64,000 bases of DNA from positions 37,966,759 through 38,030,758 of the forward strand of contig CAIIXF020000007.1 in NCBI GenBank assembly GCA_903813345.2, in the 5' to 3' direction. Within the stretch, counting starts at the first letter, position 1. Every line of letters starts with the position of its first letter. Below, in pieces: positions 1 through 64,000 of this stretch. Under the pieces are notes generated by a model. That model was not told the origin of the DNA. It saw only the letters and a list, made by a program, of their open reading frames with translations, and did not search any database. Made by a program: the position numbers and the translations under genes. The stretch is from Owenia fusiformis (Eukaryota; Annelida; Polychaeta; Sabellida; Oweniidae).

Positions 1-525
1 AGTTAACTTAATCATTTCCCGGAGATTGTCAAAATTGGAAAAATTATCTTCTGATGATTCGACGTTACCGAATGAGAAAATGATGACATTATGGCTTATT
101 GGATCATGGCTAATTTACATGAATAAGCAATATGCTACATCTAGGATTACGGTTGAGATCTTTAGACTTAATCTCCAGGGAGGAACTTTAGTTCAGAGGC
201 ACCCTGGCCATAAGTGTCACTTTCATACCTTTCTCTACTTACAAAGGAAAGTGTGTTTATTAGAATGGAGATCAAGCGCCACATTTTTTAAGAGAACTTG
301 TATATGTAATATTATGACCCCTGGGGATTATTCTACCTCTCTCCCCCTGGGTATTACTCTCTCCCTCTCTAATATTTTTTTCAGGGACCTAATTACAATT
401 TATTTTCCTCACATTTACAGTACCTTTAAACTCATTTTGACAAGTAAATACTATGAAGGCCAGGACTAATCCCTAGAGCACCACAAATCTACATGTTCAT
501 AGCCAAGTTCTGATTAAAACGTATA
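1..525. other. No recognisable feature
   Basis: This AT-rich DNA has a 147-codon open stretch from position 26. It has no splice-site context, no domain-like composition and no repeat structure, so I read it as non-coding. Confidence 0.5.
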
Positions 526-530
526 GCTAC

Positions 531-735
531 AAAATGTCTCCACAGAATTTTTTCTCAAGTGGGTGCAAAATTCTCATTGTCACAATTCAGACCAATTTGG
601 CCAAAATATAACTATTTTTCATGATTTTTCTCATTTTTAAGTGGGTGCATATAGATTTTCAGGTGGGTGCAAGCATGTTTTCAAAATCTCAGGTGGGTGC
701 TGCGCCCACTTGATTTAATGCTGGTGAGGTCACTG
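531..735 (+). mobile_element. CAGTG-family TIR element, copy 1
   Basis: This 205-bp non-autonomous element is flanked by a perfect 5-bp duplication, GCTAC at 526-530 and 736-740. Its 5' end is mutated (AAAATGTCTCC where other copies have CAGTGATCTCC), and its 3' end reads GAGGTCACTG. The interior carries the family's repeated AGTGGGTGCA motifs. It holds no coding capacity. A 5-bp duplication with CAG...CTG ends would fit hAT elements of the 5-bp-duplication type; that assignment is inferred. Confidence 0.8.
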
Positions 736-1542
736 GCTACTGTATTCCCTCCTATCATATAAAAACTAGTATATTGACGACAAGTAATTATTAATTCACA
801 CTTTGTCTTCAAGGCAGGCTAACTATCATCTGCTTTTCTTCTGATTCTTTTGTATTATTGTCTCGCTGTTGTGAGATGTGAAGATTGGATTCACCTTGCT
901 GCTTCCGCTTTTTTGTATGACTTTTCAAGGTGACAAGGTGACATTTCAAAGTGACACCCCTGGTGAGATATCTCATGAATGCATTTTGGTTGGCGCCGTT
1001 ATTGTAGTCATGGTGACATATCACTTTTTGTCACCATGATTCAAGGAAAACAACTTATTGCAGTTACTTATACACATGTTAGATTGTATTTGATGACATT
1101 CTAGAGCTTTTCGGCGGCCATCTTGAATATAGTTGCTATAGTTTTTAATATTTCCTAGCTGAAATTATAGTAAAAGCTACATTTATATTATTTTTCAGCT
1201 TCAGCTTTTCAGCTTTGAAAAAGTGCAACATTGTCTTCTTAAACTTATTGCGACATTTAAGGAAATATTTAAATACAATATATCAAATATTTAGTAATAA
1301 GTATTCATTTGTGACCATGCCATATATTAAGATCTGAACTCTTATACCTTTAGGATCTCATGTTTTGAAGGATCACCTCTACCCAGTATATCTTCTTTTT
1401 CCCATATAGTTTAATCAATTAATGGGGCCAGAATAAAGGATGATTTTGATCTCCCAAGACAATAAGCCACATCCACAATATCCCATTGTCTCATGAGGGA
1501 GAACCTATCAAGCTTGGTGCCACTTACTGCCATTTATTGAAG
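736..1542. other. No gene seen
   Basis: I see no exon-like stretch, tandem array or transposon end here beyond scattered AT-rich sequence. Confidence 0.5.
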
Positions 1543-1717
1543 CGGTGATCTTCCCAGCATTGAAGCAAGTGGGCGCACCACCCACCTGAAATTTAAAAAA
1601 CAGGCTTGCACCCACTTGAAAATGAGAAAAATCATAAAAAATTTGCATATCTTCAGTGTGAATTGTAAAAATTAGAATTGTGCACCCACTTGAGAAAAAA
1701 TCCCGGGTAGATCACTG
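1543..1717 (-). mobile_element. CAGTG-family TIR element, copy 2 (inverted)
   Basis: This copy lies in the opposite orientation to copy 1. It opens with CGGTGATCTTCCCAGCATTG and closes with GTAGATCACTG. At 175 bp it is shorter than the ~205-bp full-length copies. The flanking 5-mers (TGAAG and TTTTT) do not match, so the duplication is lost or the copy is rearranged. Confidence 0.7.
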
Positions 1718-1796
1718 TTTTTTATTATTTATTGCCTAAATATGACCAATACATTCCACTCTCATTTCTTCTTATTTTCCACCACATCTCATCCCA

Positions 1797-1969
1797 TTTC
1801 CATTCCCCTGACCCCATTTTCATTCCTCTCAGCCCAATTTTAATTCTCCCGGCCCTCATATCCATTCCCCGAACTCAACTTCCATTCCCTGACCCCCATT
1901 TCAATTCCTCTCAGCCCCATTTAAATTCCCCCAGCCCTCATTTCTATTCCCCTGACCCCCATTTCATCG
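1797..1969 (+). repeat. C/T-rich degenerate minisatellite
   Basis: The stretch is made of degenerate ~25-bp units of the type CATTCCCCTGACCCC / ATTCCTCTCAGCCCC. The top strand is almost free of G. The open frame across it (from 1732) is a low-complexity Pro/Ser/His/Phe peptide and is not a credible gene. Confidence 0.75.
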
Positions 1970-2546
1970 TAAATGTCATTGTCTGCCTCCAAAAACAATA
2001 GGCAATAATTTATTATTTTATTCATACTTGAGGTATTCTTACTGCAATCGTGAAATACAATGAAAGAGCTAATGCCGTATTAACGAGACTCTGTTATTGA
2101 ATTACGTGTACTTCATACCTTTTGATATTTCCAGTGCGAAAATATATAAATCACAACATGAGAAAATATTGCACATCTAGCGTTCATAAAGTATGATAAT
2201 TGAAAGAAACGAGTCGTTAAGATCCATAATATCAATTTTCTATCATTTCTAGCTTTTGATACATTTCTTTGAAGGTTTCACTTTGTACACACAAGAAGCA
2301 TTGAAAATATGAATCGCAGTGAAATAGCATTGGCGATTCCTATTTATGTAGCCTTATATAGAAGTTACAGGGGATACAGATCACGAAGTTCACTTTTAAG
2401 GGTCATTTTTCTCAAATTTGAAAATGAATAACATTATTTTCCATGCATCTATACAACTCAGTGAGGTTTCATGTCTGCTTCATTCTTATTGTTTGTTGTA
2501 TTTATTTGTCTTTTCGAGTAGAAATGATATTTGGATTTAGTAGATA

Positions 2547-2708
2547 CAGTGATCTCCCCAGGATTTTTTCTCAGGTGGGTGTGAAATTCTCACTTTTTCA
2601 CAAATCAGACTAAAATTGGTCTAAATATGCCAAATTTTCATGATTTTACTCATTTTTAAGTGGGTGCAAAGGATTTTCAGGTAGGTGCAAGCCTATTTTC
2701 AAAATCTC
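2547..2708 (+). mobile_element. CAGTG-family TIR element, copy 3, 3'-truncated
   Basis: It starts with the canonical CAGTGATCTCCCCAGG and runs in the same orientation as copy 1. It breaks off after AAAATCTC, so the last ~40 bp including the right terminus are missing. Confidence 0.7.
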
Positions 2709-3329
2709 TCTACAGCTGTTATTTGTATTTATAAATTAATCATTAGACTCAGATAAAGAATGATTAGACTCGGATAGAAACACTAGACTTGGATACAATC
2801 ATTAGACCTGGATACAGATCATTGGATAGGATCATGATGGTTACGATCATGACAGAAACTGTCAGATAGTAGCATATCTTAATAGATAACTGTATAATAG
2901 ATACACTGTATTTAGGATATTTTTCATGATCAAATTATGGAAATCAAACCAAGGAAGAAATATAATTGTAGTGTTTCCTCAAATAAATGAGACTTTAAAC
3001 CATATGTGACATTGGATCCATATTAAATGCTGGGCTTTGTATAAAATAGTCATTTACTAGGCTATTCAATCTGGGACCTAATTAAAAAGGCTGTATATGT
3101 CAAGTAAACAAGGTTACCAGTTCTTGTTTTTAAGGTCATTTAATTTGCGTTTGTTTGTCTTGTTAATATCACTATAAAGTGGGAATGACATATTTTAGAG
3201 CCTGCACCATTTGTTGTAACTTTCATTTTGCTTTGGCATTCACCATTAGCATTTGATTCTTTTAAGTGACTTAACCAGATTTATTTTTATCATTAATTGT
3301 GATGAAAATTTCATTGTAGAAGTTATTAT

Positions 3330-3640
3330 TGTATATATTATTGTAGGTGTTGATTTATGTGTTATCTAATATTATAAGCTTTATTTTAAGTGTTATTATA
3401 GGTCTTATTGTAATGTTATTATATGTGTTATTGTAGGTGTTATTGTAATGTTATTCTAGGTATCATTGTAATGTTATTGTATGTGTTATTGTAGGTCTTA
3501 TTGTAATGTTATCGTATGTGTTATCGTAGGTTTTTTGTATATGTTATTGTGTGTGTTAATGTGTTGTTATTGTATGTGTCATTGTGTGTCATTGTATGTG
3601 TCCTTGTGTTATTATTGTAGGTGTTATTGCGTATCAGAAG
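3330..3640 (+). repeat. Irregular TTATTGTA-type tandem repeat
   Basis: Variants of TTATTGTAGGTG and TTATTGTAATG alternate in short units of about 11-13 bp across ~300 bp. A 72-codon open frame falls inside it and has the expected low-complexity composition. There is no sign of function. Confidence 0.75.
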
Positions 3641-4713
3641 ATCTGCTAGGTTCAAAACATCATAAATTATTCACGTTTCACTCTGTTGACATTCATTAAT
3701 TATTGATATTTGCCCTCTTAGTGAATTCTACGATCATTGGATAATAGATTTATATTTTACGATCATTTCTACGACTTCCCTGTTTCACTTCAGATTCTAT
3801 TCACGCGAATGTTTATCATCGACGACAAATTTTATTCCTGATGCGAGAGATTATGAAATAAAATGAAGTAGGTCGTAACATCAGATTAGATTCATCCAAT
3901 AAATTTTCTCCTAGAAGTAAACTGATTCGTACCTAAGATACTGTCGATTTTGAGATATCAATACATCGAAATCTTTCCATTTCATGTTAGTATATAATTC
4001 AATTTGTATGAATGTTCAAATGTTGTGGGGATGAAAGTTAAAGTGACCTGATGGAGTTTAATGTATCATTCAAGTAGACTTGGAGAGGTTACTTCTAGTG
4101 GAATGTAATTATCTAGCATTCTTGCAGCTAATTAATTCCCCCTTCTGTTTAATTCTAGATTCTATACAAGCGTAGAAGAAATATTGTGGGTGTCTTTGCA
4201 TTTAAATTCAATTTGTTCTATACAGCAAGCTTTGAGGAAATGAGGCAGGTTTTCATTAAAATACAAAATAATGAAAAAGAAAAATATGGTCATGGCACGA
4301 GACCAAAAGGCTAATATCATACAAGTTGAAAATAAATAAATTTAATATGTTGATCATTTTGCGCTGAAATTATACCGTGGTTTAATGTTGTGGATTAAGT
4401 GAACTGTGGCTTTTAATACGTGACTGATATATTGGTTACAGTACCATAAGTAACTATCTTGTATTTTTCATCGTCAATTTAGCCTGACAACTCACCGGAT
4501 GAATAATGATTGCATATTGTGTTTGCGTTTCTTTGGAATTTGCATTCCTGAATGAGATGGCTCTTTTATGGGCATTAATAGAAGCACAAGCTTTTTAAGA
4601 CACGAGACAACATTATAACACAAACAGATTCAATTAGATGACACTTTCGTCAGACCGAAGAGATTAAATATATTAAAGAGGCTACAACTCTGAAGGATAC
4701 ATATACCATAAAA

Positions 4714-4882
4714 ATGGATTCTATGTTTTGCCAATGTGCGATGTGCCACAGTGCTTTAATAGCACAGAGGGCAAAACGACTGGCCCCACTTTCTAAGAAG
4801 TCATGGACCGCAGAAGATATTTTGCCGATGGCAAAAAAACTTGCCATAAAAATTGCAGATTCTACATATGTCACAATTGGGG
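4714..4882 (+). CDS. Possible first coding exon, unknown protein
   Basis: An ATG at 4714 opens a 56-codon frame ending in GGG|GTAAGTAC, a strong donor at 4883. The intron would be phase 1. The predicted piece starts MDSMFCQCAMCH and continues with a mixed basic/hydrophobic stretch (QRAKRLAPLSKKSW, then EDILPMAKKLAIK). It is less AT-rich than its surroundings and not low-complexity. C-x-C-x2-C near the start could bind metal, but three cysteines are too few to name a domain. The opposite strand is also open here, which weakens the case. No downstream exon joins it in frame: 9527 needs two carried-over bases, not one. I do not recognise the protein. Confidence 0.35.
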
Positions 4883-4914
4883 GTAAGTACGCAATTTGTA
4901 ATTTATATTTTTAG

Positions 4915-5300
4915 TTCTTGGCATTATTTCAAACTTTTTTCTGTTGTCTTCAATTGCAATTTTTTCTAATTTCTTGGCATTATTTCAAACATTTTCAGTT
5001 GTTTTAGAACATTGTATCTGGTCTTTAAAGCAAGCCATAATAACTCAACCGAAACATATATAATATATAGTTTCTTCCCTCAATTGCAATTTTTCTAATT
5101 TTTTGGCATTTTTTCAAACATTTTCTGTTGTTTTAGAACAGCTAAATCTGGTCTGTAAAGCAAGCCATAATAACTCAACAGAAACATATATGATATATAG
5201 TTTTCTTCTCTCAATTATAATTTTTTCAATTCTAGGCATTATTTCTAACCTTTTATGTTGTTTTAGAGAAGCGATTCTGGTCATTAAAGCTATAACTACT
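4915..5300 (+). repeat. ~128-bp degenerate tandem repeat, about 3 copies
   Basis: The block TTGGCATTATTTCAAAC ... CTGTTGTTTTAGAA ... AAGCAAGCCATAATAACTCA recurs from about 4971, 5099 and 5231, with a partial copy at 4915. It begins about 30 bp after the candidate donor at 4883. Confidence 0.7.
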
Positions 5301-5484
5301 CAAAACAGATACAATATTCAGGTTTCTTCCCTCCCAAGTTGCTTCTTACTTATTAGATTATTGATGTGGACCATCTCATTAGTATATAATGTAGTGATTT
5401 ACACACCAAATAATTGCATTCCACTGTCTTGCATTGCTACATTACATAAAATATTACATATTATATCAAATGGCTATCTGGGAA

Positions 5485-5945
5485 TGGTACATTTCATAAA
5501 AATATACCATGCTGTACGATGGTAAACAAGTTAGAAGTAGACAGGTGAACTAAAGCTACAGAAGTTCATTTCAAATTGGTACATTTCATAAAAATATACC
5601 ATGCTGTACAATTGTAAACAAGTTAGAAGTAGACAGGTGACCTAAAGCTACAGAAGTCCATTTCAAATTGGTACATTTCATAAAAATATAACATGCTGTA
5701 CAATGGTAAACAAGTTAGAAGTAGACAGGTGACCTAAAGCTACAGAAGTTCATTTCAAATTGGTACATTTCATAAAAATATAACATGCTGTACAATGGTA
5801 AACAAGTTAGAAGTAGACAGGTGACCTAAAGCTACAGAAGTTCATTTCAAATTGGTACATTTCATAAAAATATACCATGATGTACAATTGTAAACGAGTT
5901 AGAAGTAGACAGGTGACCTAAAGCTACTGACGTTCATTTCAATTC
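5485..5945 (+). repeat. ~92-bp tandem repeat, 5 copies
   Basis: Five nearly identical units begin with GGTACATTTCATAAAAATAT, at about 5485, 5577, 5669, 5762 and 5855. Each contains GTTAGAAGTAGACAGGTGA. Divergence is a few percent, so the array is young. Confidence 0.85.
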
Positions 5946-6610
5946 GATTCAATTCCATTTATATATTTTTGTTTTTACAAAAATATGATGAATGCCTGGA
6001 GACACCTACCCAAAGAGCATATGTTGCATTTTAACTGAAATGAATCGTAACACTATCCAGATTATATTTTTAAACAACTCCTACATCAGACAGTTATTGT
6101 TACCGCAGTCTTTGAAGGTGTATAAAGTTTAACATTTAATAAAAAACTTGCACTAATCAGCGTAAATTGTTAAAATCCACTGTTGTTTGGGGTTTTAGGG
6201 ATTTTTCATGTGAAAACAAGTTTAAATGCATTGATCTAATGTTATAAAAGACATTAGGGCATGAAGACATCGCTAAGGTATTCAGAAATCCTAACGTCGC
6301 TGTTAGTTGCATAATCCCGCAGAATGTCTCCTTATTACTCACCGTCTCTTCCAAACACACCTCCCCCCTGACACACCCCTATCCCGCTATCAATTTCCGT
6401 AGTCAGTTTTATAATGTGACAACGTGATGTAGCAAATATGCCACTAAATGACACAACTAACTGCTTAGCAATTACAGCATTTGCTGCTATAAGATGATTA
6501 CAAATTGCGGAAAATGTCATCTAAAAATACAGTTCCATCATTTCCTCATGGTGAATTTCTTCACTCTGGAGACTGTTAAAAGTGGCGCTTATGTTATTTT
6601 TGCATGCTAT
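5946..6610. other. No gene seen
   Basis: There are two overlapping minus-strand open frames (60-70 codons) without splice context or domain-like composition. I see no repeat structure and regard it as non-coding. Confidence 0.45.
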
Positions 6611-6619
6611 TAACAGGAA

Positions 6620-8410
6620 ACATTTCCAACTATGTGTCAACAATACTTAAGTTTACAATGAAACTTGTCTAATCTTAGCACCACTGGGCATGGCCAAAGT
6701 TTCCAATTATGTGTCAACAATACTTAGGTTTGCAATGACACTTGTCTAATCTGGGCATGGCCAAAGTTTCCAATTATGTGTAAAAATACTTAAGTTTATA
6801 ATGAAACTTGTCTAATCTGGGCATGGTCAAAGTTTCCAATTGTGTGTCAACAATACTTAAGTTTACAATGACACTTGTCTAATCTGGGCATGGTCAAAGT
6901 TTCCAATTATGTGTCAACAATACTTAAGTTTACAATGACACTTGCAATACTTAAGTTTACAATGAAACTTGTCTAATCTTAGCAACACTGGGCATGGCCA
7001 AAGTTTCCAATTATGTGTCAACAATACTTAGGTTTACAATGACAGTTGTCTAATCTGGGCATGGCCAAAGTTTCCAATTATGTGTCAACAATACTTAAGT
7101 TTACAATGAAACTTGTCTAATCTGGGCATGGTCAAAGTTTCCAATTGTGTGTCAACAATACTTAAGTTTACAATGACACTTGTCTAATCTGGGCATGGTC
7201 AAAGTTTCCAATTGTGTGTCAACAATACTTAAGTTTACAATGAATCTTGTCTAATCTGAGCTCCACTGGGCATGGCCAAAGTTTCCAATTATGTGTAAAA
7301 ATACTTAAGTTTACAATGAAACTTGTCTAATCTGGGCATGGTCAAAGTTTCCAATTGTGTGTCAACAATACTTAAGTTTGCAATGACACTTGTCTAATCT
7401 GGGCATGGTCAAAGTTTCCAATTGTGTGTCAACAATACTTAAGTTTACAATGACACTTGTCTAATCTTAGCATGGCCAAAGTTTCCAATTGTGTGTCAAC
7501 AATACTTAAGTTTACAATGAAACGTGTCTAATCTGGGCATGGTCAAAGTTTCCAATTGTGTGTAAAAAAACTTAAGATTACAATGAAACTTGTCTAATCT
7601 GGGCATGGTCAACGTTTCCAATTGTGTGTAAAAATACTTAGAATTACAATGGAACTTGTCTAATCTGGGCATGGTCAAAGTTTCCAATTGTGTGTCAACA
7701 ATACTTAAGTTTGCAATGACACTTGACTAATCTGGGCATGGTCAAAGTTTCCAATTGTGTGTAAAAATACTTAGAATTACAATGGAACTTGTCTAATCTG
7801 GGCATGGTCAAAGTTTCCAATTGTGTGTCAACAATACTTAAGTTTACAATGAAACTTGTCTAATCTGGGCATGGTCAAAGTTTCCAATTGTGTGTAAAAA
7901 TACTTAGAATTACAATGGAACTTGTCTAATCTGGGCATGGTCAAAGTTTCCAATTGTGTGTCAACAATACTTACGTTTACAATGACACTTGTCTAATCTG
8001 GGCATGGTCAAAGTTTCCAATTGTGTGTAAAAATACTTAGAATTACAATGGAACTTGTCTAATCTGGGCATGGTCAAAGTTTCCAATTGTGTGTCAACAA
8101 TACTTAAGTTTGCAATGACACTTGTCTAATCTGGGCATGGTCAAAGTTTCCAATTGTGTGTAAAAATACTTAGAATTACAATGGAACTTGTCTAATCTGG
8201 GCATGGTCAAAGTTTCCAATTGTGTGTCAACAATACTTAAGTTTGCAATGACACTTGTCTAATCTGGGCATGGTCAAAGTTTCCAATTATGTGTCAACAA
8301 TACTTAAGTTTACAATGACACTTGTCTAATCTTAGCACCACTGGGCATGGCCAAAGTTTCCAATTATGTGTCAACAATACTTAGGTAGTCTAATCTCAAA
8401 ACCACTGGGC
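6620..8410 (+). repeat. ~67-bp satellite array with dimeric higher-order part
   Basis: About 27 tandem units of 64-67 bp share GTTTCCAATTGTGTGTCAAC, CAATACTTAAGTTTACAATG and CTTGTCTAATCTGGGCATGG. The first half mixes variants. From about 7540 to 8290 two unit types alternate regularly: one has GTGTAAAAATACTTAGAATT, the other GTGTCAACAATACTTAAGTT. This gives a ~133-bp dimer, as expected if a dimer has been amplified again. Short open frames across it reflect the repeat. Confidence 0.9.
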
Positions 8411-8469
8411 ACGGCCAAACATTTTCAAATCAACAGATGTTTGTATTTTATCATAGATGAAAAAGGCGA

Positions 8470-8555
8470 GCAGATTTAAAAGGACTCAAAAAGGTGTTCA
8501 CATTCAGAGGTGTTTACATTAGAGAGGTGTTTATGTACAGGTGTTACTGTAACAT
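8470..8555 (+). mobile_element. Pogo-like element, right-end remnant
   Basis: The stretch contains GGTGTTCACATTCAGAGG, GGTGTTTACATTAGAGAGG and ends ACAGGTGTTACTG followed by TA. This matches the right terminus of the CAGTAAAACC family found elsewhere in the window. The left end is not visible. Confidence 0.5.
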
Positions 8556-8689
8556 CTGGTCCCAAAAGGTGTATGTATTTAATGCATATAGCTATAACTT
8601 TGGTGTTGATATATAAGTTCAGTATTTCAGAATTATTATTCTGCATGTAAATTGATATCTCGAGTCAAAAAAAAGTTATTAAAAGCATG

Positions 8690-8765
8690 CCCAATTTTGA
8701 ACACCTTGGTTCAAATTTTACTCCATATGTCCAAATTCTTGACACCTCAAATTTTTCGCAGTCGG
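8690..8765 (-). repeat. Dispersed repeat shared (inverted) with 13415-13500
   Basis: TTTTGAACACCTTGGTTCAA and CTTGACACCTCAAATTTTT here are the approximate reverse complement of AATTGAGGTGTCCAAAAT and TTGAATCAAGGTGCTCAAAA near 13415-13500. The pair marks a dispersed element of unknown class. Confidence 0.5.
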
Positions 8766-9253
8766 GTTCACAAACTATTTCAATGGGGAACAAAAAAATT
8801 TGAATCAAATGCATGACACAATTCTGATGAAAATTCCATATTTTGTCACGCAAAAAATGGGTGTGACTTCAATTTCAACAGCGAATGTGTGACAAATAAG
8901 CAAATTGCGAGACAGTTGGATGGCCTGTATCATGAATGCTTATACTTTGCTAACATGAATCTTCCACTGTTCTTCTACTATACAATGTTTCGAATATTAT
9001 TTTTCGGAATTCATAATGTACCTTTTATTTCATGGAAAGGATATAACTCTGTAAGGAAGTAATGAAGGAAAAGAGGGATTCCTTAGGGTATTATTCCTGT
9101 GAATAAATCATCAGTTCCAATAGGACTTTCTTTATTATATTTATATGTTCATCTTCCATTGAGCTTAGACATAGCACGCCTTGAGGGATCAGGGTTCATA
9201 GCTTTTAATTTGCTGCAGAAAGAGCACCATGTGTTGGCTTATATGTTGAAATG

Positions 9254-9458
9254 CAGTGCTCTCCCCAGCATTAAAGCAAGTGGGCGCAGCACCCACCTGA
9301 GATTTTAAAAACAGGCTTGCACCCACCTAAGAATCTATTTGCACCCACTTGAACATGAGAAAATCATAAAAAATTGGCATATTTTGATCAATTTTGGTCT
9401 GAATTGTGAAAATGAGAATTTTGCACCCATTTGACAAAAAATCCTGTGGAGAACACAG
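9254..9458 (-). mobile_element. CAGTG-family TIR element, copy 4 (inverted)
   Basis: This 205-bp copy is in inverted orientation: it starts CAGTGCTCTCCCCAGCATTA and ends GGAGAACACAG. A perfect 5-bp duplication AAATG flanks it (9249-9253 and 9459-9463). It is the same length as copy 1 and supports the family boundaries. Confidence 0.85.
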
Positions 9459-9526
9459 AAATGGCATGAAACCACTTTCATGGTTCAACACATCATGATA
9501 AACCATGACATCTCATTTCTTCTTAG

Positions 9527-9608
9527 CCCTGAGATGTTTCAGGTGAAACGAAAAGATGCTATGAGTATCAGAATGGGTCCAACAGACTTTGATGAATATG
9601 TTCAACAA
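9527..9608 (+). CDS. Possible internal coding exon, unknown protein
   Basis: A pyrimidine-rich acceptor (TCTCATTTCTTCTTAG) precedes an open frame reading PEMFQVKRKDAMSIRMGPTD and then FDEYVQQ, followed by a GTGAAT donor at 9609. A later GTGAGA at about 9654 is an alternative donor. A second acceptor (TTTCAG, 9542) would trim the exon to 66 bp in phase 0. The composition looks like real protein, and the frame stays open beyond. No family is recognisable. It lies upstream of the 19410 exon on the same strand, and a phase-0 exit here would join in frame to a start at 19404, but that acceptor is weak. Confidence 0.3.
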
Positions 9609-9799
9609 GTGAATTGTATGTTCTGTGAGAATAATGCAATTAATACTATACCTGTGAGAAATCAACCTGTTGTTATGCAACAGTTAAGTCTACTTGACTT
9701 AACATACACTAACATACACAAAATTCTCTATCATGATATTAAATTGTCTATGTTACCCAACCTGCTTATGCGCTCTGTTATGTAAACAAAGTTAGTTGT

Positions 9800-9985
9800 C
9801 GTTATGTTAAACGAGCATAAACAAAATAAGATGCCCTTTTGTTATATAAACAAAATAAGATGGCCTTTTGTTATATAAACCAAAGTAAGATGCCCTTCTG
9901 TAATATAAACAAAATAGGATGCCATTTGTTATGTAAACCAAGTAAGTACCCTTTTATTATATAAAGAGAATAAGATGTCCTTCTG
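9800..9985 (+). repeat. ~30-bp tandem repeat, about 6 copies
   Basis: Units of the type CCTTTTGTTATATAAACAAA + ATAAGATG repeat with small indels. The array is short and degenerate. Confidence 0.7.
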
Positions 9986-10705
9986 CACAGGAATATTCCT
10001 TTTGTCCATATGCATATATGCAAACGAAATTACAAATTCCCGAAACCATATTATTTGTGGGATTTGCATTCTCAAATATGTAAAAGGAGTAGATAGCAAC
10101 ATGCCATATCCACTTGAGTAGGTAGTTTTGTAATTGATTCTATCGGTTCTTGACCCAGAGTTGCATCACGATTAACTGCCGTATAAATCAGATGATCTGT
10201 AAGAAGGCAAGGACCTTCTTCCTAAACAAATGAGCGCAAGAGCTACTGTGTATAAGCACATAATCTATTTTTGTCTCCTGAATTTGGAGGGAAAATGCTG
10301 AATTCTTTTAGGGTGAAAAATTGAATATTTATTCGTCAATAGATTTCTAAAGCTGGCGTAAAAGTTTTATTAGATATATTATTTCAGATGTGCTTGAGAG
10401 GGAATATGGGGGATCAAATGTATTAGATAACACGAAAAATATGACATTAATTGGCCTGGTGGAATGAGAAGTAATATTGGAGAGGAACAACAGTAGTATA
10501 ATACATGAAACATAAAGTACCAGTAAAACTGAAATAAAAGATTCTGGGAACAAATTAATGAGAATGGAGGTTTTCTACATTGCACATTTAGTTCATGGAT
10601 ATCTGAGGACTTTGAAAAGTGTCCTTTATAATATTTACTTCCAAAATGTTCTGATTCCAGATATCTAAGCACAAGTGCCAAAGGGAACTCTAAAGCTGAA
10701 GTACA
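9986..10705. other. No gene seen
   Basis: Overlapping minus-strand frames at 10347-10723 give hydrophobic low-complexity peptides in two different frames of the same DNA. They lack splice context and I do not call them. Confidence 0.45.
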
Positions 10706-10709
10706 CTGA

Positions 10710-11041
10710 AAGGGGGCTCCCAAGGGGTATGTGACAAGGCGACCTTGCCCCCAAAAATGTGACTAAATGTAATTTTGGGGTATTTAGAAATGAAAACATG
10801 TGGCAAATATATCCTTACATGTGACAATTTCGAACATTCATCTGAGTTACAAGTGTTTTGAGAGTGACAAAAAATAGAAAAATTTGTTCTAAGCATTTGT
10901 TGCATTAAATTCTTTGACTGACTAAAAAGGAATGAAACTGACAAAACATGACAAGTGAATTTAAAATGTGACAAATGACAATTTTTTTTGAAATTTAAAA
11001 GTGACTAAAGCGAACTCACTGCCCCTCTTGGGGAGCCCTTA
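10710..11041. mobile_element. TIR element with AAGGGGGCTCCC ends
   Basis: The left end reads AAGGGGGCTCCCAAGGGG. The right end reads CCCCTCTTGGGGAGCCCTT, an imperfect inverted copy. The ~330-bp interior repeats TGTGACAA/TGTGACTAAA-like motifs and has no transposase. I cannot identify a clear target duplication or superfamily. Confidence 0.6.
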
Positions 11042-11737
11042 AGAGAGCTTCAGGCACACGCATGCTGCCCACTACACTAAAGCTTGCATTAGCCTCTTAG
11101 ATGGAATATTGAGTTAACTTGCATAATGCTTTTAATTTTACTTGATCTTGATATAATTTGGTTGCACCAATGATTAGTTGTGAAATAGACGAGCTTAATG
11201 AAAATATGGATTGATAAATAGGATCTATGACATAACAGATTCCAGCTTTTCTCTTTTATGAAATTAATATATGAAAAACATTTTTTACAATTTCTTAAGC
11301 CTTCTTATTGTTAACCATGGCTGTGGCTCTAGATTATTAGATTATTAAATAATATAAGATGCTATATAATTGATAACATAAACTTGTTAATTTAAGAGAT
11401 CTGATATTAAATCTAGTAAGAAAAAAGCGTTACGAGTAAAAGACAATATATATGAGCAAGTGCCAATGGGAAAGTATCAAAAATGATAACAGAACACAGC
11501 AATTAAACAAACATCTAAGAGTGCACCTGTCATAAGGAAAACAAACCCCAAGTATCCCAAACAATAATTGAACATGAAAAGAATAAGTGTTACCCCCCCC
11601 TCCCCTACGATATAAAATAAAAAAATAAAAAATTTTAACAATATTATTATTAAGCAACTATGGTACTCATGAAGTAATTTGTTAAAAAAAAGTATCAAAA
11701 TTATTGCATTATATTGATGTTGCTTATTTAGGATTTC

Positions 11738-11978
11738 ATGGGAACATAGTACAATGATTATGTGATGATATCACAATGGTTATATGATGATATTACTATG
11801 GTTATGTAATGATATCACAATGGTTATGTGATGATATCACAATATTTTTATGATGATATCACAATGATTTTATGATGATATCACATTTGTTATGTGATGC
11901 TATCACAATTGTTACATGATGCTATCACAATTGTTACATTATGCTATCACAATTGTTATGTGATGCTATCACAATATG
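11738..11978 (+). repeat. ~22-bp GATGATATCACAATGGTTAT tandem repeat
   Basis: About ten units of GATATCACAATGGTTATGTGAT-type sequence repeat with 22-27-bp spacing. The sub-motif GTGATGATATCAC is partly palindromic. Later units drift to GATGCTATCACAATTGTTAC. Confidence 0.8.
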
Positions 11979-13410
11979 AGTATGAGGATATGTCAATGGT
12001 TGTTAACATTTTTTCAATGTTAATTATTTGAAATAGAAAAACAAAAAATCATTAATGTGAATCCAGTTTAACCTTCAATATTCTGAAATAAAGTCTCTTT
12101 CATTACCCTGGCAATTCAAGATTAATTTTATATACATGCATGACTAAGTTGTTGCATTTATAAGTATAATAGAAAAACGTGACTCGATTGCCAATGATCG
12201 GCACTCAACCTTGTAGCGCCTACTTAAACATTGTTCGCCAATGTACTTTGTAATTTAGGCTTTTAGTCTGAAATTAGTTACTGAAAATATGTGTATGGAA
12301 TTTTATATTGTTTTTACTATTGCCAATGCTAAGGAGTATTGTTATTACGTAATATTCTAAGCAAAATTAATATGAGACTTTTAATAGTAGTATTAGGAAT
12401 TAGAATTTAGTATAAGTGGTGACAATCTAAATTAAGATATATGTTCTACAAAATTATGCATCATATTATGATCGTTCTTAGAGCTATAGCTAGACATAGA
12501 CAATTTATCAAAGATACGATGCATTGAAACGGAACAGTATACTTTAACATAATATACCAGGCGGAATAGCAATTTCCATACTCGGATTACAATAACTTCC
12601 TTTTGGTGAATTAGTTTTGGAATCAAAAAGTTATTCTTTTCAAAAACATTATAGATTAGTCGTTCCATTGCCATGCCGTATTTTCCAAGAATCTAAAAGG
12701 TTCTGGAAATACATTGATTTCAGCATTCATCTTATGTTCATTTTCCTTTAAATGTGATTTTTATTATATGTTTCTTAATGCTTAATCCCAAAGCTTCAGT
12801 TTTGATGGTATATTAAAAATCCCATAAAGATATAATTCATCTAATTTAACTGGGAAGTAAGGTATGGAATATATTGAATAATTGATATCGTCATCTGCCA
12901 TCTGAGTTTTTAATCTTAGTGACATGATCTACATTATGGTATCAATGTAATATCAGTAATCTGTACCTATACCTTGAGAACAGGCCTTGTGATGCCCCCC
13001 TCCCCCTCCCCCCTTACACATCGTCTCTGTATTTAGAGATGGAGTAAGTCCGCGAGAGGTACTTTTGTATTTATTTGACTTAGCCCCTTAAAAGATAGCA
13101 TTGTCTACACTCTTTAAGTTACCTCTCAATTCACAGAGCCAACCAGAACTTGTTGTCACCAAATGGACAATTTTCTGACCCAGTATTGACCAACATTAAA
13201 ATTATTGAAACATGTTTCTCTTAGGTTGAGAAAATTCCAGCACAATGGAAATTGATTCTGGCTTCGAGGGCTTTGGCAGTGGGGCTCAGCTTAACTGTAA
13301 AATTGTCTAACATATTCAGATGATTTTTTAGAGCTAACACCTGCATTTTGGGTATTTTTGCGTGACAGAATACGTCCCCTACCCCCGTTGACAGAACACA
13401 AGCTAACTAG
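11979..13410. other. No gene seen
   Basis: This is AT-rich sequence with a C-rich run at 12993-13012. I see no credible exon. The minus-strand frame at 12432-12674 has no splice or domain support. Confidence 0.45.
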
Positions 13411-13414
13411 GGCA

Positions 13415-13545
13415 AAAAAATTGAGGTGTCCAAAATGGATTATATGCGATAAAATTTGAATCAAGGTGCTCAAAATTTGGGCCAAGGTGTTCAGACTTGG
13501 ACCAAGGTGTCCAAAATTTGAAGAAAAGTGTTCAACATTTGTAAG
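13415..13545 (+). repeat. Dispersed repeat shared with 8690-8765
   Basis: Tandem variants of AAGGTGTTCAAAATTTG-like sequence follow a block homologous, inverted, to 8690-8765. GGTGTTC motifs resemble those of the pogo-like family, but no terminus is visible. Confidence 0.45.
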
Positions 13546-13619
13546 TCACTCATGTTAGGTGTTCCCAAGTTGACAGGCCTGTTTTATGCAAGAGATGTTG
13601 ATCATGTTGGAACAAAAGT

Positions 13620-13850
13620 GATGTGCTAATGTGACAGATACACTGATATGGCTAATGTCTGCTTCTTGATTTACTAACTAATGATGGTTCACCACACGTT
13701 TTGTTCAACTTGCCAATCTTATAGACGGGGATGTAAGACAAGTCATGCTATAACAAAAGAGATAACTTGATTAGTGTGCTAATATGACAGATACGCTGAT
13801 ATGGCTAATGTTTGCTTCTTGAACTAATGATGGTTCACCACACTTTCCGT
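13620..13850 (+). repeat. ~157-bp local duplication, 1.5 copies
   Basis: GTGCTAATGTGACAGATACA through TAATGATGGTTCACCACAC at 13622 onward recurs from about 13780 with GTGCTAATATGACAGATACG. The second copy lacks a few bases. Confidence 0.75.
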
Positions 13851-13855
13851 TTCAA

Positions 13856-14940
13856 TTACCATTGTGCATGCAAATGGATTTAATAACACAGAAACATTTA
13901 TATATACCCTGATCCAACACGGACTAATTGCTCTGCCCTCTGACTGGTCTGATTGATTTATTTTATGCCGATATAGTCTTATTGATCCAAAATGGATCAT
14001 TATGTTATTTATTTGGTGATGTAATGTTTAATAATAGCAATTGATAGGTGGAATATGTAGAGATTTGTACATGTTTTGATTGTGTATAGGAATATAGACT
14101 AATATGTTTAAAAATATTTATAATTGTAGAGTATATATTAGGTTTACCTCTTCCAAAGGGTACTCCCGATACTACTCTCTATAATTAAGCTATATAGGTA
14201 CAGAACTTATATTTCATAAAAGATAATCTCCAGTTGTAATACTTCCTTCCTGCACTTTCTCTAATAACTCCCCTATCCGAGAGGAAAATGCAAGGCATGT
14301 CATTAAGGTAGTTGTGAACTTTCACAAATAGTTGAAAACAAAAAAAGGATATCACCATCACCATAATTCTTATCACCCGGAAAGCGAGGGGTCTGGATTT
14401 TTTTCTCCACTAGGGTGTACTGAGTTTTTCACATCAGCCCTTAGCTCAGGTTTTATTCTGTTTTTTCAATAACCAACATAAAAATGTGAAAGGTTACCTT
14501 TTTCATTCGTTATTAAGGTAATCATAATCATGAAAATTAACCAAGAATTCTCTGCATGCAGATGTACCTTAAATATATAGGTTAATACATAATGTCAATG
14601 ATGTGTTAAATTAAGTTAATGGATCAGAAGATGTGGGATTTCATTAAGGTACAACTCATTATTGTTCATGTGCCGGGGTCAATGTTGTTTTAGCATAATT
14701 AATCGATCATTCAATGGATGCATCAAGAAGTGGACAAATTCATTGTAATTAATTTGTATTGAATGTCATGTTGGTTCAGTCACCAGGATAAAAACTGACA
14801 TGTTTCTCGGAGCGTGCTTTTTCTGTGCTTTTGCTGTGTGGTAGCCATGGCACAATTCACAAACTGTTGTGGCGGAAAAAAGTATCTTTGAGCGTTAATA
14901 TCAGCTGCTTCTCGTCAGATCTACTAACAAAACAACCTTT
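13856..14940. other. No gene seen
   Basis: There is no array, transposon terminus or exon with both splice sites. The minus-strand 63-codon frame at 14185-14376 is unsupported. Confidence 0.45.
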
Positions 14941-14969
14941 TTTGGGGTTGTTGACGGAGAGGGCTTGAG

Positions 14970-15056
14970 CGCCAGCACGTTCAGGCTAGGCGATTGGGCG
15001 CTGTAACCATGAGGTTGCGAGTTCAAGATGCGTGTGCTCCTTGTGTTTATTCATTC
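14970..15056 (+). repeat. Possible tRNA-like (SINE-head) sequence
   Basis: GAGCGCCAGCACGTTCAGG followed ~40 bp later by GGTTGCGAGTTCAAGATG faintly resembles A- and B-box spacing of a tRNA-derived SINE. The B-box ends in T rather than C and no clover-leaf is evident. It directly precedes the 81-bp array, which may have arisen at its edge. Confidence 0.2.
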
Positions 15057-16190
15057 ATGTCTCCAACAGCAAATGATGACATTGTCGTGATTGGTCGCTT
15101 TGGCTGTAATTGGTGGCCCTTACTATTGTCTCTTTTCATGTCTCCAACAGCAAATGATGACATTGTCGTGATCGGTCGCTTTGGCTGTATTTGGTGGCCC
15201 TCACTATTGTCTCTTTTCATGTCTCCAACAGCAAATGATGACATTGTCGTGATTGGTCGCTTTGGCTGTAATTGGTGGCCCTTACTATTGTCTCTTTTCA
15301 TGTCTCCAACAGCAAATGATGACATTGTCGTGATTGGTCGCTTTGGCTATAATTGGTGGCCCTTACTATTGTCTCTTTTCATGTCTCCAACAGCAAATGA
15401 TGACATTGTCGTGATTGGTCGCTTTGGCTGTAATTGGTGGCCCTCACTATTGTCTCTTTTCATGTCTCCAACAGCAAATGATGACATTGTCGTGATTGGT
15501 CGCTTTGGCTGTATTTGGTGGCCCTCACTATTGTCTCTTTTCATGTCTCCAACAGCAAATTATGACATTGTCGTGATTGGTCGCTTTGGCTGTAATTGGT
15601 GGCCCTTACTATTGTCTCTTTTCATGTCTCCAACAGCAAATGATGACATTGTCGTGATTGGTCGCTTTGGCTGTAATTGGTGGCCCTTACTATTGTCTCT
15701 TTTCATGTCTCCAACAGCAAATAATGACATTGTCATGATTGGTTGCTTTGGCTGTAATTGGTGGCCCTCACTATTGTCTCTTTTCATGTCTCCAACAGCA
15801 AATGATGACATTGTCGTGATTGGTCGCTTTGGCTGTATTTGGTGGCCCTCACTATTGTCTCTTTTCATGTCTCCAACAGCAAATGATGACATTTTCTTGA
15901 TTGGTTGCTTTGGCTGTAATTGGTGGCCCTTACTATTGTCTCTTTTCATGTCTCCAACAGCAAATGATGACATTGTCGTGATTGGTCGCTTTGGCTGTAA
16001 TTGGTGGCCCTCACTATTGTCTCTTTTCATGTCTCCAACAGCAAATGATGACATTGTCTTGATTGGTTGCTTTGGCTGTAATTGGTGGCCCTTACTATTG
16101 TCTCTTTTCATGTCTCCAACAGCAAATGATGACATTGTCGTGATTGGTCGCTTTGGCTGTAATTGGTGGTCACTGTCTGTAACTACTCGT
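15057..16190 (+). repeat. 81-bp tandem array, 14 copies, open on both strands
   Basis: Fourteen units of exactly 81 bp begin ATGTCTCCAACAGCAAATGA and carry GACATTGTCGTGATTGGTCG. Unit length is a multiple of three and the unit lacks stops, so a 407-codon frame (14994-16217) reads through on the + strand as repeats of MSPTANDDIVVIGRFG plus a Trp/Leu-rich part. The minus strand is also open, in three blocks. Most differences change one residue (CN/CI/YN before WW, PL/PS after it) and most units lack indels. I see no promoter, intron structure or signal supporting expression. It is best read as a young minisatellite; a repetitive secreted or membrane protein is an outside possibility. Confidence 0.9.
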
Positions 16191-16430
16191 TATACTTTTT
16201 TAACCATACAATACTAATTCAAATTGCTGTTAACTCTGAGTATATTTGGGGATTCATGTTTTGTGAATGTTACAGACACTGATGTGATTATTGATATATT
16301 CCTGTTACTTTGCATTAGACTGTAGTCATAATCCATAAAACAACAGTGATTGGACTTCTATTGCTGGAACAAAATAATGTGTTTGTACAAATTCCAAGTA
16401 GAAATCTTAGCACATGAAAACCTGTCCATC

Positions 16431-16617
16431 TGGGGGGGGGGCTTGGGAAAAAACAATTTGGGCCTTCAAATTTTGTAGGTCCTCAATTAGTTGGCCTTCT
16501 GGGCACAAGGCCTTTTTGGGCCAAATTGTTAAAAAATAGGCCTCAATTTCTCAGATTTTTTTACCAGATTTGAAATTTGCCCCCCCCCCTACTCGTTAGT
16601 TTCTTGATCTGCCAGTG
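16431..16617. mobile_element. GGATCCGCCAGTG-type element, degraded copy
   Basis: The right end reads TTCTTGATCTGCCAGTG and corresponds to CTGGATCCGCCAGTG in the copy at 55833-56094. The interior shares G-run, GGGCCTTCAAATTTT and CTTTTTGGGCC blocks with the copies at 20432 and 55833. No transposase is present. Confidence 0.65.
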
Positions 16618-16911
16618 GGCTGAAGACTGCTAATTTGAACACTTTTGGCTAGTCCCAGTGGCATTTAGATTAGGCAGTATGTTATATGGGCAATTGTAAA
16701 TAAAACCAATCATGACAAGTTTCCATTCATGATCATTCCAGGCAATCAGGATTGGAATTATAAGATTAGGTTTTCATATAGACAAAGATCTCTCCCAAAG
16801 ACCCTAGTAAATAAAAGATAAGTATAATGTTAGGAGTGTATGAAGTGAGTTGATCATGGCTCTCTTTTAAGGGTAGCAACATTTGATGTGTGGCAAGATC
16901 CCCTTATGAGG

Positions 16912-17078
16912 CAGGGGTTTCATTAGCAGCAGGCTACAGGCAGTTTTCACCAGTTGTTTTCACAAAATCGGCTGTTGTTTTTAGGGACTCTTCAACTTTT
17001 CCATGTTGAATTCATGATTTCCATTAATTTTGCCCGTTGTTTTCATTTATTTAGCCTGTTATTCTAGTGAAACCCCTG
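16912..17078. mobile_element. CAGGGGTTTCA TIR element with 5-bp duplication
   Basis: This 167-bp element starts CAGGGGTTTCATTAG and ends CTAGTGAAACCCCTG. It is flanked by TGAGG on both sides (16907-16911, 17079-17083). CAGGG ends suit hAT elements; the 5-bp duplication suits the less common 5-bp group. It is non-autonomous. Confidence 0.8.
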
Positions 17079-17178
17079 TGAGGGTTGAAACATTTGATCA
17101 GAAAGGATGGTACCCTTGAGGATATGATCTTTATTAATTCATTGAAGAAAAACTATTGGAGTGAGGCTTCTTGATAAT

Positions 17179-17350
17179 CAGTAAAACCTGTCTTAGTGCA
17201 CACCTTTCTCTAGTGAACACCTGTGTTTAGTGAACACCACTTCAAGACATGTTTTATATGTCTCCTGTATTAAATCCCCTCTCTTTGTGAAAAAGACAGT
17301 GAAGACTTTTTTGTCACTTCATAGGTGTTCACTATAAACAGATTTTCCTG
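17179..17350. mobile_element. Pogo/Tigger-like element (CAGTAAAACCTGTC)
   Basis: It starts CAGTAAAACCTGTCTTAGTG and ends ATTTTCCTG before TA. The interior has repeated AGTGAACACCT, inverted to AGGTGTTCACTA at the right. At 172 bp it has no coding capacity. The superfamily is inferred from end sequence and TA flanks seen in sister copies. Confidence 0.7.
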
Positions 17351-17537
17351 TACATTTTCATGTAATTTCGTGCTAATATATATTGCATTTCAATAAAAAT
17401 AACAGTATAAAACATGTTATGTAACCTTATTTGTTACTTTGTTACTTTTCTTACTAATTTATGCATGTCATATGGTCCAGTCTGTTAATTTACTCTTCAC
17501 TATAGCTGACAATATTCTCGTTGGGAAAATAGGTTAA

Positions 17538-17829
17538 CCTCTTGACTACTCAGAATGACGAGATTTCTCGTCACCTCAGAAATGACCTTGAAACCCAGAG
17601 GGACGAGAAAATCCGTCCTAAAATTTTACACAAAAATCGCTCTTATTTGAACAATTTTCATCCAATTTACACAAAAACTGTTTTAAAACATGTAGAAATG
17701 ATCTCTGCTATCTAATTTTACTAAGTTGAGCATCTTAAGTTGTATAGGTATGTAGTAAAATGTCAAAAGGTGGCAAAAATGAAAAAATTCTCTGGTTTCA
17801 ACCAATTTTAGAGCCTGGGATTCCAGAGG
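17538..17829. mobile_element. piggyBac-type non-autonomous element, TTAA flanks
   Basis: The element is bounded by TTAA at 17534-17537 and 17830-17833. Its ends are imperfect inverted repeats: CCTCTTGACTACTCAG at left, and CCTCTGGAATCCCAGG when the right end is read inverted. Just inside the left end is the palindrome GACGAGATTTCTCGTC. TTAA duplication is diagnostic of piggyBac. No transposase is present in its 292 bp. Confidence 0.8.
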
Positions 17830-17839
17830 TTAAAATTTT

Positions 17840-19130
17840 AAAAAGAGGCCTAATTTTAATTGATCCCCCACTTACCAATTGAAAGATCCTCTTCTTAAAA
17901 TCTCTGTTAGCCATAAAGTCACACAAAAAATAGTCAAATGATTAATTATTCAAAATATCTAGATCTAGCAACAAAAATGTGATTGATTCACTGACTCTTA
18001 ACAAATTATCGGCTCTAGGGTTTAAGTTGAGGATATCCCCACCTGCAAACCCCCCACTTCAAAACCAAATGGTCCAAGAAAGAACACAACCTTGCTAAGA
18101 TATAAGACACACCACTGTGTTGCATCAATAGAATTCCATCTGAGATTACAGGTAGCTGCTGGTAGTAAAAGAAAATGCTGACAGAAGAGTCCAATAAATA
18201 ACACTTACCATTATTATACAAGATATCCTTTCTCCATGACAAATATCCAGGATCTCCAGGAATAAATACACAAGAAACGTTAATCTTCATGAAATCCTCA
18301 TTTAAAAAAAAGACAATGATTTTTTACAATAATGGCACCGATTTTGTTTACCCTGGTCTATCGGCAAAATGTAAAATAAACATCCACAGTGAAATCGATC
18401 ATTTTTTATTTGAGGGATTCCATGTCGATGTGAAAACTGACACCTGATATACTTATAGACCAACCAGAAGACCAGTTCGTTACAGGTAACGAGATTGAAC
18501 AATACACTCATATAGATTATAAGTACATCAGAAGCTTTAGAAATAAAATCACGTCACCAGGGTTATTAAAGAACATTAAGTATAATTATTCACCAGTATT
18601 TAACAAAGTGAGAAAAGCAGACATTTTTTATGTTATATTCGTATTTATACTAAAATGTTATTTATCATAAGTCGTGAGCTATGGAAGTCTTAAAACGTCA
18701 ACAAACCAAACTGAAATAATATAATATAAAGGTATTAATATTGTTTACATGTTTAACAAAGTGAAATTACTTGACCTTAAGGACTGAATGGAAGTGGAGA
18801 TTACAATAAAAGCTTAGGTGTGTTTTGTAATTTTTAGTATAAGTAAAATTCAACAAAGAAATCCAGGCACAAATAAATACTAAGTATACATTTTATCAAT
18901 TGGACCTTAAAGGTATGCTAGCTACCATGGATATAAATGGAAACTAATCTGATTTGATCCGGCAAATAAACATGTCCACATAAACTAATGGACTTTCAAA
19001 GCTTAAAAGCTACTGAATAATTGCTTTATTGGTCAGTAACTGTGCAATGTCATTTGTGTATAATATAGGTAGTTTGTAAAAAATAGAAATGGAAATCCAG
19101 TGAGGTAGAGACATTTCGAGCTAGATTTTT
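17840..19130. other. No gene seen
   Basis: Minus-strand frames at 18015-18511 (60-91 codons) overlap in two frames and lack splice context. No transposon terminus or array is visible. Confidence 0.4.
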
Positions 19131-19139
19131 GAAAGATAC

Positions 19140-19432
19140 ATTGAATTACCACTGAATCTTGTGGATTCACTAAGTTAAAGGTAATTTGAGAATTACCACT
19201 GAATCTTATGTGGCGAGAGAAGGTTACCTTAAACTGATGAATCAAATGGATTAAGAGTGTAAAACCAATGAATCTTGAAAGTGACAAATCACCACAGAAT
19301 TCAAGGAATATGCAATGAATTACTAATGAATCTTAAAGCGACTGAATTACCAAATAACCTATTGGATACATTATAAATTATCAATGAATTCTATGGATAA
19401 TAGTATACAATGAGTAAATTACCAATGAATCA
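19140..19432 (+). repeat. Degenerate GAATTACCAATGAATCTT repeat
   Basis: Variants of GAATTACCACTGAATCTT recur irregularly about seven times. The last one, AAATTACCAATGAATCAG, overlaps the first codons of the exon that follows. Confidence 0.6.
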
Positions 19433-19551
19433 GATTGATAAGAAGGAGAGTGCAAATGAAGAAGAGCCTGATGCTAAGAGACCAAGATATTACGTCTCGG
19501 AGAAGTCTAATAAATTTGTAGTAAAGTACCCTGATGGAAGAAGTGTTGAAG
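19410..19551 (+). CDS. Gene model exon A: N-terminal exon, unknown protein
   Basis: From the ATG at 19410, 47 codons and one base lead to a GAAG|GTATGA donor at 19552 (phase 1). An in-frame TAG at 19401 stops the upstream frame. The predicted piece is acidic (KKESANEEEPDAK), then has KRPRYY, a possible short nuclear localisation signal, then KFVVKYPDGRSVE. Codon use and composition differ clearly from the AT-rich surroundings. It joins in frame to the exon at 43340. The first eight codons lie within a degenerate local repeat, so the true 5' boundary could instead be an acceptor at CAG (19431-19433), entering at ATTGATAAG in the same phase. Family not recognised. Confidence 0.6.
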
Positions 19552-19589
19552 GTATGAATTTTATTTTGTAATATCTGTGTTTGTCATAT

Positions 19590-19705
19590 CGGAATGCTAC
19601 TAGACCAGACAAAAGTATTTTGATTACAAGGTTATAATCTCCAACTTTTTTGTGACGGTGATTGGTGTCCGACGTTCGGTGTTTGTAAGAAATGGCAGGT
19701 AGTGA
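19590..19705 (+). repeat. Dispersed GTAACAAATGGCAGGTGACA repeat, copy 1
   Basis: CTTTTTTGTGACGGTGATTG through GTAAGAAATGGCAGGTAGTG ACATTTTG matches related blocks at 24560-24665, 36480-36575, 37290-37385 and 56335-56430. The class is unknown. Confidence 0.55.
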
Positions 19706-19709
19706 CATT

Positions 19710-20430
19710 TTGGGAGTCTATGGGAATTAACTATATTGTGACCAAAAAAAGTTTCACATTGAGAGACGTTCGGATTTTTCGTATACTGGTTTTACATTTA
19801 GCTAGAAGGTGGCAGACCCCTCTTTTCCTTCTCTTCAAAATTCTATTTAAAAGACATGTGTATTAATTAGATTTTTGGTATTGGTTTTGCTATCCTTGAC
19901 TCATTTGTCTGCTAATATTCTTATCCCAGAGAACAGTCTTTAAATTAAGTTTAAGAGGCATACAATGAAAGGTTCCTAATTGAACTTTCCTTGTATATTA
20001 CACAATTATGTGTTATGTAACTCCCATCGATGTCTATATTGCAGAGTAGTGGGAAATTAAGTTTCACTGCTATTGTTGTTCATCATGATTAGGTTTTCTC
20101 CTTGTATTCTCTAGAGGACCAACCTCTGATAAAAAAGAATGTTTGCTCTTAAATGAAAGTCATCATGGCTGTTCAAGGGCAGACTCCGATTGGCTCAATA
20201 AGTTCAGAGTTTTTCTGATAATTTGAAGAGGAGAGAAAACCAGTCAGTCTAAGGAAGGGTAAATCAGTAGGTTTGTAACTCCGCTCCTAACCCAATACTT
20301 TGTTGAAACATGTTGCTAAATTAGTTTGAGGGGGGAGGGGGTAGCAGATTGCTTTGAAATAAAGTAGAACCAGCTAACATTTTCTAAACTAGAATAAATT
20401 TATTTTGTGATTGTTCAACATTCACTTTTT
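19710..20430. other. No gene seen
   Basis: This is intron-like AT-rich sequence with short G-runs near 20330. No array or transposon end is visible. Confidence 0.45.
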
Positions 20431-20431
20431 T

Positions 20432-20637
20432 TAGGGGGGGTGGCATGGGAAAAAAATAATTTTAGGCCCAAATATTTTGTGGGACATCAATAAGTGGACC
20501 TTTTGGGCATTACTTGGCCATTTTTGGGCCTCAACTTTTAAAAATGTTGTCCCCATTTCTATATTTAGGGGCCAAAATATATTTTTTTTTTATAAATTTG
20601 GGTCCTTCCCTCTTGTTAGCTTCTGGATCCGCCAGTG
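20432..20637. mobile_element. GGATCCGCCAGTG-type element, copy 2
   Basis: The right end is CTGGATCCGCCAGTG, intact. The interior shares TTTTAGGCCCAAATATTTTG and CTTTTGGGCATTA with copies at 16431 and 55833. The left end, in a G-run, is not resolvable. The 64-codon frame here belongs to the repeat. Confidence 0.7.
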
Positions 20638-21245
20638 CATCTAAACCAATGTTTAGTTTTCAATACACAATCTCAGAATTCCCCAAGTCTATAAACAAGA
20701 ATTATTAGTCTACCTGCAGCGACTGTAAACAATCCAGTTAATACATCAATGGTGTCAGTGAACTCCTCTAATGAATATAGATTGATATCAAATGATCAGA
20801 GAGACTAATTCACGAGAAACATTAAATTCTGAGAGGATTTCTCAATCTGAAGCTTCCATAGATGTTCAACACAAATAGTTGAATCTGTTTTTAACCTATG
20901 TTTGCAACTAGATCGGCTTATTTTGTATTTGTCGATAGTCTTGATGTGTGTGTTATACTGTACCTATACAAAGAAGGCTAAGTCTAAGTCTATATTGGAC
21001 ATGAATTTAAATTGCAAATGTTATTTATCCAATGGAGTTTTTGACCCATCACAATTAAGGCAATAGTGAAAATAACAACATATTAACGTTCCATGTCTGG
21101 AATTAAACAAGTAAACAAAAATATCAACTTCAAGGTAATACGTAGTTTAGGAAATTCACCACATTACAACGTTTAAAAGGATACAGGTAACAGTGAAATT
21201 GCAAAAGTTGCAAATACACTGCAAACTGCTCAATAAATCATTAAA

Positions 21246-21712
21246 ATGTATAGTACAGTACTTGGAATATATGTAAAATCTAGTATACCGATCAGAAATA
21301 TAGTACTTGGAATATATGTAAAATCTAGTATACTGATCAGATATACAGTACTTAGAATATATGTAAAATCTAGTATACCGATCAGAAATACAGTACTTAG
21401 AATATATGTAAAATCTAGTATACCGATCAGAAATACAGTACTTGGAATATATGTAAAATCTAGTATACCGATCAGAAATACAGTACATGGAATATATGTT
21501 AAGTATAGTATACCGATCAGAAATACAGTACATGGAATATATGTTAAGTATAGTATACCGATCAGAAATACAGTACATGGAATATATGTAAAATCTAGTA
21601 TACCGATCAGAAATACAGTACATGGAATATATGTAAAATCTAGTATACCGATCAGAAATACAGAACTTGGAATATATGTAAAATCTAGTATACCGATCAG
21701 AAATATGGGAAT
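21246..21712 (+). repeat. 45-bp tandem array, about 10 copies
   Basis: Ten units of 45 bp repeat ACTTGGAATATATGTAAAAT and CTAGTATACCGATCAGAAAT. Three frames on the two strands stay open for 166-188 codons because 45 is a multiple of three; the peptides (IYVKSSIPIRNTVLG and similar) are by-products. Units differ at few positions (ACTTGG/ACATGG, AAATCT/TAAGTA). Confidence 0.9.
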
Positions 21713-22471
21713 AAACAAACATCCTCCTTTTGCAACTTCACTGTAACCTGTATCCCTTTTAAAGAAATACATGCTACAGTATGGGGTGGGGTAGAGTTTT
21801 ACTATAACAGACTAAATGGCTCTCCTTTGAGAGAATGTATGATCATATTTAGGAGAATGTTCACTCTCCTTAAGGAGAATGTATAAATTTCTTCAATAGG
21901 AGAATACATGCTCCATTTAAGATTAATGAAATTCTTTTAGCTCATTAGTTTTCTGACCAAAACGGTCATTCCCTTATATGGAGATTGTCAGCTCTCCTCA
22001 GGAGGAATATGTGCTCCACTTAGATAAATTGCATGGCTCCTTTAGACATTGGCCTAAGTCTCTTATCAAGGGACATTATGTTCTATCATGAGAAAGATTA
22101 TAGGCTAGATTTCCTTTGGGACAATTTCAATATAGGGAGATTGAAAGAGTACTGTAAATGCAAATGATATGTTTGGATTAAGTTGAACTCCCAACATATA
22201 TACCTGTACTTTGATTTGATGTTTCCAGAATTATAGTAACGAGAATTAGGATAAAAAATGACAGTGATATAAAGCAGGTATGAGGCTCACAGTAATGAAA
22301 ATTACATTTATCAAAATTATAGTCACAAGAATTGCATACACACAAATGTTACAAGAACAACAGGTACAAGATTTACTGTTATTAATTATAGTCAACAAGG
22401 CATATGTTCAGAGGAGATTTCATCAGTTAGATTCTCAGAGATTGTCCTTCAGAGCTTTTTGTTTAAGGTCC

Positions 22472-22655
22472 TTCTCATTCATTTAGTCTTATTACATGCA
22501 ATATTCCACACCTGCGAACCATATTACTTGATCAGTAATTGCTACACTTCCCTACATAAGTATGGCAAACATGAATTCTTCTCATTCACTTAGTCTTATT
22601 ACATGAAATATTCCACACCTGTGAACCATGTTACTTGATCAGTAATTGCTACACC
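22472..22655 (+). repeat. ~105-bp direct duplication
   Basis: TTCTCATTCATTTAGTCTTA through AGTAATTGCTACAC occurs twice, ~105 bp apart, with few mismatches. Confidence 0.8.
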
Positions 22656-22764
22656 CCCCTCAAAGTCTCTTTTTGAATCACTGTTTATATTTGACGATAA
22701 AAATCAACAAATTTATTATAAATTTCTGAGATATTGTAATGATAAAAAGGAACATATTTAAGAT

Positions 22765-23076
22765 TCATACAAAATTGAGATTTATGCAAAATTAAGATTT
22801 ATGCAAAATTACAATTTATACAAAATTAAGATTTATGCAAAATTATGATTTATATAAAATTAAGATTTATGCAAAATTACGATTTATACAAAATTAAGAT
22901 TTATGCAAAATTACGATTTATACAAAATTAAGATTTATGCAAAATTACAATTTATACAAAATTAAGATTTATGCAAATTAAGATTTATGAAAAATTAAGA
23001 TTAATACAAAATTAAGATTTATACAAAATTAAGATTTATACAAAATTAAGATTTATGCAAAATTAAGATTTATACA
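22765..23076 (+). repeat. 17-bp AAAATTAAGATTTATGC tandem array
   Basis: About 18 units of AAAATTAAGATTTATGC alternate with AAAATTACGATTTATAC, giving a 34-bp alternation in the centre. Confidence 0.85.
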
Positions 23077-23079
23077 TTG

Positions 23080-24040
23080 ACAGCCTTGCTTTGATGTACT
23101 ATAAAACGAAAACTCTTGGTTGTCAATCTTATTGAGGGGGGTGTACTTGGTTGAGTTATTACAGGTAGTTATATAGGTAGTGTTGAAGGAGGATGTGGAT
23201 ATCGGATATCTGATACTTTACAGAGTATCTTTCTTCCTTATATGATGTCTAACTTAACTTCCCACTCAGGTTATGGCTTTAAACTGTTCATGAAGCTGTT
23301 TTTTGTAAGCTTAAAATGAAAAAATCGTACTAATTGGCTTTTCATGAATTTTTTCACATATTAGAGAATTGAATTACAGATTTTCTGAATTTTATTCGTA
23401 TGATGTTCCATTTTGTAAAAGTCGGGAACATATGTGTTTGTGACATTTTATTTTCAGGAATTTACTGCATTCTGTTATTAATGAACGCTTAGAAGGTCTC
23501 CCATCTTTTTGTCTATAGAGATGATTAGTGTTGCCATGGTAACTGGTTTTATACAGAATGTTACATCTTTTACTTATTTATGCATTAATTGCATTAAAAG
23601 GCAGCTCATAATTTATTTATATGGATTACAGTGTAAAAAACTATTAGGATTTCCTCTGCTTTAATCTGAGATACTTGTAAATTGAATTTAATTGACAACT
23701 TGTGTTTCCAATTCGATGAAATTGATCCCTCGTGGCTTGCTGTTTTGATTATGAAGATATAAAATAGAATTCATGATCATCAGTTTTTGACGTTTAATCC
23801 ATCAATATTATCATCTCAATAGACTTGTGATGTGCATTCACATCAGTGTATTAATATATAACATAAAATTAAGCTAAAGAAAAGAAAATGGAATTCAATT
23901 TATTAAGTTATTAAATATAATTTTATGTTATAGAATGTTATTTTATAATATGATATTTTATTATATGTACATACATGCATGCTTGAATTGAATTCAATTC
24001 TGTTTAGGATCCAGATGAAAGTATTTACATATTACAAGCT
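23080..24040. other. No gene seen
   Basis: AT-rich sequence without exon, array or transposon boundary that I can support. Confidence 0.45.
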
Positions 24041-24047
24041 TGTTAGG

Positions 24048-24235
24048 CAGGGTGTAGCCAGCAATTATTAAGGGGGTGGGGTTACGATTATTATCACTGC
24101 AAGCGAAAAGAATCTAAAAAATGGGGGGGGGGGTCGAATTTACATTACATTTGGTGCATTCTGAGTATTTTAAGCTTTAATTTGTTATTTTTTGTGGGGT
24201 TGAGGGTGTTATCCCACCCCCTGGCTACACCCATG
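24048..24235. mobile_element. GTAGCCAG-type TIR element, copy 1
   Basis: It opens CAGGGTGTAGCCAGC and closes CTGGCTACACCCATG. The 188-bp interior has G-runs and no coding capacity. Flanking 5-mers are TTAGG and TTATG, a possible decayed 5-bp duplication. Sister copies are at 28114, 44979 and 51905. Confidence 0.7.
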
Positions 24236-24559
24236 TTATGGATGGGATCCAATTTTCTACACTTTTGGAAGAACATAGTTATTTCCATTAGGGGAGGGGG
24301 GGGTAAATGATGGTTTCGTTAGCAAAGAGTTTTTGGATATCTGAATATTCTCATGAACGACTAAGCAACATTTCAAAATGTTGGCATGTGAGGGAGGGGG
24401 AATTATTGCAGTTTTTTGATATCCTATTAACTCCCTAAACTCTTAATTTTGTTTATATATACATAATCTGACTTATTTGTAAATTCCTGTTTACAGTATC
24501 CATCTATTATTCGCACAAACCTGCATCTACTATTTGCTTCGTTTTCATATCACCATAGT

Positions 24560-24665
24560 GATGACATATTGTTATTAGGTCTCTAACCCTTTTGTGACAG
24601 CTGTTGACTTTCTGCATTCTGAATTTAGTGTCTGTAACAAATGGGAGGTGGTGACATTTTGCATG
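24560..24665 (+). repeat. Dispersed GTAACAAATGGCAGGTGACA repeat, copy 2
   Basis: TTTTGTGACAGCTGTTGAC, TGTCTGTAACAAATGGGAGG and GTGACATTTTGCATGTTAAT match the copies at 36480 and 56335. Confidence 0.55.
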
Positions 24666-24669
24666 TTAA

Positions 24670-25930
24670 TGCCTTGTTATTTTGTGTTATTGTCATGATT
24701 CAAAAATAGACCACTTTGATTTGGAGATCGAGTTATCCTTTCATTAATTCTCTCTGTCATTAATAACAACTAAAGATTCAGTTGAAAAGAATTAATTACG
24801 ACGCAGATGAGACAAAAAATGTAAATCAGTGTTATTATACGATCCTCAGATGAAAAATGAAGAAAACAACCTCTCTTTCCTCCTTCCTTAATTTGTTATC
24901 TTATTGAAACACTATAGCCGTTAACAGTAAAACTTGTGTATACTGACATTTCTTTGCTGCGTAAAACACCAGTGTTGGTATTGATAGGTGTTCACTGCAG
25001 CCAGGTTTTTGATTTTGCGGTATTTTGCCATGATACGTTCTTATCGTTCATTTCTACATTTTTTAACTGGAGAAGTAATTTCTGCTGATCTTTTTTTATG
25101 ATTCCCGGCAGTCTTATAAGATGTCCGATGGCTGGTTTTATTTCTCGGTGAAATAATCTGATAATGAGCACTTTGTCTCAATACTACCATCAATATCCAA
25201 ATTAGACACCTGGATTTTGACATACAAGTTGAAAAGATGTCACTACGGTCTTCACTCACTTAATTTGTGCTTTGGCCAGAGGAAATGTTATCTTGGCTTT
25301 ATATCTTATATATATATTATATTTACAAATTACAGATTAGGCATTTGAACATACAATTTGAAAGTATGTCTTTATTGGTCACTCATATTATATATAGATA
25401 GTATTGATATTACAGCCACCACAAACTAGAAAATAAACTTTATTCAAAGGAAATGACTGTTTAAGATGAATGGTCATTTAATACATCGCGATATGTAAAT
25501 AGCTTAGTCCAAAATGTGTGTTTTATTCTATCGTAAATAAATAATAATGTCTCAAGAAGATAAAAACACAGCGACTTTTATATTTGTTTGAATTGCTGAT
25601 TGGGAATTTGTTCCCCTTCTGGGATTCTTTCTATGGTGCCATCTATAAATCAATAGTAGCATTAATAGCATTTAACGACAATATTTTGTGACTAAATATT
25701 TTATGTCATAGACTTGTATACTGATACACTATTTCAAGTTCATGGATTTCAGCTTTAACAAAGATAAAGCTTGGCATTTATGTTTTGTTTGTTTGTTTGT
25801 TTGTTTGTTTGTCTTTCTGTTCATTTGTTCATTGTTTGTTTTGCTATCATGTCTACTGAAGTGAAGATGCTAGACTTTGTCTCCAATATCACCTAAAGGA
25901 TTCTCCCAGAGTAGAATCCAAATAAGGTAA
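24670..25930. other. No gene seen; one TTTG microsatellite
   Basis: The only structure is a (GTTT)n run at about 25783-25812. Open frames here lack support. Confidence 0.5.
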
Positions 25931-25938
25931 TACAAATA

Positions 25939-26108
25939 CAGGGTGGGCCAAAAAAGGTAACCAAAACAAATGTTAATAACTCAGTCATTCAGCATGGGTT
26001 TTAGATCACATTTGGCACAATTACATTTTGTAGAATGCAAGAATATTAAACAAGGTACAAGTATGACTGAACCCATGCTGGATGATTGACGTTTTTTGGC
26101 TCACCCTG
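25939..26108. mobile_element. Mariner-like non-autonomous element, TA flanks
   Basis: This 170-bp element starts CAGGGTGGGCCAAAAAAGG and ends TTTTTTGGCTCACCCTG. TA dinucleotides sit directly outside both ends (25937-25938, 26109-26110). The CAGGGTGG terminus and TA duplication are typical of the IS630-Tc1-mariner superfamily. Internal arms are also partly inverted (CAGCATGGGTTTTAG against GAACCCATGCTGG). Confidence 0.85.
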
Positions 26109-26487
26109 TATGTGCTTACTTTTTTGGATTAGAAGCGTAGGTGAGAACATTTTCGATATTGTTTATGCAACCTACCCGAAGAATCTCTTTAGTGAAAATG
26201 TGCTTACAGTACATCCCATATGCATAGTGTATACTATGTTATATTTGCTATTAACTGATAATCATTATTTAATAGGATTATCATTTACTATAATCTCTTT
26301 GGGTGAATCGATTTCTGGCATAATTAAATTCACTTCACCAAGAAAGGAATTGATTACATTTATTAAATAGATAAATATTGATGAATTTACTGGAATTTAT
26401 TATTCCAACTTTTTTCGATTGAGTTACGGTCAGTTTGACCTTATAATGTCATAATGACCTATATGATCGCTTATATGACCTAGTTAA

Positions 26488-26690
26488 GAAATATAGACCG
26501 AAGAGCAGGGGTAATATTGTCGAATACACCCCGCAGGGCTAGGCACAAATGTTTTCTGCACCCCAAATGACCGAAGGGAGTGAGGGGTTCGAAAGCTTAC
26601 CAGGGGTTTTGTTCGCGAATATACCCCGGGTTAAATGCTGACTTTGTTTACAGTTTATAGAAGGCTTGAATACAGTCATGTTCGAATTAT
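26488..26690 (+). mobile_element. Foldback-element copy with internal deletion
   Basis: GAAATATAGACCGAAGAGCA through GGGGTTCGAAAGC (to 26596) matches 38477-38585. The sequence from TTACCAGGGG onward matches 38743 onward. This copy therefore lacks ~157 bp present in the other, including the whole right arm. Confidence 0.75.
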
Positions 26691-27165
26691 AGATAAAATC
26701 TCCCGAACTCCAAACCTGTAACGGCCCTGCCAGAATAATAAAGGGGACAAAAGGACAACATGGTTGACTAGAAATATTGTCAAACCTGGTATTTATCCTA
26801 AATAGTACTTCTCATTAGTTTTGTCCGTTTCTGAGATCTTTCACTTATATTTTAGCGTTTGCATTAATTTCCCAAGAGCCTTTGTCGAAATTGTGACATG
26901 TTTTTTGATCTGGATTGATCAAAGTCGATTTGGTTTGGATAATGAATGAAAATAATAGAATGAATAAATGGCAGCCAATAACGGTAGCTAACTGCGAATG
27001 TGGATGTGGACAGTAAATGGTGTACAGGAAGATGATTTTTTTTCAACTTCAATTCTCTTTATTTATTTCATAATTCTTATATAATATACACTATAAAAAC
27101 AATGATAACTGGATTGTAATTTTTATTTATTTTATTTTTATTTTTTATAGCTCAAATACTATATG

Positions 27166-27372
27166 CAGTGTTCTCCACAAGATATATCCCCAAGTGGGTG
27201 CAAAATTCTCATTTTCACAATTCAGACCTAAATAAGTCAAAATATGCCAATTTTCATGATTTTTTCTCATTTTCAAGTGGGTGGAAATTGAGTTACAAGT
27301 GGGTGCAAGACTGTATTTGAAATCTCAGGTGGTTGCTGCTACCCACTTGCTTTAATGCTGGGGAGATCACTG
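27166..27372 (+). mobile_element. CAGTG-family TIR element, copy 5
   Basis: It starts CAGTGTTCTCCACAAG and ends CTGGGGAGATCACTG, 207 bp. Flanking 5-mers ATATG and CTATG differ at one base, consistent with a slightly decayed duplication. Confidence 0.8.
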
Positions 27373-27585
27373 CTATGAAAACTAAAATGGAAGATAAAAA
27401 TAGAGGGGGTCGTCATAATACTTCAGTTTGAAGATAAGGGAGACTGCTGGAGAACTCGTTAAGCTGAACGACTTCTCCTTTAGGAGACAGTGGGGAAATA
27501 GAGAATGTGGCTTAATAACTGTGGCAATCACCTATACCAGTCATTATAAATATAACATTGTCCAATGTGCACAAAAATATGATGT

Positions 27586-27782
27586 CAGTGATTTCCACGG
27601 GATTTTTTCTCAGGCGGATGCAAAATAATCATTTTCACAAATCAGACCAAAATTGGTCAAAATATGCCAATTTTTCATGATTTTCAAGTGGGTGCAAATA
27701 AATTTTCAGGTGGGTGCAAGCCTATTTTTAAAATCTCATGTGGGTGCTGCGCATACTTACTTTAATGCTGGGGAGATCATGG
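27586..27782 (+). mobile_element. CAGTG-family TIR element, copy 6
   Basis: It starts CAGTGATTTCCACGGG and ends CTGGGGAGATCATGG (terminal CACTG mutated to CATGG). It lies only 213 bp from copy 5 in the same orientation. No matching 5-bp flank. Confidence 0.75.
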
Positions 27783-28113
27783 ATATGCATGTCCCTGTTT
27801 TACAGAAATTCAAGTCATTCAGAGCTTTCCACTTAGCATTGGCAGTCAAGATGTGTAACAAATACTTACCAGGTAGATGTCATATGTCACTCTCATAAAA
27901 ATGATACTTGCTTAAGCTATTGTTATATGTCAAGCAAGGTTCAACGGTAAACAGATATATCAGCTTTATATTGACTCATTTCTAGGAAAATCAAAAATCA
28001 CGTAATCTGTCAAATGAACCATGTTTCTATATTGATTAGGTTTAATTTGACATTATCCTAGATAACATATCTGCTCTAGATCAGAAACTATGTCACGTTC
28101 ATGAATGTATGGG

Positions 28114-28376
28114 CACGGGCCTATAGCCAGTTTTGCCAAGGCAAGGGGGATCACTTTTAAAAAAATCTCGGGGTGGGGGGGTGTAACATTTGAAATCTAA
28201 AATAAGGTGAGGCAAAATTTATTGATGAGGCAAATTGAGTCAAAAGGCAGTATTCTAATGGAGGTAATATGTACTGTTTTTGGACTTAATTTTGGCAGTT
28301 TAACAAAAAATACCCAGGAAATCTTTTTATAAACATTTGGCGAGGCTGTTGCCTCACCAGTCTCATGCCTGGCTAC
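28114..28376. mobile_element. GTAGCCAG-type TIR element, copy 2
   Basis: It opens CACGGGCCTATAGCCAG and closes ATGCCTGGCTACG. The interior has the G-runs and GAGGCAAAAT motifs. It abuts, and may have been the target of, CAGTG copy 7. Confidence 0.65.
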
Positions 28377-28538
28377 GAGTGATCTTGAAAAATATGCTTG
28401 CAGCCACCTGAAAATCCATTTGCACCCACTTGAAAATGAGAAAAATCATGAGAAATTGGCATATTTTGACCAATTTTGATCTGATTTGTGAAAATGAGAC
28501 TTTCGCACTTACTTAAGAAATTCCTGGGGAGATCACTG
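28377..28538 (-). mobile_element. CAGTG-family TIR element, copy 7, internally shortened
   Basis: Inverted orientation, ending CTGGGGAGATCACTG. The left end GAGTGATCTTG is immediately joined to the terminus of the neighbouring GTAGCCAG element, and ~40 bp near that end are missing. Confidence 0.65.
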
Positions 28539-28566
28539 CTACATCAATGTACTTGTTCAAGAGATA

Positions 28567-28760
28567 TTAAGATAGAAGTATTTTACCCTTTGCATTCGTT
28601 CGACTTTCTATATGGTAGTTTTCTCCTGATGTAATCGCATAATTATTATGTATGCGTTTGGCACAGGTTCTTTCCAGCTTGTTGATTGGATGAGAATAGG
28701 TCAGTGTGGTAGGTGTGAAACAATTTATGACCCGAGCTGTCACGGCCATCGGTTGTGGGG
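28567..28760 (-). other. Minus-strand ATG near a GC box; unresolved
   Basis: On the minus strand CCCCGCCCCC lies just upstream of CGATGGCCGTGACAGCTCGG. The frame runs 60 codons without recognisable composition or a good donor. It could be a first exon with an Sp1-type box, or chance. It ends ~240 bp from the long-TIR element. Confidence 0.2.
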
Positions 28761-28992
28761 GCGGGGCTGCTAAACTGTAATAAAGTCTATTCGAGGCATA
28801 GGGTACTGTAGTTTATAACTAGACTCTGCGTGCAATATTTACAAGATGTGTAGCATGAAATCATTAATGAAGTTCTTGCGTCAAGACTGTTGACCTGACT
28901 CCTATCTAAACAATAGTTGTCTGAGTAGATAGTTCGATTTAGGCCTTGAAGCATATCATTATAGAAATATAGTTTAAAATGATTTCCGCTTT

Positions 28993-30011
28993 CACTGGTG
29001 ATCCACTCGATTACGCTGGTTACCAAAACGGTTCGTTTTGGTAACAAAATGTCGGAACATCCGGAAGGTACGATTTTTCTCGCTTCCTTATTTTACACGT
29101 TACAGGCAGAATTTCCACGACATTTTTAACACAAACGTGTATCAGTATCATATGTTTAAGAAAGTGTACATATTTGCGAACAAATAGCTCAGAAGACAAC
29201 TGAGTCGTCGATTTACTTCCTCATTTAAAGCTCGACCTTGCCCCGAAACGCAATCTTGGGTTGTTTCGGGGGTGAACTTTATCATTTTGAGCTTAATGAA
29301 AGATTATAGAATGATGAACAAATGGGGCAAATCTTGTGTAGAAATACTTACGATAAATGTGTCATTTCAAAGATTTTTCATTGAATTGCTTCGATCGGCG
29401 CCAGCGATATGATTTTGGAAAGGTTTCTAAATGAAGAACGTGACGTCACTTCCGAATCATAGCATTCAAAATAAGTAGCGTTTAATCACTTTCACCATTC
29501 ATAAAAACACGGTGGTCTAGCGGAAGAATTCTCGTTTAATACGTGGGAGGCCCGGGTTCGAATCCCACTTTCGCCTTTTTATTTTTTTAAACTAAATGAT
29601 TGTTCTTTGATATTACGCAGAAAAAAAACAATTTTTATTTACATAAACTTTATATTAGAGCTTGAAAATGTAAAAACAATATATGTCAACATATTGCGTT
29701 TTGGAGCGATGTGCAGGTTTAAGTTACATAAACGGTTTGGGTTAAAAATGCAGGTCTTAACTGTTTTTCGAAAAACCGTTTATGTAACTTAAGTGAGGAA
29801 GTAAATCGATGATTCTGTTGTCCTCTGAGCTATTTTTTCGCAAACAAGTACATTTTCTAAAACATATGATACTGATGCACGTTGTGAGAAAAAACGTCGT
29901 GGGGATTCTGCCTACAACGCGTGAAATAAGGAAAAAAGAAAAATCGCGCCTTCGACGCTCTGACATTTTGTTACCAAAACGGTACCAGCGTAATCGAGTG
30001 GATCACCAGTG
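28993..30011. mobile_element. 1,019-bp long-TIR element with 5-bp duplication
   Basis: Two arms of ~220-230 bp (28993-29225 and 29793-30011) are inverted copies at very roughly 80% identity by eye. Both begin CACTGGTGATCCACTCGATT from the outside. A perfect GCTTT duplication flanks the element (28988-28992, 30012-30016). The left arm has an extra hairpin (GTTACCAAAACG against CGTTTTGGTAAC, 29019-29045) where the right arm has a single half-site. A second inverted repeat (29721-29738 against 29773-29790) lies at the inner edge of the right arm. The ~570-bp centre has no transposase. It holds a CRE-type TGACGTCA (29441-29448) next to ACTTCCG, and the tRNA-like sequence. Non-autonomous; superfamily not assignable from the ends. 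Confidence 0.85.
29506..29576 (+). pseudogene. tRNA-like sequence inside the long-TIR element
   Basis: GGTGGTCTAGCGGAAGAATT gives an A-box, and GGGTTCGAATCCC a near-perfect B-box. The body resembles eukaryotic tRNA-Gly/Glu (GAATTCTCG, GGAGGCCCGGG). An anticodon stem CTCGT/GTGGG with G-T pairs encloses a 7-base loop TTAATAC, which would read AAT. The acceptor ends (AACACGG, TTTCGCC) do not pair, and only three T-stem pairs form. A T-run follows at once, as after a Pol III transcript. It is best read as a tRNA-derived pseudogene or internal Pol III promoter. Confidence 0.6.
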
Positions 30012-30295
30012 GCTTTGTAATGTATTTTGTATAACAAAATGTTTAACACAATACCAGGATGGGTCTCCGAGGCATCTATTTCAAACCATTATCATGTTTT
30101 CCTTATGGGATTTACGGAGAAAAACTGTGTTTTTATCTTTTTTTTGTATAATCTTTGTTTTATTATGAGCTAACTGAAGTCTTTTGAAGTCTTTTGAGGA
30201 TGTAGGAGAAATTTTATCCGATCTATAAAAACAAAAATAATCTTGGACATAAAATTTGCCTTTGGAGTATCAACAGAGTTGTATTAATAAGAATA

Positions 30296-30470
30296 TAGTA
30301 AAACTTTTTAAATGAACACCTCTCTGATCTGAACACCTCACTGAGTGAACACCTTTTTGATCCCATTTTTCAAATCTGCCACAGACTACCATGTTAAAAA
30401 AACTTGAACTGTAGACACCTGTCAATCTGAACACTTTTGGCTGGTTCAAGTGGCGATTGTATCATACTTG
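30296..30470. mobile_element. Pogo-like element, left-end copy
   Basis: TAGTAAAACTTTTTAAATGA and repeated TGAACACCTC match the left part of the CAGTAAAACC family, and AATCTGAACACTTTTGGCTG matches an internal block also seen near 33551. The right terminus is absent. Confidence 0.6.
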
Positions 30471-30911
30471 TTTTACTGCATCGTTAACAGGCAGTTACCT
30501 TTGTCATATTTACATTGAATAAATAAATTTTACTTATCATGTTTTGATAATTGATATGTTATATAAGATCTTATTATTGCAATTGTATCTTGCTGTAGGG
30601 CATAACTCTTGAAATTCTTCACTTACAGTATCTACATGTACATGTAATAACTATTTTTATACTATAATTATGTAATTGATTTACACCATTACCAAGATGG
30701 AATACTGTAGTGGTAATTTTGCCTAATCATTTAATTTAACTATTTTTGCTAGGTTTAAAAAATTAAACGTTGGAAATATTGTCTTCTTAGTGGTATCCAA
30801 TGGGAATTTAGTTTCTTGTCATTAGGAAAATTAAGATTAGGAAAATGATAAAATTTAACCATTCAGCAAATTAACCACTTGGATTAAATACCACTTAGAC
30901 AGTATAGTCAT

Positions 30912-31287
30912 TTTGACTTGTTGCACACCCTTTACTTAGACAGTAGTCACCTTGACTTGTTGCACACCCTTTACTTAGACAGTAGTCACCTTGACTTGTT
31001 GCACACCCTTTACTTAGACAGTAGGCACCTTGACTCGTTGCACACCCTTTACTTAGACAGTAGTCACCTTGACTTGTTGCACACCCTTTACTTAGACAGT
31101 AGTCACCTTGACTTGTTGCACACCCTTTACTTAGACAGTAGTCACCTTGACTTGTTGCACACCCTTTACTTAGACAGTAGTCACCTTGACTTGTTGCACA
31201 CCCTTTACTTAGACAGTAGTCACCTTGACTTGTTGCACACCCTTTACTTAGACAGTAGTCACCTTGACTTGTTGCACACCCTTTACT
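30912..31287 (+). repeat. 39-bp tandem array, about 9.6 copies
   Basis: Nearly perfect 39-bp units of CAGTAGTCACCTTGACTTGT plus TGCACACCCTTTACTTAGA. Only one unit has changes (GTAGGCACC, GACTCG). A 123-codon frame repeating LLHTLYLDSSHLD is a by-product of the 13-codon period. Confidence 0.9.
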
Positions 31288-31557
31288 GATTTCTTTCGTG
31301 ATTTTAAAAGGTTATTCATGAACAATAACTCCAAATCTAGAATTAATTATCACAAATTAAGTTCAGAAGGATTAATAACTGGAGCTAGATAGATTGACAG
31401 ATTTATTAATTCAATGGATTGATTTTTCTATAAAATGATAAAGCATCCTTGGAATAGGACGTACTGTACTATCAAAAGTAGTGACAGTTTGATTTTATGT
31501 CACTTCAACTTATGCTTATTGGTAGATAAAGAGGACGTTAAGATTATAAAGGTTGTT

Positions 31558-32150
31558 TTTTATGTTCTTTTGAAGGTCTTCCAGGATCAAATAATAGATT
31601 TAATGAAATTTGATGTCATATGTATCTAAATCAAATTGAATGATTGTATTTTTTGTATTTTTTTGATTGGGAATTAGTTTACTTTTATGTTCTGTTGAGG
31701 GTCTTCCAGTATCAAATTATAGATTTAATTTTATTTGATGCCATATGTTTCAAAATCAAATTGAATGATTGTATTTTTTTTATTTGACACATTACATCTC
31801 AGGGAATTAGTTTATTTTTATCTTCTTTTTAAGGTCTTCCAGTATCAAATGATAGATTTAATGAAATTTGATGTCATATGTATCTAAATCAAATTGAATG
31901 ATTGTATTTTTTGTATTTTTTTGATTGGGAATTAGTTACATGAAGGTGAATTAGTTTGATGTCATATGTTTCAAAATCAAATTGAATGATTGTATTTTTT
32001 TTATTTGACACATTACATCTCAGGGAATTAGTTTATTTTTATCTTCTTTTGAAGGTCTTCCAGTATCAAATTATAGATTTAATGAAATTTGACATCATTT
32101 GTGTCGAAATCAAGTTGAATGATTGTATTTTTTGATTTGAAAAATGACAT
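31558..32150 (+). repeat. ~125-bp degenerate tandem repeat, 4-5 copies
   Basis: Units start near TTTGAAGGTCTTCCAG and contain ATAGATTTAATGAAATTTGA and AAATTGAATGATTGTATTTT. Indels make spacing vary from 125 to over 200 bp. Confidence 0.75.
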
Positions 32151-32277
32151 CTCAAGGGAATAGACTTCCAACAGGTCTGTTTGAACCATGAAACTGAAAA
32201 AACATCTCCGCTTAATGCTAAAAAGAATGGTCTCTTGAGATTTTAAGCAGGAATGTGTATAAAAAACAATTATTCAA

Positions 32278-32856
32278 TGACTGTGGCTATATCTCTCTCT
32301 GACACCAGGAAATATTTTCTCTTTGGAAAATCAGAGATAGGAAAAGACCATCTGAAGAGACCGTGACTGTATCTCACCCTGACAGGCAGGAAATCTTTTC
32401 TCTTTGGAAAATCAGAGATAGGAAAAGACCATCTGAAGAGAGACCGTGACTGTATCTCACTCTGACAGGCAGGAAATCTTTTCTCTTTGGAAAATCAGAG
32501 ATAGGAAAAGACCATCTGAAGAGAGACCGTGACTGTATCTCTCTCTGACACGCAGGAAATCTTTTCTCTTTGGAAAATCAGAGATAGGAAAAGACCATCT
32601 GAAGAGAGACCGTGACTGTATCTCTCTCTGACACGCAGGAAATCTTTTCTCTTTGGAAAATCAGAGATAGGAAAAGACCATCTGAAGAGAGACCGTGACT
32701 GTATCTCTCTCTGACACGCAGGAAATCTTTTCTCTTTGGAAAATCAGAGATAGGAAAAGACCATCTGAAGAGAGACCGTGACTGTATCTCTCTCTGACAC
32801 GCAGGAAATCTTTTCTCTTTGGAAAATCAGAGATAGGAAAAGACCATCTGAAGAGT
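32278..32856 (+). repeat. 83-bp tandem array, 7 copies
   Basis: Seven units containing GACCGTGACTGTATCTCTCT and GGAAAATCAGAGATAGGAAA. The last four are virtually identical, the first two are variants (CACCCTGACAGGCAGG), showing directional homogenisation. Confidence 0.9.
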
Positions 32857-32869
32857 ATACCATGAAACC

Positions 32870-33415
32870 AAGCCTTGAACTTGAGTTAATGGTTGTAAAA
32901 TAGAATTCAATCGAAAATATAAAAATTTAATAGCAATCAATTTTCAATTAAGCATAGCATATGCCATCCTTATTACAGCTGCATCGTCCATTATTTAGGT
33001 TCAAAATGTTAAAATCATAGGATCAAAATTGGTAATTTTATGTCATCGCTTACTGATTATCTGCATTGGTGGTTGCCATTTGTAACAAGCCGTTACACAT
33101 TTGTAACACTTTGTAATAATAAACCAGGTAGTGATACCGATATATTGTTTCAATTTATAACCCTCATTTTAGAGGATATTAAGCATGCATGCTAAACAAA
33201 AACATACTGAACAAAGTATTCCATAATGAAAGAGAGGTATAATAGAAAATTATGATCTAGATCTTCTATTGTGTTGCTGTGCCATCATCAAGTCTATTCC
33301 ATCTAGTTAATGGTATATAATTTGCAGGAAATGATGAAGCCTGGTTATAAATACTTTTCTATACTTGTACATGTTTGTGTGCCTTCTACTGTAAATCACT
33401 TTAATTTGGCGATTT
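32870..33415. other. No gene seen
   Basis: No exon, array or transposon terminus supported. Confidence 0.45.
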
Positions 33416-33423
33416 ATGAATTA

Positions 33424-33735
33424 CAGTAAAACCTTTTTAACTACATCTCTAATCTGAACACGTCTCAAAGTGAACACAATTTTGTTTTTTGATAGTATTT
33501 TTTAATCTGCTAATTATCATATGAAAATGTCATTGGAATGTTGACACATGTCACTCTGAACACTTTGGCTGGGGATCATTCCAAATTTTTGATTAATTTT
33601 TTTTATCTATGGTATATTAAAAACATAACCAAAATGTGTTTATTTGTAGGGGTGTTCCGATAAGAGAGGTGTTCGGATTTATATTCCCAAACTATAGTCT
33701 ACTATAATATGTATAGGACAGGTGTTCACTGTTTA
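33424..33735. mobile_element. Pogo-like element, copy with TA at left
   Basis: TA then CAGTAAAACCTTTTTAACTA at left. Internal TCTGAACACTTTGGCTGGGG and repeated GGTGTTCCGATAAGAGAGG. The right end is eroded near CAGGTGTTCACTG. It lies just before the 18-bp array. Confidence 0.6.
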
Positions 33736-33744
33736 TGTTCTGTG

Positions 33745-34165
33745 ATGAAAATATACCATAATGATAAATATATACCATAATGATGAAACTATATCATAAT
33801 GATGAAAATATACCATAATGATGAGAATGTACCATAATGATGAAAATATACCATAATGATGAAAATACATCATAATGATGAAAATATACCATAATGATGA
33901 AAATATACCATAATGATGAAAATATACCATAATGATGAAAATATACCATAATGATGAAAATATACCATAATGATAAAAATATACCATAATGATAAATATA
34001 TACCATAATGATGAAACTATATCATAATGATGAAAATATACCATAATGATGAAAATATACCATAATGATGAAAATATACCATAATGATGAAAATATACCA
34101 TAATGATAAAAATATACCATAATGATGAAAATATACCATAATGATGAAAATATACCATAATGATC
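33745..34165 (+). repeat. 18-bp AATATACCATAATGATGA array, ~23 copies
   Basis: Units of AATATACCATAATGATGA with single-base variants. Three minus-strand frames of up to 144 codons (HHYGIFSSLWYIFIIMVYF) are by-products of the 18-bp period. Confidence 0.9.
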
Positions 34166-34169
34166 ACTG

Positions 34170-34750
34170 ATGTACAACCATAGAATCCAATGATATCTTA
34201 TATTCATCAGATATTATGTATTGAAAATATTGATATGTACAAAATGATTGAATGTCAGACTAATCCTTAATGATTGAATATATGTTAATTACATATTAAA
34301 GGAAAAAAATACAAGCATGGCACTTCAGTAAAACAAGAATAGTGGCTAATGTTGTGGCTATCTATTGCGGCTAATACAGTGGCCGTTACATAGTGGCTAT
34401 AGCTAACTTGTGGCAACAAATAATAACTTATTCTATATGCCATACCATTTTCAATAGCCTGAGTAATTAGCATAATTAAAAGAGAGCTTCATGTGTCACT
34501 CTTTGAATAAGTGACAATCTTTTGATCTAGTCTTATCCAATCAAATTGGATTATTCAAACTAGACTGTCCAATCAGAATTTCTGTCACAGACTTCGTGTA
34601 ATTACAATGAGTGTCAGGGGAATATGCAATCGCTGACGTGCTCTTCATCCGTCTTACTTGTTTTTTATTGCCTTTGGGTATCAATCTTTCCGATGACATG
34701 GCTACTGACAACAAAATACAAAATAATTCCATCAATCTTCGGGTTATCAT
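34170..34750. other. No gene seen
   Basis: Two minus-strand frames of 62-69 codons lack splice-site or domain support. Confidence 0.4.
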
Positions 34751-34754
34751 AATA

Positions 34755-34922
34755 CCGTAAAACCTGTCTTATCTGAATTCATCTGGGACAAGCCAAAAGT
34801 GTTCAAAGTGGCAGAGGTTACAAATTAAGATTTTTTAACATGGAAGTCTATATTAGACCAAAAGGTGTTTATATTTAGAGGTGTTTAGATTAGAGAGGTG
34901 TTTAAATAATCAGCCTTTACTG
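34755..34922. mobile_element. Pogo-like element, copy at 34.8 kb
   Basis: The left end is CCGTAAAACCTGTCTTATCT after TA. The right end has GGTGTTTAGATTAGAGAGG and CAGCCTTTACTG. Length 168 bp. It shares TTTTAACATGGAAGTCTAT with 52948. Confidence 0.65.
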
Positions 34923-34929
34923 CAATTGA

Positions 34930-36235
34930 TAAATTATAGGATGGAAAAATGTTTTATGCATCTTAGAAAAATAGTCTTTTGTACCTAAAAAATCCTCAAA
35001 GGAACATTGGCCATAATATACAATCTCGCATTTGTCAGTGAAGTATATACACAATTGAAGATATGAAATAAAGAATTCATTTCAATCCAAGAATTTTATT
35101 AAATTTTATATTTTATTTAAGCAAATTTTATCAAATATGACTATGTGTGTTATTGCCCATAAATCTAAATATCTGCGATTTTTCAGTCAATTGTCATCAA
35201 TTTCATGCAAAATGGAGTATCATAAAAAACAAATAGTGTTAACTGTTAAGTCTTTCGGAGATCAATGATAATTTTTTTGTTTAATCACACGGAATTGTGA
35301 AATGTACACTGTATGTTTAATCATTGTTTTAAGCTATTGTTAGGGTAACTTGAAAAAAGCAACATGAGTAAAAGCTGATACTGTGTTACCATGGTGATGT
35401 TATTATAGCAAAGCAGTAATGGGAAAAGGTTTGAACGTCGTAAAATGAGCCACATTATCGCTCACTTTGAATTATTTAGCGCAGGATAATTGCTGTATAA
35501 ATGACTAAGCGAGTGTGCCTATACATATTTACCACTGTAACAAGTTCGATATAGTCTGACTAGCCAAATAAGATTAATCCACATATGTATCGGAATTACA
35601 GTGATTAATTGGAAAGTGATTAATACATGTATTAATTTTGATAAACAGATGCTACCTGTGTATGAACAACATTAGAATAACGGGGAAAGCAACTTCACCT
35701 TATTCCAGGACGTACTTGCTATTACAAGGGAATAAAAAGGGGTCGTTAAATAAAAGAAATGATTTCTGGCTTTATATAGGAATTGATTCGTTCTGCAACT
35801 GAGTTTCTTGCAGCTTTCTTGAGTTAAGGCCACGCTTAAGTAGATTCAGTGTAAATATCACTTGGCAGGCCTGGTGAACTGGAATATAGGAAAAACATGA
35901 ATTCATTAGTAGGTAAGAATGGCATCAGGCAAAGTGGTACAATAAATAATACAATAATTAATTAAAAAAACAATTATTAAGTAATTGATGCTAATTTGAA
36001 GTTATGTGTTATATCAGCTATATATATCTATATATATTTTGATATCTATATATGTTTTGATAGATAACTTAATAGCAGTAGTATATAATGGTATCTATAG
36101 TTTTTTGTTTTTCCAAGTAGGCTAAGTAGATATTAAATGTTATATAGTAGTTAGTAATTAAACATCAAAATATTGTCAGTTTTTCTTTAACAGTTCTTCG
36201 CTGCATTATGCTCATGTATAGGTGTTGTAATTTGA
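34930..36235. other. No gene seen
   Basis: AT-rich intron-like sequence; only a short TATATA run near 36020-36055. Confidence 0.45.
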
Positions 36236-36264
36236 AATATAATTTTAATATTATTTTAGTAGAT

Positions 36265-36415
36265 TCGGTAGTGAAGTCATCTTTAAAATCATCATTTTAG
36301 CATTTGCATCATTTTAAAATCATCATTTTAGCATTTGCATCATATTTAAAATCATCATTTTAGCATTTGCATCTTTTAGCATTTGCATCATTTTAAAATC
36401 ATCATTTTAGCATTT
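36265..36415 (+). repeat. ~30-bp AAAATCATCATTTTAGCATT repeat, 4-5 copies
   Basis: Units of AAAATCATCATTTTAGCATT plus TGCATCATTT repeat with length variation. Confidence 0.8.
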
Positions 36416-36479
36416 GATTTCAACATTAGGCATGTTGCACATAACAGAGATGTTGTCATGCCCTATATTATTGCGATCC

Positions 36480-36575
36480 GCAATTGGTGTTTGATGGTTG
36501 GTGTTTGGCATTTGGTGGTTGGTGACAGTTGGTGTCTGTATCAAATGGCAGGTTGTGACATTTTGCATGTTAATG
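36480..36575 (+). repeat. Dispersed GTAACAAATGGCAGGTGACA repeat, copy 3
   Basis: Short GGTTGGTGTTTGGCATTTGG repeats, then TCAAATGGCAGGTTGTGACA and TTTTGCATGTTAATGCC. Same family as 56335-56430; frames here on both strands come from it. Confidence 0.55.
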
Positions 36576-36953
36576 CCTTGTTGAAACATCGATACACTTT
36601 TACCATTTGTAATTGCAATTACTAACTATGACATTGGAGTTATACCCTGTTAGCATTTGTTTTTTATCGCACCCTTAGGTGCTTTTTTGTAATCAGTTTG
36701 CCAGGCAGGTAGATAAGCAGACATGTTGGTGCTTGGGCATCCTGATAAATCTTTTCTACAAGTTTCTAGCCAAATCATTTGAAGGATTCGTCTAAAAGAT
36801 TTTACCTGTTTCATGTTTCTACCTACATTATTTTTTTTCATTTTATGTTGTTTTCATTATATTCGTCAACATCATCATATTCAACATTTTCATAATTTTC
36901 ATCATAATTGTCATCTTCAACAATATTGTCATCTTCAGTTTATTTTTCTCCAG

Positions 36954-37059
36954 AAACAAGATCTTCGATGTCCTTGCATTTGTGATAAGGACACCTGAAG
37001 AAACAAAGAATTATGAGGACAAGTACCTCATCCAGCAGCTTGAAGTATCTTGGTCTTAG
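36954..37059 (+). CDS. Possible terminal coding exon, unknown protein
   Basis: TTATTTTTCTCCAG is a good acceptor. The frame entered after one base reads NKIFDVLAFVIRTPEETKNY and EDKYLIQQLEVSWS, then TAG at 37057. Composition is protein-like rather than low-complexity. It would need a preceding exon ending with two bases of a codon. Exon A at 19551 ends with one base, so this is not simply an alternative end of that gene. No polyadenylation signal AATAAA follows closely. Family not recognised; it may be a captured or decayed exon. Confidence 0.3.
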
Positions 37060-37289
37060 GCAAAGCAATGTCCTTGTAACATGTTGTTCTCAGTGACATG
37101 TGATATTAGCAATACCATGTGATATTAGCAATACCATGTGATATTAGCAAAACCATTTAGCTTCTAATCATAATTTTAACATATAACTTGTAAAGTATCA
37201 TTAATGCACTACAATTCACTTAAAATCATATTGAGCTTGCAAAAAGCATTTTCATTAATTCGTATTATTATGTCACCACCAGAAGTGAT

Positions 37290-37385
37290 GATATATTGTT
37301 ATAGTCTTTCACCTTTTTTGTTGATGGTGTTTGGCACCTGTAACAAACAGCATTTGGTGTTTGGTGACTAACAAATGACATGTTA
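37290..37385 (+). repeat. Dispersed GTAACAAATGGCAGGTGACA repeat, copy 4
   Basis: GTTTGGCACCTGTAACAAAC, GGTGTTTGGTGACTAACAAA and TGACATGTTAAT. It is preceded by a GTGATGATATATTGTTAT block shared with the copy at 24550. Confidence 0.5.
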
Positions 37386-37861
37386 ATTTCTCTTAAAATC
37401 GGATTTTTTTTTCTATCTGATCTAGAATATGACTGTGTGTTATCAGTTGAGTGTATTAAGCTTACAAAACATCATTATCATTAATCCCATTATTTTTCTT
37501 TTTGCTTGCATGTCTGTTTATTTTCATTGTGATAATAACAGGCTGTAGTCTTCCGCCAAGGTAGATAGCTCTCGGAATGGGAGATTAAGAGTTTCTGATA
37601 AATTAGAGAATTGTTTACTTTTTACATGCAGTTTCAACAAAAATCAGCGCTATTTCTTTTTGAATTTCAAAATCAGTTGCTGTGATACATTTTACATGTT
37701 CGTTTACATATTTCACTCATTTATTAATATATTACACTGGATCATTTGTATATTACTTGTTCGATAATAGATATTGTTCATGCATTATTCACATAAAACG
37801 TCATATTTGATCAAATATCCAACTTGTCATTCATTCATTTGTTGATTATATCTCATACTTA

Positions 37862-38077
37862 CTGTACTTCTTCTTAATTTGGCAGCCATTTTAATTTGGC
37901 AGATCCGCCAACTTGGCAGATTCTCCAAATTGTTAAAGTCCGCCAAATTAAATAGCTGCCAAATTCAATATTTTATATTTCAATCATTAATTTGAATGGT
38001 ATATACATTTCAATAGTGCAAGGTTCAACACAACAAATCCGCCAAAATAAGTAGCACCACATTAAGTAGAAGTACAG
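37862..38077. mobile_element. CTGTACTTCT TIR element, TA flanks
   Basis: This 216-bp element starts CTGTACTTCTTCTTAATTTGG and ends ATTAAGTAGAAGTACAG. TA lies immediately outside both ends (37860-37861, 38078-38079). Inside, AATTTGGCAG/TCCGCCAA motifs repeat in both orientations. A Tc1/mariner-type non-autonomous element is likely. Confidence 0.75.
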
Positions 38078-38476
38078 TATGTCTTATCCATATTAGTTGA
38101 TGGCAATTGACAATGTGACTATGGGAGATAGCTCAATGATAAAGGTGCATGTAAGGTACAGGTGAAACAAGGGACAAGGCATGTACGCTTTTGTCTAAAT
38201 AAAGGAGGTGTTGTTATATATCATATTACAGGTCTATGGGAATGGATTAACGACACAGGTAGGGTGTACCTAGCAGCCTAGCTCTGAGACAGTGTGGCAA
38301 TAGAACAGAAAATTAACTTCTTGACTTTAACAATGAGGTTTATGTGCCATCAAAGTTTAGTATCTTTTTAAATTTAGCCTCACCTTTTTCTTTTTTGCCT
38401 CAACATTTATCTAATTTTGCCTCACATATTCAATTGTCTTACTTTAATACCTTTGTCTCTCCTACTTTTTAATTAA

Positions 38477-38830
38477 GAAATATAGACTGAAGAACAGGGG
38501 TAATATCGTCGAATACACCCCTCAGTGCTAGGCACAAACGTTTTTTGTACCCCGAATGACTGAAGGAAGTGAGGGGTTCGAAAGCTTTTGTGCCTCGCCC
38601 TAAGGGGTGTATTCGACAATATTACCCCTGTTCTGAGGTCTATATTACGATTCAAACTTATAAACTCACCAAAACGTTTTGAATATTCATTATGGTCTGC
38701 CATTACTACGGCCCGCTATTATGATGTCACACATTACTTGTATTACCAGGGGTGTTGTTCGTGAATATACCCCCGGTGAAATGTGACTTTGTTCACAGTT
38801 TATAGAAGGCATGAATAGTCATGTTCCAGT
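38477..38830. mobile_element. Foldback element, fuller copy
   Basis: Arms of ~64 bp (38477-38540 and 38585-38649) are inverted copies containing GAACAGGGGTAATATCGTCG and AATACACCCC. The ~45-bp loop includes GTGAGGGGTTCGAAAGC. Beyond the right arm, 38743-38830 matches 26597 onward, so the repeat unit is larger than the foldback. Between them, on the minus strand, an ATG (38703) gives MADHNEYSKRFG before GTGAGTTT, resembling a first exon. Confidence 0.75.
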
Positions 38831-38966
38831 ATGAGCTACAACCCTGTTGTAATGGATTATGGTAAAAATGCATCATAATTATTAGATATTCTTTGTTATT
38901 ATTTATATGGTTATGGAGATGACATATTAGTTATTCACTAGGCTGTCATCAGCAAATTGGATGGTG

Positions 38967-39169
38967 CAGTGATCTCCCAAGCATAGCAAGTGGGCGCAGC
39001 ACCAACATGAGATTTCAGAAACAGGGTTGCACTCACCTGAAAATCCATTTGCACCCACTTGAAAATGAGAAAAATTAAGAAAAATTAGGATATTTTGACC
39101 AATTTTCATCTAAATAGTGAAAATGAGAATTTTGCACCAACTTAAGAAAAAATCCTGTGGAGAACACTG
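38967..39169 (-). mobile_element. CAGTG-family TIR element, copy 8 (inverted)
   Basis: 203 bp, starts CAGTGATCTCCCAAGCATAG and ends GTGGAGAACACTG. A perfect TGGTG duplication flanks it (38962-38966, 39170-39174). Confidence 0.85.
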
Positions 39170-39174
39170 TGGTG

Positions 39175-39765
39175 ATATATCATATAGCTACTGTATATTG
39201 AAATTAGTGCAAAAGTTTTTCTCAATGTGCATGCCTCCAGAAAACGTTGTTATTTGAACATTGATTGTCCATTTTCATTTCCCCATTTGCGATTCTAGCA
39301 TTGATTAAGTTTCGGACATCTAACAAAACCAGGTAGCAAGCTAGTTATTTATTTATATATAGTCCGCTTTCAACTTCACAAGAGAGATTACATATAAGTA
39401 TAATTCAATCATGGCGGGTTTCTGAAGTGAATAGCTATTTTGATTTTCTATGAATACGAAATGTGTAAGCTAAATTAGTTAATGTATTCATTTTAGTTGT
39501 TTCAGTTCCTGCTCGTGCATATGTTTTGTACAATTGATAAAAAGTTTATAGAAAATGTGATTACCATTTGTGTATCTGCCTCAGCATATTGAACTGTCTA
39601 GCTCTCCAGAATCCACTCTGTTTATTATGAAATATGTCTGTTTCGATTAACGTGTACTATTGTTCATTTCAATATTTGTTCAATTCATACATAATTTTTC
39701 AGAAAAAAGATTTCTACCAATTATTCATAAGGCTTTTAAAAGGAGAGAGATAAACGCAGGTATTG
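39175..39765. other. No gene seen
   Basis: No exon, array or transposon end supported. Confidence 0.45.
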
Positions 39766-39771
39766 GTTAAA

Positions 39772-40590
39772 CAAGTCTCTGAGTTGACTTTGGGGTCTGA
39801 GTTGACTATTGGATCTGAACTGAGTCTGAGTTGAGTATGGGGTCTGAGTTGACCTGGGTCTTGGTTCAACAAGTCTGAGTTAACTATGGGAGTTGTCTAT
39901 GTGGTCTGTATTGACTATGGGGTTTGAGTTGACCTTGGCCTTGGTTAATGTCTCTGAGTTGACTATTGGGTCTGAACTGATCTGGGTCTGAGTTGAGTAT
40001 GGGGTCTGAGTTGACCTGGGTCTTGGTTCAACAAGTCTGAGTTAACTATGGGAGTTGTCTATGTGGTCTGTATTGACTATGGGGTTTGAGTTGACCTTGG
40101 TCTTGGTTAAACAAGTCTCTGAGTTGACTATGGGGTATGAGTTGACTATGGGATCTGAACTGAACTGAGTCTGAGTTGACTATGGGGCTTGAGTTGACCT
40201 TGGTCTTGGTTAAACAAGTCTCTGAATTGACTATTGGGTCTGAGTTGACTATTGGGTCTGAACTGATCTGGGTCTGAGTTGAGTATGGGGTCTAAGTTGA
40301 CCTGGGATCTGGTTAAACAAGTCTGAGTTTACTATGGGGTCTAAGTTGTCTATGTGGTCTGTATTGACTATGGGGTTTGAGTTGACCTTGGTCTTGGTTA
40401 AACAAGTCTCTGAGCTAACTATGGGGTCTGAGTTGACTATGGGATCTGAGTCGAATATGGGGTTTGAGTTGACTCGGGTCTGAATTGACTTGGGTCTGAG
40501 TTGACCTGGGTCTGAGTTGACTATGAAGTTTGGGTTGACTTAGGTCTGAGTTTACCTCGGTGTGAGTTGACTTTGGGCTGAGTTGACTAG
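39772..40590 (+). repeat. GGGTCTGAGTTGACTATGG-type array with longer period
   Basis: About 40 short units of GGGTCTGAGTTGACTATGG (19-20 bp, variable). A longer pattern of ~180-200 bp is marked by CTTGGTTAAACAAGTCTCTG and GTGGTCTGTATTGACTATGG recurring near 39909, 40061 and 40359. Confidence 0.85.
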
Positions 40591-40599
40591 AAACCACAA

Positions 40600-41640
40600 A
40601 GACAAGATGAAATATTGAAAATATTAACAGCATCATTCAAATTAATTGTGATGGAGTGAGTTTCAACATGAAGAATGCCAGTATGTGATATACCTAAAAA
40701 ACTAATAATAGACGAACACTTTAAGTGCCAATTAGGAAAATGTGTCAGTTCTATGTCATCTCAAATCCATTAATACTTTATGTACACATCGTTCGCCTAA
40801 AAATTAGCATTCAATTGATGATGCTTCATTAGTGATATCTTTTTAAGAGGTTTTGCTTTGATGAATGGCAGGATGTAACTGTTTCTCTATAGTTCCAAGC
40901 CATTAGACATTTCTTCTTTGATTTCCTGAATTAGATTGTCTCTTTTTAAAGGGTCTCGTTTTTAGGGCATACAGGAATGAGATATATTGCTTATGTCATC
41001 AGGTACCAGTTAGTGACCGGTCCAATGATCTCAAACTTGGTACTAGCCCACTTTGGCCCATTACTAAGATTTTTGGTCTGTACCTGTAAGTAACATGCAT
41101 TTAAGGTATAGTTTTGGTCTACGCCTGCGATACCTGTCAATAGGCTCGGAATGATTGATTATTCAGCCAACCATATGACCATATGAAAAGCAATTATACA
41201 GGAGAAACATGATTTCATCAGGTACATGGAATGAAATCGATGTAGTCATCACTGATTTTGTCAAATTACAATTAATTTGTTTTTTATATGGCCTATACAA
41301 ACCACTACCTTAATTAGTAGATCGGAAATTATGTTATAATGTCATATTGATCTTACATTATAAGGTATAAACTTAAATTTGTCAGAAATTATTCAATAAG
41401 TCCTTAATTCATATTCAACATTTTGTTAATAGGGGTGATTTCTACTGACTTTCTTTTTATAACTTTATATAGTAGATCTAGGTTTATTAAACAATATAAA
41501 GCCTATACTTTGTAAAATGAATCTCAAAAGTCTTGTATTTCCTATATATGCCATATTTGCGAATCAATAGGTGTTTATAGATAAGTACAATTATAATTAT
41601 TTATTTATTTATTTATTTATTAATTCTGCTATCATGATCA
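40600..41640. other. No gene seen; one ATTT microsatellite
   Basis: A (ATTT)n run lies at about 41598-41620. TTTTTGGTCTGTACCTGTAA near 41070 resembles an internal part of the element at 43708, suggesting a decayed relative. Confidence 0.4.
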
Positions 41641-41659
41641 TGGTTGTAGATGGTGAAAA

Positions 41660-42232
41660 TGACCAACCAGCTTTGTGCCTTAAAGCATAAAGCAAATGTT
41701 AAAATATTTGTATATCGAGTCAAACCAGCTTTGTGCCTTGAAGCATAAAGTAAATGTTGAAATATCTGTATATCGAGTCAAACCAGCTTTGTGCCTTGAA
41801 GCATAAAGTAAATGTTGAAATATCTGTATATTGAGTCAAACCAGCTTTGTGCCTTAAAGCATAAAGCAAATGTTAAAATATCTGTATATTGAGTCAAACC
41901 AGCTTTGTGCCTTAAAGCATAAAGAAAATGTTAAAATATCTGTGTATTGAGTCAAACCAGCTTTGTGCCTTAAAGCATAAAGCAAATGTTAAAATATTTG
42001 TATATTGAGTCAAACCAGTTTTGTGCCTTAAAGCATAAAGTAAATGTAAAAATACCTGAATATTGAGTCAAACCAGTTTTGTGCCTTAAAGCATAAAGTA
42101 AATGTTAAAATATTTGTATATTGAATCAAACCAGCTTTGTGTCTTGAACCATAAAGTAAATGTAAAAATATCTGAATATTGATTCAAACCAGCTTTGTGC
42201 CTAAAGCATAAAGTAAATGTAAAAATATCAAT
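41660..42232 (+). repeat. 58-bp tandem array, 10 copies
   Basis: Ten units of CCAGCTTTGTGCCTTAAAGC + ATAAAGCAAATGTTAAAATA + TCTGTATATTGAGTCAAA with small changes; unit length 56-59 bp. Confidence 0.9.
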
Positions 42233-42647
42233 ATAGATGATTATTCCATAGTGATGATGATCCCTACAGACTATATATAGATATAATAATGGTGTTTATG
42301 ATGGTGTTTATGCTTCATGGTACTTAAGGTGATGGCGCCTAAATAAAAACTGCCATAAGTCGTATAATACATTAGTATATCAGTTCTCAGACAATCAGCA
42401 AAATACGAGCCGGATCCATGCAAAGTCTCGATAAAAACAGAGTAATAACTAATAATGCTCCCGTTTCGAGTGCTGAATAACTTCAGTTGATTAATGTAGA
42501 ATGTCAAGTTCGAGGATACGACTTAAAACACAATCGACTTGAAATTTACCTTTTTGCATTTTGAAAATAATTGGGTGATTGAACATGGCCCATCCTTGAC
42601 ATTTTTCCGGTCATCTATACAACATTTTTTGTGGATAGATCTGATTA

Positions 42648-42791
42648 CAGTAGAACCTGTCGCAGTGAACACCTCTCACTAGTGAACACCTGTCTCTAGT
42701 GGACACCCTTCCTCCGCACTAACTGACTTCAGGTGTTCACTGGAGAGAGGTGTTCACTCGAGAGAGATGTTCACTAAGACAGGTTTTAGTG
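42648..42791. mobile_element. Pogo-like element, complete short copy
   Basis: 144 bp, CAGTAGAACCTGTCGCAGTG at left and ACTAAGACAGGTTTTAGTG at right, with TA at 42646-42647 and 42792-42793. This is the cleanest evidence for the family's ends and TA duplication. The arms read AGTGAACACCTCTC inward and GAGAGATGTTCACT outward. Confidence 0.8.
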
Positions 42792-42939
42792 TATGTTAAT
42801 AATAGGGCACAGTAAAAATGAGACTGTAAAAGTGTTCACTTGAAGAGGTGTTCAGATTAAGAAGGTGTTCATATATACAGATTTTTCTTCAATTTGTTTT
42901 AGGACACAGTTATTAGTGAAAGCAATACCTTTGGCAATC

Positions 42940-43300
42940 ACATTGTCACATTTTGGCATGGTGTTAGTTCAAATAAAGGATGTGTTAAATCATGTTATTG
43001 TGTTAATAAAATAGCATTTGTTAAATGCACAGTCATTGTCACATTTTGGCATGGTGTTAGTTCATATTAAGGATGTGTTAAATCATGTTATTGTGTCAAA
43101 TCATGTTATTGTGTTAATAATATAAAGGGTGTGTTAAATGTACATTGTCACAAATGTGTTAAATAATATAAAGCATGTGTTAAAGGCACATTGATACAAA
43201 TGTGTTAAATAATATTAAGCATGTTTGAAAATGCACATTGTCACAAATGTGTTAAATAATACAAAAAATGTGTTAAATATGCTTGAAATGTGTTAAATTA
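42940..43300 (+). repeat. GTGTTAAAT-rich irregular tandem repeat
   Basis: Units of AATGTGTTAAATAATATAAA and CACATTGTCACAAATGTGTT repeat with variable length. It ends ~40 bp before the exon acceptor at 43338. Confidence 0.7.
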
Positions 43301-43339
43301 GTAGTTAATTATCTAAATATGGTGTTTATGTACTTTCAG

Positions 43340-43426
43340 TTGCCAATCCACCAGATCGTTCCAAAGACGACTCCACCATCGATAAGAATGGCCATGCCCC
43401 CATATCTGAGGAGAGGCCAAAGAGTA
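43340..43426 (+). CDS. Gene model exon B: 87-bp internal exon
   Basis: An acceptor (ATGTACTTTCAG) and a strong donor (AGTA|GTAAGT) bound this 87-bp exon. Entered after two bases it reads ANPPDRSKDDSTIDKNGHAP and ISEERPKS: charged, polar and likely disordered. This frame fits exon A, whose single leftover G plus TT makes a valine codon. It also fits exon C, where A plus GT makes serine. Of the other two frames, one hits a stop and one stays open; the latter (LPIHQIVPK...) would not match the phases on either side. The exon is distinctly less AT-rich than its surroundings. Confidence 0.6.
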
Positions 43427-43494
43427 GTAAGTAAATCCCTCAATGGGGTATTAAGGGTTCGTTTGAAGAGAAATATTGCAAGCTCATATAACAT

Positions 43495-43675
43495 TTGGGT
43501 AACTACATATGTCATTTGGGTAACCATATAAGACATTTTGGTAACTACATATTATGTCATTTGGGTAACAACATGTGACATTTAGGTAACAACATGTGAC
43601 ATTTTGGTAACAACATGTAACATTTTAATAACAACATGTGACATTTAGGTAACAACACATGAAATATGTGTGACC
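43495..43675 (+). repeat. ~21-bp AACAACATGTGACATTTAGGT repeat
   Basis: About eight units of ACAACATGTGACATTTAGGT with variants (TTTTGGTA, TTTGGGTA) follow the exon donor at 43427 by about 70 bp. Confidence 0.8.
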
Positions 43676-43707
43676 ACCTACCTACTTTTCAACCATTTAC
43701 ATCATTT

Positions 43708-43964
43708 GAGCCTGGCCATAGGGAAACCGGTCTTATCACAAAAATTAGAATTGTGCTACAGAGCCAAAAATGTGCCCAAGATTAAGAGGAAAATGTGCTA
43801 AATTCAAATCCATCTTTTTGGTCTATACCTGCAAGGAAGAATTGTTAAGACACAAGCCATGGCTCATTTGAAAGGTTTCTTTGTGCTTTCTTAGATAAAT
43901 AAAAAATCAGAATACATGTATTGAAAAAATCTGTGATAAGACCCCTTTTCCCGTGGCCTGGCTC
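43708..43964. mobile_element. GAGCCTGGCC TIR element
   Basis: 257 bp, with ~33-bp imperfect inverted ends: GAGCCTGGCCATAGGGAAAC ... TCTTATCACA against GAGCCAGGCCACGGGAAAAG ... TCTTATCACA. ATTT lies outside both ends (43704-43707, 43965-43968), a possible short duplication. Class unresolved. Confidence 0.75.
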
Positions 43965-44629
43965 ATTTTATATAATTTGCTCATTACCTTGTATTAAGAC
44001 ATACCTGAGACAGACCCTTTGATTTACACCTGTATAATTACCTGAGAAACTGTGAATGTAATTCATATTGGAGTTACCATGGTAACATAGATGTCTACAA
44101 GTAGATCAGACATATAATATACAGTATACATGTATAGTACCATCAGTAAAAATTTCCCAACAATAAAGCATTATATTGGATAAAATATAAGTTTGAGTAC
44201 ATAACCCCCTCTCAGTCGATGGCTACTCATTAGGTTAAAGGTAAATTCATTAAAATATGGAATATTTAATCAAATATGTTATGAGGAATATTAATGATAT
44301 GTTCCTGGTGAAAATAAATTTTTGACAGGCTTGAAAATGATTGCATCTACCGAACTTGAGAATTTGTCTGCTAATGAAGCAAATGACGTTAATTTTCCAT
44401 AAATCGAAACGATAGAAGTATTGAATATATAAGGGGGAACTAGATGCTCGAATGATACACGCATACTGAATAAGGATACATACTTGATGTTCGAAACCTG
44501 ATAGGAAAAACAAAAAGTACAGCAATTAGAAAGATTTATGCAAACTTTAGTGGATAATGTAAATGGACACTGCGGGATATGGGCATGTTATTGACTGGCT
44601 AGCTAATGTAGAGGACATATGGCAGTATG

Positions 44630-44900
44630 TTGAACAGAATATGGGCAGTGGTAAGTGGTATTATGCATGTTAAATATGGGCACTTAAAGGAAGAAGGGCA
44701 TTCATTGATGGAACATATAATAATGGCAGTATATTGAACAGAATATGGGCAGTGGTAAGTGGTATTATGCACGTTAAATATGGGCACTTAAAGGAAAAGG
44801 GGCATTCATTGATGGAACATATAATAATGATAGTATGATGAACAGAATATGGGCAGTGGTAAGTGGTATTATGCATGTTAAATATGGGAACTTAAAGGAA
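44630..44900 (+). repeat. ~104-bp tandem repeat, about 2.6 copies
   Basis: ATGGGCAGTGGTAAGTGGTA, TTATGCATGTTAAATATGGG and GGCATTCATTGATGGAACAT recur at 44640, 44744 and 44849. GGTAAGTGG inside each unit is donor-like. Confidence 0.8.
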
Positions 44901-44978
44901 GATGTGCCCATTTGTAGATGGAGCATACAGTATATGCACATTAACCAATTGGAGCTTCTTCACAAATAAGGGCACTTA

Positions 44979-45163
44979 CAGGCCTGCAGCCAGGATTTAG
45001 CAAGGGTTCACTTTTTAATAAATCTTAGAGGGCTCACTTTTGACAACTTTGGCTCAAATATAGCCCAAATCATGTGAAAAGTGCTCAGAATGGTGAAAAA
45101 CTGCTTGATTTTGAAAGGATTTTTGGCCAACAGGGAGTTCCCTGCCTCCCCTAGCTACAGGCT
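44979..45163. mobile_element. GTAGCCAG-type TIR element, copy 3
   Basis: It opens CAGGCCTGCAGCCAGG and closes CTAGCTACAGGC. Its interior (CTTTTGACAACTTTGGCTCA) is the reverse complement of the copy at 51905, so they are the same element in opposite orientations. Confidence 0.7.
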
Positions 45164-45441
45164 TTACACTTAAGTTAAGGGGGATTAGCTTTTGCAAATA
45201 GAGTGTAGAGTATATGCCCTACAAATTGCTTATCGGTAGATGGAATATATATGCAAATCAAATAAAGAACACATCTGAAAAATATGAGGTAGGTAGAACA
45301 TCTGAGCCCATCAAATAATGAGAAATAGTTGATTATTATGGTCTTTGAATTGTGATTGAAATACTATATGCACGCACTGTCAAATAGACAATTCAAATTG
45401 AAGATATTATATGAGAGTCGATAACTTGTTTATTGTATGTA

Positions 45442-45766
45442 CAGTTAAACCTGTCCTGTACCTGAGCAACTAAATGCTCCAATTTTCAATCCCAGGCCTG
45501 GCCAATTGATTATTGTGTAAAGAATTACAGTCAATTGTGAACAAAATACTCGATCGGCAAGGCGCTGGATTGAAAATCAGAGCAAATGTGACGCAGGCAT
45601 ATCTGTATGCCTTGGATCAGTCAAGTGTTCAGATTAGCAGGTGTTCACATTTCAAGGCTTTATAAACATTTAAATCAGTGGAAGGTAACATATTAAAGAC
45701 TGAGAAAAATGTTCACATTGAGAGGTGTTCAGATTAGATAGGTGTTCAGATTTACAGGTTTCGCTG
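45442..45766. mobile_element. Pogo-like element at the head of the satellite
   Basis: 325 bp, CAGTTAAACCTGTCCTGTAC at left and ACAGGTTTCGCTG at right, TA outside both ends (45440-45441, 45767-45768). Its right ~90 bp (AAAATGTTCACATTGAGAGG, GTTCAGATTAGATAGG) is the segment repeated in the array that follows. Confidence 0.75.
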
Positions 45767-47515
45767 TACAATTATCCGTTGATAGAATACAATATGTGAT
45801 ACTATAGCAACAGTGTCATCTTGGACTATACTCAATGTGAGTTAAAATGAAATACTCACAGTTCAAAGTGTTCACATTGAGAGGTGTTCAGATTAGATAG
45901 GTGTTCAGATATACAGGTTTCACTGTACAATTATCCATTGATAGAATACAATATGTGATACTATAGCAACTGTCATCTTGGACTATACTCAATGTAAACT
46001 AAAATGAAATGCTCACAGTTCAAAGTGTTCACATTAAGAGGTGTTCAGATTAGATAGGTGTTCAGATATACAGGTTTCACTGTACAATTATCTGTTAATA
46101 GAATACAATATGTGATACTATAGCAACTGTGTCATCTTGGACTATACTCAATGTGAGTTAAAATGAAATACTCACAATTCAAAGTGTTCACATTGAGAGG
46201 TGTTCAGATTAGATAGGTGTTCAGATATACAGGTTTCACTGTACAATTATCCATTGATAGAATACAATATGTGATACTATAGCAACTGTCATCTTGGACT
46301 ATACTCAATGTAAACTAAAATGAAATGCTCACAGTTCAAAGTGTTCACATTGAGAGGTGTTCAGATTAGATAGGTGTTCAGATATACAGGTTTCACTGTA
46401 CAATTATCTGTTGATAGAATACGATATGTGATACTATAGCAACTGTGTCATCTTGACTATACTCAATGTAAACTAAAATGAAATGCTCACAGTTCAAAGT
46501 GTTCACATTGAGAGGTGTTCAGATTAGATAGGTGTTCAGATATACAGGTTTCACTGTACAATTATCTGTTAATAGAATACAATATGTGATACTATAGCAA
46601 CTGTCATCTTGGACTATACTCAATGTGAGTTTAAATGAAATGCTTACAGTTCAAAGTGTTCACATTGAGAGGTGTTCAGATTAGATAGGTGTTCAGATAT
46701 ACAGGTTTCACTGTACAATTATCCATTGATAGAATACAATATGTGATACTATAGCAACTGTCATCTTGGACTATACTCAATGTAAACTAAAATGAAATGC
46801 TCACAGTTCAAAGTGTTCACATTAAGAGGTGTTCAGATTAGATAGGTGTTCAGATATACAGGTTTCACTGTACAATTATCTGTTAATAGAATACAATATG
46901 TGATACTATAGCAACTGTGTCATCTTGGACTATACTCAATGTGAGTTAAAATGAAATACTCACAATTCAAAGTGTTCACATTGAGAGGTGTTCAGATTAG
47001 ATAGGTGTTCAGATATACAGGTTTCACTGTACAATTATCCATTGATAGAATACAATATGTGATACTATAGCAACTGTCATCTTGGACTATACTCAATGTA
47101 AACTAAAATGAAATGCTCACAGTTCAAAGTGTTCACATTGAGAGGTGTTCAGATTAGATAGGTGTTCAGATATACAGGTTTCACTGTACAATTATCTGTT
47201 GATAGAATACGATATGTGATACTATAGCAACTGTGTCATCTTGACTATACTCAATGTAAACTAAAATGAAATGCTCACAGTTCAAAGTGTTCACATTGAG
47301 AGGTGTTCAGATTAGATAGGTGTTCAGATATACAGGTTTCACTGTACAATTATCTGTTAATAGAATACAATATGTGATACTATAGCAACTGTCATCTTGG
47401 ACTATACTCAATGTGAGTTTAAATGAAATGCTTACAGTTCAAAGTGTTCACATTGAGAGGTGTTCAGATTAGATAGGTGTTCAGATATACAGGTTTCACT
47501 ATACAATTATCCTTT
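45767..47515 (+). repeat. ~157-bp satellite built on a transposon terminus, 11 units
   Basis: Eleven units of 156-159 bp. Each carries ACAATTATCC...GATAGAATACAATATGTG, then CTATAGCAACTGTCATCTTG, then the pogo-like right end ending CAGGTTTCACTG and TA. Five consecutive units (45928-46714) are repeated almost base for base at 46715-47502, giving a ~787-bp higher-order repeat. Marker differences (ATTAAGAGG, TACGATATG, GAGTTTAAATG) recur in the same order in both. Confidence 0.9.
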
Positions 47516-47639
47516 GATATTTTACTTATAGGAGAATACAATATGTTATACCATAGCAGCTGTCATCTTGAGCTAAAATGAAATACTCACAGTTCATTGT
47601 GCATACGCTGTTAATTGAAAAATATATTACAGTACAAGC

Positions 47640-48025
47640 TGTCTAAGCAGGGGGGAGATCTCCCAAAGTTCAGCATTCATATTCGATCACGTGGTACCTG
47701 TGTACTAGATCCATATAAGGCTTACATGACCATATAGGAATCTAACTGACCGTTGTCCGCCATTTTGAATATCATGTGATAGATCCATATAAGGCTAATA
47801 TGACCATATAGGATGACTGAGGGGAATCCCTGAATACGAAAGAATATGATAGTATTATGGGAGCTACTCACTTCTGCTGTCTAAGTGAACACCTCCTTCT
47901 AGTGAAAACTCGAGTCTCTAGTGGACACCCATCCTCTCCACATAATCTATTGACGTCTGTATAAATTACCCCCTCTGTAGTAAATGCCTACCAAAAACTA
48001 CCTATATACAGGTTTTACTGTATAG
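47640..48025. mobile_element. Transposon remnants, including a pogo-like right end
   Basis: CTAAGTGAACACCTCCTTCT and TCTCTAGTGGACACCC, then TATACAGGTTTTACTG before TA at about 48019, belong to the pogo-like family. The stretch 47700-47815 has two copies of AGATCCATATAAGGCT + ATGACCATATAGGA, 105 bp apart. Confidence 0.55.
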
Positions 48026-48150
48026 AGATTAGTGCTTACACTTTTAATATAAGGTAGAATTAGCGAATTCAAACTCATTTAAATATGAGTAGTACCTGCT
48101 ACTTATTGCATCCATGTCTAAATGAGTTAGCCATAAGCCATAAAATAGTA

Positions 48151-48722
48151 CAGGGTGGTCAAAAAAATGGAAACCCTGCATTTTCCTTATATCTTTGTCA
48201 CTTTAAGGAATTACTCCCTGATATTTCACACATTTGTACATCATTCAATTTCCTACCACCATACCATATTTCATGACCATCAGACTGATAGTCACAATTT
48301 TACAGAACTTTGAATAACATGCTTCAGATTTGACCATTATCGCGCTGTAGGCAAAACAGCACAGTTGTCAATGAGCCAAATGCATTCCTCAGCAGGTATG
48401 GCCTGAATGAAACAGATGATCTCACTTTTGAGGTTCGCAATTGTCCTGAGGTCATTCTCATATACTCTATCTCTGCCATATCCCCACAGGTAGGGACATT
48501 TTAGACGATGAGTACAGGTTTCCCCACAACGCAATAGTGGCCACTGGGCATGTTCTTTCAAGTACTGTAACATTGTGACTATCAATCTGATGGTCATGAA
48601 ATAAAGTAGGCCGGTAGCAAATTGAATGATGTACAAAAGTGTAAAATATCAGGGAGTTATTATTTAAAATGACAAAGATATGAGGAAAATAGTAATAGGG
48701 TTTCCATTTTTTGACCACCCTG
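48151..48722. mobile_element. Mariner-like element with long TIRs, TA flanks
   Basis: 572 bp. Left end CAGGGTGGTCAAAAAAATGG, right end inverted with the same sequence. TA lies at 48149-48150 and 48723-48724. The inverted similarity continues ~150 bp inward (TACATCATTCAATTT, TCATGACCATCAGA). It encloses the transposase remnant described next, so it is an internally deleted derivative. Confidence 0.85.
48337..48546 (-). pseudogene. Mariner-type transposase C-terminal remnant
   Basis: Read on the minus strand, this gives QWPLLRCG, then YLWGYGRDRVYENDLRTIAN, LKSEIICFIQAIPAE and a DN near the end, before a stop at 48337. This matches the conserved C-terminal layout of mariner-family transposases as I know it: WPxRSPD, then FLWGYxKDRVY, RTIxxLK and AIPxE. 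The SPDLNP-like aspartate motif is mutated. The first ~30 codons of the open frame are the TIR, not transposase. The catalytic N-terminal and central parts are deleted. Confidence 0.75.
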
Positions 48723-48949
48723 TATGTTAAAGTGTCAGCTGTCAGCTGACAGCTGCTTTTTATTTGAAAATTCTAGCTCAATTTTGAAGGAAGTTACATC
48801 AATTTTTGTAAAATTTGTCCTAGGTTTGATTCCCACTTGGGGCATTGAATTCAGCACACTTTCTTTCAATTTCTTTATCTGTTACACTATACTCGTTAGT
48901 TGGTCATTCCCCTTGGGCATCCCCAGGTCATTATCATTATTATATATAT

Positions 48950-49515
48950 CTGAACAGCATCTAATATGAACACCCACCCCACCTCTCAATGTGAACACCC
49001 ACCCCACCTCTCAATGTGAACACCCACCCCACCTCTCAATGTGAACACCCACCCTACCTCTCAATGTGAACACCCACCCCACCTCTCAATGTGAACACCC
49101 ACCCTACCTCTCAATGTGAACACCCACCCTACCTCTCAATGTGAACACCCACCCCACCTCTCAATGTGAACACCCACCCCACCTCTCAATGTGAACACCC
49201 ACCCCACCTCTCAATGTGAACACCCACCCTACCTCTCAATGTGAACACCCACCCTACCTCTCAATAGGAACACCCACCCCACCTCTCAATGTGAACACCC
49301 ACCCTACCTCTCAATGTGAACATCCATCCCACCTCTCAATGTGAACACCCACCCTACCTCTCAATGTGAACACCCACCCTACCTCTCTATGGGAACACCC
49401 ACCCCACCTCTTAATGTGAACACCTTTTGGTTCCATAGACCTCCACATTAAAAAAAACTTTGTTTGATAACTTTTGGCAAGTTCCATTGGTGTTCAGATT
49501 AGACAGGTTTTACTG
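48950..49515 (+). mobile_element. Pogo-like element expanded by a 25-bp minisatellite
   Basis: The right end GGTGTTCAGATTAGACAGG TTTTACTG (49489-49515) and the internal block CCACATTAAAAAAAACTTTG belong to the family. Near the left end, TCTAATATGAACACC leads straight into the array. The array unit equals the family's TCTCAATGTGAACACC motif. Confidence 0.65.
48968..49420 (+). repeat. 25-bp CACCTCTCAATGTGAACACC array, ~18 copies
   Basis: About 18 units of ACCTCTCAATGTGAACACCC + ACCCC/ACCCT. Almost the only variation is CCCC/CCCT and a few point changes, so it is young. Confidence 0.9.
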
Positions 49516-49519
49516 CATG

Positions 49520-49995
49520 AACGTCCCAAAGTCAAAATGACTCCAAAGGCCAAATTTGACGGAAGACTTCTAATGGGTTACAAGAAATAATTGCCGCTAA
49601 AATAAACACCCGTGAGATAACTTCACCTTAATTGATAACCAAATTATTGCTAACTTTCAATTACAAGATTAGGTAAGATATTGAATATGAGATTATATCC
49701 ATTATCTAAATTACCTCATTTTTCCGTTTGATTTCCTAAATACTGATTGGCGTACTTTGAAGTCGTTTTATGATAGGCTTGTATCTCACCCTTCGCTACG
49801 CAATATATGCATCAAAATGACAAGGCCAATCTACTGTGAAAGATTGCCATTGAACCCTTTGATTGGTTAATACGTCTATGCATAATCATTTCATGGCTAA
49901 TGGCATAGAAACTGCTTGATTGATGAAGATCTCTCGCTCGCTCTTTCATTTCCCGATATATTATCATCTGGATATACAACCCAGTCTATTGCTAG
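49520..49995. other. No gene seen
   Basis: Contains two octamer-like/ATTGG motifs but no exon or promoter I can support. Confidence 0.4.
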
Positions 49996-49999
49996 GTCT

Positions 50000-50785
50000 G
50001 CTTTAGGTCTACCCTAGCAGGTTAACTTTAGGTCTATTTTAGCAGCTTAACTTTAGGTCTATTTTAGCTGGTTAACTTTAGGTCTATTTTAGCAGCTTAA
50101 CTTTAGGTCTATTTTAGCATGTTAACTTTAGGTCTATTTTAGCAGGTGAACATTAGGCATATTTTAGCAGGTTAATTTTAGGTGTATTTTTACAGGTTAA
50201 CTTTAGGTCTATTCTAGTAGGTTAACTTTAGGTCTATTTTAGCAGGTTAACTTTAGGTAAATTTTAGCAGGTTAATGTTAGGTCTATTTTAGTAGGTAAT
50301 CTTTAGGTCTATTTAAGTAGTTTGAATTAGGTCTGTTTATGTAGGTTAAGTTTAGATCTATTTTAGTAGGCTAACTTTAGGTCTACTTTAGCAGGTTAAC
50401 TTTAGGTCTATTTTACCAGGTGAACTTTAGGCATATTTTAGCAGGTTAACTTTAGGTCTATTATAGTAGGTTAACTTTAGGTCTATTCTAGTAGGTTAAC
50501 TTTAGGTCTATTTTAGCAGTTAACTTTAGGTAAATTTTAGCAGGTTAATGTTAGGTTTATTTTAGTAGGTAACCTTTAGGTCTATTTTAGCAGGTTAACT
50601 TTAGGTCTATTTAAGTAGTTTGAATAAGGTATGTTTATGTAGGTTAACTTTAGGTCTATTTTAGTAGGCTAACTTTAGGTCTACTTTAGCAGGTTAACTT
50701 TAGGTCTATTTAAGTAGTTTGAATAAGGTATGTTTATGTAGGTTAACTTTAGGTCCACTCTAGCAGGCTAACTTTCAGTCAACTT
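50000..50785 (+). repeat. 25-bp GTTAACTTTAGGTCTATTTT array, ~30 copies
   Basis: Units of GTTAACTTTAGGTCTATTTT + AGCAG repeat ~30 times. A longer block including AAGTAGTTTGAAT and GTTTATGTAGG occurs three times (about 50313, 50611, 50708), indicating secondary amplification. Confidence 0.9.
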
Positions 50786-50789
50786 TTGG

Positions 50790-51290
50790 TCTATATATCC
50801 CATCCAACAGAATCTGATTGGATATCAGGAAAATCCCCCAAAAATCTTTATTTAAAGAGGACTGATGCAGTTTTAGCTCTTGAGAAGGGTAGGTCATTCC
50901 ATAGCATTTTGAAATTGATGGTGTCATAACTTCACCCTTAAACTATGGCAGGTGGCACCCCCAAAATAATTGCTGTAAATGATAAATATCAGTCACAGTA
51001 TTATCATGAATAAATTGTCAGCCTTATCTACACTTACTTTATAAACTGACATTCAAAGAAACACCACCTCTCCACTTTTCAGGAACCAATTTAAAGAAAC
51101 TATTGTTAAAATACAGAAATTATATTTAATACATAATCAATGCAGATATAATACATGTATTGAATGGGATAATACAAATATTATACAAAATAAAGATATA
51201 ATACACAATCTCATATTGTAGATTATCCTACACTTAGTGTACTAAATGTATAATAACATTAAAAAATAGATTTGATTTCTATTGACAAAA
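50790..51290. other. No gene seen
   Basis: AT-rich; short ATAATACA repeats at 51120-51200 only. Confidence 0.45.
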
Positions 51291-51299
51291 TGAATAATC

Positions 51300-51450
51300 T
51301 GAGGATATCATGACGATATACTTCGGAAAACCAAATATGCGGAGGATAAAGTCACAGCACGATGTACTCCGGAAAACCAAATATGCGGAGGATATTGTGA
51401 CGATATACTCCGGAAAACCAAATATGCAGAGGATATTGTGATGATATACT
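51300..51450 (+). repeat. ~46-bp tandem repeat, 3 copies
   Basis: GAGGATATTGTGACGATATA + CTCCGGAAAACCAAATATGC three times, with the middle unit diverged (AAAGTCACAGCACGATG). Confidence 0.8.
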
Positions 51451-51904
51451 CCTCTTGTTGATTTTTAGTGAAATTTAATTTTCAGTGAAATTATACATTT
51501 AGTAGACTAATTAAAGGATAATAACAGCATCCTATGTTTTTTTCAGAATATTATTTTAATCTACTCTGTGATATTGATATATGCACTGGTTTTGCTTCGC
51601 TCTCTCTTGTAATTATCAATATCACCTCATAGATAATATATTCCTCAAAATCATAGCATATCTTATAATTATACTGATATTATAAAGATATTAAATACTG
51701 AATACAGATATTTAGATTGCATTTATTTAGAGAATATATTTTTCTGTCTATATTATTAGAAAGATGGGGTTGCTGATAGAATATGTTCGCAAAACTACTA
51801 CTCAAATATATAAATAAGTTCACAAGTGGAAACCTCTTCCCATGTTAAATAATGGCAAATAATCGGTTTAGTGCCAAGATTAATATACATATTCAGGTTA
51901 TATG

Positions 51905-52097
51905 GAGGCCGATAGCCAGGGGGGTTTGAACCTCCTCCCTGGCCAAAAGTTATGTTAAAATCATGCAGTTGTTCACCATTGTGAGCACTTTTCAAGTGAT
52001 TTTGGCCATTTTTGAGCCAAAGTTGTCAAAAGTGAACCCCCTGGAATTTTTGAAAACTTGACCCCCGCCCCCTTGGCAAATCCTGGCTACGGGCCTG
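51905..52097. mobile_element. GTAGCCAG-type TIR element, copy 4
   Basis: 193 bp, opens GAGGCCGATAGCCAGG and closes CCTGGCTACGGGCCTG. Interior CCAAAGTTGTCAAAAGTGA is the reverse complement of 44979-45163. Flanking 5-mers ATATG and ATATA nearly match. Confidence 0.75.
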
Positions 52098-52099
52098 AT

Positions 52100-52925
52100 A
52101 TATCAGTAATAATCATTTCCATCCTTGGCACTGTTTTTACAGAGGAATTAGGAGACAGAATTGAGCAAATGATAATGTAGTGACATACACTTTAACAGTA
52201 AATGTATGTTTCTACATTATTATTTAAGATAGATGCATAGGCGTCGCCGGGGGGGGGGATGATGATTGTCAGCAGTACAAACCTATCAACAGCTTTACTG
52301 TGTGTCCTATCTCCCTTGTATTGGTATACAGCAAAGAATAGGAGACCTAATTAATTTACTGTTCACTTACTAATAAAGGGCAATAAATCCAAGACATTAT
52401 AGGCCAGGAAGCATAATTTCATTGTGACTATATCAACCCAGATGCAAGCAATACAATAAATCAGAACACTTAGTGCTTATGCGGTGAATTATATTCTCAT
52501 AATAATCAGGAGGCATTTCGTGGTCCTAGTAGTGCGTCTAAATAAAGGACCATTCTCGATTTGGAGAATGAAGTTCATTGGCGTATTTCGACGTTCTAAA
52601 TGTTGCCAACAATTTTGATTTTTTTACATAGTGTAGATTGAAATGTGGTCTTTTGAATATTTAAGATTTAATTATGGTAATATTTTTATTTCTTTCATAA
52701 AACAAATATTAGCAACCCCCCCCCCAAATACTTCACGTGTCCCATTGTTTAAACTGGAGCCCTATTAGCTCAGAACTCTCAACAGAAAAAATTCAATTTT
52801 TTTCAAGCATGGCAGGGACTAATTATCACGGAACATAATAACTGCTCCTGGTACGTCAGAGTAACTGGATGGGAAGCAATGAAAATAGAAATAAACTGGT
52901 GCCAATAGTGTACGAAAGAGGCAGG
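52100..52925. other. No gene seen
   Basis: G-run at 52249-52258 and C-run at 52717-52725 may be edges of decayed elements. No exon. Confidence 0.4.
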
Positions 52926-53010
52926 GGTTCACATTTTCAGTTTTTTTAACATGGAAGTCTATGGCAGCTTGAAAAATGAGACTGAAAAAAAGTTTTCAGG
53001 TTTTACTGTT
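52926..53010. mobile_element. Pogo-like right-end remnant
   Basis: TTTTTTTAACATGGAAGTCT and TTTTCAGGTTTTACTG followed by T match other copies' internal block and right end. Confidence 0.5.
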
Positions 53011-53059
53011 AAGATGAAAGTTTATTTGGTTGCGATAACACATGCTTATATATTATACT

Positions 53060-53520
53060 TAAATAAAACCGACCTTATTTGGTATGTCTCAAGACTAGAC
53101 TGTCCTTATTTGGTAAACAGATGTACCCTTATTTGATATGCCTCAAGACTGTCCTTATTTGGTAAACAGAAATACTCTTATTTGGTCTCAAGACTGTCCT
53201 TATTTGGTATGCCTCAAGACTTCCTTATTTGGTAAACAGAAATACTTTTATTTGGTATGCCTCAAGACTGTCCTTATTTGGTATGCCCTTATTTGGTATT
53301 ATACTCAAGAATGTTCTTATTTGGTAAACAGAAATACTGTTATTTAGTATGTCTCAAGATTGTCCTTATTTGGTAAACAGAAATACTGTCCTTATTTGGT
53401 TTGCCTCAAGACTGTTGTTTAACATAATATAGTATTTAACAACATTGTCCTTAATTGGTATTTAACAAGATTGTCCTTATTTGGTATGCCTCAAGACTGA
53501 CCTTTTACGGTATGCTATTA
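53060..53520 (+). repeat. TCCTTATTTGGTAAACAGAAA-type irregular array
   Basis: Two short units alternate: CTTATTTGGTAAACAGAAATAC and CTTATTTGGTATGCCTCAAGACTG (listed as the first 20 or so bases of each type), with many deletions. Confidence 0.8.
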
Positions 53521-54040
53521 GGCTGCCCCTATTTCATATTCAACATGACTATCCCATAATCATTTGACTTGATCTTCGTACCAAAAGGATTATTATTAAT
53601 CACCTAAAGGATTACACCAATCTACTCAAAATATAATATTTAGACAGTTATTTATTTTAGTCACGTCATAGTCGGGATCGCCATGAATTGCAAATTGCGG
53701 GCAAATTAAGGATTTTTTGCAAATTTTGAGGGCTTGATTTTGATGAGGGATTTTTTGATGAGTTAATTATAAGAAGACACTAAAATTATTGTACGGATTA
53801 TGGTATAGTATTTTCCTCATTTTGCCACGCAGTTACAGTCAGGTCTTAATATATCTGGGGATTTCTAGCACTCTCATAATAAGTCCATCTTTTAGTACAA
53901 TTTGACTGTGAATTGGACTCCAATCCCATTAGGGCTGCTAGTACTCAGTGTAGCTAAGAGCAGGGAAAACCCCATGATTCATTTGATGACATACGATTTC
54001 CTCCTTCGCACACCTCCTTTTGTAAGTGTCGAAAACTTAC

Positions 54041-54125
54041 CCTCCATCTTGGTTTTCAAAGTTTTCTAATTGACCTAGTTTTAAACCAATCAACGATCGA
54101 CTCGCTAAACCAATCAGCGACGATG
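54041..54125 (-). promoter_or_regulatory. CCAAT-box promoter-like stretch with ATG and donor
   Basis: Read on the minus strand, two CCAAT boxes in inverted form (CTGATTGGTTTAG and TTGATTGGTTTAA, centred near 54113 and 54088) lie 40-70 bp upstream of CCAAGATGGAGG|GTAAGT. The ATG is at 54047 and the donor begins at 54040. AACCAATCAGCG on the + strand matches the NF-Y consensus. No downstream minus-strand exon was recognised, so the gene is hypothetical. Confidence 0.35.
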
Positions 54126-54226
54126 TCATCTCAATACAGGTTTACATTATAAGGGTATGTCATCTTTGAACCCTGGGGTTTCTCCCCCTCTTGTGTAGCT
54201 AGTACTCATAGTTCATTTTCAGTTAA

Positions 54227-54495
54227 GTCTGCGTCTTATCCATAATCATTTATTTATGAAGGAATACATTTGAAGAAAAAGTACATTTAAATATTCATAA
54301 TTAGCCCTATTTATAGTATGAATTTTTCCTAATTTTATGATGAGGATAATTTTCTTGTTCATTTTCAGTTAAGTCTGCGTCTTTTCTATAATCATTTATT
54401 TATGAAGGAATACATTTGAAGAAAAAGTACATTTAAATATTTATAATTATTTATAGAATGAATTATTCCAAATTTTTTGATGAGGATAATTATAC
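54227..54495 (+). repeat. ~130-bp direct duplication
   Basis: TTCATTTTCAGTTAAGTCTG, AATCATTTATTTATGAAGGA and AAAAAGTACATTTAAATATT occur at about 54218 and 54358 with ~10-bp indels. Confidence 0.8.
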
Positions 54496-54717
54496 AGTGA
54501 GTAAAGGATTGACTTTTCCATGTGTATTCCATATTCGGTAACTTCTCAACATTTATATGGTCTCAGTGAATATGTGATACATTGATTCTCAGATTAGACA
54601 GGTTTTACTGTAATATGTGCATCTAGCTGTATTGTGTTACGCCGCATCTTTGTGACTACTTCATGATCTATATATGTACTGTTTATTACTCCTTGGTAGA
54701 TTATTTTTACCTGTAAG

Positions 54718-54812
54718 CAGATTGTGCTTTCGTTGCACTTGATATTTGGTTGTGCTTGGCATAGATTGTGCTTTCGTTGCACTTGATATTTGGTTGTGCT
54801 TGGCATAGATTG
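54718..54812 (+). repeat. 44-bp direct duplication
   Basis: AGATTGTGCTTTCGTTGCAC through GGTTGTGCTTGGCAT occurs twice in succession, with a third partial start. Confidence 0.8.
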
Positions 54813-55179
54813 TGTTTTTGAAGAAGTCTTGGTTTATACTTGAAGACACCATTGGCTTTCAAGAGACTCTTGAAAACTCACGATTACACTTAAAGTCTCG
54901 GCTTAATTACAAATTAGATTGCGCTTTTAGCTACTGGTCAAACAGAATTATTTGTCTCCCGTAATGTCTATGATGGAAATATCCAAGATCTTGATTCAAA
55001 TTTTTTTCATATACATGATACATGAGGGGGGTACAAATAGGACTTAAGCTTTAAAGTTGACCCTGTAGAATGGCTTTTGGACTAGTGTTTCATAACATCA
55101 TTATTCAAACATTGAATAAGTTTTTTATACCACTTGGACTGCATGAGGTCTTTATAGAATATTTTAAAATCTTATTTGA

Positions 55180-55376
55180 ATATAATAGAACCATTCTAAG
55201 TGGAAGGCCTTTGGGACTACAAAAAGTGTTCCACTTAGTGTTCCACTTGCAAGATGTTCCACTCAAAGAGGTTCATTAACATGGAGTCAAAGGTCCGCAG
55301 GACTTTTAAAAACCCATTCCACTTGTGAGGTGTTCCACTTACAGAGGTGTTCCACTTAGCAGTTTCTACTGGTTTT
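55180..55376. mobile_element. Pogo-like variant with GTTCCACTT motifs
   Basis: AGTGTTCCACTTGCAAGATG, GAGGTGTTCCACTTACAGAGG-like units and a right end GCAGTTTCTACTG resemble the pogo-like layout with GTTCCACTT in place of GTTCACATT. A related subfamily is likely. Confidence 0.5.
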
Positions 55377-55832
55377 TTTGTATGCATAGTTCAAATTCAA
55401 AACATCTTGTTTAAGTTAAGTTAAAATGACATTTCCACAAATTATATTTTTAATTTTCCCTGAAAGTGTCGACCTATCTTGTAAACAATTGCCCTCTAGG
55501 AGCAAGACATAATTGGCAAGGATCCAACTTGACGTTTATTTTGTGTTTACAAATGTTACCTCTATAATCTTTATTCTCACTATTAGTATGCTATATCCTA
55601 TTCCTATGAGGTGTTTAATGCTATTCCAGGTGCCCACCCCTGTAAACATACTTCTATTTTAATTTCAGTTCTCTCGGCTTTTATAAACATTAGAAACGAT
55701 TTAACACCAGTTAATGGTCCTTATGCACCACTGAAGGATATTGAGATCTCTTAAAATCCAAATTTGAGTTTCTAAATTACTTGTTTTCTAACTGGATTTT
55801 TAGATTTTAAGTTATTTTTAGGAAATATGTAT

Positions 55833-56094
55833 CACTGGCGCATCCAGAAGCTAACAATAGGGGGGTCCCAAATTTCAAATCAGAAAAAAATGTCTATGCT
55901 TGCGCTGAATTTTTTATTAGAAATTTAAGGCCCATTTTTGAAAATTTGGTCTAAAAATGCCCAAAATAGGCCAAAGTAATGCCCAAAAAGTCATATTAAT
56001 TGAGGCCCAAGAATTTTTTAGGCCCAAAATTTTTTTTCTAGGCCCACCCAAAGGGAAAGGCCCAGGCCCTATGCCCCCCCTGGATCCGCCAGTG
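55833..56094. mobile_element. GGATCCGCCAGTG-type element, complete copy
   Basis: 262 bp, starts CACTGGCGCATCCAG and ends CTGGATCCGCCAGTG: clear inverted termini. The interior is rich in GGCCCAAAA blocks. GAAATAT occurs on both sides but not directly adjacent on the left, so the duplication is unresolved. The minus-strand open frame here belongs to the repeat. Confidence 0.8.
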
Positions 56095-56099
56095 GAAAT

Positions 56100-57640
56100 A
56101 TACAATTGATCATATTCCTAGTAGTAAGCATGTCTATGCTGTTGACAAGAATAGTGCTGGATCCTACCATATCAATAAAAGTCTAAAAAAGGGATTTTGT
56201 AATACTTGTATATCGATCACTTAGCAACACTTCATTAAAACTTCCAAGATTGTACTTTTATTGAACTCTTATTGCTTCTAATCTTGGATAATCTCAGATC
56301 CTATTTTTGAAAAAAAAAAACAATTTTGAACTTTTTATGAATGGTGTTTGGTGGTTGGCATTCAGTGGTTCGTGTTTGGCATTTGGCATCTGTAACAAAT
56401 GGCAAGTGATGACATTTTGCATGTTAATGGCATGTTAATACTTTTCACACCCACCTCACAATGAGTGCTTAGTTACCATTGGATTGAGCCTATTACCATA
56501 CATATACTAGTAGGTTAACATAAAACATGTTAAAATAATGCCTAGTATATCATATGGCAGAATTGTCCCTACTTCAATAAGAATAAGTAATGCTACAATG
56601 CTCTCTGACAGAACACCTTGGGAATTAACGAGTGTAAAATTACGTTGAACAATAGTAAATTACATTCTGTTCTAAGCATTATTTATATGAAATGAGGACG
56701 TTGATTTGTTATTATGATTCTCATGCGTGCAGAAAATTTCCAAAGAAATTGCCTTGGGGCTCTAAACTTATATTATATTATTTATAGTTATGCTAGTATT
56801 TGTTATCATTAAGTTTGGAACTAGCAACACTGTTTAGATATTAAGTCACAAACCAGTTTTACAGACCTGTATATACAATTAGATAGTTCTGTGACTATTG
56901 CATACTTAAGGTAGTCTGTGGCTGAATGGTGAAATCTGTTTACTGGTTTTTAAGTTATCAAACTTGTTATTATGTGCAATTAGGTCATCCCACTCTGTCT
57001 ACCTTGAGTCAAACCTTGGTAGAATATTTGAATTAAGCTGTTTTTTCAAATAAAGTTGCTATACCATTAGTATATATTCACTGTATAGGAGTATACTGGT
57101 ACGTACTGTAAATATTGTTTTGTAGGGGAAAATAAACACTTAGAAAGAATTCAGCTATGATAAGTTTCATTTTAGGTCTTCAAGTAACTAAATTAAAGAG
57201 AGAATCAGATCTAGCATACCCTGCGTGCAGAGTCTAGTTAAACTACAAGACGAAGCTCTCTTTTAAGAAGTGAAGTCAAACGAATGCAAGCAGCTCAACA
57301 AAAAAATTGTTTAAATTTTAGAATATTTTTGGCTCATGTCATTCCTTGTCATGTCTATTTTCTTAGAATCACAAAAGTGCATACTTCATTCCAGGAAAAC
57401 TCAAGATTTTCAGTTATGTTCTATAAGAATGATTACCATTCTTATTATTTTGGAACAATTTAATCATTTTTCTCCCATTTTTGCACTTTGATTCCATTAT
57501 AATTTCATCAATTTTTAATACATCATGAATCTTTTTGGAGATATTGTATTTGAGATTGTAAGGAATAGATTGGTAGGTGAATTGTACATGTTGCTTGTAA
57601 TTTTGTCACCCCCATAGATCTGATTCTGCCTTTAAGTACA
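56100..57640. other. No gene seen; dispersed repeat at 56335-56430
   Basis: 56335-56430 is copy 5 of the GTAACAAATGGCAGGTGACA family. 57208-57291 carries CCCTGCGTGCAGAGTCTAG + AAGCTCTCTTTTAAGAAGTG, which recurs at 61092-61180. The rest shows no exon. Confidence 0.5.
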
Positions 57641-57650
57641 CATAAAAACA

Positions 57651-57742
57651 AATTAACCCAGAATTCAAAGATGTGTCAGTCGTCCATGCAAATATGAACC
57701 TAAGGTTGATTTTTTGAATTCATCTTTGAATTCTGGGTAATT
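57651..57742. repeat. Short inverted repeat (hairpin) upstream of exon C
   Basis: AATTAACCCAGAATTCAAAG ATG (57651-57673) and its inverse CATCTTTGAATTCTGGGTAATT (57721-57742, first 20 bases shown plus TT) pair over ~22 bp around a ~47-bp loop. It sits ~70 bp upstream of the acceptor at 57811. It may be a tiny MITE. Confidence 0.75.
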
Positions 57743-57811
57743 CCCCCCTCTCTCAGTATTAAGCATGGAAAATGTAATTTTTAAATTCTTAAAATTCCCT
57801 CATGCTTCCAG

Positions 57812-57989
57812 GTAGTTCTATTCGAGGGATGGGGGCACGGTGCCGCAGTAGCCACAGTAGCGCTGCATCATCACGGTCCAACAGTCGCCTCAGTATAGAA
57901 GAGGAATCCTGCCTCTCTAGCCTCAACCTCACGGTTGATAAACTGAAGAATATAGACACTCCGGAGGCGTCTCATCTTTGCTCACTCAG
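57812..57989 (+). CDS. Gene model exon C: Ser/Arg-rich, start of a possible LRR
   Basis: An acceptor (CATGCTTCCAG) and a near-consensus donor (CACTCAG|GTATGT at 57990) bound 178 bp. The frame enters after two bases and exits with two left over. It encodes SSIRGMGARCRSSHSSAASS and RSNSRLSIEEES, a Ser/Arg-rich linker, then LSSLNLTVDKLKNID, fitting the leucine-rich-repeat core LxxLxLxxNxLxxI with Asp at the Asn place. A second LCSL follows 21 residues after LSSL, close to the 22-residue period of SDS22-type repeats. One repeat is thin evidence. It is the least AT-rich stretch nearby and the strongest coding signal in the window. The family is not identified. Confidence 0.7.
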
Positions 57990-58830
57990 GTATGTGACCA
58001 TTGTTCATTGTTCATTGTTTTTGTGAGTATGTTAACATTATTCATTTTGGTCATATCAGGTATGTTACCAGTGGTCATTTTGACTGAATCAGGTATGTGA
58101 CCAATGTTTAATCTGATTTATAATGTATGTTACCATTGGTCATTTTGATTGTGTAAGGTGTGTTTCATTTGTATCAGGTATGTAACCATTGGTCATTTTG
58201 ATTGTGTAAGGTGTGTTTCATTTGTATCAGGTATGTTACCATTGGTCATTTTGATAGTGTAAGGTGTGTTTCAATTGTATCAGGTATGTTACCATTGGTC
58301 ATTTTGATTGTGTAAGGTGTGTTTCATTTGTATCAGGTATGTTACCATTGGTCATTTTGATTGTGTAAGGTGTGTTTCATTTGTATCAGGTATGTTACCA
58401 TTGGTCATTTTGATAGTGTAAGATGTGTTTCATTTGTATCAGGTATGTTACCATTGGTCATTTTGATTGTGTACGGTGTGTTTCATTTGTATCAGGTATG
58501 TTACCATTGGTCATTTTGATTGTGTACGGTGTGTTTCATTTGTATCAGGTATGTTACCATTGGTCATTTTGATAGTGTAAGATGTGTTTCATTTGTATCA
58601 GGTATGTTACCATTGGTCATTTTGATAGTGTAAGATGTGTTTCATTTGTATCAGGTATGTTACCATTGGTCATTTTGATAGTGTAAGGTATGTTTCATTT
58701 ATATCAGGTATGTTACCATTGGTCATTTTGATTGTGTAAGGTGTGTTTCATTTGTATCAGGTATGTTACCATTGGTCATTTTGATAGTGTAAGGCGTGTT
58801 TCAATTGTATCAGGTATGTTACCAATGGTC
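57990..58830 (+). repeat. 53-bp intronic minisatellite repeating an AG|GTATGT junction
   Basis: Starting from the exon C donor, two sub-units of 33 bp (GTATGTTACCATTGGTCATT...GTGTAAG) and 20 bp (GTGTGTTTCATTTGTATCAG) make a 53-bp unit. It is regular from about 58130 to 58820. TCAGGTATGT occurs 15 times (first near 58056), in sense orientation. Each is preceded by TTTCATTTGTA, a modest pyrimidine-rich acceptor-like tract, so each junction resembles an acceptor fused to a donor. Confidence 0.9.
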
Positions 58831-58839
58831 ATTTTTTAT

Positions 58840-59560
58840 ATAAGGCATGTTAACATCATTAATTTTGATTATATCAAATATGCTACCAATTGTCATTTTA
58901 ATTGTATCATAGTATTATGTATCAAAATACTCTGAGTTATCTAGATTATTTCTGCTCACATGCAACCTACTCCAAATAATGTAGTATGCTAAAGTGCATT
59001 GATGTACATTTAATTAAATGGATTGAAATTGCTACAAAGGCACTTGCTGTTCTACTAATTATGGATCTCCCCTCGTATAAGTCCATGTCGTTGGTGATAT
59101 ATAAACTTAGAAGATATTTGATAGTTATCATGATCAAATTAAGAATGAGATAGATGATATCAACTGTAATTAAAATGATTTATCAATAGAATACTTATTG
59201 ATCTGTAAGCCCCCAATGAAAAATTCATATTCAAACAGATAAATACTACGATAAGAAAATAATTTATCGTGTTGAATGCATCGCATCTTATATTGGAAAG
59301 AAATATGGTCAGAATATTAAGTCACTAATTGTTAAGATTGAATAACATTAGAAGTCTCCATGACATGAAATCTAATCTGTATTATTTGATTATAGTAAAT
59401 TGCAATTCTCACATGGATTGGTTAAACGCTTACGTAATGTTGTGTTACTGGCGCTTTATGCTGCAGTTTTGGTAGTCAAAGTAAAAAAAAGTACTAAGAA
59501 AACGGAATCACACTCAAAGTGCAAGATAACTACCAGTAAAACCGGATATAGTCCAAGAAA
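58840..59560. other. No gene seen
   Basis: Intron-like sequence; the open frame at 59400-59597 runs into the next array and has no splice context. Confidence 0.45.
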
Positions 59561-59569
59561 TGGTGTAAC

Positions 59570-60640
59570 ACCCAATGTCTTAGAAAGGTACCAATAAAAT
59601 GGAAACACCAATAATCATCGAGAAGTACCAATTCAATGGATATACCCAAACTCCAAGAAAAGTATGAATAAAATAGATATTCCCGAAATCCTTGAAAAGT
59701 ACTTATAAAGTAGATACACCCAAAGATCTTGAAAAGTACCAGTAAAACGGATACACCTATAGTCATAGAAAAGTACTTATAAAATGAATTCATCCAAAGC
59801 CCTAGAAAAGTACCAATAAAATGAATACACCTATAGTCATAGAAAAGTACTTATAAAATGAATTCATCCAAAGCCCTAGAAAAGTACCAATAAAATGAAT
59901 ACACCTATAGTCATAGAAAAGTACTTATAAATGAATTTACCCAAAGCCCTAGAAAAGTACCAATAAAATGGATACACCTATAGTCATAGAAAAGTACTTA
60001 TAAAATGAATTCATCCAAAGCCTTAGAAAAGTACCAGTAAAACGGATACACCTATAGTCATAGAAAAGTACTTATAAAATGAATTCATCCAAAGCCCTAG
60101 AAAATTACCAATAAAATGGATACACCTATAGTCATAGAAAAGTACTTATAAATGAATTTACCCAAAGCCCTAGAAAAGTACCAATAAAATGGATACACCT
60201 ATAGTCATAGAAAAGTAACAATAAAACGGATACACCTATAGTCATAGAAAAGTACTTATAAAATGAATTTATCCAAAGCCCTGGAAAAGTACCAATAAAA
60301 TGGATACACCTATAGTCATAGAAAAGTACCAATAAAACGGATACACCTATAGTCATAGAAAAGTACTTATAAAATGAATTTATCCAAAGCCCTAGAAAAT
60401 TACCAATAAAACGGATACACCTATAGTCATAGAAAAGTACTTATAAAATGAATTTATCCAAAGCCCTGGAAAAGTACCAATAAAATGGATACACCTATAG
60501 TCATAGAAAAGTACCAATAAAATGGATACACCTATAGTCATAGAAAAGTACTTATAAATGAATTCATCCAAAGCCCTGGAAAAGTACCAATAAAATGGAT
60601 ACACCTATAGTCATAGAAAAGTACCAATAAAAAGATTACC
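59570..60640 (+). repeat. 74-bp (2 x 37) tandem array, ~14 copies
   Basis: Two related 37-bp units alternate: AGAAAAGTACTTATAAAATG + AATTCATCCAAAGCCCT and AGAAAAGTACCAATAAAATG + GATACACCTATAGTCAT. Occasional loss or doubling of a 37-bp unit (about 60217, 60327, 60509) breaks the alternation. Minus-strand frames are by-products. Confidence 0.9.
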
Positions 60641-60644
60641 AATG

Positions 60645-61780
60645 AATATATCCAAAGTCAAAGAAACCTTGTATAAAGCGATTAAATATTTTGCTCTCTT
60701 AATTGTGGTACTAGTCTGGGGCAGACGTGTTAATCGTCTCGGGATGTGTTCTTTAAAACTGAATGACAGTTTTAATAAATGTCCCTAATTTTCCACAGAA
60801 TTGATACAGAAAAAAATACTTTTTATTTTTTCTATGTATTTATATTAACCTAGAAAAACGTTAATGTGTGCTACTACTTAGTTCATATGTTCTAAAGATG
60901 GACACTTATCAAAGTGTTCCTATGATATTATGTTGCAACAGTTTTCCAGTGTATACTCCTACCTTAATTAAAGAGATTTTCAAAAAGGGTCAAAGTAGCC
61001 TCGAGTGTTTTTCTTAATAATATGTCTGACCAAACTGACATAATAGAAATGATGCCGAATGAGTCCCATTGGCATGGCCTTAAATAGCATATCCTACCCT
61101 GCGTGCAGAGTCTAGTTAAACTACACAAAGACGAAGACGAAGCTCTCTTTTAAGAAGTGAAGTCAAACGAATGCAAAGGGTAAGCATCTCCAATCATCCA
61201 AATCATAAGTTATGATGTAACAAAAACTAGTCTCCTAATATTTTATTAGAAATCGAAGCATGCAGTAAATAAACACTCTGACCAAGCCATGATTCAACTT
61301 TTAATGATTAATGATTCTAAAAACATACTTTTTATCGGAAAGAACACCATCATAAGTTATTTAAACAGCGTGTTACAGTGTTTTGGATTCCAATATACAG
61401 AGCAGCCTTGCTATTTGTGCCATAGGACGCAAGATTTTACATATTTTAATAGGTTTATCACTAAATCCAGGTGATTAGTGTGTCTGTCTTTCTGGTAGAT
61501 CCACAGTTAGCAATCCGATATTTAATGAAATAGATAATATTTTTCAAATTCTTATGTGAATATTTTCTTATTTATAGAATTCATAGTTCAAATTGGGGTT
61601 TTACATATTTTTTTATTTTAATAGTGATTAGTGCGTTTGCCTTTCATATCGATACATTATGATGTATTAAGAGGCTGGGGGCGGGGGGAGGGTAATACAT
61701 CTCACTTATCCAAGTATTAATATGTGTTTTGTGAAGTTGCTCCACAAATGTTTACACTTTGAAAATGTTAGTTATTGAGT
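60645..61780. other. No gene seen; shared block at 61092-61180
   Basis: 61092-61180 repeats the 57208-57291 block (CCCTGCGTGCAGAGTCTAG, GTGAAGTCAAACGAATGCAA). The 61-codon frame at 61289-61474 has two Cys pairs but no splice support. A G-run lies at 61676-61691. Confidence 0.4.
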
Positions 61781-61789
61781 TTCATATTC

Positions 61790-62140
61790 TGGGGGATTAA
61801 AATGCAAGTCTGGTGGTCTGGGGGATTGAAATGCAAGTCTGATGATCTGGGGGATTCAAATGCTAGTCTAATGATCTGGGGATTGAAATGCAAGTCTGAT
61901 GATCTGGGGGATTAAAATGCAATGGTCTGTTGGATTAAAGTACAAGTCTGATGTTCTGGGAGATTAAAATGCAGGGATTGAAATGCAAGTATAATATTCT
62001 GTGGGATTGAAATGCAAGTCTGATGATCTGGGGATTACAATGCAATGATCTGTGGAATTGAAGTACAAATCTGATGTTCTGGGGGATTAAAGTACAAGTC
62101 TGGTATTAAGGGAGATTAAAATTCAAATCTGATTTTCTTT
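61790..62140 (+). repeat. ~34-bp GGGGGATTGAAATGCAAGTC array, ~10 copies
   Basis: Units of CTGGGGGATTGAAATGCAAG + TCTGATGAT repeat with deletions and drift. Confidence 0.8.
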
Positions 62141-62737
62141 CTCAATTTAATTGGTTCCTTATAATTATGGAATTAGTCAATATATATCTAAAAATCACAG
62201 TTCCTAGATGCTCATTATTTGTACAGTCTTTAAATGACCCTGACTGCGTACAAATCTGACAAAGATCTTTAGCGAATTTCACCTTGATTGTTCAATCCCG
62301 ACTTGGGGAGAATATGGAGAATAGAAGGCTTTCTAGTAATATCACAAACTCTGAGTGATGAGTGATTTGGGAAATGAAGACTACAGCTCCTTTCATTTGT
62401 ATAATAGAATAAAAGTGACAAATTCACTCTCTGGTTCACTAATTTGTACAATTCCAAAATGAAATTGGCAGTCCGATGAACTACCGAGTTGCCAATATTT
62501 ATAATATATGGCTTGGTAGTTAGTTTATCTATGGTATGGCTGTCTCTATCATGGATATATTGCAATTTTGGGATTGCTTAAGCCAGATTCCAATATTTAT
62601 AACATGAGATGGAACTTGAGTATCTATGTCTCCAGTAGAAATTGCCATTTTGGGATGAGATTGCCTTTTTATTTTCATTAAGTCAGTATGCAGACCCTAG
62701 GAGGTCATAAAGAAACCCCCTCCGACTTCCTAACCCC

Positions 62738-62965
62738 CCCCCCATCCATATTTTACACAAAAAATTGATAAACATAAAAATAAGATAATGAATGAAGGCT
62801 TAATACATAGTATATCCAATGACAATAAATGTTATTCATGATCGGGCATCTTTTAACCCCCCACCCATATTTTACACAAAAATTGTAAACATAAAATAAG
62901 ACAATGAATGAATGACGGCTTAATACATAGTATATCCAATGACAATAAATTTTATTCATGATCGG
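62738..62965 (+). repeat. ~110-bp direct duplication
   Basis: CCATATTTTACACAAAAA through ATTCATGATCGGG occurs twice in succession, each led by a C-run. Minus-strand frames result from it. Confidence 0.8.
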
Positions 62966-63049
62966 GTCATCTTCAGAACAGAGAGTGTCAGCTCGGTATA
63001 AAATCTAATAGCTAGTTTTCTGCTTCAACTGTTGTCTTTCCTTCCCCAG

Positions 63050-63110
63050 CAAATTACACCATTACCCATACGATAAATCACAACCCGTAGACAGCGATTT
63101 TCCTCTTTAG
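63050..63110 (+). CDS. Gene model exon D: possible terminal exon
   Basis: A strong acceptor (GTTGTCTTTCCTTCCCCAG) precedes 61 bp. Entered after one base, as exon C requires, it reads KLHHYPYDKSQPVDSDFPL and stops at TAG (63108). With exons A-C this closes a 155-residue frame. It could instead be an internal exon or chance: another frame entered after two bases is open for 12 codons. No AATAAA lies close downstream. The junction codon would be AGC (Ser). If true, the LRR-like turn is the last one, which argues against a full LRR domain. Confidence 0.35.
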
Positions 63111-64000
63111 TCTACTTCATTCACAAATGCCCTCCCATATGTGTATTCAAGACTTTGATGTTCTGCACTGATGACGTGGTAGTCAGTATGTGGATTTTAC
63201 CGTGGGTCGTTTTAACTTCCAAATTTATTTTCGTAATACCTGATTTTAGTATTATTTTCTTCATCAGAGTTGTGCTTAATGCTAGTGTGGAATCTGAGGA
63301 AATTAAATCATTTCTTAAAATGAAATTGTTTCCACATAAATGCTCATTTGAGTGACACAATGCATTATGAGATGAATAATATGAGAATATACAACAAATT
63401 GAGGGGTTTGTCAGCCATGTTTGTATTTTAATGTCAAGGTCATGTGTTTTAGTCACTAGAGGGTGCTGAATTTAAAACAGATTTATCATTGTTTCAAATC
63501 AGATTTGATTACAAAGAAATTGATAATTTAGAAATTTATAAATTAGCAAAATTAAAATAATGGTTCAGGATCTGAGATGATAATTAACAGAAAATATTTT
63601 TAGTGCTACACTATTATAGTGCTCTCTTCAATTATACGTCAGAATATATATTAACACACTGTATTTAGGTGTGTATTTTTATGAACTTCACTGGTGTCGA
63701 AGTGCAAATTTTATCTTGGAAAAGTAGCACATAAATAACATATGTGTGGAAAACAATGTTTATAAATTGCAATAAAATCACAAAATTGCTTGGAGATAAT
63801 TTTGCGAAGACAAGCTAACTGTGATACCCATTCTCGAAATGAATAAAAACAGAACAAAGTACACATTAGGAACATAAATTCTTACTTAATTATTACTGTG
63901 CAAACTAAATCCTCATTTTTCCATCGATTGGTTCATTGTTCCATGTGTCCTTTGAAGGACGCGAGAAAACCTAACGTGACATATACTCAGTTTGAAACAA
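63111..64000. other. No gene recognised
   Basis: Both strands are open for 66-111 codons over 63121-63456, but neither frame has recognisable motifs and they overlap. If exon D is terminal, the proximal part would be 3' untranslated sequence. No further feature is supported. Confidence 0.4.

Follow-up and report, generated by a model that had tools for sequence, protein, structure and literature searches.

The intron that follows exon C of a phosphodiesterase gene in Owenia fusiformis opens with an array of repeated splice donors. In all likelihood, this array is a mirage-type splice-junction minisatellite that was duplicated from the exon-intron junction and is tolerated because splicing would normally use the first donor. 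It belongs to a genome-wide class of such arrays in this species, and most likely it came about as a by-product of prolific minisatellite formation and has been tolerated. The analysis started from a single stretch of DNA, here called the window (G000:C7:37966759-38030758, 64,000 nt in full length); positions without a contig name refer to it.

Exon C and its host gene

Exon C is a coding exon that begins in phase 1 and ends in phase 2, with the peptide (G)SSIRGMGARC...PEASHLCSLR. The next exon found (exon D) starts at C7:38036200 after TTTACTTTCAG, has the matching phase and encodes LRHLVRHIENDQVSKATLIQNLEYAASVLEKVYKDETR. The intron between the two is 11.45 kb long, and the array occupies its first 0.85 kb. 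Further downstream on the same strand, a PDEase_I_N exon was found at C7:38053777-38053959 (Pfam, E 1.2e-33) as the sole match of the genome search, and PDEase_I exons follow from C7:38067961 onward. Since exons of both domains lie on the same strand and exon C is in phase with them, the host gene is PDE1, a calcium/calmodulin cyclic-nucleotide phosphodiesterase. Exon C alone gave no match against Pfam or PDB, and no second copy of it was found in the genome, where the sole other match had an E of 8.3. The features of the locus are the following:

57810-57811, + strand: acceptor AG of exon C (CTTCCAG|GTAG...), read from the sequence, with the phase 1 frame open from there
57812-57989, + strand: exon C of PDE1 (178 nt), which belongs to the N-terminal region and precedes the PDEase_I_N exon (phase-matched junction)
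57986-57995, + strand: real donor TCAG|GTATGT, first array member, with 4 exonic and 6 intronic bases (motif count, 18-mer match, unit listing)
57990-58124, + strand: 5' edge of the array, older and diverged; two perfect copies of intronic TCAG|GTATGT stand at 58056 and 58089 (TRF period 33, unit listing)
58060-58092, + strand: free 33-bp unit inside the 5' edge (unit listing)
58125-58835, + strand: homogenised core of 53-bp units, each with a 33-bp part, which ends in AAG or a variant of it, and a 20-bp part, which ends in TCAG (TRF, unit listing)
58836-58935, + strand: decayed 3' edge of the array (TATCAAATATGCTACCAATTG and others), in which AG|GT is lost (sequence read by eye)

Organisation of the array

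The exact 10-mer TCAGGTATGT (TCAG|GTATGT) occurs 16 times on the forward strand of the window, once as the donor of exon C and 15 times in the intron. All copies lie within 57986-58819 (starts 57986 to 58810); an exact count over the 64,000 nt gave no further copy on this strand, and a single one on the reverse strand, at 44008. This count bears out the original prediction that the donor of exon C heads the array and that 15 intronic copies follow in sense orientation. That a fixed sequence stands in front of each copy was correct for most of them: exactly TTTCATTTGTA precedes 10 of the 15 intronic copies, or 13 of 15 if two bases may vary, whereas the first two (58056 and 58089) lack it.

TRF reported a 53-bp unit with 13.4 copies and 96% matches (58125-58835) and a 33-bp unit with 3.8 copies (58027-58149). 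According to a unit-by-unit listing, the 53-bp unit is composed of a 33-bp part, GTATGTTACCATTGGTCATTTTGATTGTGTAAG, and a 20-bp part, GTGTGTTTCATTTGTATCAG, the latter of which looks like the 33-bp unit minus its middle. The predicted unit length was thus recovered, but the second donor-like site AAG|GTGTGT, said to be carried by the unit, is confined to part of the units: AAGGTGTGT occurs six times, and AAGATGTGT, ACGGTGTGT, AAGGCGTGT or AAGGTATGT is found elsewhere. An in-frame microexon of 11 residues, extending in the 33-bp part from TCAG to AAG, was considered and rejected; it is open by eye in the frame of exon C, its length and openness correspond to chance, and AAGGTGTGT is present only in those six places.

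The relation of the array to the junction was assessed with the 18-mer TCAGGTATGTKACCATTG, which gave 17 matches at up to two mismatches compared with 0.01 expected from shuffles, and which is present at the real donor with 0 mismatches. As the real donor matches the unit over TCAGGTATGTKACCATTG, it belongs to the array. This supports the earlier proposal of seeding by duplication of the exon-intron junction, with the real donor as the first, slightly diverged member. The exon sequence inside the unit is limited to TCAG (4 nt): the last 50 nt of exon C showed no homology to the unit beyond it, and their alignment score was at the level of shuffled sequences (p 0.38-0.50). Because TCAG is all that is shared with the exon, seeding from the intron just behind the donor would explain the array almost equally well, and for the exon C array itself a duplication across the junction, with only 4 exonic bases shared, is what we infer.

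The array has features of a mirage in that it begins at and includes the real exon-intron boundary, carries AG/GT in its repeats and combines a concerted core with diverged edges. The 13 core copies that were compared diverge by 0.030 outside the donor motif. A DNA search of the 498-Mb genome, which may skip very common words, found the unit at no place outside the array, and the whole window gave no Rfam match at the gathering threshold.

According to the mirage explanation, a short segment reaching from the last bases of exon C into the beginning of the intron would have been duplicated in tandem. A unit of about 33 bp probably came first, and the 53-bp unit, made of the 33 bp plus a shortened copy of 20 bp, would have arisen later; the array would then have grown by ordinary minisatellite turnover. 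Exons commonly end in AG, so duplicating a segment that spans a donor creates AG|GT, and the apparent 'acceptor' would be a copied exon end. The spliceosome would normally take the first donor, which bounds the shortest exon, and with the first donor in normal use the later copies become intron and the array survives. The effect on PDE1 expression would be near neutral.

A genome-wide class of junction arrays

Genome pattern searches were carried out for three tandem CAGGTATGT or three tandem AGGTAAGT within set spacing, with the reversed motifs as controls. For CAGGTATGT, 132 + 71 matches were obtained compared with 36 + 7 for the reversed motif; for AGGTAAGT the numbers were 300 + 125 compared with 177 + 151 (425 versus 328), a much weaker contrast than for CAGGTATGT. 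Apart from the exon C array, 22 arrays were drawn from the matches listed, which comprised about a hundred of the 203 for CAGGTATGT and of the 425 for AGGTAAGT and came from contigs C1-C6. Among these matches listed, inspection placed the start at an exon donor in seven of nine CAGGTATGT arrays and 12 of 13 AGGTAAGT arrays, together 19 of 22. Junction seeding thereby extends from the single locus to the class, most members of which hold long copies of the exon end.

The exceptions were L024 (CAGGTATGT), which forms part of a larger cluster of repeats and has no visible exon at the start, L028 (CAGGTATGT), which starts about 90 nt downstream of the donor that ends a TBC exon, and L033 (AGGTAAGT), which is without an exon. 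The donor of L025 lies behind a stop codon and would therefore belong to a 3'UTR exon. Of the 19 donor-anchored arrays, 18 were measured, and in these the exon end within the unit spans 8-50 nt; the overlap table leaves out L042, which by eye shares almost nothing with its exon and resembles the exon C array in this respect. The largest arrays of the class reach up to 40 copies.

The exon calls rest on inspection. Peptides of 17 of the 19 exons were scanned (L035 and L042 were left out), and seven of them had a Pfam match with E below 1e-3 in a frame running up to the donor. The families were THF_DHG_CYH, tRNA-synt_2d, Muted, NIF, UDPG_MGDP_dh_N, UCH and FANCI_S2, the last one below its curated cut-off. 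The other 10 peptides, that of L040 included, had no match below 1e-3.

All 43 matches of reversed CAGGTATGT fell into eight control arrays, none of which begins at an exon donor (19/22 versus 0/8, Fisher p = 2.8e-5, with reversed CAGGTATGT arrays as the only controls). A reversed motif cannot be a donor, so this control addresses where arrays are located and not their donor content. Two of the eight (L054 and L058) begin 40-80 nt behind an exon donor, which indicates that arrays near exon ends are common in general.

These data also bear on the view that the exon C array is an ordinary intronic minisatellite whose donor-like motif came to lie beside an exon by chance, unlinked to the junction. 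The two control arrays and L028, which are found shortly behind a donor without containing it, would agree with it, as would the abundance of minisatellites: TRF arrays make up 26% of the window, with 35 arrays of three or more copies. However, the match of the donor to the unit over 18 positions, where 0.01 was expected, and the difference between the 19 of 22 arrays starting at donors among the matches listed and none of eight controls make such a coincidence extremely unlikely.

PDE1 itself contains a second junction array (L092, G000:C7:38070352-38070645), located at an exon of the catalytic domain and holding five donor copies. Its unit of 59 bp is made up of 48 exonic and 11 intronic bases; the exon ends in ...HYKWTMHLLEEFFRQ| and four further unit copies follow. 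Counterparts on the acceptor side were observed as well (L030, L034, L037, L117, L118 and L135), in which the intron end and exon start are repeated upstream of the real exon.

Frequency at exon edges of the phosphodiesterase family

To obtain a base rate, 40 exon ends were picked from 55 PF00233 matches before their flanks were fetched; two look-alike duplicates (L064 and L067) are among them. A junction array at the own donor was present at two of the 40 (L084 and L092), and a further one (L077) at a neighbouring exon. An automatic check for a near copy of the picked donor flagged four of 40 (L075, L084, L088 and L092) compared with an expectation of 0.75 when donors were swapped. A single copy was present in L075 and in L088, which were not counted as arrays; in L084 the automatically picked donor was wrong, and the array was read by eye.

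The 40 exon starts comprised those of 39 of these exons plus the PDEase_I_N exon. Three of them (L117, L118 and L135) lie inside an array of three or more copies. TRF arrays reach five of the 40, of which L125, a simple duplication at the exon start (2.0 copies), and L133 (2.4 copies of 11 bp) were not counted. In total, five of 80 junctions were hit. The unit lengths of the 35 arrays in the window sum to 2.4% of it, and 1.9 hits were expected by chance (p 0.04). The observed number is thus little above what random placement by a very active minisatellite process would give. A high rate of minisatellite birth together with tolerant splicing nearly suffices as an explanation, and a junction-seeking process is unneeded.

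Consequences for splicing

Over 18 arrays, the conservation of the donor motif compared with the rest of the unit had a mean rank of 0.518 (0.36 for the exon C array), and selection on the motif was rejected. The motif is intact in 263 of 348 copies in these arrays. Arrays found by an exact motif are biased toward conservation, and even so none was apparent. Selection for a spacing that preserves the frame was rejected too, with benign outcomes in four of 18 arrays: in the other 14, exon C included, splicing from the next identical donor would disrupt the frame or introduce a stop, and the distance to that donor is a multiple of three in six of 18, which is the chance share. This frame table (n=18) consists of exon C, 16 of the 19 arrays and L092, with L025, L037 and L042 left out. 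Normal mRNA in the 14 damaging cases needs either choice of the first donor or a recursive step that leaves no trace, so the first donor should normally win over the later copies. The donor copies have been neither kept up nor removed, and in this the array resembles neutral intron sequence.

A recursive step was part of the original prediction, which suggested that the array might supply recursive splice sites. Each TCAG|GTATGT would then act as an acceptor and subsequently as a regenerated donor, and the 5' part of the intron would be removed stepwise. The intron does provide 15 AG|GT sites, and such a step would be traceless, because joining ...CTCAG of exon C to GTATGT restores an identical donor. 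The pyrimidine content ahead of the array AG (0.625) is near that of the acceptor of exon C (0.69) but below that of the acceptor of exon D (0.81), and these values do not decide the acceptor question. Steps of 53 nt would be at or under the usual minima of intron length. The proposal is not supported, in view of several other observations: throughout the class the AG was copied from the exon end, another AG is found about 20 nt upstream in most units, every site is located in the first 0.85 kb of the 11.45 kb and not far inside the intron, and the donor motif is not preferentially kept. Recursive splicing at these sites is therefore regarded as very improbable.

It was also proposed that the copies serve as alternative donors or as decoys for U1. 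A share of PDE1 transcripts with a premature stop would then depend on copy number, and the array would work as a brake tunable by its length. This would be in line with 16 donors of identical 10-mer and with the finding that read-through from exon C into the intron reaches a stop 11 codons past the junction codon. Decoy donors or competition for U1 are possible in the array. However, the lancelet Adh, TnC and globin mirages reportedly neither disturb splicing nor yield aberrant mRNA, in the available text of two reports (PMC3087553; PMC3902484). With use of the next donor damaging in 14 of 18 arrays and a spacing at chance level, regular use should have been selected against, and the motif has been neither kept nor purged. 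Overall, regulation of PDE1 in this manner appears unlikely.

A second minisatellite is present in the same intron at 59569-60632. It has a 74/37-bp unit and contains 15 of the 30 sense AATAAA of the intron, which are possible sites of premature polyadenylation downstream of the donor array. A more far-reaching scenario would treat junction arrays, at a few per cent of exon edges, as kinetic elements of variable length: the 15 spare U1 sites of PDE1 would shield the AATAAA array from premature polyadenylation, and the length of the donor array would set the share of full-length PDE1. The basis of this scenario is position only, namely the 15 of 30 motifs in 59569-60632, and it is considered quite improbable.

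Relation to known systems and significance

The human interferon-induced 6-16 minisatellite resembles the exon C array in that its units carry donor sites in a transcribed gene. By the title of the report, the minisatellite provides multiple splice donors that belong to a transcript, whereas the intronic donors behind exon C are putative. The 6-16 gene is also named IFI6 or G1P3. Ratchet points of recursive splicing and the exon C array both have AG|GT juxtaposed in sense orientation, but in the exon C array the AG is a copied exon end, the spacing is short and there is no conservation. Known ratchet points are found in very long introns.

The closest relatives are the mirages of amphioxus, which in the available text of two papers are described for Adh3, the globins BflGb6 and BflGb9 and troponin C, with similar repeats in PGBD5 (PMC3087553, PMC3902484). 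In common with the exon C array, they are described there as minisatellite-like duplications across an exon-intron boundary, with AG/GT repeats, a concerted core and diverged edges. Both 5' and 3' boundaries are affected in amphioxus according to the same text (PMC3087553, PMC3902484), as they are in the Owenia class. The Owenia class differs in that it occurs in another animal, in many genes and with up to 40 copies, compared with 3 and 6 for the amphioxus globins in the available text (PMC3087553), and the exon C unit differs from the amphioxus mirages in having only four exonic bases. A model of intron gain, outlined in the available text of PMC3087553, proposes tandem duplication of segments that contain AG/GT. 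The founding event would be the same, but the copies behind exon C stay in an existing intron and no new intron is formed.

No mirages outside lancelets were found in a literature search of papers free of subscription. For earthworm metallothionein, repeats in intron 1 are described, and splice-junction repeats are not reported in the available text (PMC12783039). The mirage kind is known from amphioxus, and the exon C array is a further member of it; the literature searched contained no description of mirages as a common class in another animal.

The Owenia arrays extend mirages beyond lancelets. If the small sample reflects how common the class is, one genome offers a large natural library of exons, each accompanied by copies of its own junction, up to dozens in number and with the exonic context. 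Such arrays make it testable whether identical, closely spaced splice sites are chosen by position or by sequence, and for the tandem-duplication model of intron gain they supply raw material. The near-chance number of junctions hit is informative as a null, too.

Further repeat observations

The pieces of the Owenia genome that were fetched have a GC content of 34%. Three matches to the annelid linker-protein family Eryth_link_C exceeded the family cut-off, one of them interrupted by a stop. Within the window, an 81-bp array with 13.8 copies and 96% matches (15054-16169) is situated in a forward frame that is open over 420 codons, and long frames are present on the reverse strand as well; these frames probably just follow from the unit length being a multiple of three.

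The two control arrays close to donors were located at C2:14813950-14815400 (L142/L054) and C9:15222000-15228200 (L143/L058), starting about 55 and about 40-80 nt behind the donor, respectively. The start of the former adjoins a PhoLip_ATPase_C-like exon (E 3e-5, below cut-off). The latter has a unit with TACAG|GACAAGCTGG at its end and could represent an acceptor-side array that belongs to the following exon. Finally, the look-alike exon ends L064 and L067 (C1:33789539 and C1:33884791) lie 95 kb apart and share the same donor and the same intronic array, which is probably due to a recent duplication.
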